From the IMG/VR virus record IMGVR_UViG_3300031578_000257, positions 1 to 28,670 of that record: a DNA stretch of 28,670 bases; one strand, written 5' to 3'. A program made the translations under genes and the position numbers. Below the pieces are notes generated by a model. The model saw nothing but the letters and a program-made list of their open reading frames with translations. It was not told the origin of the DNA and did not search any database. This document shows, in pieces, positions 1 through 28,670 of the stretch (position 1 is the stretch's first letter; each line of letters starts with the position of its first letter). This stretch comes from a virus.

Positions 1-157
1 ATCCATTAGCAGGAACAGTTAATGAACCTACACCACCATTAATAAGACTACTTTCTACAGTAGTATTAGTGATTATAGTACTATTCCCTGTTTGAGAGAA
101 TAAACCATAATTAGTAGGTGCTATCTGTAAAGGATTAGTTAGGATTAGTGTACTCAT
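1..157 (-). CDS. virion (tail/baseplate-type) protein, N-terminal part, cut by window edge
   Basis: An open frame runs from an ATG at 157 leftwards off the window, giving 52 residues beginning MSTLILTNPL. It is rich in Thr, Asn, Ser and Gly and ends in a GxLTVPANG segment, a phrase I know from phage tail and fibre proteins. The start lies 4 bases past the stop of the upstream gene (162-1007), so the two are probably co-transcribed and form a virion operon. Function is inferred from composition and neighbours; the C-terminal part is not visible. Confidence 0.6.
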   Translation of the reverse strand, partial: MSTLILTNPLQIAPTNYGLFSQTGNSTIITNTTVESSLINGGVGSLTVPANG

Positions 158-161
158 AATC

Positions 162-1007
162 TTAAGATATAGTAGTTACTACATAAGTAGTTCCTGTTGC
201 ATCAAATGATAAACCTCCTAATGTATTGTTTAAGGCACCTGCATCAAAGTTAATTGTAACTCCTGCTGGTAATACTTCACCATCTACTAATCCTGCAGCA
301 GATCCAACATTAGCAATTGAAAAGCTATACAATCCAGAAACTACAGCACCTGGTACATTTACAAAAGTTCTAATACCAGGAGTTCTAGCTGCTGCTGTAA
401 GTTTTGTATCTATGTTAGCTACTGATATTGTATTGAGTTGTAAATTTGTATAGATTAGTGCCAAATCAGCGGCAACTGTTGCTAATGTTGTCTCCGTTGC
501 AAAAGTACCATCTACTGTAATAGAACCTCCGTTGTCTGTTACTGGCAATGCTGTTTGATCAGATGCAATAGTAACAGGCATTGAGTTAGCCATTGTAGTT
601 TGTCCTAATGCATCAGGAGTTCCTGCCTCTATAGAGATTAGATTAGCAGTATTTGATACAATCTGAGCTAAGTATGTATTAGGATTGATATAAGAAATAG
701 GAGCTACTGGAGTACCGGGTGTGTTTGAACCAACTGCAAAGTATACAGGTGGATCAAATGTAGTACCATTCCAAATTCTTACCTCTAACCATGTAACATC
801 ATTAGCATCAACAACCAAGAATGCTTCAAAGTCAGTACCATTTTGAATAGCAGCTAATATTTGTACCAACAATGGTTCTACTTGATCCGTGTTATCTACA
901 ATTCCTTGTAGAGCATCACAAGCACATTGTTGACCTTGTAACATCTTAAGTTGCCATGGAAAATTATTTCCTTTATTCCCATAGTCTTTTAAATTTCCTA
1001 TTGACAT
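162..1007 (-). CDS. virion structural protein, probably tail or baseplate
   Basis: This is a 281-residue protein. The N-terminal 30 residues are polar (MSIGNLKDYG start, NFPWQLKMLQGQQ). A helical stretch follows (about 35-58), then beta-rich low-complexity sequence. Around residues 138-155 there is ANSMPVTIASDQTALPV, a segment that recurs in phage tail-associated proteins. The C-terminal part is Gly, Ala, Thr and Val rich with no catalytic motif. It has one in-frame ATG at the 5' end after an A/T-rich spacer. It sits upstream of another virion-like gene on the same strand. The exact place in the particle cannot be read from the sequence. Confidence 0.7.
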   Translation of the reverse strand: MSIGNLKDYGNKGNNFPWQLKMLQGQQCACDALQGIVDNTDQVEPLLVQILAAIQNGTDFEAFLVVDANDVTWLEVRIWNGTTFDPPVYFAVGSNTPGTPVAPISYINPNTYLAQIVSNTANLISIEAGTPDALGQTTMANSMPVTIASDQTALPVTDNGGSITVDGTFATETTLATVAADLALIYTNLQLNTISVANIDTKLTAAARTPGIRTFVNVPGAVVSGLYSFSIANVGSAAGLVDGEVLPAGVTINFDAGALNNTLGGLSFDATGTTYVVTTIS

Positions 1008-1027
1008 ACCTTTTTAGTTTTAAAAGT

Positions 1028-1051
1028 AATACCCCGATTACTCAGGGTATT
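1028..1051 (-). terminator. hairpin between two virion genes
   Basis: AATACCC (1028-1034) pairs with GGGTATT (1045-1051) around a 10-base loop, just past the stop codon of 1055-1390 as read on the minus strand. The following minus-strand bases are ACTTTT, so the T-run is weak. It may be an attenuating terminator or an RNA processing or stability element. Confidence 0.45.
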
Positions 1052-1054
1052 TGA

Positions 1055-1390
1055 TTATGCTTTAACTTTAACAGCTTCGTCTTTTTTACTTCTGTAATAT
1101 GATACAACCTCTACAGTAAAATCAGTTTCTTCAGTGTTTGGATCGTCTACTATAATAAAAGTTCCAGTAGGTACTCCGTCTAATGCAGCATCTTCAGCTG
1201 ATTCCCAAATACCTGAAGCTAATAAATTTTTAAACAATTTAGTTAGTTCTTTTGCTTTTGCTTCAGGTGTTGCACTATAATCTCCTGTTAAATATACAGT
1301 TGGTGTAATAGTGTTTACTGTAACACTTACTGACTTTCTTGCTAATTCTGCTTTAACACCATCAAGTGGTGTTTTTATTTCATCTGCCAT
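1055..1390 (-). CDS. hypothetical protein in virion block
   Basis: A 111-residue protein with a charged N-terminal helix (MADEIKTPLDGVKAEL), a central Thr/Val strand-rich segment and a Lys-rich C-terminus. It has no signal peptide or membrane segment. Residues about 38-60 (PEAKAKELTKLFKNLLAS) look like an amphipathic helix. It lies between virion-like genes on the same strand, so a structural or assembly role is reasonable, but no family is recognised. Confidence 0.6.
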   Translation of the reverse strand: MADEIKTPLDGVKAELARKSVSVTVNTITPTVYLTGDYSATPEAKAKELTKLFKNLLASGIWESAEDAALDGVPTGTFIIVDDPNTEETDFTVEVVSYYRSKKDEAVKVKA

Positions 1391-1405
1391 GATTTCTAAT
1401 TTTTA

Positions 1406-1606
1406 TTATTTTACAATTTTTACTGTTCCATCTGGAGTACTATATAGTTCTCCTACTTTTAATCCTGCAGCAATAGCTGCAGCATTGTCAGAGAATTCTC
1501 TTCTAGCATTTGCTAAGAGTGCATTAAGATGCCCAAACTTAGCAGGAGCCATATCATTCTCAGTTTTTAGATAAGGATCTGGTGATACTGCTACAAACTT
1601 TACCAT
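1406..1606 (-). CDS. small hypothetical protein in virion block
   Basis: A 66-residue protein, MVKFVAVSPDPYL at the start. It has a central Ala-rich helix (about 27-48, NALLANARREFSDNAAAIA) and a C-terminal pair of short strands (GELYSTPDGTVKIVK). It sits 2 bases past the stop of the upstream gene 1609-1995, so it is translationally close-packed. Composition matches its neighbours. Function unknown; a minor virion or assembly role is inferred from position only. Confidence 0.55.
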   Translation of the reverse strand: MVKFVAVSPDPYLKTENDMAPAKFGHLNALLANARREFSDNAAAIAAGLKVGELYSTPDGTVKIVK

Positions 1607-1608
1607 AA

Positions 1609-1995
1609 TTAAACTCGGTTTGATAATCTGTTTGTAACTGCCATTTTTAACTGATCAGTTTTCATTTTTACTCTTTCAACTCTTTCTTTTTTACTAATTG
1701 GTTTTTTGTTTAAAGGGAGTTTCTCAGGAGTAGTTAAATTTTTATCAGTAACCTTTTTAGCAGCTGAATCATATACTTGATTCTTTCCTAAATTTACATT
1801 AAATATTATATCAGTTACATCTGTTGTTCTTTTTGGTAAGTCACCTTGAATAACACCTTTTGTAAATGCTTGATTTAAAACTTCTTCTTGACTTCCATCA
1901 GCCTTTAAGTAAAGACATTGACAGTCACCTTCTATTTCAAAATTTTCTAAACTGTTTCCGTATTGGTCTTCTAGTATAAGAATTTTTTCTTCCAT
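1609..1995 (-). CDS. hypothetical protein in virion block
   Basis: A 128-residue protein. The N-terminal half is acidic and strand-rich with CQCLY at about 25-29. The C-terminal third is strongly basic (KKPISKKERVERVKMKT, about 97-113) and predicted helical, so it could bind nucleic acid or a partner protein. The start ATG at 1995 follows an A/T-rich spacer after 2017-2598. No family recognised. Confidence 0.6.
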   Translation of the reverse strand: MEEKILILEDQYGNSLENFEIEGDCQCLYLKADGSQEEVLNQAFTKGVIQGDLPKRTTDVTDIIFNVNLGKNQVYDSAAKKVTDKNLTTPEKLPLNKKPISKKERVERVKMKTDQLKMAVTNRLSNRV

Positions 1996-2016
1996 GATTT
2001 CTATTTTTTAATATTA

Positions 2017-2598
2017 TTAAAGTGTGCTATATTCTACTGTAGATCCTTTTACTACTGCAACTTCTAAGTCAACATTTACCAGGCAATCAAAAGGAAAACT
2101 AGCTCCTCCAATTATATAAAAGAAATGCTCATCAGCAGTTGTAATTGTATTATCTGTATTTACAAATAATAAATCAACTGGTAAAACTTCTCCAACAGTA
2201 ATACTTAATGGATCAGCATCTGTAACTAAAGATCCTGTACAAATTGCAGTATTAGTAGTTTGAAAAAGAATATCAAATGCTTCAACATCAGTAGAATTTT
2301 TAACTATAGTCAATACTGGAGAAGATGTAGTAAGTGAACCTAACACTCTAGCATAGACTGATACACCGTCTTGCATTGTAACAACTCCTTGAAGTCTGTA
2401 AACATCAAACTGTTGACCATCAATTGTTAAAGTGTAATTATTTACTTTATTACAACTAGAAGCACATTCCGGATCAAATCCTATAGTAGCTACTGGTTCT
2501 TGTACTATACCTAATGCTTTCCTAAAGTATGGAAGGTTTCTATTTAGATACTGCCACACATTTATAAGTGGACTTTTAAATTCTGGGTAAGTTGCCAT
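2017..2598 (-). CDS. virion structural protein
   Basis: A 193-residue protein with an amphipathic N-terminal helical region (MATYPEFKSPLINVWQYLNR) followed by beta-rich sequence full of Thr, Val and Asp, as in phage structural proteins. Two Cys pairs appear (CASSC near 45-49, further Cys near 119 and 172). It is the first gene after the terminator at 2655-2688 in the minus direction and therefore probably heads the virion transcript, with its promoter in about 2600-2650. No enzymatic motif is visible. Confidence 0.65.
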   Translation of the reverse strand: MATYPEFKSPLINVWQYLNRNLPYFRKALGIVQEPVATIGFDPECASSCNKVNNYTLTIDGQQFDVYRLQGVVTMQDGVSVYARVLGSLTTSSPVLTIVKNSTDVEAFDILFQTTNTAICTGSLVTDADPLSITVGEVLPVDLLFVNTDNTITTADEHFFYIIGGASFPFDCLVNVDLEVAVVKGSTVEYSTL

Positions 2599-2654
2599 GA
2601 TTAACTATTTTATAAATATATACTTACTATAATATACAAAAAATATTTGAATAA

Positions 2655-2688
2655 AAAAAATCCTTAGAAATTAATCTAAGGATTTTTT
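2655..2688 (-). terminator. intrinsic terminator, near-perfect hairpin with T-tract on both strands
   Basis: AAAAAATCCTTAG (2655-2667) is complementary to CTAAGGATTTTTT (2676-2688) with an 8-base loop. On the minus strand it is followed by a T-run, so it would end transcripts coming from 2713-5079 before the virion genes. It would also work on the plus strand. Confidence 0.85.
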
Positions 2689-2712
2689 GGAATATATAAG
2701 GGAGAGGTTGAA

Positions 2713-2910
2713 CTAAAACATTATAGCACCTAGTATAAACGCAATAACTAACATAATGATAAGTGTAAAGTCAGCAATATTTTTACCTTCTTTATCAGAT
2801 TCCCATACATTATGCATCTTGTTATATATAGGTTTAATCATGGCACTATGTACTAAATACAAGAATGCAATAACAGCAATAGTAACAATAAATATAATTC
2901 CTTTTATCAT
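2713..2910 (-). CDS. small two-pass membrane protein
   Basis: A 65-residue protein with a hydrophobic N-terminal segment (residues 4-22, GIIFIVTIAVIAFLYLV), a polar loop (about 25-46, with KMHNVWESDKEGKN) and a second hydrophobic segment (about 48-64). It is predicted to sit in the inner membrane. It is last in the 2713-5079 group, overlaps the end of the DUF3310 gene by 4 bases, and is followed by the terminator at 2655-2688. No holin family can be assigned; holin-like or superinfection functions are possible but not shown. Confidence 0.65.
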   Translation of the reverse strand: MIKGIIFIVTIAVIAFLYLVHSAMIKPIYNKMHNVWESDKEGKNIADFTLIIMLVIAFILGAIMF

Positions 2911-3206
2911 AATGAATCAATTCGTCTTTGTAAATATACTAAAGCTTTTTGTAAATCCTCTTTTTTTGTAGAATTATTTTTCTTACCAGCTCGGGCTACA
3001 TACTTAATTACATTGCCTAAATAAAAATCATCATCAAGATTCCACGCTTCTAAAACATCAAACACTTCATGAGGACTATCTTCTAATGTGACTATTCTAT
3101 TGGAAAGATCTATAGGAGAAAGCATATCACTTATCTGTTTTACAGTTGGGCAAGATTCTTTAGTATTCATAATTAGTTTATATCTTTTGGCAGATGGGTT
3201 TACCAT
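2907..3206 (-). CDS. DUF3310 family protein
   Basis: A 99-residue protein whose C-terminal half has the hallmark of DUF3310 phage proteins: YLGNVIKYVARAGKK at about 62-76, followed by an Asp-Leu-x-Lys-Ala helix and a YLxRR motif (about 84-95). The family occurs widely in phages, is sometimes called nucleotide kinase-like, and its activity is not established. The ATG used (3206) overlaps the preceding gene by 7 bases; an alternative start is Met-13 (MNTKES). The neighbours are a small membrane protein and a GroES-like protein. Confidence 0.8.
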   Translation of the reverse strand: MVNPSAKRYKLIMNTKESCPTVKQISDMLSPIDLSNRIVTLEDSPHEVFDVLEAWNLDDDFYLGNVIKYVARAGKKNNSTKKEDLQKALVYLQRRIDSL

Positions 3207-3493
3207 ACAATAACTACGTCTCCTTCATTAAGGACAAGTTTAACTTCGCCATCAATATCTATTCTTTCTACAGTTTCCATATTGAGAGAACTGGTGCGGA
3301 TGTATACAACATCTCCTACAGATACATCTTCTACTTTATCTCCTATGGCATAAATAGTAAGTTTATTCCACATCTTTACAGCTTCCTGCATGATCATGTC
3401 TTCATCCTTTGCACTTAATTGGATGGTTGACTCTTTTCTTTTTGGGATATTCACTAGAATAGTTCTCCCTCTTAATTGTTTAAACGGTTTCAT
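3200..3493 (-). CDS. GroES-like co-chaperonin candidate
   Basis: A 97-residue protein, matching GroES in length (about 95). The order of elements also fits: an N-terminal strand with Lys-Pro and Arg before a hydrophobic strand (RTILVNIP, 9-16); a short mobile-loop-like stretch (about 17-40, partly replaced by an acidic helix DEDMIMQEAVKMWNK); a central strand (LTIYAIGDKVEDV); VGDVVYI (about 59-65); and a C-terminal IDGEVKLVLNEGDVVIVW that parallels the GroES ending DGEEYLILRESDILAVL. Phages such as T4 (gp31) encode GroES analogues for capsid folding. The typical GGIxLP loop is absent (IQLS instead), so GroEL binding is uncertain. Confidence 0.55.
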   Translation of the reverse strand: MKPFKQLRGRTILVNIPKRKESTIQLSAKDEDMIMQEAVKMWNKLTIYAIGDKVEDVSVGDVVYIRTSSLNMETVERIDIDGEVKLVLNEGDVVIVW

Positions 3494-3511
3494 ATTGTTG
3501 GTTTTAAAAAT

Positions 3512-3715
3512 TTACGCATCATAATTCTGTGGAACATCTACCTTGGAAAGTGGCCTCAAATCTTGCACTGTAGGATTTGGACGGTTCAGTAGATCTAATT
3601 TTATTTTTTCTAATAGACCTATTAAAGCAAAGTTATCATAGGCTTTCTCACTCATGTGGACTTCTATTCCACCATCTGTCTCAACTAAAGACAGGATTGT
3701 TGTTGATTCTGACAT
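3512..3715 (-). CDS. small hypothetical protein
   Basis: A 67-residue protein beginning MSESTTILSLVET with two short strands, a helix (YDNFALIGLLEKIKLDLLN, about 26-44) and a Pro-rich tail. It has no membrane segment. It lies between the GroES-like gene and the HExxH gene on the same strand, with an A/T-rich spacer before its ATG. Function not recognised. Confidence 0.55.
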   Translation of the reverse strand: MSESTTILSLVETDGGIEVHMSEKAYDNFALIGLLEKIKLDLLNRPNPTVQDLRPLSKVDVPQNYDA

Positions 3716-3749
3716 ATATTTATTTTATTGGTTGAGCAAATATAATAAT

Positions 3750-4193
3750 TTATTTTTTAAAAAACCCGTTCTTAGGTTTTTCCTTTTTATCAACCCCCAA
3801 CTTTTCTATAATCTTGTTTGCTTCATCTTCAGCATAAGTTATTACTTCTTCTTCTTTATCAGTGATCTTCCAGTTATTAAGTAAGATACTCATGTGCATA
3901 GTTTCATGCATTATACCTGTAGCTTTTTCTGTAAGAGAATACTTCTTAAAAGTACCTAGGTTAATAAACAAGAACGGTTTGTATGGATCTTTAGCAGTTA
4001 ACTTTTTATCTGCGGGATCATAGTTAGTTAATCCATAAATATAAACTCCATTACCAACAGTCTTATCTACTTCTTCAGCTTGAGCATCTTTTCTATTTAA
4101 CCCGTGCATCTCTTCTACTTTATAGTAATCAAAGACTTCAGTAGCATCATTACCTATAAGTAGAATATACTTACCCATGTCAATTTTCTTCAT
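3750..4193 (-). CDS. HExxH metallopeptidase-like protein
   Basis: A 147-residue protein containing GIMHETMHMSI (about 92-102), an HExxH zinc-metallopeptidase motif in a helix. About 18-24 residues further is an acidic helix (EEEVITYAEDEANKIIEKL) that could supply the third ligand as in gluzincins. It has no signal peptide, so it is probably cytoplasmic in the infected cell, or packaged. The C-terminus is Lys-rich. It lies 22 bases from the phosphoesterase gene. A protease role is inferred from the motif only; the family is not recognised and the substrate is unknown. Confidence 0.6.
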   Translation of the reverse strand: MKKIDMGKYILLIGNDATEVFDYYKVEEMHGLNRKDAQAEEVDKTVGNGVYIYGLTNYDPADKKLTAKDPYKPFLFINLGTFKKYSLTEKATGIMHETMHMSILLNNWKITDKEEEVITYAEDEANKIIEKLGVDKKEKPKNGFFKK

Positions 4194-4215
4194 ATTACAA
4201 TATACAAATAATTAA

Positions 4216-5079
4216 TTACAATGGAAAGCCTTTACTATCAATTGATTTTTCTATAGTTCCTTTTTTACCTACCTTAGAAGTAAGCATAATTATTCTACCA
4301 CCTAATGGTTTTGGAGGAGCACCTCTTTCAACATGCCACCCTTGAGCACCATCTTCATATTCTTCTTTATATGTTCCAGTTATACAATGATGTATTTGTT
4401 TTAATCTTATTTCGGTAACAGCAGAATGTACATGTAGAACTTCTCTACTATCATTTCTACAACTGTTTTCATGAATATGTCCCATAGAAAATAAATCAAA
4501 TCCTTCATATGTTTCTAAAGCTCTTGTAAGATTAATAGCACCTTTAGTTACTATTCCTCCACCACCAGATCCATGAAAATATTTATGTTTAAAACTAGCC
4601 TTTACATTTGATTTTATATGTGACTCATATATAATCCAGCCTCCATAACCCCCTGTAAAAACATTAGATCCTGTAGTATGATTTAACAAGTCTACAAATC
4701 TTTGTAATATATCAGTCTCTTGCCATTTAATTATAGCAGTTTCATGATTTCCATAACCAATTACAGTTAAAATATGTGCATATGGTGTAAACCATTCTAC
4801 AGCTGTTTCTACAATAGAATCTAAATATTTATAATTGTTATGTTCTGGTAGAATATCGGACTTATTTCTTCTATTATCCCCCCTGCCCTGCATTAGACAA
4901 AAGAGATCCCCTGTAATAACAACATATATATTATTAGCTAAACAATAGTCAAGATGTTTCTTAAGTAGAACTCTATCACATTTAGGATTATCCCAATGTA
5001 AATCTGATAGTACGGCAACCTCATTATATTTATTTTTTAAATAAAGTTTGTGTACATTATTGCTTAATTTTTCTAGCAT
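4216..5079 (-). CDS. calcineurin-like metallophosphoesterase
   Basis: A 287-residue protein with the complete metallophosphoesterase signature: D26-L-H28 (SDLHWD), G57-D58 (ITGDLF), GNHE at 110-113, His-169 region (FHGSGGG) and GHIH at 200-203. These are the two-metal ligands of the superfamily that includes Mre11/SbcD nucleases and cyclic-nucleotide phosphodiesterases. Such enzymes are common in crAss-like phages. It is the first gene of the minus-strand group, so its promoter should lie in 5080-5280. Whether it is a nuclease or a phosphatase cannot be told from the motifs. Confidence 0.85.
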   Translation of the reverse strand: MLEKLSNNVHKLYLKNKYNEVAVLSDLHWDNPKCDRVLLKKHLDYCLANNIYVVITGDLFCLMQGRGDNRRNKSDILPEHNNYKYLDSIVETAVEWFTPYAHILTVIGYGNHETAIIKWQETDILQRFVDLLNHTTGSNVFTGGYGGWIIYESHIKSNVKASFKHKYFHGSGGGGIVTKGAINLTRALETYEGFDLFSMGHIHENSCRNDSREVLHVHSAVTEIRLKQIHHCITGTYKEEYEDGAQGWHVERGAPPKPLGGRIIMLTSKVGKKGTIEKSIDSKGFPL

Positions 5080-5294
5080 ACTATTTACAACCTTTATTGG
5101 GTTACTATAATATACTAAATATAACTTACTTATACAAATGTAAACAACAAACCCCAGTAGTTTAGTACCAGGGTTTGATCATAATGTAAACAATAACAAA
5201 ATGCTTCTGAACAAAGAAGAATCTGACACAAAGCTAATAACTTAATTGGTTTATGCAAATTTTTTTTTCTATATATTTTTTGAGACACATAAGA

Positions 5295-5425
5295 GGTTGT
5301 GATGGGGTCAGTATCACAGCCACCCCGGCCTGTGTCAGCAAACGGGGTACCCCCTAGTGTTTGCAGCCACTTAGTCCTGTGTGTCTGTGCCGCAATAAAA
5401 CTTTTTCCTGCCGGAGAAAAGTTTT
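5295..5425 (+). ncRNA. candidate structured RNA with three hairpins upstream of 5477 gene
   Basis: Three strong stems follow one another. GGTTGTGAT (5295-5303) pairs with ATCACAGCC (5313-5321), 9 bp. GCAAAC (5338-5343) pairs with GTTTGC (5359-5364) around an inner GGGGTACCCC. AAAACTTTTTCC (5397-5408) pairs with GGAGAAAAGTTTT (5413-5425), with one bulged base and a TGCC loop. The stretch is much more GC-rich than the flanks and is non-coding on the plus strand. The last hairpin could act as a terminator or as a processing site just before the TGCCAACCCT motif. Transcription from the plus strand is inferred. Confidence 0.5.
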
Positions 5426-5434
5426 GTTGCTGTC

Positions 5435-5444
5435 TGCCAACCCT
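5435..5444 (+). promoter_or_regulatory. TGCCAACCCT motif, copy 1
   Basis: Exact decamer, preceded by a hairpin and a pyrimidine-rich run and followed 32 bases later by the ATG at 5477. The same decamer recurs at 5845, 6419 and 7083. It may be a phage promoter element, an RNA processing site or a protein-binding site. Confidence 0.55.
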
Positions 5445-5476
5445 GTAATTCCATTGAACTAATAAATTATTTAACA

Positions 5477-5746
5477 ATGGAAAATACCATCTGCATTCTT
5501 GTACAAAAGTACAACACTGATCCTGCTAACTATGTGTTCTGTGAAGTCATCAAAGGCGCTCCGCGCAATTTCAGACTCCATAAGAACTACATAAAGGCCT
5601 TCAGCAATCCTGTGACAATAGGCAAAGCCTACATTGTCAAGCACAGTGAAGTCCCTTCTGACTGTGGCCAGTTCACTAATGTATCCATTAGCGTCCTGTC
5701 TGAACTGTCAGAAACGGCAAAAGTGAATATCCTCCTTGGACTCTAG
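5477..5746 (+). CDS. small protein of unknown function, higher-GC cassette gene 1
   Basis: An 89-residue protein (MENTICILVQ start), predicted mixed alpha/beta and soluble, with five or six short strands and a central basic segment (APRNFRLHKNYIK, about 28-40). Codon use is less AT-biased than in the surrounding genes (for example GCG CTC CGC at 5560-5570). It follows the TGCCAACCCT motif, and its last codons lie in the left arm of the terminator at 5727-5775. It is the first of three similarly organised cassettes. No family recognised. Confidence 0.65.
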   Translation: MENTICILVQKYNTDPANYVFCEVIKGAPRNFRLHKNYIKAFSNPVTIGKAYIVKHSEVPSDCGQFTNVSISVLSELSETAKVNILLGL

Positions 5747-5775
5747 CGAGTCAGGGGGGATATCCCTTTTTTTTT
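5727..5775 (+). terminator. strong intrinsic terminator overlapping the stop codon
   Basis: ATATCCTCCTT-GACTC (5727-5742, one bulged G) pairs with GAGTC-AGGGGGGATAT (5748-5763) around TAGC, about 16 bp, followed by CCC and nine Ts (5767-5775). The stop codon of the preceding gene lies at the top of the stem. Confidence 0.85.
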
Positions 5776-5790
5776 ATAACTCATGTAACT

Positions 5791-5831
5791 CCAGTAACTA
5801 CTTGTAGAACAGGGTAACACCAGTAACTACT
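5791..5831 (+). repeat. 12-bp direct repeat CCAGTAACTACT
   Basis: CCAGTAACTACT occurs at 5791-5802 and 5820-5831, spaced 29 bases start to start, with a partly related GGTAACA between. The second copy can form a small hairpin (ACTA/TAGT) just before the poly-T run at 5839-5845. Its place between a terminator and the next TGCCAACCCT motif suggests a regulatory duplication. Confidence 0.6.
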
Positions 5832-5844
5832 GTAGTCCTTTTTT

Positions 5845-5854
5845 TGCCAACCCT
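5845..5854 (+). promoter_or_regulatory. TGCCAACCCT motif, copy 2, with conserved leader
   Basis: Exact decamer after a T-run. The following leader to the ATG at 5902 (ATGTAGCAATTG, then GTATAACC, then TTAAAAACT, then AAGATGG) closely matches the leader after copy 3. Confidence 0.6.
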
Positions 5855-5901
5855 ATGTAGCAATTGTATCAGTAATGTATAACCTTAAAAACTAGCATAA
5901 G

Positions 5902-6108
5902 ATGGCAAATGAAGTAAAAATTGTAACAGAGCGCATCATGAGAGATGGTGTAGCTGTATTGTTGCAGCAAGTTCACTATGTAAATCTGAAGAAGATTGTA
6001 ACAAGGGAACTTGATGCAAAGACTGGGATACCAATGGAGATTGTGAAGATCAAGCATATCCTGGATCTGGAGGATGATGATGATTCTCTAGAACTGGCTT
6101 GTAATTAG
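5902..6108 (+). CDS. small protein of unknown function, cassette gene 2
   Basis: A 68-residue protein, MANEVKIVTERIMRDG at the start. It has a strand-helix-strand organisation and an acidic C-terminus (DLEDDDDSLE, about 55-64), which might bind a basic partner or mimic nucleic acid. Its leader is homologous to that of 6477-6911. Codon use and GC are unlike the AT-rich neighbours outside 5.3-7.1 kb. No recognisable family. ATG at 5902 chosen because it follows the conserved A-rich end of the leader (AAGATGG). Confidence 0.65.
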   Translation: MANEVKIVTERIMRDGVAVLLQQVHYVNLKKIVTRELDAKTGIPMEIVKIKHILDLEDDDDSLELACN

Positions 6109-6157
6109 TTCAACAATGGGAGCTGTGGTAAGTACTGCAGCTCCTATATCACCTTAA

Positions 6158-6227
6158 GATTTCTGTAGCTCAAGAGGCACAAGCACAGATCTGAATATTA
6201 GTGGTATCAGGCTGATCACCTGAAATC
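6158..6227 (+). ncRNA. degenerate tRNA-like element
   Basis: GATTTC (6158-6163) can pair with GAAATC (6222-6227) as an acceptor-like stem. TAGCTCAAGAGGCACAAGC (6166-6184) reads like a D-arm, with the usual TAGCTC start, a GG in the loop and a 3-bp stem. TCAGG (6207-6211) and CCTGA (6219-6223) enclose a 7-base loop like a T-arm, but the loop is CTGATCA rather than TTCRANN. The anticodon stem is poorly paired. It shares bases between acceptor and T stem. It is therefore a tRNA remnant or tRNA mimic rather than a normal tRNA. Confidence 0.3.
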
Positions 6228-6290
6228 AAGTCCTCACCTGGAACAGCAGGTAAACACATTAGATCCTGCAGCAGCTGTCATGCTCGCTAA

Positions 6291-6351
6291 GGATTGTCAA
6301 GACTGGATAGGACTGGTCGTTCTGTATCTGCAGGTACAGAGAAGATGATCC
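6291..6351 (+). ncRNA. candidate structured RNA element
   Basis: GGATTGTC (6291-6298) pairs with GATGATCC (6344-6351), 8 bp with two G-U pairs. Inside, TTCTGTATC pairs with GGTACAGAG around a TGCA loop (about 6320-6341, 9 bp with G-U pairs). Between the stems GACTGG is repeated (6301 and 6311). Together this forms a nested structure of about 60 bases. No known family recognised. Confidence 0.4.
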
Positions 6352-6370
6352 ATTAACTTAAAGTTACTAA

Positions 6371-6395
6371 GGGAACAGCATTAACAGCTGTTCTC
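6371..6395 (+). terminator. 9-bp hairpin before pyrimidine tract
   Basis: GGGAACAGC (6371-6379) pairs with GCTGTTCTC (6387-6395) around ATTAACA. The T-rich run GTTCTTCCTCTTTTCTG follows about 8 bases later and leads into TGCCAACCCT copy 3. It could be a terminator or a processing signal closing the 6109-6418 transcript. Confidence 0.45.
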
Positions 6396-6418
6396 TTGTA
6401 ACCGTTCTTCCTCTTTTC

Positions 6419-6428
6419 TGCCAACCCT
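6419..6428 (+). promoter_or_regulatory. TGCCAACCCT motif, copy 3, with conserved leader
   Basis: Exact decamer followed by TGGTAGCACTTG, GTATAACCC, TTAAAAACT and AAGATGG, matching in order and spacing the leader after copy 2. The ATG at 6477 lies 48 bases downstream, against 47 for copy 2. Confidence 0.6.
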
Positions 6429-6476
6429 TGGTAGCACTTGATAAATAAATGTATAACCCTTAAAAACTTAAAAAAG

Positions 6477-6911
6477 ATGGGACTAACAGCAAATTACAGT
6501 ACAAACTATCCAAAGGTGAACAAGGATGGTAAATTGGTGACGGTGTTTGTTTACACTGTAACAGGTGATGAAACAGCACTGAATGACTATATGGTATCTC
6601 AGGGAGATAACTATAGAACCAGTGACTCTGGAGAACCATTGTTCTTTACGGGATATCCTGCAGCAACTGATGTATGTCAGATGCGCAAGAACCTGTCTGG
6701 CAAAAATGCCGGACGTTGGGATCTTGACACTGCAGAATTCCGGAAAGACAAGGCCATAGTTGAAATGGCTGGTGGCAATTTGGGACAGGCTATAGCTGAG
6801 GCTAAGGTGGCTAAGTATGTAGCACCTAATGCAGGCAGTATGGCCGCGAAGCTGAAGGCAACGGCTGCAGCAGCAGCAACATCTGAATCAGATGACCTGG
6901 ATGAAAATTAA
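6477..6911 (+). CDS. protein of unknown function, cassette gene 3
   Basis: A 144-residue protein from ATG 6477. A longer frame from 6438 exists but would run through the leader shared with cassette 2, so the inner ATG is preferred. The N-terminal half is strand-rich (NYSTNYPKVNKDGK, then TVFVYTV). The middle has a Cys-containing segment (ATDVCQMRKNLSGKNAGRWD). The C-terminus is Ala-rich (KATAAAAATSES) with an acidic end (DDLDEN) as in some DNA- or protein-interacting tails. GC content is above its neighbours. The family is unknown; the strong leader and hairpins suggest high expression. Confidence 0.65.
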   Translation: MGLTANYSTNYPKVNKDGKLVTVFVYTVTGDETALNDYMVSQGDNYRTSDSGEPLFFTGYPAATDVCQMRKNLSGKNAGRWDLDTAEFRKDKAIVEMAGGNLGQAIAEAKVAKYVAPNAGSMAAKLKATAAAAATSESDDLDEN

Positions 6912-6931
6912 GTAGTTCAGGTACTGCTGTA

Positions 6932-6965
6932 ACAGGGGAGATAAGGTAACACTTGTCTCTCCTGT
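6932..6965 (+). terminator. 13-bp hairpin after cassette gene 3
   Basis: ACAGGGGAGATAA (6932-6944) pairs with TTGTCTCTCCTGT (6953-6965) around GGTAACAC, with two G-U pairs. No clear T-run follows, so it may stabilise the 3' end of the 6477-6911 transcript rather than terminate it directly. Confidence 0.55.
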
Positions 6966-7020
6966 AACTCTTGACATAACGGAATATATAGTAAGCTAAT
7001 GAAGCTCTTGTAACTACTAT

Positions 7021-7068
7021 AGCACAAGTAATAACAGTATCTCTTGTAGATGCTGTTTACTTGTTGCT
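7021..7068 (+). terminator. long hairpin before TGCCAACCCT copy 4
   Basis: AGCACAAGTA plus AACAGTATCT (7021-7042) pairs with AGATGCTGTT plus TACTTGT and TGCT (7048-7068), about 20 bp with small bulges and a CTTGT loop. It is followed by CCTTTCCTTTATTC. A terminator or an RNA processing stem. Confidence 0.6.
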
Positions 7069-7082
7069 CCTTTCCTTTATTC

Positions 7083-7092
7083 TGCCAACCCT
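7083..7092 (+). promoter_or_regulatory. TGCCAACCCT motif, copy 4, without adjacent gene
   Basis: Exact decamer after a pyrimidine tract, followed by TCAGTGTAATTGATTGC. Unlike the other three copies there is no ORF within the next 350 bases, so the downstream transcript would be non-coding or have a long leader to 7458. Confidence 0.5.
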
Positions 7093-7144
7093 TCAGTGTA
7101 ATTGATTGCAAAAGAAAGCAGATATAGGTACACTGGTATAAGTG

Positions 7145-7176
7145 TATACTTATCTACTTATATACTTATCTACTTA
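7145..7176 (+). repeat. tandem 16-bp repeat, two perfect copies
   Basis: TATACTTATCTACTTA occurs at 7145-7160 and 7161-7176, followed by a partial TCTA. Related ATACTTAT sequence recurs near 7395-7413. It may be a protein-binding site pair. Confidence 0.75.
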
Positions 7177-7430
7177 TCTAGGTGAATAAGAATATATCAG
7201 TAAGATCTATAGGAAGAATCCTGATTGTCTCCACACGGTGGAGCAAGTAGACTAACATGCTGGTACTTAACCAATTAAAAATTGTGGAAAGAGTGTTATA
7301 CTAAGGTATTTAGTATTAACATGTGTGTATATGTGTATATAGTACTCACTCCTATAGCATATTTATAGGTATTAGTATTCTCTTATAATACTATATACTT
7401 ATATATACATACTTATTTTATATAGCTAAA

Positions 7431-7446
7431 CTAGTAACCAATTAAA
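7431..7446 (+). repeat. 16-bp element CTAGTAACCAATTAAA, copy 1
   Basis: An identical 16-base sequence occurs at 8097-8112. Both lie just before an ATG (11 bases upstream of 7458; 10 bases upstream of 8123). It is probably a 5' leader or promoter-downstream element shared by two transcription units. Confidence 0.6.
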
Positions 7447-7457
7447 CTAACATACAG

Positions 7458-7721
7458 ATGAAAAGAGAGTATCTGATTACATCAATTATCTTTGCATTAT
7501 TCTCTACAGTATTCTTTACTGTAGGATATGTAATGGGAGATATCAGTAGGAGAGGAGCAGAGTCTCCCGGAGATTACACACAAGTAGGTGGTAATATAGA
7601 CATAGAATATTACTTGGAAGTATCTGAAGACTCTATATGGGTTGAAGGTGTAGATTCTAAAAAAGTATATTCAGGTAAATATGCTGACTTGGATTCATTA
7701 ATATTAATTGATAATTTATAA
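7458..7721 (+). CDS. membrane-anchored small protein
   Basis: An 87-residue protein with a short basic N-terminus (MKREY) and one hydrophobic segment (about 7-26, ITSIIFALFSTVFFTVGYVM). A polar domain follows, with acidic strand-rich sequence and an EYYLEVSEDSIWVEG core. It is either a signal anchor or an uncleaved signal peptide, with the C-terminal domain outside the cytoplasm. It is preceded by the CTAGTAACCAATTAAA element and followed after 3 bases by the Cys-rich mini-protein. Function unknown. Confidence 0.65.
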   Translation: MKREYLITSIIFALFSTVFFTVGYVMGDISRRGAESPGDYTQVGGNIDIEYYLEVSEDSIWVEGVDSKKVYSGKYADLDSLILIDNL

Positions 7722-7724
7722 GCT

Positions 7725-7850
7725 ATGCTGTACGAAGATGCAAATGATATGTTTATGTTATATAGCATATCTCCAGAGTTAACTTGCACATGTGATGAAT
7801 TTCATATGTGCCAACAGTGTTGTGAAGAAGATTCACAAACTGAAGAATAA
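7725..7850 (+). CDS. 41-residue Cys-rich mini-protein
   Basis: A short frame from ATG 7725 to TAA 7848-7850. It encodes an acidic protein with CTC at 21-23, His-27, and CQQCC at 29-33, a C-x-C-x6-C-x2-C-C arrangement that could bind zinc. The start is 3 bases past the preceding stop, which suggests co-translation. The ending SQTEE is acidic. No family known. Confidence is limited by length. Confidence 0.5.
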   Translation: MLYEDANDMFMLYSISPELTCTCDEFHMCQQCCEEDSQTEE

Positions 7851-7856
7851 AAATAA

Positions 7857-7913
7857 AGAATGCTCCAGCAATTAACTTACTATAGATTTAATTGGTTTAA
7901 ATAAAAGCATTCT
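7857..7913 (+). terminator. two-tier hairpin downstream of mini-protein gene
   Basis: AGAATGCT (7857-7864) pairs with AGCATTCT (7906-7913), and inside it CAATTAA (7869-7875) pairs with TTAATTG (7888-7894). It closes the 7458-7850 unit. There is no T-run after it, so termination is not certain, and it could be a second small structured RNA next to the one at 7971-8088. The right arm of the inner stem contains a minus-strand AACCAATTAA. Confidence 0.5.
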
Positions 7914-7970
7914 GCAATAAATGGTGTGATGAATACTTCAGCACAAAATCTAAACTATACAATCAGAGAA

Positions 7971-8088
7971 AGATCCTTATGGATCAAACCCGGGAAGGTG
8001 CTCTGTCTCTCAGTAATGAGGTTGGTTCTAGATAGTATTCTGTTATGCACCACTAGCCTGTCTCCCGAAAGGGGGCAGGCACCTTCCC
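7971..8088 (+). ncRNA. compact structured RNA, candidate Y-RNA-like partner of DUF2828 protein
   Basis: A 10-bp perfect stem, GGGAAGGTGC (7992-8001) with GCACCTTCCC (8079-8088), closes a multi-arm junction. One arm is CTCA-GTAA-TGAG (8009-8020), with a GNRA loop. One is CTAG 8028-8031 with CTAG 8053-8056. One is CTGTCTCCC-GAAA-GGGGGCAG (8058-8078, one bulged T), again with a GNRA loop. A small GATCC/GGATC hairpin (7972-7985) precedes the core. The size of about 100 bases matches Y RNAs. It ends 34 bases before the ATG of the DUF2828 gene, so a cis-acting leader is the main alternative. Confidence 0.65.
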
Positions 8089-8096
8089 ACAATTAT

Positions 8097-8112
8097 CTAG
8101 TAACCAATTAAA
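8097..8112 (+). repeat. 16-bp element CTAGTAACCAATTAAA, copy 2
   Basis: Identical to 7431-7446, sited between the structured RNA and the ATG at 8123. Its AT-rich sequence may place the ribosome start site. Confidence 0.6.
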
Positions 8113-8122
8113 TCAAAATAAA

Positions 8123-9511
8123 ATGTCAAGATTAGTAAACGCAACAAGACAGTATGATAGTTTAACTGCTAATGGAGCTATCACACATTCAACAAGCCTA
8201 AACTATTGTTTAGACCTGTTTTTTCTAGCAGGTGCAAGTAGATATATGTCAGAATCTGATATTATACTTGCTTTTGACCGTGCACGCGCAGAGAATAAGA
8301 ACTTAGCTTATAAGATTTTATTCTGGGCTCGTGATGCAAGAGGTGGTGCAGGTGAGAAGAGATTCTTCCAAATAGTTATGGAACATATCAGTAAGATTCA
8401 TGCTTATGATTATGATCAGTTAGCTATATATATCCCTGAATTTGGATATTGGAAGGATGTATTCAAGATTGAGAATCCAAATGAGAATAATCTCAATTGG
8501 TTAAAGACTCAACTTGAAGAATCTCCTAATGCTAACCTCTTAGCTAAATGGTTTCCACGAAAAGGTAAATGGTTTGTAGCCATGCATCAGTATCTTAAGA
8601 TGACTCCCAAAGAGTTTCGTAAGAAATTGGTGTCAATGACCAAAGTAGTAGAAACTCAAATGTGTGCCAATGAATGGTCTGAGATTAATTACTCTCAGGT
8701 GCCTTCAATTGCTATGAACAAGTATAGACAAGCTTACTTTAACCGTGATGGTCAAAGATATGCTGAGTTTATACAAGATGTTCAAGATGGCAAGCAGAAG
8801 ATTAATGCATCAGTATTATTTCCTCATCAATTGTATCAAGCAATTAATAATGGAGATAATGCTAGTGCAGTAGAAGCTCAGTGGAATGCTTTGCCAAACT
8901 ACATGGCTGATAGTACTGAAAGGATTATTCCTTTATGTGATGTCAGTGGTAGTATGTCAGGCCTTCCTATGGATGTATCTGTATCTTTAGGGATTTATAT
9001 CTCTGAAAGAAATGAGGGTATATTCAAGGATGCATTCTTGACTTTCTCTGAAAATCCTCAAATGAATTACCTATCAGGTACTTTGTCTGAGAGAATGAGA
9101 CAGTTACAGAGAGCAGACTGGGGTATGTCTACTAATCTTCAAGCCACATTTGACTTGATTCTTAACAGTGCTGTTAGAGAGTCATTACCAGAAGATGAGA
9201 TGCCAACTAAATTACTTATCATTAGTGATATGGAGTTTAATGAGGCAACTTATCACTCAGGTACAAACCTAGATTCTATTAAAGCAAAGTATTCTGATGC
9301 AGGATACAAGATGCCTGAGATAGTATTCTGGAATGTAAATGGGAGACTTGGTAATGTTCCTGCATCTGCTAAAGATTCAGGCATTGGCTTGGTATCAGGT
9401 TTCAGCCCTTCAATTTTGAAGAGTGTGTTGCAAGGTGAAATTTATTCACCAGAGCAATTGATGCTTGATACTGTGGACACTGCGCGGTATTCCTGTATTG
9501 GAACTGAATAA
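8123..9511 (+). CDS. DUF2828 family protein, TROVE/Ro60-related with C-terminal VWA domain
   Basis: 462 residues. The N-terminal part has DUF2828 hallmarks: TANGAITHSTS (about 15-25), a helical repeat region, ARDARGGAGEKR (69-80) and YIPEFGYWKD. The C-terminal von Willebrand A domain has a full metal-ion site: DVSGSMSG from D273, WGMSTNLQ from W333 (the Thr of the site), and SDMEF at about 368. The closing IVFWNVNG and GLVSGFSPS motifs are also of the family. Ro60-type proteins are HEAT-repeat rings that bind Y RNA and misfolded RNA; DUF2828 is a remote relative whose biochemistry is little known. A structured RNA lies immediately upstream and a terminator immediately downstream, so the pair forms a self-contained unit. 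Confidence 0.88.
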   Translation: MSRLVNATRQYDSLTANGAITHSTSLNYCLDLFFLAGASRYMSESDIILAFDRARAENKNLAYKILFWARDARGGAGEKRFFQIVMEHISKIHAYDYDQLAIYIPEFGYWKDVFKIENPNENNLNWLKTQLEESPNANLLAKWFPRKGKWFVAMHQYLKMTPKEFRKKLVSMTKVVETQMCANEWSEINYSQVPSIAMNKYRQAYFNRDGQRYAEFIQDVQDGKQKINASVLFPHQLYQAINNGDNASAVEAQWNALPNYMADSTERIIPLCDVSGSMSGLPMDVSVSLGIYISERNEGIFKDAFLTFSENPQMNYLSGTLSERMRQLQRADWGMSTNLQATFDLILNSAVRESLPEDEMPTKLLIISDMEFNEATYHSGTNLDSIKAKYSDAGYKMPEIVFWNVNGRLGNVPASAKDSGIGLVSGFSPSILKSVLQGEIYSPEQLMLDTVDTARYSCIGTE

Positions 9512-9523
9512 GACTCGGGGTTT

Positions 9524-9555
9524 GACGGAACCTGGCAACAGAATCCGTCTTTTTT
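9524..9555 (+). terminator. intrinsic terminator after DUF2828 gene
   Basis: GACGGA (9524-9529) pairs with TCCGTC (9544-9549). Inside it CTG-GCAA-CAG forms a GNRA-capped upper stem. T6 follows at 9550-9555. Confidence 0.9.
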
Positions 9556-9574
9556 ACTCATTTAATATTTAAAT

Positions 9575-9760
9575 ATGAAAGCAATTGATATAATTTATAA
9601 GGTTTCTTTAGCATTATTGATAGGAACAGGTTTGCAATTTTTTATGTATGGTATGTTTACCTTTAAGTCTCTAGATTTTAACACTTATGAAGTTTATAAC
9701 TGGGTGTTACAAATAATTTATTTTTCTTACTGTGTAACTTTGTCATTTAAACTAGAATAA
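9575..9760 (+). CDS. small two-pass membrane protein
   Basis: A 61-residue protein with a hydrophobic segment at about 8-28 (YKVSLALLIGTGLQFFMYGMF) split from a second at about 41-58 (NWVLQIIYFSYCVTLSF) by a polar loop. Start ATG follows an AT-rich spacer 20 bases past the terminator. It forms a short unit with the lipoprotein gene at 9773. Function not recognised. Confidence 0.6.
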   Translation: MKAIDIIYKVSLALLIGTGLQFFMYGMFTFKSLDFNTYEVYNWVLQIIYFSYCVTLSFKLE

Positions 9761-9772
9761 TTATATTTACAT

Positions 9773-9913
9773 ATGCAACCAATTTACAGATTTCTAATTC
9801 AAATGATGTTAATAGCAATACTAATAACATTATTCTTCTCATGTGCTTCAAAGAAAGCAAATTGTGATGCCTATGGTCAGGCAGAAATAGTTAACAAAAC
9901 TGTATGTAAGTAG
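9773..9913 (+). CDS. small lipoprotein (46 residues)
   Basis: A short frame from ATG 9773 to TAG 9911-9913. The N-terminus is hydrophobic (MMLIAILITLFF, 11-22) and runs into SCAS at 23-26, a lipobox-like site with the lipidated Cys at 24. A short polar mature part follows with two further Cys. Small lipoproteins of this type are known from Bacteroidota and their phages, where they can act at the cell envelope. It ends just before the terminator at 9937-9966. Confidence 0.6.
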   Translation: MQPIYRFLIQMMLIAILITLFFSCASKKANCDAYGQAEIVNKTVCK

Positions 9914-9936
9914 ATCTCCTACTTATAATGCAAGAG

Positions 9937-9966
9937 GGAGCCGAGGTAACAGCCGGCTCCTTTTTT
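9937..9966 (+). terminator. intrinsic terminator
   Basis: GGAGCCG (9937-9943) pairs with CGGCTCC (9954-9960) around a 10-base loop, followed by T6 (9961-9966). Confidence 0.92.
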
Positions 9967-9989
9967 ATTCACAGAAAAAAATATTAAAA

Positions 9990-11126
9990 ATGGACAAAGT
10001 AGAGATATTTAACAATGTAGATGGTTACATTGCATCAGTTGAGTTCTTAAGTGGTACTCCTGAAATGCAAAGATTTAATTTCCATAGAGGCAAAGTTCAA
10101 CCTTTTCAATGTGCTCAAAGGAAAGAAACAGACACACATGTGTATTGGTCATATACCGAGGCTAAACCTAGGTTTGAAAACAATAGATTGTTCTATAGTA
10201 GAAACAATAAGTATGGTTTTACATATGATAAAGCCAAGAAAGATTTCAAATTCTGGTTTGGTAGAAGTATCCATGAAATTCCACCATTGATGTTGCATGA
10301 TGTTTTTAAACATTTCAATATTGATTGGTATGGCAATTTAAGTCCTTCACTTGCTAGTTTGCTTAATGCAACAATGGTTAAGAATATGATTAAAGGTAAG
10401 ATTACTAATCCTAGGGATTATGTAAAAGCTTATCTTAAGACTAGTCCTTATAGAAAGTCAGGAATTTCTCCTGAGTTATTTTATAAGACATTCAACACTG
10501 GAAATGTTCAATCTCCTAAATCTTATAGGAAGATTATTGAATATTCTACAGATGCTAATCATGCATTAGAATTTATTGCTGCTCAAAATAATAGTTATAT
10601 TAATCATACAATTACTGATTTGTATGATCAGGCAGCTGTTCTTGATAGAAGAGTAAATCCTAAATGGTCTGAGGCTAGAATGAAAGAAGTGCATGCTGAA
10701 TGGACTCGTGAAATTATGAGTGTTGAGGTTAAATCAATCCAACAACATGAGTATAATTATCCAGAAGTTGCTCTTCCAGATGGTCTTGAGATTATATCTA
10801 ATAACTATGAACTTTTTGAAGAAGGTACTACAATGAAACATTGTGTGTATACTAATTATGAAAGCAGAATCAGATCTAAAAAGTATTTTGCTTTTAGATA
10901 TGATAAAGATGGTATTAGAGCAACTCTTGGTGTGGATAAGTTTGATTCTAATAATGCTACATTCAGTCAGATGTATGGAATTGGTAATTCTCCTGTTCCT
11001 ATAGATATTTCTGATACTATGAAAGAGTTTATTAAGACTGATTACTTTCAGAAATGGTGTAATGAACAGTTTAATGCACTACCCTCAAGAGAGAGGGAAC
11101 CTGCAGATGCTGAATTTTGGTTATAA
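9990..11126 (+). CDS. PcfJ-like protein
   Basis: A 378-residue protein. The C-terminal 110 residues carry the PcfJ-like signature: a Gly-Leu-Glu-Ile-Ile strand, a Leu-x-x-Glu-Gly stretch, MKHCVYTNY (282-290), then a strand pair ending with Gln-Met-Tyr-Gly-Ile-Gly-Asn, equivalent to the QxxGxxN of the family. The N-terminal 200 residues are mixed alpha/beta with no known motif. PcfJ was named from an enterococcal conjugative plasmid and homologues are frequent in phages. The function is not known. It is flanked by terminators on both sides, so it is a single-gene transcription unit. Confidence 0.75.
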   Translation: MDKVEIFNNVDGYIASVEFLSGTPEMQRFNFHRGKVQPFQCAQRKETDTHVYWSYTEAKPRFENNRLFYSRNNKYGFTYDKAKKDFKFWFGRSIHEIPPLMLHDVFKHFNIDWYGNLSPSLASLLNATMVKNMIKGKITNPRDYVKAYLKTSPYRKSGISPELFYKTFNTGNVQSPKSYRKIIEYSTDANHALEFIAAQNNSYINHTITDLYDQAAVLDRRVNPKWSEARMKEVHAEWTREIMSVEVKSIQQHEYNYPEVALPDGLEIISNNYELFEEGTTMKHCVYTNYESRIRSKKYFAFRYDKDGIRATLGVDKFDSNNATFSQMYGIGNSPVPIDISDTMKEFIKTDYFQKWCNEQFNALPSREREPADAEFWL

Positions 11127-11130
11127 GTCA

Positions 11131-11155
11131 AGCCGGTGTAATAGCCGGCTTTTTT
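11131..11155 (+). terminator. intrinsic terminator
   Basis: AGCCGG (11131-11136) pairs with CCGGCT (11145-11150), with T6 from 11150. It lies 4 bases past the PcfJ-like stop codon. Confidence 0.92.
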
Positions 11156-11175
11156 GTTGAATTAAAAAATTAAAA

Positions 11176-11421
11176 ATGGCAAGAATTAAAACATTAGAAA
11201 AAAGAAAAGATGAACTCTTTGATGAGTTATACATGTTGCATTTTGCAGAACCAAGTCCAGAAGTATACATGCAAAGAAGATCTGAGATAGAGTATAAAAT
11301 TGCTTGTCTTGAAGATACAATTGAATTTGAAAAGAAAATGGCTCCATTCAAATGGATGTTATATGGTTTTATTGTTTGTGCCTTTGGCTTATTGCTCTGG
11401 GCTTATTTAAAAAGTAAATGA
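11176..11421 (+). CDS. coiled-coil protein with C-terminal membrane anchor
   Basis: An 81-residue protein. Residues 1-55 are highly charged and helical with heptad-like spacing (MARIKTLEKRKDELFDEL). Residues about 58-77 form one hydrophobic segment (KWMLYGFIVCAFGLLLWAYL). It is a tail-anchored membrane protein with the coil probably facing the cytoplasm. The stop codon overlaps the next start (ATGA at 11418-11421). Phage spanin or holin accessory roles are possible, but no family is recognised. Confidence 0.6.
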   Translation: MARIKTLEKRKDELFDELYMLHFAEPSPEVYMQRRSEIEYKIACLEDTIEFEKKMAPFKWMLYGFIVCAFGLLLWAYLKSK

Positions 11422-11711
11422 TTATGAAATTTATGATTTTAGTATTTAGTATGTTAGCATTTGTTACTACAGATGTTAAATCTCAGAAGTTAAAAGATTT
11501 AACAAGATCTGAGAGACTTTTTGTAAGAAATGTAATTAATATCAACAAGAAAGAAAAAGTGATAGAGATTACAAAAAGAATAGATAACCATATTGTAATT
11601 GAATTTACAAGTACTATGGTTGTATTGAAACCAGATGGATATGTAGGAGAAACCTGGATATTAGAAGATGGTGATTGGTTAAGTTTAGGAACCGAAGAAG
11701 ATGCTTATTAA
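11418..11711 (+). CDS. secreted/periplasmic small protein
   Basis: A 97-residue protein with a signal-peptide-like N-terminus (MIMKFMILVFSMLAFVTTDV, cleavage likely near residues 20-22). A basic soluble part follows with strands (VIEITKRIDNHIVIEF) and a WILEDGDWLSLG stretch. Two starts are possible, 11418 in the ATGA overlap or 11424. The next gene begins just past its end. Function unknown; the export signal suggests action at the host envelope. Confidence 0.6.
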   Translation: MIMKFMILVFSMLAFVTTDVKSQKLKDLTRSERLFVRNVININKKEKVIEITKRIDNHIVIEFTSTMVVLKPDGYVGETWILEDGDWLSLGTEEDAY

Positions 11712-11730
11712 TTTTTTAAAACAATTCAAA

Positions 11731-12105
11731 ATGGCAATTATTGCAAAGAAAAAACCAGGAAGACCTGCAAAGGAAAAAACAACATTAAAAGATGTTGTAA
11801 CATCATTGAAAAATGTTGAAACAATACAGAGTGATTTAGAAATCAAACTTGAGAAAGCATATGCTAACTTAGAAATCAAAGATTTACATATTGCTGACTT
11901 AGAAAAAAGGTTAGATGATGCTTTCAAAGAACAAGAGAATATGTTCAAAGAATTAGATAGATCTATTTATTCTACTATTCATCACTGTTCACAAGTTGAA
12001 TGCAGTACAGGAAAACTTACATTACATGATGTAGACTACTGTGTTGATTTAATTAAAAGAATTATGAAACATAAATTTGAGTATAAACCTCAAAATTTTG
12101 AATAA
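11731..12105 (+). CDS. AT-hook-like, coiled-coil protein
   Basis: A 124-residue protein from ATG 11731, preferred over 11701, which would overlap the preceding gene and lacks the usual A-rich spacer. KKKPGRPAKEK (about 6-16) is an AT-hook-like Gly-Arg-Pro motif that binds the minor groove of AT-rich DNA. Residues about 23-80 are a long charged coiled coil (LEIKLEKAYANLEIKDLH). The C-terminal part has two Cys/His sites (TIHHCSQVEC). This suggests a DNA-binding dimer, perhaps a regulator or nucleoid-type protein of the phage. The stop and next start overlap as TAATG. Confidence 0.55.
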   Translation: MAIIAKKKPGRPAKEKTTLKDVVTSLKNVETIQSDLEIKLEKAYANLEIKDLHIADLEKRLDDAFKEQENMFKELDRSIYSTIHHCSQVECSTGKLTLHDVDYCVDLIKRIMKHKFEYKPQNFE

Positions 12106-12419
12106 TGAAAAAGTCTGAAGCATTGAAGAAAGCTGCTGAAGCAGAGGATAATGATCTTAAAGCTCTCGGTCTTATGACCGGGAGTTTGAGAGAAGGTAGA
12201 CTAGAAAGGTTTACTGAAACTTACTTGCCTCAATTACTAAAGATGGGATTTGATATTGCTCAAGATGATGAGATGTTCAGATATACCATTGATACAGAAA
12301 TGGGAGGAAAGACATTTGGTATAGTAGATTACTATCCAAAAGCAAATAACCTATGCATTAGGAAGACCAATAAATGGGAGAAGCCCGGTCTCAAATGGAT
12401 TGTAGAGAATTTGTTGTAA
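12105..12419 (+). CDS. hypothetical protein
   Basis: A 104-residue protein with a Lys/Ala/Glu-rich N-terminal helix (MKKSEALKKAAEAEDNDLK) and a C-terminal strand-rich part (GGKTFGIVDYYPKANNLCIRK) ending in a helix (LKWIVENLL). The GGKTFGIVDY phrase lacks a full Walker A motif, so ATP binding is not claimed. It is translationally coupled to the AT-hook gene (TAATG) and ends 27 bases before the tRNA. Confidence 0.6.
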   Translation: MKKSEALKKAAEAEDNDLKALGLMTGSLREGRLERFTETYLPQLLKMGFDIAQDDEMFRYTIDTEMGGKTFGIVDYYPKANNLCIRKTNKWEKPGLKWIVENLL

Positions 12420-12446
12420 ATTGACAGCTTGGAAAGACAAGCGCAT

Positions 12447-12520
12447 GGTCCCATAGCTCAACTGGATAGAGCACTACCCTTCTAAGGTAGGGGTTATAGG
12501 TTCGACTCCTGTTGGGATCA
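12447..12520 (+). tRNA. tRNA-Arg(UCU)
   Basis: 74 bases with a full cloverleaf. Acceptor GGTCCCA/TGGGATC (7 bp, one G-U); D-arm with TAGCTCAACTGGATAGAGC; anticodon stem CTACC/GGTAG with loop CTTCTAA, giving anticodon TCT; T-arm with the loop TTCGACT; discriminator A. CCA is not encoded. It reads AGA, the dominant Arg codon in the surrounding AT-rich genes, and so probably supports phage translation. Confidence 0.93.
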
Positions 12521-12551
12521 CTATTTATTGTTTAATTTAAAATATGTAATA

Positions 12552-12770
12552 ATGTGTGATAATTTAATTAAATCTGTCTTAGGATTTGATCTTAAGATAG
12601 ACATTAGGGATGAATCAGGTAATGTTATTCCTATTGGAGTTAAAAAGACATTATATCCTATTGAGACAACAACGAAAATAAACACTAGGTTGTTTGATAA
12701 AAGATTTTTTACATCTTTTGATGAAGCTCTGTTGAATAAAATTAGAAATTATAGAAACTTAAATGATTAA
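12552..12770 (+). CDS. small hypothetical protein
   Basis: A 72-residue protein from ATG 12552 (MCDNLIKSVLG). A frame from 12528 is 8 residues longer but starts within the tRNA 3' flank without an A-rich spacer. It has alternating strands and a basic C-terminal helix (LLNKIRNYRNL). It lies 2 bases before the next gene, so they are probably one unit. No family recognised. Confidence 0.55.
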   Translation: MCDNLIKSVLGFDLKIDIRDESGNVIPIGVKKTLYPIETTTKINTRLFDKRFFTSFDEALLNKIRNYRNLND

Positions 12771-12772
12771 TT

Positions 12773-13192
12773 ATGAAAATATCTGTAACATATGAGGATT
12801 CTGATGTAGCAAAAGCTTTGAGTAAAATTATTAAAGATCCAAATGCTGATCAGTTTATTAAGTTATTTACTCCTATGATTTGTACAAGTCAACAAGCAAC
12901 TGAATATTTCTTTAAACTTATGTTAGGTAATAAACTGCCTGATATTATACCTAATGGTACTTTATGCAAGGTGCATATAAATCAATTAGGATATGGTAGT
13001 CATAAAGAAGCTATAAAAGATCAATTTGCTGATGAATTAGGTAATGTTATTGTTACTGTAAAAGATTTTAGAGGGTATCATGAATATAGTCAGTATCATA
13101 TTGAATATAGCAATATACTAGAAAATGGTATTATAAAAAAAGAAACTACCTATGTCCAGTCAAAGGATCTAGAGGTTATTGAGGATCTTTAA
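12773..13192 (+). CDS. hypothetical protein
   Basis: A 139-residue soluble protein. Residues about 1-55 are helical (DVAKALSKIIKDPNADQFIK; TSQQATEYFFKL). Residues about 60-139 are strand-rich, with PNGTLCKVHINQLGYG and VIVTVKDFRGYHEY, which looks like a small barrel. It ends at the terminator at 13196. The neighbours do not indicate a role. Confidence 0.6.
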   Translation: MKISVTYEDSDVAKALSKIIKDPNADQFIKLFTPMICTSQQATEYFFKLMLGNKLPDIIPNGTLCKVHINQLGYGSHKEAIKDQFADELGNVIVTVKDFRGYHEYSQYHIEYSNILENGIIKKETTYVQSKDLEVIEDL

Positions 13193-13195
13193 GAT

Positions 13196-13218
13196 GCGTA
13201 TTCTGTGAATATGCTTTT
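13196..13218 (+). terminator. intrinsic terminator
   Basis: GCGTATTC (13196-13203) pairs with GAATATGC (13207-13214), 8 bp with one G-U, loop TGT, then TTTT. It begins 4 bases past the stop of 12773-13192. Confidence 0.75.
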
Positions 13219-13233
13219 CCTGACCAAATAATT

Positions 13234-13260
13234 AAGGGGGGTACTAATAATACCCTCCTT
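13234..13260 (+). terminator. second hairpin, GGGGGG-rich
   Basis: AAGGgGGGTA (13234-13243) pairs with TACCCtCCTT (13251-13260) around CTAATAA, with one G-T mismatch or wobble position. It lacks a T-run. It is either a backup terminator or a 5' leader structure of the 13292 gene. Confidence 0.5.
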
Positions 13261-13291
13261 CATTATGTAGCTATATAGTGCAATAATAAAA

Positions 13292-13615
13292 ATGATAATT
13301 CATACAAATAAAGTTTATTATAATAAATTTACTAAACTTTATGTGTTTAAAATGTTATATCAACTACCCAATGGCAAGGTAATTTATTTAAGTATAGAAC
13401 AGTTTTTAGAATTGACTGATGAAGATATACAGTACCTAATGTCCATAGATGGTGGTGAGCATGTAATAAATCCTTTTACCGACTCTGCTGTTGGTCACAA
13501 TAGCAAAGAATACTATTATGATTTTGATTATCTAACAGATGATGAAAATGAAAATGATATTATTTCAGATGATGATCCATTTGATGATATCATTGATCTT
13601 AATGATTCCTTATAA
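13292..13615 (+). CDS. acidic-tailed hypothetical protein
   Basis: A 107-residue protein. The N-terminal half has strands and an LSIEQFLELTDEDIQYL helix (about 32-48) that resembles a small folded domain. The GGEHVINPFTDSAVGHN stretch (about 53-69) seems well ordered. The last 30 residues are extremely acidic (DDENENDIISDDDPFDD), perhaps a nucleic-acid mimic or a partner-binding tail. The ATG follows AATAAAA. It precedes a leader region rather than another close gene. No family recognised. Confidence 0.6.
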   Translation: MIIHTNKVYYNKFTKLYVFKMLYQLPNGKVIYLSIEQFLELTDEDIQYLMSIDGGEHVINPFTDSAVGHNSKEYYYDFDYLTDDENENDIISDDDPFDDIIDLNDSL

Positions 13616-13721
13616 ATATAAGACAACATAGTCTTAACACTTATCTCAGAATGAGTAACTGATGATATAGTATCTACTCAAAACAATCTATTTATTTATT
13701 TATTTACTAAAAACTAAAGTC

Positions 13722-14210
13722 ATGGACTCTAAAGTAATTGTATTAGCTGATGAAGCTACCGGAACTGTAATTAATGTATCTGAAAACAATCCTGAATACG
13801 GATATGTAAAATTACAACAAGTAAGAAATGTCATTGATGATAATGGCTTCTTAAGAAGAAAACCTGTGAATGCATTGTTGCCAGGAACAGTTGAAGATTT
13901 AAAAATGTTAAATCTTTTTGCTGGTCAAGCAATGACAGGTAAAATTGTAATTGAAGAAGCTCTTGAGCCATTTAATTCTAAAACACCTGCGCGTGATCTT
14001 AAGATTGCGGGAAGCACAGGAATTGTGTGTACATGGCAAGGCCTTCCTATTTACAGAAGAACAAAATTTACTTTTGATTCTGTTTTGGAAGATACTTACC
14101 AAAAACATGATAATGTTGATGAACTACGTGCTGCTTATGCAAATTCAATTAAGTCAAATACTTCTGCAATTCAAAATGCAGCAGGACAAGATTTCACTAT
14201 TGAGGGATAA
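13722..14210 (+). CDS. conserved-looking phage protein in its own transcription unit
   Basis: A 162-residue soluble protein that begins with strands (KVIVLADEATGTVINVS), has a basic patch (GFLRRKPVNAL), then AGQAMTGKIVIEEALEPF (about 67-84), a second strand block (GIVCTWQGLPIYRRTKF) and a C-terminal helix with a polar tail. The strand-rich fold with a PIYR segment recalls proteins of crAss-like phages, but I cannot name the family. It has a 106-base leader with small hairpins (13620-13635; 13653-13679) and a strong terminator, which suggests high, independent expression. Confidence 0.65.
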   Translation: MDSKVIVLADEATGTVINVSENNPEYGYVKLQQVRNVIDDNGFLRRKPVNALLPGTVEDLKMLNLFAGQAMTGKIVIEEALEPFNSKTPARDLKIAGSTGIVCTWQGLPIYRRTKFTFDSVLEDTYQKHDNVDELRAAYANSIKSNTSAIQNAAGQDFTIEG

Positions 14211-14230
14211 TCTGTAACAATTTAAGATAA

Positions 14231-14255
14231 GAGGGGCATCCGTGTCCCTCTTTTT
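14231..14255 (+). terminator. intrinsic terminator with UNCG loop
   Basis: GAGGGGCA (14231-14238) pairs with TGTCCCTC (14243-14250), 8 bp with one G-U, around TCCG, a stable UNCG-type tetraloop, followed by T5. Confidence 0.93.
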
Positions 14256-14272
14256 ATTTCTGATTAAAAAAA

Positions 14273-14770
14273 ATGTATATGAAAAAAATGGAAAAGCTAA
14301 AGAAAAATGTAACTGATTATCAATTAAATGCAGGTAAAACCTACATAAATTATGAATCAGATGGATATTCACAGTATCAAAACTATCTTTATAAGAGAGC
14401 CCTATATGGTCTAGATGCTCTTAGTCAAGATGAACTTGCTGCTACATGCAGTAAGAAAAAACAAAGGATTATTAATGTCTACAAAAGAGCACAATCAGTA
14501 TTAAACATTGAAAAGCAAAAAGCTACAATCAATTATACTAATGTGTTATTTAAGTCATTATTTCCTAACAGCAAATTAACTAAATCTCTTATTGAAAGTA
14601 GTGACACTGATGAGAAATTTAAAAATGTTTTAACTTTTAAAGATTTAAATATCTCAAAAAGACAAATTGTTACTATCTTTATGACTGAAGGAATACTTCC
14701 TAAAAACTTTTTAAGTTTAATAGAAGGTCCAAACCAGTTACCAAGATTAAAACATGAAAATAAAGCTTAA
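14273..14770 (+). CDS. hypothetical basic protein
   Basis: A 165-residue protein with possible starts at 14273, 14279 or 14288 (MEKLKKNVTD); the A-run before 14273 suits the first. It is Lys-rich, mostly helical, with an ALYGLDALSQDELAA segment (about 44-58) and a central basic helix (CSKKKQRIINVYKRAQ). It is compatible with a nucleic-acid-binding protein, but there is no recognised domain. It overlaps the next gene by 17 bases and heads the operon that continues through the HNH, HAD and helicase genes. Confidence 0.55.
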   Translation: MYMKKMEKLKKNVTDYQLNAGKTYINYESDGYSQYQNYLYKRALYGLDALSQDELAATCSKKKQRIINVYKRAQSVLNIEKQKATINYTNVLFKSLFPNSKLTKSLIESSDTDEKFKNVLTFKDLNISKRQIVTIFMTEGILPKNFLSLIEGPNQLPRLKHENKA

Positions 14771-15161
14771 AGAATGTTATGGATGTGAAAAACCATCTAT
14801 AATTTGGAAGAACCATGAGGGGTTCCGGTATTGCAAATACTGCTGGAGTTGCCACGAAAGCAATGATACTGAATTACAGAAACCAACAACTTCTGGAATC
14901 CCTCGGGTTTCTCCTAAAAGAGCAAAGAAAGAACAAGAGTATCTTAAACTAAGAGCCCGATATCTTACAGAAAATTCTTTGTGCAAAGTAAAAGTTAAAG
15001 ATTGCATGCATAATGCAACTGATGTACATCATACTAGAGCAGGTGCTGATAGAGATGTATATTATCTTATTCAGAGCACATGGATTCCTATCTGTAGGAA
15101 GTGTCATAACTGGGTGCATGAGCATCCGGAAGAGGCAAGAACAATGGGCTGGCTAAAATAA
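14754..15161 (+). CDS. HNH-type zinc nuclease-like protein
   Basis: A 135-residue protein. An N-terminal zinc ribbon is suggested by C8-x2-C11 and C27-x2-C30-x2-C33. The C-terminal half has C77 and C84, DVHHTRAG (90-97), then CRKCHNWVHEHP (114-125). This arrangement (VHH, then CxxCHxxVH) is that of HNH endonucleases. Such phage proteins cut DNA in recombination, packaging or homing. The HH of the motif and the terminal His are all present, so it is probably active. It overlaps the preceding gene and is 6 bases from the HAD gene. Confidence 0.75.
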   Translation: MKIKLKECYGCEKPSIIWKNHEGFRYCKYCWSCHESNDTELQKPTTSGIPRVSPKRAKKEQEYLKLRARYLTENSLCKVKVKDCMHNATDVHHTRAGADRDVYYLIQSTWIPICRKCHNWVHEHPEEARTMGWLK

Positions 15162-15167
15162 ACAAAA

Positions 15168-15521
15168 ATGATTATAGGTATAGACTTTGATGGTACTTGT
15201 GTTAAACATTCTTATCCTTATGTGGGAGAAGATATTGGTGCAGTACCTGTATTAAAAGAATTAGTAGCAAAAGGACATAGTTTAATATTATGGACAATGC
15301 GAAGTGATGAGACATTAGAAGATGCAATTAATTGGTTCAAAACTAATGAAATTGAATTATATGCTTCACAAAGAAATCCAACACAAGATTCATGGACAAG
15401 TTCTCCTAAAGCATACTGTCAAATTTATATTGATGATGCAGCATTAGGGTGTCCACTAATTAATAATCATGTTGATTGGATCAAAGTAAAAGAATGGCTG
15501 ATTGAAAAAAAAGTATTATGA
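15168..15521 (+). CDS. HAD-superfamily phosphatase
   Basis: A 117-residue protein with all HAD motifs: motif I DFDGT (D6, D8), motif II LWTMR (T43), a Lys near 81 (SPKAYC) and motif IV DDAALG (D89, D90). It has no cap domain, so it should act on a large or exposed phosphate, such as a DNA or RNA end or a small metabolite. Its stop codon overlaps the start of the next helicase gene (ATGA at 15518), which ties it to nucleic-acid metabolism by operon position. Confidence 0.8.
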   Translation: MIIGIDFDGTCVKHSYPYVGEDIGAVPVLKELVAKGHSLILWTMRSDETLEDAINWFKTNEIELYASQRNPTQDSWTSSPKAYCQIYIDDAALGCPLINNHVDWIKVKEWLIEKKVL

Positions 15522-16612
15522 CAAAAGATGATATCCAAGCAGAAGCATTAAAAGCTACAACAGGAAAACATAAATGTAGTTTAGTATTAGGAACTGGTGT
15601 TGGTAAAACCTTAGTTGGTTTAACTCACATTGAGATTAATACTACTCCATTGATGAAATGTCTTGTTGTTGCACCAAAGAAAGCAATTTTTCAATCCTGG
15701 ATTGATGATGCTGAAAAATTTGATAAAAGTGCTTTGATAGATAGAATTGTATTTACAACCTATCTTAGCTTAAATAAACACAATCCTAATGATTATGATG
15801 TTATCTACTTGGATGAAATGCACAGTTTACTTGATTCACATAGACCTTTTCTAGAAGCATATAAAAGTAAGATTCTTGGTTTAACCGGGACTCCTCCTAA
15901 ATATAGAAATTCAGAGAAAGGTCAATTAGTATCAGAGTTCTGTCCAGTAGTATTTACATTTAAAGCAGATGATGCTGTAGAGAATGGAATTTTAAATGAT
16001 TATCAAATCATAGTCCATCAACTAAAGCTAGATGCTTGTAAAGGTTATGTTACAGAAATGAAAGGTAAACCCTTTGTTACTTCTGAACTTGAAAATTATA
16101 ATTATTGGTCTAGAAGATTAGATATGGGATCTGGTCCCGTGCATATTCTTAGAGTAATGAGAATGAAAGCAATTATGGAGTATCCATCTAAAGAGAAGTA
16201 TACTGAATTGCTAATGAAAAACATTACTACTAAATGCATTGTATTTGCTAATACTCAAAAACAAGCAGATAAACTTTGCTCTTATAGCTATCATAGCAAT
16301 AATGCAGCCTCTGAAAATAATTTAGAGATGTTTAAGAATGGAGAGATCATGCAATTATCAACTGTACTTCAGTTGAGTGAAGGTGTGAATATTCCAAATC
16401 TTAGACAAGGCATTATTATGCATGCATATGGAAATGAGCGTAAAGCAAGTCAAAGAATTGGTAGATTACTTAGATTAAACCCTAATGAAAAAGCTATTGT
16501 ACACATCCTATGTTATATGGACACAGTAGACCAAAAATGGGTAAAAGAAGCTCTTGAGAATTTTGATCAGAGTAAAATTGTATGGAAAGACTATGGGGTT
16601 AATTTAGATTAG
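15518..16612 (+). CDS. SF2 DEAD/DEAH-like helicase
   Basis: A 364-residue ATP-dependent helicase. Walker A GTGVGKT (25-31), motif Ia-like VVAPKKA, Walker B LDEMH (D99 on), motif III LTGTPP, and in the second RecA domain CIVFANTQKQAD and QRIGRLLR (Q312 on, motif VI with its Arg finger). It resembles the UvsW/RadD type of SF2 helicases of phages, which remodel branched DNA or act in recombination. It is compact, without extra domains. Overlap with the HAD gene implies coordinated expression. Confidence 0.87.
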   Translation: MTKDDIQAEALKATTGKHKCSLVLGTGVGKTLVGLTHIEINTTPLMKCLVVAPKKAIFQSWIDDAEKFDKSALIDRIVFTTYLSLNKHNPNDYDVIYLDEMHSLLDSHRPFLEAYKSKILGLTGTPPKYRNSEKGQLVSEFCPVVFTFKADDAVENGILNDYQIIVHQLKLDACKGYVTEMKGKPFVTSELENYNYWSRRLDMGSGPVHILRVMRMKAIMEYPSKEKYTELLMKNITTKCIVFANTQKQADKLCSYSYHSNNAASENNLEMFKNGEIMQLSTVLQLSEGVNIPNLRQGIIMHAYGNERKASQRIGRLLRLNPNEKAIVHILCYMDTVDQKWVKEALENFDQSKIVWKDYGVNLD

Positions 16613-16639
16613 CTCCATAATTTTTATTATATTAGTAGT

Positions 16640-16894
16640 ATGGAGAATGTAAAAACACATAAGCTTACTATCTATAATGATGATGTAAATTCTTATGAAT
16701 ACATCATTGCTTGCTTAATTAGATTCTGTAAACATGATCCTATTCAAGCGGAGCAGTGTGCTGTTATAGCACATAGTAATGGTCAATGTGATGTTAGAAT
16801 TAGTAATTTTAATGATATTTATGAAATGCATGCTGATCTAAAAGATATGAATATAAAAACTGAAATTGAAATTTATGAAAGTTCTATGCATTAA
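16640..16894 (+). CDS. ClpS-like N-degron adaptor
   Basis: An 84-residue protein that covers the ClpS core almost end to end. NDD at 13-15 after a strand (HKLTIYNDD), E20-Y21 in the helix that follows (NSYEYIIACLIRF), then a second helix and AHSNGQC with H45, matching the conserved N-degron-binding His of ClpS, and a final strand (KTEIEIY). ClpS binds proteins with destabilising N-terminal residues and delivers them to ClpAP. The position of the bacterial gate Met is Tyr-19 here. It lacks the long N-terminal extension needed for ClpA engagement in E. coli, so it may act as an inhibitor or use a host factor. Confidence 0.8.
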   Translation: MENVKTHKLTIYNDDVNSYEYIIACLIRFCKHDPIQAEQCAVIAHSNGQCDVRISNFNDIYEMHADLKDMNIKTEIEIYESSMH

Positions 16895-17144
16895 TGATAC
16901 TGATAAACCAGTAAAAATCTCAGAAGAAAATTGGATCAAACAAGGCAAAATTTATACTGTCATTGAAGTTAAAAAAATGGGCCTTCAAAAAGGTCAGTTA
17001 GGTTATAAGTTAGAAGAGGTTAGTATTCCTGAGAAATCATTTCCTTATGAATATTATAGTTCTTCAAGATTTGGTTTTCTTATTGAAATTACTGATGAAA
17101 ATCCTGAAATATCTACCAAAGAAGCTGACTTAGATATTTTCTAA
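16875..17144 (+). CDS. small phage protein, K-G-x-x-Y-T-V type
   Basis: An 89-residue protein from ATG 16875. A TTG at 16866 is in frame but the ATG is preferred. It is strand-rich: MKVLCINDTDKP, then IKQGKIYTVIEV (about 21-32), LGYKLEEV (about 42-49) and RFGFLIEI. Small proteins with this order (MKVxCIND, KGKxYTV, GYxLxEV, RF) are common in phages. Function unknown. It overlaps the ClpS-like gene by 20 bases. Confidence 0.7.
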   Translation: MKVLCINDTDKPVKISEENWIKQGKIYTVIEVKKMGLQKGQLGYKLEEVSIPEKSFPYEYYSSSRFGFLIEITDENPEISTKEADLDIF

Positions 17145-17161
17145 ATCTTAAAAATTTATTT

Positions 17162-17338
17162 ATGAAAAAATCATTAAACATGTTAGGTGTAGTTATGAAC
17201 ATATACCTAATTACTGCTCATGTGTGCATGCTTTATTTTTGGTATCAATGGTCTAAACAACACAACTTTTTAAGTACTCTTATTATAGGCCCTATTGTAT
17301 CAGAATTCAAAGGATTATTTTTTCCTTTTTTTATTTAA
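17162..17338 (+). CDS. 58-residue membrane protein
   Basis: A short frame from ATG 17162 to TAA 17336-17338. It has a hydrophobic stretch at about 7-28 (MLGVVMNIYLITAHVCML) and a second at about 38-58 (LSTLIIGPIV, GLFFPFFI), with a short polar loop. It lies between two genes with 17- and 3-base gaps, so it is likely a true small gene of the operon. Function unknown. Confidence 0.5.
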   Translation: MKKSLNMLGVVMNIYLITAHVCMLYFWYQWSKQHNFLSTLIIGPIVSEFKGLFFPFFI

Positions 17339-17341
17339 AGT

Positions 17342-17782
17342 ATGGAAGATTACACTAAAGAAGATGTACTACAAGCTCTATCTAAAATTACTGTGAACTC
17401 ACGTAAAAGAGTTTTAGTAGATCAAAGAAGTTATCTTATTGGTATTTTGGCATATAGATTTATGTTAAGTGAACATACTATTGCAAAGCTTACAAATATT
17501 AAAAGATATAGTATTAACTATAATAAAAAGATTGCATTGGATTTTCATAAAGATAAATCATATATTCAAAATGTATATGTATATGCCCAAATGTTTCCAT
17601 TTGACTTTAGTGTAATTGAAAGAGGAAAATCTATAAGTGATAGATCTGTAAGAGTAGAACTAGATCTTAATAGAAAATTATTTAATAAACTAAAAGCAGT
17701 TGGAGCTATAAAAGGTCAGTCAGACATAAGAGTTACAATTAAGTTTTTCTTAGAAAAAAGTTTAACAATATGGGACGAATGA
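17342..17782 (+). CDS. HTH-containing DNA-binding protein candidate
   Basis: A 146-residue protein. Residues about 25-65 contain a likely helix-turn-helix: QRSYLIGILAYRF, then LSEHTIAKLTNIKRYSINY, as in the DNA-binding helix regions of DnaA domain IV or of small regulators (IAKL for the recognition helix entry). A basic C-terminal region with alternating strands (RVELDLNRKLF) follows. Whether it is a regulator or an origin-binding protein is not known. It overlaps the next start by 13 bases. Confidence 0.5.
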   Translation: MEDYTKEDVLQALSKITVNSRKRVLVDQRSYLIGILAYRFMLSEHTIAKLTNIKRYSINYNKKIALDFHKDKSYIQNVYVYAQMFPFDFSVIERGKSISDRSVRVELDLNRKLFNKLKAVGAIKGQSDIRVTIKFFLEKSLTIWDE

Positions 17783-18030
17783 AAGAAGTTTGTATAGAGA
17801 TTATGAATGCTAATGGTGGTATACCAGAAGGTATGACAATAGCTGATGTAGCTAGAATGAAAAAATTAGAAATGTATAATTGGGAAGAGTATGAAAGATA
17901 CCAAGAAAGGACAAGATTACAACAGTATCAAACAGAAAATACAGGAGAGGCTGGAAAGATTGAACAAGTCAACAAAAAGTTCTCCCCGCAATATGGTGAA
18001 GCAAGAAAAGAAAAAGGGAGTGAACAATGA
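17770..18030 (+). CDS. small hypothetical protein
   Basis: An 86-residue protein starting MGRMKEVCIEIMNANGGIPEG, with a possible alternative start at Met-4. The N-terminal half is folded-looking (TIADVARMKKLEMYNWEEY). The C-terminal half is Gln/Glu/Lys-rich and likely disordered. It overlaps both neighbours (17782; ATGA at 18027-18030). No family recognised. Confidence 0.55.
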   Translation: MGRMKEVCIEIMNANGGIPEGMTIADVARMKKLEMYNWEEYERYQERTRLQQYQTENTGEAGKIEQVNKKFSPQYGEARKEKGSEQ

Positions 18031-18143
18031 AGAAGGTGACTAAAGACAAGTTGATTTCTGTTTATTGGATAGTTATTTATTCCTTAGCTGTCATAGGTGT
18101 ATTAGGGTTATGTAAGTATCTAGTGTATGGGTCATTTTATTAA
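18027..18143 (+). CDS. 38-residue single-pass membrane micro-protein
   Basis: A short frame starting in an ATGA overlap with the stop of the preceding gene and ending at TAA 18141-18143. The N-terminus is basic (MKKVTKDK), followed by one hydrophobic segment (LISVYWIVIYSLAVIGVLGL, about 9-28). The overlap structure supports real translation. Confidence 0.5.
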   Translation: MKKVTKDKLISVYWIVIYSLAVIGVLGLCKYLVYGSFY

Positions 18144-18318
18144 ATATCTAGTGGTATGGATAAGCCAAAACTTATCTATACCTTTCTGGATGGTAGGTCA
18201 TGTGCACCTGTCCGTTAATGTGTATGAAGATATACATGAGATAATAGCATCATTTGGTATGAATATACTAGTTGCTGTTGGATTTATTATTGATTATTTA
18301 GAACAAAAAAAGAAATGA
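18127..18318 (+). CDS. 63-residue membrane protein
   Basis: Hydrophobic at about 5-29 (IKYLVVWISQNLSIPF) and about 42-57 (FGMNILVAVGFIIDYL), with His-rich GHVHLS between and a Lys-rich end. It overlaps the 38-residue gene by 17 bases in another frame and the next gene by ATGA at 18315-18318. It may have one or two membrane passes. Function unknown. Confidence 0.5.
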   Translation: MGHFIKYLVVWISQNLSIPFWMVGHVHLSVNVYEDIHEIIASFGMNILVAVGFIIDYLEQKKK

Positions 18319-18407
18319 ATTATCTAATAGGTTCCATTATATGTGGTATAGTATTAATATTAATTATAAATTCTAAAGATGAAACGCATTCTGGATGGGA
18401 TGATTGA
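18315..18407 (+). CDS. 30-residue membrane micro-protein
   Basis: A short frame from ATG 18315 (ATGA overlap) to TGA 18405-18407. One hydrophobic segment (IGSIICGIVLILII, about 5-18) and an acidic end (THSGWDD). The chain of overlapping starts and stops is the main support. Confidence 0.42.
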   Translation: MNYLIGSIICGIVLILIINSKDETHSGWDD

Positions 18408-18456
18408 TTGCATGTTTGCAATTGTTGTCTATATTTTTTATAAAAATTTGGACTAA
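18379..18456 (+). CDS. 25-residue membrane micro-protein candidate
   Basis: A short frame from ATG 18379 to TAA 18454-18456, whose last A is the first base of the next ATG (TAATG). Sequence MKRILDGMID followed by a hydrophobic stretch (CMFAIVVYIFY). It overlaps the preceding micro-gene by 29 bases. It is tentative because of size. Confidence 0.35.
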   Translation: MKRILDGMIDCMFAIVVYIFYKNLD

Positions 18457-18869
18457 TGGTTAAAAAAGACAAAGAATTCAAAGAGCTCATAGGAGCTATT
18501 GTAGAAGAACATTTTCAAATGACCAAAAAGATTGATCAAAACTTACACTATTTATGGTTTATGTACAAGAAAGGTACTAAAGCCGGTGATTATAAACCAT
18601 TCATGTTAATGGCAGAAATGCAATTACTTAAAGAAATGGGTTATATATCAGCTGAAGAAATTCAGAATATGGTGTCTATGATTGATTCTAAAGATGAAGA
18701 TAACTTTTATCTTGTTTGGTTAGCAGTTAAAACTTGGAGAATGAACCGTATTAAAGATCATGGTGTGTATAGTTCAACAAATCTTTTTCCCTATATGAAT
18801 ATTGAGAAAGATTACCCCACTAAAATATTGAACCATGAAGTATTCTTAAAAACAAAAACTAACAAATGA
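18456..18869 (+). CDS. hypothetical protein
   Basis: A 137-residue, mainly helical protein. A charged N-terminal helix (VKKDKEFKELIGAIVEEHF) is followed by two helices with aromatic residues (NLHYLWFMYKKGTK; FYLVWLAVKTWRMNR). It has no membrane signal and no catalytic motif. Starts within the TAATG of the micro-gene, and its own stop overlaps the next ATG (ATGA at 18866). Function unknown. Confidence 0.6.
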   Translation: MVKKDKEFKELIGAIVEEHFQMTKKIDQNLHYLWFMYKKGTKAGDYKPFMLMAEMQLLKEMGYISAEEIQNMVSMIDSKDEDNFYLVWLAVKTWRMNRIKDHGVYSSTNLFPYMNIEKDYPTKILNHEVFLKTKTNK

Positions 18870-19129
18870 CGGAAAAGGAATTAATTGATGCAGGCTTTGA
18901 GAAACAAGAAGCCAATCATGTAGAAACAGATAATGGTTATGATTACTATTATTATATTTTAGATCTGTGTGAAGGTGTATGTTTATTATCCTGCGACAGT
19001 GATGAAGTAGTTGATGACAAATGGTATATTAAATCATTTGACATACCAGCATTAAAGATTCAAAACCAAGGACATTTAAATGAGTTCTTGGATTTAGTAA
19101 GAACTTTAATAGGATGTGAACATGTTTAA
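18866..19129 (+). CDS. small acidic hypothetical protein
   Basis: An 87-residue acidic protein (MTEKELIDAGFEKQEANHV), with aromatic-rich DYYYYILDL (about 26-34), LLSCDSDEVVDDKW in the middle and a C-terminal helix (LNEFLDLVRTLIG). Its N-terminus follows the pattern of phage proteins that begin TEKELIxxGF and then a DxYYY strand, but the role of that family is not known. It overlaps the next gene by 14 bases. Confidence 0.6.
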   Translation: MTEKELIDAGFEKQEANHVETDNGYDYYYYILDLCEGVCLLSCDSDEVVDDKWYIKSFDIPALKIQNQGHLNEFLDLVRTLIGCEHV

Positions 19130-19499
19130 TGGAAAAATGATTAAGAAAAATGGCAAATTTAGTTTTGCTGATGATAAGTCCAGGTTAGGTTATCAAATAT
19201 TTATTGATAAAGTGACAGAAGGACAAATGGTTGACATATATATTGATATAACAGACAATAAACATAGTGGAGCTCAATTAAAGAAAGTACATGCTTGTAT
19301 TAGAGAGCTTGCTAAAGAATCTGGTTATACATTTGAAGAGATGAAACTTCTTGTCAAAAAACAATCAGGCCTTTGTATAGAGGCCGAAGGAATATTGGAA
19401 TGTAAATCTTTTGCTGAATGTAGTAAAGATGAAATAAGTCTTGCTATTGAAGCATGTATTGAAATTGGAACTGTATATAATATTAGCTTTCCGGAGTAG
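19116..19499 (+). CDS. possible NinB-like recombination protein
   Basis: A 127-residue protein. SGAQLKKVHACIRELAKESG (about 51-70) followed by a helix (FEEMKLLVKKQSGLC) and a KSFAECSKDEISLAIEAC segment resemble the helical C-terminal part of the NinB/Orf family, in which an S-x-x-Q-x-x-K-x-H/W motif opens the helix. NinB/Orf proteins assist phage recombination as a RecFOR substitute. The match is by eye and moderate. An ATG exists one codon in (Met-3). It overlaps convergently with the minus-strand gene by 17 bases. Confidence 0.4.
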   Translation: MNMFNGKMIKKNGKFSFADDKSRLGYQIFIDKVTEGQMVDIYIDITDNKHSGAQLKKVHACIRELAKESGYTFEEMKLLVKKQSGLCIEAEGILECKSFAECSKDEISLAIEACIEIGTVYNISFPE

Positions 19500-19788
19500 T
19501 ATCTGTAGGAGTAGGGATTTCTCTCTCCATCATTTGATCATCTCTGATTGCAACTCTTTCAATTTCAGCAAGAATAAGCATCATTGTTTTAAATGCTGAC
19601 TCTTGTTCAGTATACTGGGGATTAGGATCTGTAGAAATAACTTTTTTAATAAGTTCTTCTTTCTTAGCATCATCAGTCTCCTGCTTAAAAATGTAAAACA
19701 TTGCTGCTTTAAGCATTAGATAAAAGTTCTTGTTAACTTTTACTTCTATGATTGCATCATCCTTTAGTTCTTTTACTTTTACTGACAT
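19483..19788 (-). CDS. lone minus-strand hypothetical protein
   Basis: A 101-residue protein, the only minus-strand gene in the replication block. The N-terminus is strand-rich (SVKVKELKDDAIIEVKVN), followed by a hydrophobic helix (YLMLKAAMFYIF, about 23-34), a charged helix, an EQESAFKTMMLILAEIERVA helix (about 61-80) and a Pro/Thr tail. Its start is 33 bases from the divergent UDG start, so that gap must hold two promoters or leaders. Function unknown. Confidence 0.65.
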   Translation of the reverse strand: MSVKVKELKDDAIIEVKVNKNFYLMLKAAMFYIFKQETDDAKKEELIKKVISTDPNPQYTEQESAFKTMMLILAEIERVAIRDDQMMEREIPTPTDTTPES

Positions 19789-19821
19789 AAGTTAATATTT
19801 GAAACAAAAATAAAAAAAAAT

Positions 19822-20535
19822 ATGAAACAAAAACTGAATATTGAAGAAATTAAACAAAAAATGTTTGATAAACTTCAACCAAGTGGCTGGGGAAAAGTTC
19901 TTAAACCTTTTATATTTAGTAGTGACTTTGATAAAATTGTATCACAGTTAGCAGTACTAGCTCAAGATGGTAAAAGATTTACCCCGCCACTGAAAAGTAT
20001 TTTTAGAGCATTTGAGGAATGTCCTATAGATCAATTAAAGGTTGTTATAGTAGGTCAGGATCCCTATCCACAGTTTGGTGTAGCAGATGGAATATCATTT
20101 AGCTGCAGCAATACAAATGAATTACAACCTAGTTTGAGTTATATCTTTGATGAGATAAACAGAACTTTCTATAATGGACACCCTGAGTGTGTTGATGTAA
20201 ATTTAACCAGATGGTCAAATCAAGGTATTCTTATGCTAAATACAGCACTTACAACTACTGTAGGAAAGAGTGGCCAACATTATCATATTTGGAAACCTTT
20301 TACTGCATTTTTATTTGATTATTTGACATGGAACCAAAATGGTTTAGTTTATATCTACTTAGGTAAAGAAGCAAGAGAATGGTCTGAATGTGTAAATGAC
20401 AATAACTACAAGTTATTTGCTAGTCATCCGGCTAGTGCAGCTTACTTAAAATCTAAGACTTGGAATTCACAAGAGATCTTTCATAAGACAAGTGAGTTAA
20501 TTCAAAAAAATTATAATATTAAACTGATCTGGTAA
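19822..20535 (+). CDS. ung: uracil-DNA glycosylase, family 1
   Basis: A 237-residue enzyme that removes uracil from DNA. Motif GQDPY at 78-82 contains the catalytic Asp-80. The uracil-pocket stretch follows (ADGISFS). NQGILMLNTALT (about 133-144) contains the conserved Asn. The Leu-loop motif is HPASAAY (from H202), the counterpart of HPSPLS, with the catalytic His kept. After GQDPY a Pro-Gln replaces the usual His-Gly. It limits uracil incorporated during replication. The stop and next start overlap (TAATG). Confidence 0.9.
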   Translation: MKQKLNIEEIKQKMFDKLQPSGWGKVLKPFIFSSDFDKIVSQLAVLAQDGKRFTPPLKSIFRAFEECPIDQLKVVIVGQDPYPQFGVADGISFSCSNTNELQPSLSYIFDEINRTFYNGHPECVDVNLTRWSNQGILMLNTALTTTVGKSGQHYHIWKPFTAFLFDYLTWNQNGLVYIYLGKEAREWSECVNDNNYKLFASHPASAAYLKSKTWNSQEIFHKTSELIQKNYNIKLIW

Positions 20536-21122
20536 TGAATGAAATTTTTAAGAAACTAGTTGAAAACAATTTAAGCCCGAATACTTATTATGTTTTACAC
20601 TGCATAAAAGAAAAAATAGTGCCTGCTTCTTTTGTTAATAAAGCATTAGAAAGCAAAAAGCTGCAAAGTGAAGCATGGTTATCAGAAGACTTGCAGCTTA
20701 CAAGTAAAAGCATTATCTTTATGGAAGAAATCAATGGTTACTTCAAAAGAACAAAGAAGAAAACAGCCAAAGATATAATGGGTCAAAACTTTGTTGACAA
20801 TATAAAGGCATATGTGAGCATATTTCCTAATAGGAAACTGTCCTCCGGAAAATATGCTAGAGTTAACCCTAAAAATCTTGAAGCAGCTTTTCAATGGTTC
20901 TTTGAAAACTATGATTATGAATGGGATATTATTATTCAAGCAACTCAAAAATATGTGCGTGAATATGAGGTCAATGACTTTGAGTTTATGAGGACTGCTC
21001 AATACTTCATTAGGAAGCAAAATATAGATAAGTCTTTTGAATCAGATTTGGCAACATATTGTGAGTTAATTAAAGATAAACCCGATGATGAAGTAGTGTA
21101 TTTCAAAGAAAGGATCTTATGA
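20535..21122 (+). CDS. replication-block hypothetical protein
   Basis: A 195-residue protein, mostly helical. It has MNEIFKKLVENNLSPNTYYVL at the N-terminus, which looks like a winged-helix entry, a Lys-rich middle (FKRTKKKTAKD), and a C-terminal block of helices with WFFENYDYEWD and FMRTAQYFIRK. It sits just upstream of the DnaB-like helicase and is coupled to UDG by TAATG. A helicase loader or replisome accessory role is possible by position only. Confidence 0.55.
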   Translation: MNEIFKKLVENNLSPNTYYVLHCIKEKIVPASFVNKALESKKLQSEAWLSEDLQLTSKSIIFMEEINGYFKRTKKKTAKDIMGQNFVDNIKAYVSIFPNRKLSSGKYARVNPKNLEAAFQWFFENYDYEWDIIIQATQKYVREYEVNDFEFMRTAQYFIRKQNIDKSFESDLATYCELIKDKPDDEVVYFKERIL

Positions 21123-21135
21123 AACTACAATGTTA

Positions 21136-21145
21136 AACCAATTAA
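21136..21145 (+). promoter_or_regulatory. AACCAATTAA motif before DnaB-like gene
   Basis: The decamer lies 11 bases upstream of the ATG at 21156. The same sequence precedes 7458 and 8123 at 12 and 11 bases and occurs at 7269-7278, and on the minus strand at 5242-5251 and 7888-7897. It may be a start-site or promoter element. Confidence 0.45.
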
Positions 21146-21155
21146 TTAAAACAAA

Positions 21156-22145
21156 ATGTCAGATTTATTTAATGGAGCCAAACCGCTCGTGCCTGTTAGT
21201 GAAAGAGATGCCTTAGAAAAGGGTCTTATCAAAATGAAATTAAGAAGAAAAGGCCAGCTGAAGTCACTGCAAAGTGCATGGCCCAAATTTAATGATGCAT
21301 TTTGTGATGGATTAGAGTGGAGAACTATCACTGTTGTAGGTGCTAGACCGGGTACTGGAAAGACTTTATTTATGGAGCAGTTAATCTCAGATATAATTGA
21401 GAAAAACAAACATCATACATTTAGAATCTTAAAGTTCCAGATGGAAATGCTAGATGAAACTAGTGGAATAAGAAAATTGAGTCTGAATACAGGTGCTGAT
21501 TACAATACATTGATGAGTAAAGGTGGTCCAGTTGATGCTGATATCTACTATAAGTGTGTTGAGTATTACAAAAAGAGTGCGGAGCAAGATATTATAAATG
21601 TAGTTTATGATGCATGTACAGTTGATGAAATGTGTGCTACTGTCCATTATGAAATGGAAAAGTACAAACATGAAGATGGTACATATCAGAATATGCTAAT
21701 AGCAATAGATCACTCAGCATTATTTAAAAAAGGTAAAGGAGAGAAGGATAAATTTGAGGTATTATATGCTTTAGGAGAAGCTTTGACTTCTATGAAGAAA
21801 AGATACCCAGTTGCTTTCTTAGTACTAAGCCAACTCAACAGAAATATAGATGATCCCAAAAGACAGCTGAATGGTGTTTATGGTAACTATGTATTAGATT
21901 CTGATTTATTTGGTGCGGATGCATTATTACAACATGCTGATGTAGTTCTTGGGATTAATAAACCTTCTATAAGGAAAATAAGACAATATGGACCTGAAAA
22001 GTTTATTATTGATGATGAAGATATGTTGGTGTTTCACTTCTTGAAATCAAGAAATGGTTTAACAGCAATTGCATTCTTTAAACTTGATAGAAGAACCATG
22101 AGAATTGTTGAGATACCCACTCCACCCCAAGTCACAACAAGTTAA
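21156..22145 (+). CDS. DnaB-like replicative helicase (RecA-fold)
   Basis: A 329-residue protein with Walker A GARPGTGKT (62-70), a Walker B strand ending in Asp-185 (LIAIDHS), LSQLNRN (from S225), a typical DnaB motif, and a QYGPEKF / FHFLKSRNG segment with the arginine-finger region near the C-terminus. It lacks the N-terminal primase-binding domain of cellular DnaB, as in other phage short forms. It would unwind DNA at the phage fork and work with the TOPRIM primase at 24345. A clear AACCAATTAA motif precedes it. Confidence 0.88.
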   Translation: MSDLFNGAKPLVPVSERDALEKGLIKMKLRRKGQLKSLQSAWPKFNDAFCDGLEWRTITVVGARPGTGKTLFMEQLISDIIEKNKHHTFRILKFQMEMLDETSGIRKLSLNTGADYNTLMSKGGPVDADIYYKCVEYYKKSAEQDIINVVYDACTVDEMCATVHYEMEKYKHEDGTYQNMLIAIDHSALFKKGKGEKDKFEVLYALGEALTSMKKRYPVAFLVLSQLNRNIDDPKRQLNGVYGNYVLDSDLFGADALLQHADVVLGINKPSIRKIRQYGPEKFIIDDEDMLVFHFLKSRNGLTAIAFFKLDRRTMRIVEIPTPPQVTTS

Positions 22146-22165
22146 ATATAAATAAAAATTAATCT

Positions 22166-22852
22166 ATGAGTATTAGAAAAGAAAAAGAAAAAGAATTTTT
22201 TGTTGAGCATATGCCAACATTTAGATCTTTACAAGCAAATGATCCATTTTTTGTTATTAAGACAGCGTTCTTTCAAAAAGGCAAATATGGAAGACAAGTT
22301 CAATTTTTTGAATCTGAGTTATCAAAAGAAGAAGATATCTTTATTGAGTTCTATGAAAACATCAAAGATGGTAATGGAGCTGATGTAGATGTTGTTCCTA
22401 TGTATGATGACAGACAATTGTTTAAATACAAGCACAACAGTTATTTTGCTGAAGAATATGAGCAAAAAGAAAATGTAAACTTTAAAGGTGAAACATATCA
22501 TACTTTTACAGTGCCTGTATCAGAACTAATTGCTGTTCTTAAAGATGGTACTGAGATCACATATTCTCTTTATGAAAAAAGAAAGAATGAAGTGCAATTG
22601 AAAACTGTAGCGGATGAACTTCCAAAACTACAAAAGTCATTGGCATTATTTCCAGACTTTGAAGGTGAGTATTTGAAAAATGATCTATCATTAGGAGAAA
22701 CTGAGACACCAAAAGGGGAATCAGTTCAGGAAGTACATTTTAACTTAGCTAACATTTCTCTTAAAGATTTTGCTGCAATTATGCTAGTAAAACCTATAAG
22801 TGATAAGCAATGGTTAAATGATTTGATAACAGAAGCAAAAAATGAGTTATGA
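22166..22852 (+). CDS. hypothetical protein in recombination/replication block
   Basis: A 228-residue protein. N-terminal charged helix (SIRKEKEKEFFVEHM), then mixed strands (FFVIKTAFFQKGKYG, VQFFES), and a C-terminal helix-rich tail (NLANISLKDFAAIMLVKP). No motif recognised. The ATG overlaps nothing, but its stop overlaps the next start by 4 bases (ATGA at 22849), so it is tied to the Sak4-like gene. Confidence 0.6.
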   Translation: MSIRKEKEKEFFVEHMPTFRSLQANDPFFVIKTAFFQKGKYGRQVQFFESELSKEEDIFIEFYENIKDGNGADVDVVPMYDDRQLFKYKHNSYFAEEYEQKENVNFKGETYHTFTVPVSELIAVLKDGTEITYSLYEKRKNEVQLKTVADELPKLQKSLALFPDFEGEYLKNDLSLGETETPKGESVQEVHFNLANISLKDFAAIMLVKPISDKQWLNDLITEAKNEL

Positions 22853-23571
22853 GTATAGTATTGCCAACAACAAAAGTAAGTGCTACTAGAGTTAATCCCA
22901 AGAGACTTGTGATTTATTCAAAGCCTAAAACCGGAAAGACAACTGCTTATGCAGGTCTTGACAATAATTTAATTCTTGATTTAGAAAATGGATGTGAGTA
23001 TGTAGAAGCATTAAAGATTTCTATTACTAGTCTCGCAGACCTTCAGGAAGCTGGTAAAGCCATTAAAGAAGCAGGTAAACCTTATAAGTATGTTACTGTA
23101 GATACAGTGACAGCATTAGAAGAAATTATCATGCCTCTGGCAGTAAAACTTTATAGAAATACTGCAATGGGAAAAAACTATGATGGAGATAATGTAACTA
23201 CTTTGCCCAATGGTGCAGGATATTTATATATTCGTCAAGCTTTCTTCCAAGTTATTGATTTTATTGATACCTTAGCACCACACATTATTTTATCAGGTCA
23301 TATTAAAGACAAGGTAGTTGATGATAAAGGTGAGATGGTTATGTCTGCAAACATTGATTTGACAGGTAAAATCAAATCTTTAATTTGTGCTAATGCAGAT
23401 GCAATAGGGTATATGTTCAGGAAAGGTAATAAAACTATTCTAAGTTTTAAAACTAATGAAGAAACCACATGTGGTGCAAGACCAGAGCATCTGAGAAATG
23501 AAGAAATAGTAATTTCTGAAATGAATGAGAAAGGTGAATTAACACTTCACTGGGACAAAATTTATGTATAA
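22849..23571 (+). CDS. Sak4-like recombination ATPase (AAA_24)
   Basis: A 240-residue P-loop protein: Walker A SKPKTGKT (24-31), a strand with conserved Asp (LILDLENGCEYVEA), a Walker B-like VTVDTVTALEE (about 84-94), and a C-terminal VVISEM-like region. Homologues in phages are placed as Sak4-type single-strand annealing proteins, which are RecA-fold ATPases used with a partner SSB. The following gene is an SSB-like protein, which matches that pairing. Family placement by eye. Confidence 0.8.
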   Translation: MSIVLPTTKVSATRVNPKRLVIYSKPKTGKTTAYAGLDNNLILDLENGCEYVEALKISITSLADLQEAGKAIKEAGKPYKYVTVDTVTALEEIIMPLAVKLYRNTAMGKNYDGDNVTTLPNGAGYLYIRQAFFQVIDFIDTLAPHIILSGHIKDKVVDDKGEMVMSANIDLTGKIKSLICANADAIGYMFRKGNKTILSFKTNEETTCGARPEHLRNEEIVISEMNEKGELTLHWDKIYV

Positions 23572-23591
23572 ACAATTAAAAAACAAAAAAA

Positions 23592-24281
23592 ATGGCATTA
23601 AGTACAACTGATTTATCTACAGGAGGAGGCTCCGGATTACCAAAAACAATTCAAACTGGTAATCATGTTTTAAAAATTAATAAAATTACACTTGAAGATT
23701 ATCAATTCATTGATAATGCTAAGCATTTAGTGCTTCATGTGGAAACTCAACCTATTGATGGATTTGAAGGGTTTATGATTGACAAAGATGATGAGAGCAA
23801 AGGTCACTTTGCAGGACAGATTGGTAGAGTAAAAGCAAGTCAATATGCATTTGCAGATGGTGAAACCAAGTCTGGTGTTAAAATTCAAAGAGATAGATCT
23901 TTATTGATCTTCTTACAGAATTTGTGTAAAAGTCTAGGTGTTAATGAATGGTTTGTTGCTCAAGATAACAAGCATGACACAATTGAAGACTTTATCAAAG
24001 CATTTGCAAAAGATGCTCCATTTACTGATAAGTATATGGAATTTTGTATTGCGGGTAAAGAATATGAAAGCAAAAGTGGTTATACTAATTATGACATGTG
24101 GCTTCCTAAAGGCGAAGGTAATAAATATGCCTACGGTGAAATTGAGGGAGGTAAAGTCCTAAAGTATGATGAAGCTAAACACTTGAAAAAATTGGAAGTG
24201 AAAGATGTTAAATCATTTGGTGATGATAATGACTTCTCAGTTCCATCAAGAACATCTTCTGATTTCAATCTAGATGACTAA
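23592..24281 (+). CDS. single-stranded DNA-binding protein candidate
   Basis: A 229-residue, strand-rich protein (NHVLKINKITLEDYQFI; HLVLHVETQPIDGFEGFMI) with an OB-like pattern, and an acidic C-terminal tail ending DFNLDD, like SSB tails that bind other replication proteins. The gene lies directly downstream of the Sak4-like ATPase. It has its own terminator at 24301. A DUF669-like relation is possible but not certain. Confidence 0.6.
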   Translation: MALSTTDLSTGGGSGLPKTIQTGNHVLKINKITLEDYQFIDNAKHLVLHVETQPIDGFEGFMIDKDDESKGHFAGQIGRVKASQYAFADGETKSGVKIQRDRSLLIFLQNLCKSLGVNEWFVAQDNKHDTIEDFIKAFAKDAPFTDKYMEFCIAGKEYESKSGYTNYDMWLPKGEGNKYAYGEIEGGKVLKYDEAKHLKKLEVKDVKSFGDDNDFSVPSRTSSDFNLDD

Positions 24282-24300
24282 TATTTTATTAGTTTAATAG

Positions 24301-24325
24301 AAGGGGTCAGTTATGGCCCCTTTTT
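24301..24325 (+). terminator. intrinsic terminator after SSB-like gene
   Basis: AAGGGGTCA (24301-24309) pairs with TGGCCCCTT (24314-24322), 9 bp with one G-U, loop GTTA, followed by T-run to 24325. Confidence 0.92.
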
Positions 24326-24344
24326 ATTTTTTTAAATTTAAGAT

Positions 24345-25325
24345 ATGATTTCAACAAAAGCAATAGTATCTGATGTAGTTGATGTACCTAGAGAATGGAT
24401 ATTTGAGTTTTATTTAAAATTAGATGAGAGATTATCTGGTCAAGACATAAAAATTAACTCAGCATTCAATCCTAGAGATAAAACTCCATCAATGTGTATT
24501 TATGTAGATGCAAGAGCAAATTATAGATACAAAGATTTTTCTTCTGGAAGAGGTGGTGATGCCTTAGATTTGGTTAAAGATTTATTTAATCTAGCTACTA
24601 GAGGTACAGCATCTTTTAAAGTAGTTCAAGACTACAATGAATATCTGACAAATAATAAGTATGTTCAAAACTATACTGTTAGATCTCAAGGAAGATATCA
24701 AATTACTGATTATGAAATGAGACACTGGACTAACTTTGATGAGAAGTACTGGACAGGACATAAAATTTCATCTAGTCAATTGCAAAAATATAATGTGATT
24801 CCTTTGGATCACTATATTCTTACAAGAGAGACTGATTTAAATGGAAATTATCCTCTGACAATAAAAACAAGATATCTATATGGTTATTTTAAAGAAGATG
24901 GTACTTTATACAAAGTCTATCAACCTAAATCAAAAGATAACAAGTTTCTGAAAGTTAGAGATTACATTCAAGGTAGTGAGCAATTAAATTATGATAAGTC
25001 TTATTTGCTAATTGTATCTTCACTTAAAGATCTTTTAGCAATAAATATGCTTGGCATAAAGGGTATTGAAGCTGTGGCTCCAGATAGTGAGAATATCATG
25101 ATTCCGGAAGTATTCATGCAAAATGCTTTCAAAAAGTATAAAAAAGTACTTGTCCTATTTGATAATGATGAAGCTGGTGTAGAATGTGCTAAGAGATATG
25201 AGAAAAAGTATGGTCTTACATGCATTAATTTCCTTCTTAGTAAAGATGTAGCAGATGCATTAAAAGATCATGGTATTGAAAAGACAAGAGCTGAGTTGTT
25301 TCCTTTATTAAAACAAGCATTATGA
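24345..25325 (+). CDS. TOPRIM DNA primase (DnaG-like), short form
   Basis: A 326-residue protein. The N-terminal catalytic region has NSAFNPRDKTPSM and YRYKDFSSGRGGDALDLV (about 38-80), seen in phage DnaG relatives. The TOPRIM domain has LLIVSSLKD (S225 at the place usually held by the catalytic Glu) and LFDNDEAG (D273, D275), with LSKDVADALKDHG near the end. No N-terminal Cys zinc finger is present. It would make RNA primers with the DnaB-like helicase. The Glu-to-Ser position is unusual. Confidence 0.83.
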   Translation: MISTKAIVSDVVDVPREWIFEFYLKLDERLSGQDIKINSAFNPRDKTPSMCIYVDARANYRYKDFSSGRGGDALDLVKDLFNLATRGTASFKVVQDYNEYLTNNKYVQNYTVRSQGRYQITDYEMRHWTNFDEKYWTGHKISSSQLQKYNVIPLDHYILTRETDLNGNYPLTIKTRYLYGYFKEDGTLYKVYQPKSKDNKFLKVRDYIQGSEQLNYDKSYLLIVSSLKDLLAINMLGIKGIEAVAPDSENIMIPEVFMQNAFKKYKKVLVLFDNDEAGVECAKRYEKKYGLTCINFLLSKDVADALKDHGIEKTRAELFPLLKQAL

Positions 25326-25747
25326 GTTGGATTTATAAGAGTAAGCAGTTTGATGAATCTTGTATTCCGGAGGGATCTGTGGGATTTATCTATCATATGT
25401 CTGTAATATTAAATGGCAATACTTATGCTTATATAGGTAAAAAGAATTTCTTTTCTAATGTAAAGAAGAAACTTGGTAAAAAAGCTTTAGCCCTTGTTAC
25501 TGATAAGAGACTAAAGAAATATACTAGAGATATCAAACCTAGTTTTATGAATTACTATAGTAGTAATCAACAACTAAAAGAAGCTCACAAAGCAGGTTTA
25601 ATTATTAAAAGAGAGATTTTAATGATTTGTTATTCTGCTACAGAATTAACTTATCAGGAAGTAAAGCACCAGTTTAAATATGAAGTGCTTGAAAAAGAAA
25701 ATTATTTAAATGCCAATATTCTTGGCAGATTTTACAAAACTAAATAA
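25322..25747 (+). CDS. GIY-YIG-type nuclease-like protein
   Basis: A 141-residue protein. GFIYHM (21-26), YIGKKNF (37-43, the YIG part), and the C-terminal ELTYQEVKHQFKYEVL plus NANILGRFYK, with Glu and Asn in the order of the GIY-YIG superfamily. Phage homologues are homing-type or repair nucleases. The start overlaps the stop of the primase gene by 4 bases. GIY is replaced by GFIY, a known variant form of that motif. Confidence 0.65.
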   Translation: MSWIYKSKQFDESCIPEGSVGFIYHMSVILNGNTYAYIGKKNFFSNVKKKLGKKALALVTDKRLKKYTRDIKPSFMNYYSSNQQLKEAHKAGLIIKREILMICYSATELTYQEVKHQFKYEVLEKENYLNANILGRFYKTK

Positions 25748-25749
25748 CT

Positions 25750-26016
25750 ATGAGAAAATTTTATGACTATAGAGGTTTGCCACCAGCAGATGCTCAAAAA
25801 TATCCTATAGAGGGTAAAGTAATATTAAAAAGTAAAAATTATTGGTTGTGTTGGATTTATAAAGATGATAATTGGTTTTTAGAAAGACAAAAACTAAACA
25901 AAGGATTTATTGTAGCTCCTAGAACTATTTACTTATATGATATTTATATTGCTAAATCTTTTTGGGATGCTTTAAAGTATTTTATAAAAGTAAGTTTTAA
26001 CAAAAAAACTAAATAA
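25750..26016 (+). CDS. small basic hypothetical protein
   Basis: An 88-residue basic protein with aromatic-rich strands (YWLCWIYKDDNWFLERQKL, about 31-49), and a C-terminal Lys-rich helix (WDALKYFIKVSFNKKTK). N-terminus RKFYDYRGLPPAD. It has no signal. It sits 3 bases after the GIY-YIG gene. Function unknown. Confidence 0.6.
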   Translation: MRKFYDYRGLPPADAQKYPIEGKVILKSKNYWLCWIYKDDNWFLERQKLNKGFIVAPRTIYLYDIYIAKSFWDALKYFIKVSFNKKTK

Positions 26017-26018
26017 CC

Positions 26019-26423
26019 ATGACAGAAAATGAAATGACAGGCCTTCTTCTTAAGTTGGCTGACCTTGGTGTTACTGGAATTAAAGTAAAATATGATGGTG
26101 GAGGAGACTCCGGTGCCATAGAATGGATTGGATATACAAATAAACCTTGTGAAACTCCAGAAGATGTAGATGATGATGTGGAAGATTGGGGATATGAATG
26201 GAAGTTATCAAAAATTTCTGCAGATGCATATACTGCAATTGAAGAATTTGCTCAAAACAAACTTCTTGATAAAATAGAAGATTGGTGGAATAATGAAGGT
26301 GGTTGGGGAGAGTTATCTATATGTGTTCCTTCAGGTAAGTATATCATCAATAATCATATAAGAATTACTGAAAGTGAAGATTACTTTCATGATGGTAGTT
26401 TGTTAGATAAAGCAGATGAGTAA
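26019..26423 (+). CDS. DUF6878-like protein
   Basis: A 134-residue acidic protein containing GIKVKYDGGGDSGAIEWI (about 20-37), a GDSG-type motif as in DUF6878 proteins, followed by VDDDVEDWGYEW, an EEFAQNKLLDKIEDWWN helix, then GGWGELSICVPSGKYIINN. Family role unknown. The stop shares a base with the next start (TAATG at 26421-26425). Confidence 0.55.
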   Translation: MTENEMTGLLLKLADLGVTGIKVKYDGGGDSGAIEWIGYTNKPCETPEDVDDDVEDWGYEWKLSKISADAYTAIEEFAQNKLLDKIEDWWNNEGGWGELSICVPSGKYIINNHIRITESEDYFHDGSLLDKADE

Positions 26424-26608
26424 TGACTGAAAAACAAAAAGCAGATGAAATGTATGCTTATGCAAGTAAGTTACATGGTCCTGAAAAAGCTAAAGAAGAA
26501 GCATTAAAATCTGCAACAGCAACTTATTCATTAGCACCATATAAAGATGGTAGAATGATGGCTAGAAGTTATTGGGAAAGAGTAATTGAACATTTAAAAA
26601 AGAAGTAA
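26423..26608 (+). CDS. small helical hypothetical protein
   Basis: A 61-residue protein, mostly two helices (TEKQKADEMYAYASKLHGPEKA; RSYWERVIEHLKKK) with no membrane segment. It is bounded by TAATG junctions on both sides, so it is a genuine member of the tight series 26019-28648. Function unknown. Confidence 0.6.
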   Translation: MTEKQKADEMYAYASKLHGPEKAKEEALKSATATYSLAPYKDGRMMARSYWERVIEHLKKK

Positions 26609-26949
26609 TGGCACATCCTTGGCAACATGCAGTATCCTCTGCTAGAAAATTTGGAGGATCTCCTGTAGATTATTTAGAAATCCATCAATGGTTTGATGAA
26701 ACTAAAGCATGGATTGGGCATAGTAAACATAGGATATTCCGTCACCACAGTGAAGGAATATTTGAATGTGAGAAAAGATTTGGTATGACTATTACTAACT
26801 CTGATGGAAAAGATGTATATGTAAGATATGTAGGAGAACAACATGTCAAAGAGGATTGTAATAATTACATTCCTACAGCAAAAGAATGGGTGGATAATAT
26901 AAATACACCGACAGAATGGATGATTAAAACTTTAAAAATGGAGGACTGA
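26608..26949 (+). CDS. DUF6915-like protein
   Basis: A 113-residue protein with the phrases HPWQHAVSSARKFGGSP (3-19), DYLEIHQWFDETKA, HRIFRHHSEGIFECE and TITNSDGKDVYVRYVGEQHV (about 61-80), which match my recollection of the DUF6915 family (histidine-rich, with FRHHSEGIF). No function is known for it. The many His and acidic residues could bind metal. TAATG junction with the preceding gene. Confidence 0.65.
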   Translation: MAHPWQHAVSSARKFGGSPVDYLEIHQWFDETKAWIGHSKHRIFRHHSEGIFECEKRFGMTITNSDGKDVYVRYVGEQHVKEDCNNYIPTAKEWVDNINTPTEWMIKTLKMED

Positions 26950-27344
26950 TGGAAAAAGCTGCTTTTAATAAAGAAGAAACAAGGAATTTACTAAATATGT
27001 TACAATCTCCTGATGAAGAGAATCATATTATAGTTTTTGAAGCATTAAAAAATGCTGATTTATCAAATTATTTTGGTGAATTAATGGTATTATACAAGTT
27101 TTCTAAACTTGGTAGTGACAAATGGACTAAAAACTGTAAAAAAGTTTATAGTCTTATTGAAGAACACACTAATGGAAAAACTCTAACAAGTGCTAACTGT
27201 CTTGGTATCATGACAAACGCTAGATCTACTAAAGAATCTATTGAATTGTTTATGGAATATTTTGTAAGAGATATGACAGGATTTTTAGGGCAAATGGGAT
27301 ATCCCACAGAAAAATTTGAAATTGAAATTAAACTTAAAGACTAA
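26949..27344 (+). CDS. hypothetical protein
   Basis: A 131-residue helical protein (EETRNLLNMLQSPDEENH; ELMVLYKFSKLG) with a final strand (KFEIEIKLKD). Pattern of repeated helices is HEAT-like in spacing, but that is only an impression. It starts and ends with one-base overlaps and precedes the metallopeptidase/VWA gene, so a role with that protein is possible. Confidence 0.55.
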   Translation: MEKAAFNKEETRNLLNMLQSPDEENHIIVFEALKNADLSNYFGELMVLYKFSKLGSDKWTKNCKKVYSLIEEHTNGKTLTSANCLGIMTNARSTKESIELFMEYFVRDMTGFLGQMGYPTEKFEIEIKLKD

Positions 27345-28648
27345 TGGATAAAGTACAAAGCTTAAGTAAAACAAGCAAAGACTTGATGTTAAGAGAGCCC
27401 TATTATGGGTTCTTTCTTCTCATGTTAAATAAATTATGGGACAGTAAAAGAGTTCCTACAGCAGGTGTAAGTAAGAATGGTATTAATTATCAGTTAGCCA
27501 TAAATGAAGATTTTTGGATGAGTCTTACTGAAGACCAAAAACTTGGTTTATTAAAACATGAGTTATTACATATTGCATTTGGACATCTTACTATGTTTTT
27601 TAAATTCACAGATAGAAGACTTGCTAATGTTGCAATGGACATGGAAATCAATCAATATATTGATAGAGACTGGTTGCCAGGTGGTGAATATAGCAAAGAA
27701 GAGTTTGATGAAATAAAAGAAGCTGCTAAAATTGAAATAGCTGCTGCAAGAGAAAGAGATGCTCCTATGGAAGAACTAAAAGCTATTGCTGATAAAGTAC
27801 CTTCTAGAGGCATCATGATTGAAGATTATGATGATGTACAACTTGATACAAAAGCTGGTTGTAGGTATTACTATGACAAGCTTAAGAAACTTCAAGATGA
27901 AAAGAAGCAGAACGGAACCTGTGGTTCTCCATCAATGGATGATTTATTAGATTCTATTGATGAAGGTGATATTCCTGATCATAGTACATGGGAAGAGTTT
28001 GAAAACATGACTGAAGCTGAGCACAAACTAATTGAAAAACAATTGCAGAAAGTTTTAAGTGATGCTAAAGAACAAACTATTAAAAAGCGTGGTACTGTTC
28101 CAGGTGAAATTGAAGGTGTTATTATAATAGAAAACATTGTACCACCTAAATTTGACTGGAGAGGCTTTATTAGAAGATTTACTGGTGTAAGTACAAAAGT
28201 ATTTACTAAGAAGATCAGAAGGAAGGAAAACCGTAGATTTGATGCTAATCCTGGTCTTAAAGTAAAGATGAGACAGCATATGCTTCTTGCTATAGATACT
28301 TCAGGATCTGTAAGTGACAATGAACTTAAAGAGTTTATGTCAGAAATGCATCATATTTATAAATGTGGTGTAGATATTACTATTGTACAGTGTGATACTA
28401 AAATCAATTCTATTGAACCTTACAAGGGTAAATTTGAAATGACTGTAATAGGAAGAGGTGGGACTGAATTTGATCCCGTCCTAAATTATTTTAATGAAAA
28501 CCTAAAGAAATATACTAGCCTGGTGTATTTTACTGATGGTGAATGTTATACAGATGTAAAACCTAAAGGAAATATTCTTTGGGTCTTGTCAGAACAATCA
28601 TCTATGAATGATAGTTTACCGGGCAAAGTAATTAAGTTAGAACTATAA
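27344..28648 (+). CDS. DUF2201-like metallopeptidase/VWA protein
   Basis: 434 residues in two parts. The N-terminal part has a zinc-peptidase motif HELLHIAFGH (72-81) followed by a helical insert. The C-terminal part is a VWA-like domain, with DTSGSVSD (from D318) as the metal-ion site and GRGGTEFDP (about 371-379) supplying the Thr. Proteins of this form usually sit next to a MoxR-type AAA ATPase and are thought to act as ATPase-linked chaperone or activation factors. The next gene starts at 28659, beyond which the window ends, so the partner may be there. Confidence 0.85.
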   Translation: MDKVQSLSKTSKDLMLREPYYGFFLLMLNKLWDSKRVPTAGVSKNGINYQLAINEDFWMSLTEDQKLGLLKHELLHIAFGHLTMFFKFTDRRLANVAMDMEINQYIDRDWLPGGEYSKEEFDEIKEAAKIEIAAARERDAPMEELKAIADKVPSRGIMIEDYDDVQLDTKAGCRYYYDKLKKLQDEKKQNGTCGSPSMDDLLDSIDEGDIPDHSTWEEFENMTEAEHKLIEKQLQKVLSDAKEQTIKKRGTVPGEIEGVIIIENIVPPKFDWRGFIRRFTGVSTKVFTKKIRRKENRRFDANPGLKVKMRQHMLLAIDTSGSVSDNELKEFMSEMHHIYKCGVDITIVQCDTKINSIEPYKGKFEMTVIGRGGTEFDPVLNYFNENLKKYTSLVYFTDGECYTDVKPKGNILWVLSEQSSMNDSLPGKVIKLEL

Positions 28649-28658
28649 AAAAAAAATT

Positions 28659-28670
28659 ATGAATCAAGTT
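28659..28670 (+). CDS. start of next gene, cut by window edge
   Basis: ATG at 28659 after a long A-run (AAAAAAAAAATT), the usual start context here, followed by four codons (MNQV) before the window ends. It could be the MoxR-like ATPase expected with the metallopeptidase/VWA protein, but too little is seen to decide. Confidence 0.4.

What the first reader, a model, noticed from the sequence alone, without database searches (positions are those of the whole stretch)
7971..9511. Candidate phage Ro60/Y-RNA-like ribonucleoprotein: structured RNA directly upstream of a DUF2828 (TROVE-related) protein
The DUF2828 protein has a helical-repeat N-terminus and an intact VWA metal-ion site (DVSGSMSG, STN, SDM), the two-part design of Ro60. 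Right upstream is a ~100-base RNA with a perfect 10-bp closing stem, two GNRA-capped arms and a multi-arm junction. Bacterial Rsr/Ro60 genes often have Y RNA next to them. DUF2828 proteins are poorly studied and I know of no described RNA partner. A phage-encoded RNP could scavenge, stabilise or degrade RNA during infection.
Basis: partly seen in the sequence, partly recalled or inferred. Interest (0 to 1): 0.88.

Follow-up and report, generated by a model that had tools for sequence, protein, structure and literature searches.

The report
Ro60-like phage protein with hairpin RNAs
This phage carries a gene for a protein shaped like the human autoantigen Ro60, and beside it, as beside related genes in many phages, bacteria and some archaea, lies a row of small hairpin RNAs sharing the signature CAGCAA, which look like its RNA partners and resemble a mysterious RNA class of social amoebae.

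Summary
The DUF2828 protein (8123-9511) has a full-length Ro60 fold. The GC-rich RNA (7985-8095) is real: 16 versions show compensatory changes, and every non-coding copy with enough flank has a DUF2828 gene downstream. It is confined to one phage clade. The general partner RNA is a different, undescribed family: a 7-10 bp stem of variable sequence whose 5' arm is followed by CAGCAA 9-11 nt from its start, a variable loop, the 3' arm and a G. The window has two in tandem, 7857-7915 and 7930-8043.

A covariance model trained only on viral loci finds this hairpin upstream of DUF2828 genes in bacteria and archaea (144 of 145 hits on the gene's strand). In 100 genomes of one bacterial family it hits five at E<1e-3, all among the seven with DUF2828. 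Random viral loci have none. Some loops carry tRNA-like modules and match Rfam YrlA. The amoeba Class I RNA model (RF01414) independently recovers the same elements.

Best reading: a second, DUF2828-type Ro-Y RNP system. Binding and function are inferred, not shown.

The parts
8123..9511 (+). DUF2828/DUF7788 (phrog_850) protein, Ro60 fold: helical-repeat ring plus VWA domain with intact metal site
7857..7915 (+). CAGCAA hairpin RNA 1: stem AGAATGCT (7857-7864) / AGCATTCT (7906-7913), CAGCAA 7866-7871, tail G 7914
   Evidence: R2 41.4 bits, but it is one of the 27 training rows; top RF01414 hit of the window, 20.1 bits, E 0.005
7930..8043 (+). CAGCA hairpin RNA 2: stem GAATACT (7931-7937) / AGTATTC (8034-8040), CAGCAC 7939-7944, large structured loop, tail UG
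   Evidence: same arrangement in all RNA-A loci examined; folds closed on its own
7985..8095 (+).
8100..8114 (+). GTAACCAATTAAATC: conserved element between the RNA and the start codon (TAGTAACCAATTAA in the clade), also before other genes of this phage (7435); role unknown
9512..9549 (+). H-type pseudoknot right after the stop codon of the DUF2828 gene, followed by a T run; clade-specific

Best explanation
The locus encodes a DUF2828-type Ro ribonucleoprotein. The protein is a Ro60-fold ring. Its RNA partners are small RNAs of a hitherto unnamed family, encoded in tandem beside the gene or elsewhere in the genome: a closing stem of 7-10 bp, an unpaired (U/A)NCAGCAA next to its 5' arm, a hypervariable loop, and a 3' G. 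I infer that stem plus CAGCAA is the module the protein recognises and that the loop is an exchangeable effector module, tRNA-like in some copies as in bacterial YrlA. As for Rsr and YrlA, the RNA would gate or tether the ring, steering which damaged or misfolded RNAs it holds or hands to a nuclease; in phages, probably to handle tRNA and other RNA during infection. In this clade the last RNA of the row (7930-8043) can fold either closed on itself or, when transcription runs on to 8095, into the GC-rich P1/P3 fold, so the 5' leader may also sense free protein (autoregulation). Shown: fold, RNA family, linkage, covariation, co-occurrence. Inferred: binding, division of labour, function, autoregulation.
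For: Fold: AlphaFold2 model pLDDT 85; the five best PDB matches are all Ro60 proteins; VIA-align Z 20.5 to 1yvp over 404 residues. RNA family: in 44 viral DUF2828 loci 51 of 73 CAGCAA words follow a stem arm, against a mean of 1.7 for the permuted words. Independent set: 75 bacterial/archaeal upstreams, 146 of 193 on the gene strand against 2 of 17 on the other; permuted words 1.6; spacing exactly 10 in 118 of 146. Model R2 (viral training) gives 145 hits at 80 bacterial/archaeal loci, 144 on the gene strand, and none above 19 bits in 691 kb of arbitrary viral DNA. Co-occurrence: held-out DUF2828+ viral genomes 11 of 15 against 0 of 29 without, P 2e-7; Ruminococcaceae 5 of 6 R2-positive genomes are among the 7 DUF2828+ of 100, P 2e-6. 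The two arbitrary contigs with a TROVE-like relative have no such hairpins. tRNA-like loops: YrlA matches in L037 and LeBron; T-arm word in 24 of 154 bacterial loops.
Against: No binding or expression data for this phage. Four of 25 DUF2828+ viral genomes gave no R2 hit at E<=0.01, and in some (Erwinia, Ochrobactrum phages, G015) the hairpins are tens of kb or more from the gene. The stem covariation in A5 is partly by construction, because rows were chosen for having stems. The stem of hairpin RNA 2 hardly varies inside the clade, so it has little covariation of its own. In the Listeria phage study the one abundant non-coding region with stated coordinates (26,236-26,727) is not the hairpin array (25,289-25,553).
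Confidence: 0.72

Rival explanations
1. The GC-rich RNA 7985-8095 is a purely cis-acting leader (riboswitch-like or autoregulatory) of the DUF2828 mRNA, not a partner RNA.
For: One copy per genome of the clade, upstream on the gene's strand. Two competing pairings are both conserved: strand b (8056-8063) pairs with c (99% of cells) or with linker a (94.5%). Folding switches with the 3' end: 7930-8043 closes the CAGCA stem, 7930-8095 forms P1/P3.
Against: In L128/L199 a small ORF lies between the RNA and the DUF2828 gene. The core belongs to a member of the CAGCA family, which elsewhere is not a leader but occurs in arrays, downstream of the gene or far away.
Confidence: 0.35
2. The CAGCAA hairpins are processing or termination signals of tRNA/mRNA operons and only lie near DUF2828 because that gene often sits in tRNA clusters.
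For: Felix O1, Enterococcus, Rhizobium and Listeria phages have the gene next to tRNAs; two loci have a tRNA whose anticodon loop carries a CAGCA hairpin (L039, L054).
Against: T4 and T5, tRNA-rich phages from general knowledge, lack DUF2828 and lack the hairpins. Bacterial loci have arrays upstream of the gene. Genome-level co-occurrence holds at a distance (G015). The hairpins listed are followed by G and A/T/C, not by a T run.
Confidence: 0.12
3. The hairpins are DNA recombination sites (attC-like) that spread with the cassette.
For: Arrays of stem sites with a conserved short core and variable middle.
Against: Near-absolute strand bias relative to the gene (144 of 145), tRNA-like modules in the loops, and resemblance to an expressed RNA class of amoebae point to RNA. 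No integrase was looked for.
Confidence: 0.04
4. The hypervariable loops are guides that pair with target RNAs, and the Ro-like ring is an RNA-guided effector.
For: Constant frame with strongly variable loops, several different copies per genome.
Against: A tRNA-like module in a part of the loops argues for effector docking instead; no target search was done; no nuclease domain was found in the protein.
Confidence: 0.06

Closest known systems
Bacterial Ro60 (Rsr) with YrlA Y RNAs (Deinococcus, Salmonella)
   Same: Ro60 fold (2nvo among the top matches); RNA genes next to the protein gene; tRNA-like module in some RNAs; two relatives match RF02553 at about 40 bits.
   Different: Protein is DUF2828/DUF7788, with no match to Pfam TROVE. 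RNA has the CAGCAA core, which the RF02553 consensus shown lacks; both matches are under the gathering score of 69; many copies are only 50-70 nt with no tRNA module.
Dictyostelium Class I RNAs (RF01414; PMC7919456)
   Same: Short variable stem joining the ends, conserved motif ending in CAGCAA right after the 5' arm, variable loop, about 60 nt. The amoeba model alone recovers the phage and archaeal elements: LAh_6 phage 29.8 bits, E 6e-5 per genome; L223 32.4 bits.
   Different: None reaches the gathering score of 41.5. Class I RNAs were reported as unique to dictyostelids and known to bind the RRM protein Rnp1A. Whether amoebae have a DUF2828 partner was not tested here.
Thermus phage phiLo Ro60 (PDB 9l5y)
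   Same: Phage-encoded Ro60; Z 16.6 over 386 residues at 15% identity.
   Different: Identity is low; I found no paper on it and its RNA is unknown to me.
CKA15_055 of Listeria phage CKA15 (PMC12282133)
   Same: Member of the DUF2828 family; its authors suggested Rsr plus Y RNAs; protein detected in virions and abundant non-coding RNA nearby.
   Different: They described no RNA motif or family. The abundant region they locate (26,236-26,727) is not the CAGCAA array at 25,289-25,553.

Membership tests
Ro60 / Rsr protein fold | helical-repeat ring plus VWA domain over the full length | tested here: met
   the top 10 VIA matches are Ro60/TROVE entries, Z 14.5-20.5, 380-404 residues
Ro60 / Rsr protein fold | VWA metal-ion site DxSxS...T...D | tested here: met
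   D273, S275, S277, T337, D369 invariant in 27 sequences
Pfam TROVE (PF05731) | sequence match to the TROVE model | tested here: not met
   only DUF7788 and DUF2828 at E<=0.1
Pfam DUF2828 / phrog_850 | match above the curated cut-off | tested here: met
   111 bits against 29; phrog_850 E 6.6e-140
YrlA Y RNA (RF02553) | covariance-model match, tRNA-like module | tested here: not met
   window RNAs: no match at E<=1; relatives L037 and LeBron 40 bits, below the gathering score of 69
Dictyostelium Class I RNA (RF01414) | covariance-model match over the gathering score | tested here: not met
   window 20.1 bits, best relative 32.4, gathering score 41.5
Dictyostelium Class I RNA (RF01414) | short stem with compensatory changes plus conserved CAGCAA next to the 5' arm, about 60 nt | tested here: met
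   feature list from PMC7919456
Y RNA of a Ro protein | physical binding to the Ro protein | not testable with these tools
   needs co-purification or binding assays
alpha-proteobacterial tmRNA (RF01849), for the pseudoknot 9512-9549 | complete tmRNA with tRNA-like and tag domains | tested here: not met
   match of 30.1 bits (gathering score 50) with most of the model skipped; ARAGORN finds no tmRNA

The most novel reading that the evidence does not exclude
DUF2828 proteins and CAGCAA hairpin RNAs form a second, ancient branch of the Ro-Y RNP, spread over phages, bacteria and archaea, and the enigmatic Class I RNAs of social amoebae are its eukaryotic members, so that a Ro-like DUF2828 protein would be their missing partner.
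Probability: 0.35. Interest if true: 0.93.

Novelty: new variant of a known kind. Interest (0 to 1): 0.83.

Why it matters
DUF2828 is a widespread domain of unknown function; hundreds of phage records encode it (673), among them laboratory phages (Felix O1, Listeria P100, mycobacteriophage LeBron). Giving it a fold and a small-RNA partner family makes its function directly testable in standard lab systems. It would extend the Ro-Y RNP beyond TROVE proteins and YrlA RNAs, give a reason for unexplained small RNAs beside these genes, and offer the first candidate relatives outside Dictyostelia for Class I RNAs, which were reported as unique to that group.

Tried and rejected
1) The 7985-8095 fold as general DUF2828 partner: R1 hits only the window's clade. 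2) A loose DNA pattern for that RNA gave mostly chance matches; these served as arbitrary viral controls. 3) The idea that the three abundant RNAs of phage CKA15 are the three hairpins: checked against its record; the region with stated coordinates is elsewhere, the other two are not located in the text. 4) RF01414 hit in T4: lies inside gene 31.2, taken as chance. 5) tmRNA for the downstream pseudoknot: only a short part matches; outside this clade the motif gives mostly chance words. 6) phmmer against PDB sequences found no relative; only fold comparison did. 7) Chen 2014 and Sim 2020 on Y RNAs are not held; no paper on the phiLo Ro60 was found; DUF2828 papers in the library are off-topic plant papers. 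8) MAFFT misplaced the 3' arm of some of 38 hairpins; 11 rows were left out of model R2, and several of them were then recovered as held-out members.

Full report
What was checked. The window is a 28.7 kb viral fragment. The DUF2828 gene and the upstream RNA exist as described. The protein belongs to Pfam DUF2828/DUF7788 and PHROG 850. An AlphaFold2 model from 27 relatives (pLDDT 85) matches Ro60 proteins over its whole length: the five best Foldseek matches are all Ro60 or TROVE entries, and VIA-align gives Z 20.5 to Xenopus Ro with RNA (1yvp), 16.6 to a phage Ro60 (9l5y) and 14.5 to Deinococcus Rsr. Sequence search alone does not show this.

Homologues stand upstream of DUF2828 genes 71-97% identical in protein to the window's. 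Sixteen distinct sequences support three helices with both-side changes in six pairs. A competing helix, linker with the 5' strand of P3, is almost as well kept. The RNA occurs once per genome of this clade (one record has a weak second match) and in none of the other phages searched. In L128/L199 a small ORF stands between it and the DUF2828 gene, so it is not a simple leader everywhere.

A wider RNA family. Flanks of distant DUF2828 genes (38-52% identity) lack that RNA but most hold one to eight hairpins of a common form: stem, 0-4 nt, CAGCAA, variable loop, stem, G. Stem sequences differ freely and stay paired; the core does not change. Because rows were chosen for having a stem, the covariation count is not independent evidence. 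Independent evidence follows. (i) Word control: in 44 viral loci 51 of 73 CAGCAA words are preceded by a stem arm; permuted words average 1.7, and those with the highest counts overlap CAGCAA. (ii) A second data set never used for training: 75 non-redundant upstreams of bacterial and archaeal DUF2828 genes give 146 of 193 on the gene strand, 2 of 17 on the other, permuted words 1.6; the distance from stem start to core is exactly 10 in 118 of 146, and a G follows in 123. (iii) Covariance model R2, built from 27 viral-locus rows, gives 145 hits in 80 bacterial/archaeal loci, 144 on the gene strand, almost all upstream of the gene, and none above 19 bits in 691 kb of arbitrary viral DNA.

Co-occurrence of RNA and protein. 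Whole-genome searches find the hairpins in 21 of 25 DUF2828+ viral records and none in T4, T5, SPO1, phiKZ and K, which lack DUF2828. Among 25 arbitrary viral contigs only G015 has hairpins, and it is the only one with a strong phrog_850 protein (514 bits), 45 kb away. G014 and G032 have more distant Ro-like proteins (G014 also matches TROVE) and no hairpins. Leaving out genomes that supplied training rows, 11 of 15 DUF2828+ against 0 of 29 others have hairpins (P 2e-7). In 100 Ruminococcaceae genomes, 7 have DUF2828; R2 hits 6 at E<=0.01, five of them DUF2828+ and beside the gene, P 2e-6. The remaining two DUF2828+ genomes have weaker hits near the gene (20.6 and 23.8 bits).

Link to Y RNAs. 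In L037 and in mycobacteriophage LeBron the loop of a CAGCAA hairpin holds a circularly permuted tRNA module that matches Rfam YrlA at about 40 bits. 24 of 154 bacterial hairpins carry a T-arm word in the loop, while that word occurs at 0.13 per kb in these loci overall. In L039 and L054 the reverse is seen: tRNAs with a CAGCA hairpin in the anticodon loop.

Link to amoebae. Rfam RF01414, made from Dictyostelium Class I RNAs, has the same layout. Run on whole phage genomes it picks the same places as R2: nine hits in Aeromonas phage LAh_6 at E<=1, eight of them in the array near the gene, best 29.8 bits; and in the window, 7858-7914 as its top hit. In 30 controls at E<=0.05 it hits only G015, the DUF2828 carrier, and once inside a T4 coding gene. 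An archaeal locus reaches 32.4 bits. None passes the gathering score, so formal membership fails; shared layout and retrieval by an independent model are the argument. Published work reports Class I RNAs as unique to dictyostelids, with a conserved 11-nt motif and compensatory stem changes.

Back to the window. In the loci examined for that RNA a 5' arm (A)GAATAC(T) with CAGCAC lies 66-87 nt upstream; for the window the script preferred the 7857 arm, and the matching arm at 7931-7937 was read from the sequence and its alignment. Folded alone, 7930-8043 closes on itself (-26 kcal/mol); extended to 8095 the GC-rich P1/P3 fold wins (-51 kcal/mol). P1 and the CAGCA stem cross, so they form a pseudoknot or exclude each other.

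Mechanism. Shown: Ro60 fold, RNA family, linkage and co-occurrence, tRNA-like loops in part. Inferred: stem plus CAGCAA binds the ring; loops dock other factors; the RNP selects, stores or hands over RNA, as proposed for Rsr-YrlA (established knowledge of that system; cited in PMC12282133); in this clade the last RNA and the leader form a switch. A 2025 study of Listeria phage CKA15 suggested Rsr plus Y RNAs from abundant non-coding reads near this gene and found the protein in virions, without describing a motif; its best-located RNA is not the hairpin array, so transcription of the hairpins is still to be shown.

Limits. No expression or binding data; R2 E-values are rough; four DUF2828+ viral genomes gave no hit; some bacterial contigs may be prophages; subscription papers and preprints were not available.

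Noticed in passing
9512-9549: H-type pseudoknot (CGGGGUUUGACGGAACCUGGCAACAGAAUCCGUC plus T run) directly after the DUF2828 stop codon. It matches the end of the alpha-proteobacterial tmRNA model (E 2e-5), where a similar pseudoknot seems to follow the tag stop codon (from memory). Conserved in the clade only; origin unexplained.
   Followed up: partly
Listeria phage CKA15 OR088597.1:26236-26727 (L423): A region with the highest read counts of that phage according to PMC12282133, apparently non-coding; not a CAGCAA hairpin; looks like an unnamed long RNA in the tRNA region upstream of the DUF2828 gene.
   Followed up: no
L039:4514-4629 and 5348-5467, L054:4645-4764: tRNA-like genes whose anticodon loop holds a large insert with a CAGCA hairpin: tRNA/Y RNA chimeras.
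   Followed up: partly
L013:2116-2184: Pistol ribozyme match over the gathering score (42.8 bits) in a phage close to the window's, about 0.8 kb upstream of the DUF2828 gene.
   Followed up: no
7435-7450 and 8100-8114: TAGTAACCAATTAA-type element 10-25 nt before start codons of this phage clade; promoter-like or initiation element of unknown role.
   Followed up: no
27344-28648: Second VWA protein of the window: DUF2201 metallopeptidase-VWA, the kind noted as a MoxR partner in jumbo phages (PMC7824862).
   Followed up: no
9990-11126: PcfJ-like protein (24 bits, just under the Pfam cut-off of 25) one gene downstream of the DUF2828 gene.
   Followed up: no

Follow-up and report, generated by a model that had tools for sequence, protein, structure and literature searches.

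The gene at 16,640-16,894 of the window, as we call the whole 28,670-base virus record that we analysed (IMGVR_UViG_3300031578_000257, positions 1 to 28,670), encodes a ClpS-domain protein with the alpha/beta ClpS fold. This assignment is secure. ClpS is the adaptor that chooses which cellular proteins the Clp protease receives. The gene is a core gene of a group of phages, its product has no N-terminal extension, and its 3′ end overlaps the start of a second small gene that accompanies it. A phage-encoded ClpS, with the N-degron contacts present in this copy and the extension missing, had been proposed from the sequence of the window, and these points stand. The same proposal named ClpAP as the target, expected the contact histidine to be kept throughout and overlooked the coupled gene, and in these respects it has to be revised. 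Our favoured reading, for which we consider the case evenly balanced, is that the protein docks on the host unfoldase and binds N-degrons but does not support normal substrate hand-over, and that it does so in concert with its partner.

Table 1. Positions of the features discussed in the text (window coordinates)
Feature	Positions	Strand	Details
Superfamily-2 helicase	15518..16612	+	PHROG 16, Pfam ResIII/Helicase_C; conserved left neighbour of clpS
Terminator-like hairpin with T run	16592..16619	+	12 pairs; between helicase and clpS
TATATT box	16628..16633	+	just upstream of clpS ATG; invariant in 14 aligned loci
clpS-like gene	16640..16894	+	84 aa, ATG start, open frame; PF02617, predicted fold
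Overlap of clpS 3′ end and partner 5′ end	16875..16894	+	20 nt; YESSMH* / MKVLCI
Partner gene	16875..17144	+	89 aa; start is ATG 16875, not TTG at 16866
Conserved gene, function not assigned	17342..17782	+	downstream of the pair
Large protein	8123-9511		matches DUF2828/DUF7788 and a PHROG called RNA-binding protein
tRNA-Arg gene	12447-12521		anticodon TCT
DUF2201 protein	27344-28648		putative metallopeptidase half and VWA-like half

The ClpS domain, its pocket and its N-terminus

First, the Pfam family ClpS (PF02617) matches residues 5-71 of the product with an E-value of 3.9e-13 and 49.4 bits, the curated cut-off being 23. Searches of solved structures with the single sequence gave ClpS matches that were weak only. 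The AlphaFold2 model, computed from an alignment of 47 relatives, has a mean pLDDT of 91.9. With this model, Foldseek retrieved 38 solved ClpS chains at E ≤ 0.001, most of them with TM values of 0.76-0.89, and VIA-align gave Z scores of 13-15 to solved ClpS, against about 10 or less for ribosomal L7/L12, Ubr1 and others. The Pfam score and the two structural comparisons rule out a chance match. The domain is real, but it does not reach the end of the protein as had been claimed: the Pfam match stops at residue 71, and from about residue 78 the protein no longer corresponds to anything in Bacteroidota ClpS.

In E. coli ClpS, Asn34, Asp35 and His66 contact the amino group of the substrate. Their counterparts in the window ClpS are N13, D14 and H45, with the NDD motif at 13-15, and from sequence and predicted fold we expect this copy to hold N-degrons by means of Asn13, Asp14 and His45. 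We counted the pocket residues in 57 distinct proteins from loci picked via the neighbouring helicase. Asn is kept in 56/57 and Asp in 57/57, while the His position holds His in 36 proteins, Asp in 20 and Asn in one. Among the 50 proteins of an earlier sample, which had been picked for their likeness to the window ClpS, 48 carry His; the idea that His is almost always kept was a selection bias, exposed by the helicase-selected sample. The original prediction was to be given up if profiles failed to match ClpS or if homologues did not conserve NDD and His-45. PF02617 was indeed matched, the Asn and Asp of NDD are kept across the group and all three contacts are present in the window copy, but the histidine is replaced in 21 of the 57 group members.

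Fifteen of the proteins with Asp at the His position fall into one fully supported subclade and the remainder are scattered, which points to a few origins of the change. This distribution bears on the possibility, in our view unlikely, that the protein is a ClpC regulator independent of N-degrons, which would dock on ClpC and shift its substrate choice, so that, for instance, phage proteins that are tagged or unfolded would be spared. Such a role would suit the Asp-bearing subclade and its few further origins, as well as the ClpS of Vibrio phage 2.275.O, which likewise combines a missing extension with an Asp in place of the His. It also has a precedent in M. tuberculosis, where ClpS inhibits the unfolding of an ssrA-tagged protein by ClpC1 (PMC6274998). 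However, the two other residues of the amino-group site, Asn and Asp, hardly vary, the window copy has all three contacts, and an Asp in place of His might still bind the amino group. In the ClpS of phage Atu_ph07, both Asn and His are lost; phages may have given up the N-degron site of their ClpS repeatedly.

The absence of the N-terminal extension, the other structural claim of the original prediction, was borne out well beyond the window copy. The window ClpS has 12 residues ahead of the NDD Asn, as compared with 33 in E. coli, and of 69 helicase-selected loci that could be scored, 67 have exactly 12; in the sample chosen by ClpS similarity, the extension is missing from all 50 distinct phage proteins. 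Bacteroidota ClpS typically has 25-28 residues at this place, a conservative figure since it was counted from the last possible Met, a few annotated starts being uncertain. An overlooked upstream start is ruled out for the window, which contains no in-frame ATG upstream of 16640. Several relatives have longer upstream frames, which we rejected as they reach back into the end of the helicase gene and have no start position in common.

E. coli ClpA takes the extension into its channel and pulls on it to hand over the substrate, and delivery is inhibited when this entry is blocked (PMC9663308); ClpS lacking the extension is no longer degraded by ClpAP (PMC12974527). Since blocked entry of the extension stops delivery by E. 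coli ClpA (PMC9663308), it is reasonable to infer by analogy that the loss of the extension would lead to inhibition or altered delivery, the requirement for the extension having been established for E. coli ClpA and not for Bacteroidota ClpC.

Phage group, synteny and origin of clpS

The window encodes a DnaB-like helicase, a Sak4-like protein, a primase and a uracil-DNA glycosylase, and a related contig of 117 kb carries terminase, portal, major head protein and DNA polymerase genes. The portal of this relative shares 23-29% identity with crAss-like phages and 33% with Leptolyngbya phage Lbo-JY46, and for the DnaB of the window the identity to crAss-like phages is about 30%; from these identities we provisionally class the group as uncultivated phages that are distantly crAss-like. 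Elsewhere in the window, the PHROGs label HNH endonuclease on the DUF2201 protein looks like a mislabel.

We found relatives of the window ClpS in at least 211 virus contigs. The best 80 cellular relatives all belong to Bacteroidota, at 35-47% identity, and the host phylum was inferred from them to be Bacteroidota. In our tree, a branch with an SH-aLRT of 94 sets the 50 distinct phage ClpS apart; the alignment is short, and the tree gives no firm order for the deeper forks. To survey the neighbourhood, we used relatives fetched through the helicase, a procedure that does not select for ClpS and yielded 78 loci with room downstream. In 74 of them clpS immediately follows the helicase, and in the four loci without the pair it is a homologue of the conserved downstream gene that directly follows it. 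The phage clpS is a core gene of this group and not a stray capture.

Over the first 77 codons, NG86 dN/dS is 0.11-0.41 in eight informative pairs, and 0.20-0.41 for pairs with the nearest phage relatives of the window; thus, ClpS of this group is under purifying selection. We consider it very improbable that clpS is a passenger or degenerate gene without a role in infection. Four loci lack the clpS-partner pair altogether, which indicates that it is dispensable in some members and is in favour of a passenger, but these dN/dS values, the retention in 74/78 loci, the invariant Asn and Asp and the coupled partner all speak against it. Recent capture from a host is ruled out by the single phage clade together with the conserved synteny, and we found no plasmid copies. 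We favour an acquisition long ago from a Bacteroidota-type clpS, which would then have been kept as a core gene.

The arms of the terminator-like hairpin are partly maintained in 14 aligned loci. The TATATT box is a possible promoter element of a near-leaderless transcript, and because of the hairpin and the invariant box, the clpS-partner pair may start its own, almost leaderless, transcript. A similar box precedes the gene that ends at 4193 on the minus strand, and both could belong to a promoter class for near-leaderless transcripts.

The partner gene and the host protease

In nearly all of 49 loci, the offset between clpS and its partner is the same, at 20 or 23 nt. The ClpS tail YESxMH is conserved, and in the other frame the same DNA encodes the start of the partner, M-K/Q-V-x-C-I. 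The last 6-7 residues are thus not ClpS, and the tail can be conserved without a ClpS function since the same DNA starts the next gene; we therefore set aside YESxMH as a functional ClpS motif. The partner is present in 74/74 helicase-selected loci with clpS and in 0/5 of those without it, one of the five ending at that point. Being co-present in 74/74 loci and co-absent in 4/4, the two genes behave as a module. Their co-loss is suggestive but is not proof of joint action, because one deletion of overlapping genes removes both; the co-retention is the stronger point.

Searches of Pfam and of PDB sequences with the partner gave no useful match, and PHROGs returned a weak match to an uncharacterised family. 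Its model has a pLDDT of 80.8 and a disordered stretch of 14 residues at the end, the C-terminal tail having a conserved ending. It matches SH3 barrels weakly, with Z up to 5.7 and an rmsd of 2.3 over 54 residues, and the YccV/HspQ or ClpF fold is not listed among its structure matches. The model is that of a possible SH3-like barrel. In one locus (L114), a 239-aa open frame resembling GIY-YIG endonucleases lies directly after clpS, where the partner normally starts; it is possibly a homing endonuclease inserted into the partner.

With regard to the target, ClpAP as originally named found no support in the Bacteroidota genomes that we sampled. Clp_N proteins occur in 8/8 sampled Bacteroidota genomes, but none of the eight has a protein over the ClpA cut-off, and ClpC-ClpP is thus the likelier partner protease, probably in place of ClpAP. 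The two Bacteroidota genomes studied in full each encode one ClpB and one protein below both the ClpB and the ClpA cut-offs, which we judge from its length and layout to be ClpC. In 11 larger contigs of the group, most of them incomplete, we found no ClpP, no Clp_N unfoldase and no Leu/Phe-transferase, the last being a maker of N-degrons, so that the phage ClpS, if it acts on Clp, must use the machinery of the host. The docking contacts of E. coli ClpS on ClpA, Glu79 and Lys84, are not conserved in Bacteroidota ClpS either and cannot serve to judge the docking of the phage protein. In M. tuberculosis, ClpC1 uses a different docking surface for ClpS (PMC6274998).

Our favoured reading can be set out as follows. 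The phage ClpS, folded like ClpS, would bind N-degrons through its three contacts and dock on the host unfoldase, most likely the ClpC of ClpC-ClpP. It has no unstructured extension of the kind on which the unfoldase pulls during hand-over. It would then fill the adaptor site, hold N-degron proteins without normal delivery, or both, thereby competing with the host ClpS and shielding or rerouting substrates during infection, and it would act jointly with the partner product. The fold, the conserved Asn and Asp, the loss of the extension, the lack of Clp genes in the 11 larger contigs, purifying selection, the single clade and the fixed position all support this reading. Against it, the need for the extension is known from E. 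coli ClpA and Bacteroidota ClpC may dock differently, the hosts are deduced from relatives, and the His-to-Asp subgroup misfits a simple N-degron trap. The partner, furthermore, might supply a pulling handle, in which case the pair would be a delivery system.

This last point leads to a working adaptor, a possible but less probable alternative to which we attach some weight. Here, the phage ClpS would feed selected proteins of the host or the phage into the ClpC-ClpP of the host, and the partner or the short N-terminus would stand in for the extension. The N-degron contacts of the window copy and the disordered tail with a conserved ending, in a partner inseparable from clpS, speak for it, and Iyer et al. 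proposed host ClpAP delivery for other phage ClpS (PMC7824862). However, contact between the partner and ClpS is purely hypothetical, and the extension, kept in the ClpS of three 634-642 kb phages, PA5oct and Phosso, is lost in nearly all members of this group.

More boldly, and as a tentative proposal, the extension-less ClpS and its overlapping SH3-like partner could form an obligate two-gene module that seizes host ClpC-ClpP. It would act as an anti-adaptor or, alternatively, as an adaptor in two parts, with the loose tail of the partner serving as the extension, one subclade having changed or abandoned N-degron recognition with its His-to-Asp replacement. A syntenic core gene that is missing exactly the part used for hand-over in E. 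coli, and that has one partner, leads to the prediction that ClpC-ClpP is blocked or rerouted, for which two small proteins in purified form would suffice as a test. A blocking pair would amount to a natural anti-adaptor of a protease, and a delivering pair would show how ClpS can work without an extension.

Comparison with known ClpS systems

The chromosomal ClpS of Bacteroidota is the same domain, with the identity given above and the same N-degron residues, and a block of Cys30, His32, Gln36, Ala37, Glu38, Gln39 and Cys40 is common to both. It differs by its longer N-terminus and by ending at about the end of the phage core, to which the phage protein adds the tail of 6-7 residues that comes from the gene overlap.

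Among phages, the uncultured LR756502, LR756504 and LR745206 (634-642 kb) have predicted Bacteroidetes hosts (PMC7162821). Their ClpS is 34-42% identical to the window ClpS, but it keeps the extension, with the Asn at about 26-30, and falls outside the window clade. These genomes also carry two or three ClpP genes, with no Clp_N unfoldase detected, and lack the partner gene. The ClpS of proteobacterial jumbo phages (PA5oct, Phosso, Atu_ph07, GAP32, Vibrio 2.275.O) is likewise phage-encoded with host Clp as its proposed target (PMC7824862, PMC6102473), but is distant in sequence; that of PA5oct and Phosso has the extension and that of Atu_ph07 is without the pocket Asn and His, while the Vibrio 2.275.O protein resembles the window group in its missing extension and its His-to-Asp members in its Asp.

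In plastids, ClpS1 acts with a second protein, ClpF, on ClpC (PMC7966870). The likeness lies in the set of components, a ClpS, another small protein and a ClpC unfoldase, and is an analogy only; ClpF has UVR and YccV domains, whereas the phage partner has weak, generic SH3 matches with no YccV/HspQ among those listed.

Gp708 of Atu_ph07 was annotated as ClpS in 2018 (PMC6102473), jumbo-phage ClpS was proposed by Iyer et al. in 2021 to bring targets to host ClpAP (PMC7824862), and further phage records and structure models carry the ClpS name. In the open-access literature, which excludes most subscription papers, we found no experiment on any phage ClpS. Altogether, phage-encoded ClpS was already known; our analysis adds that the extension is lost across a whole group, that an overlapping partner gene goes inseparably with clpS, and that a subclade has Asp in place of the His.
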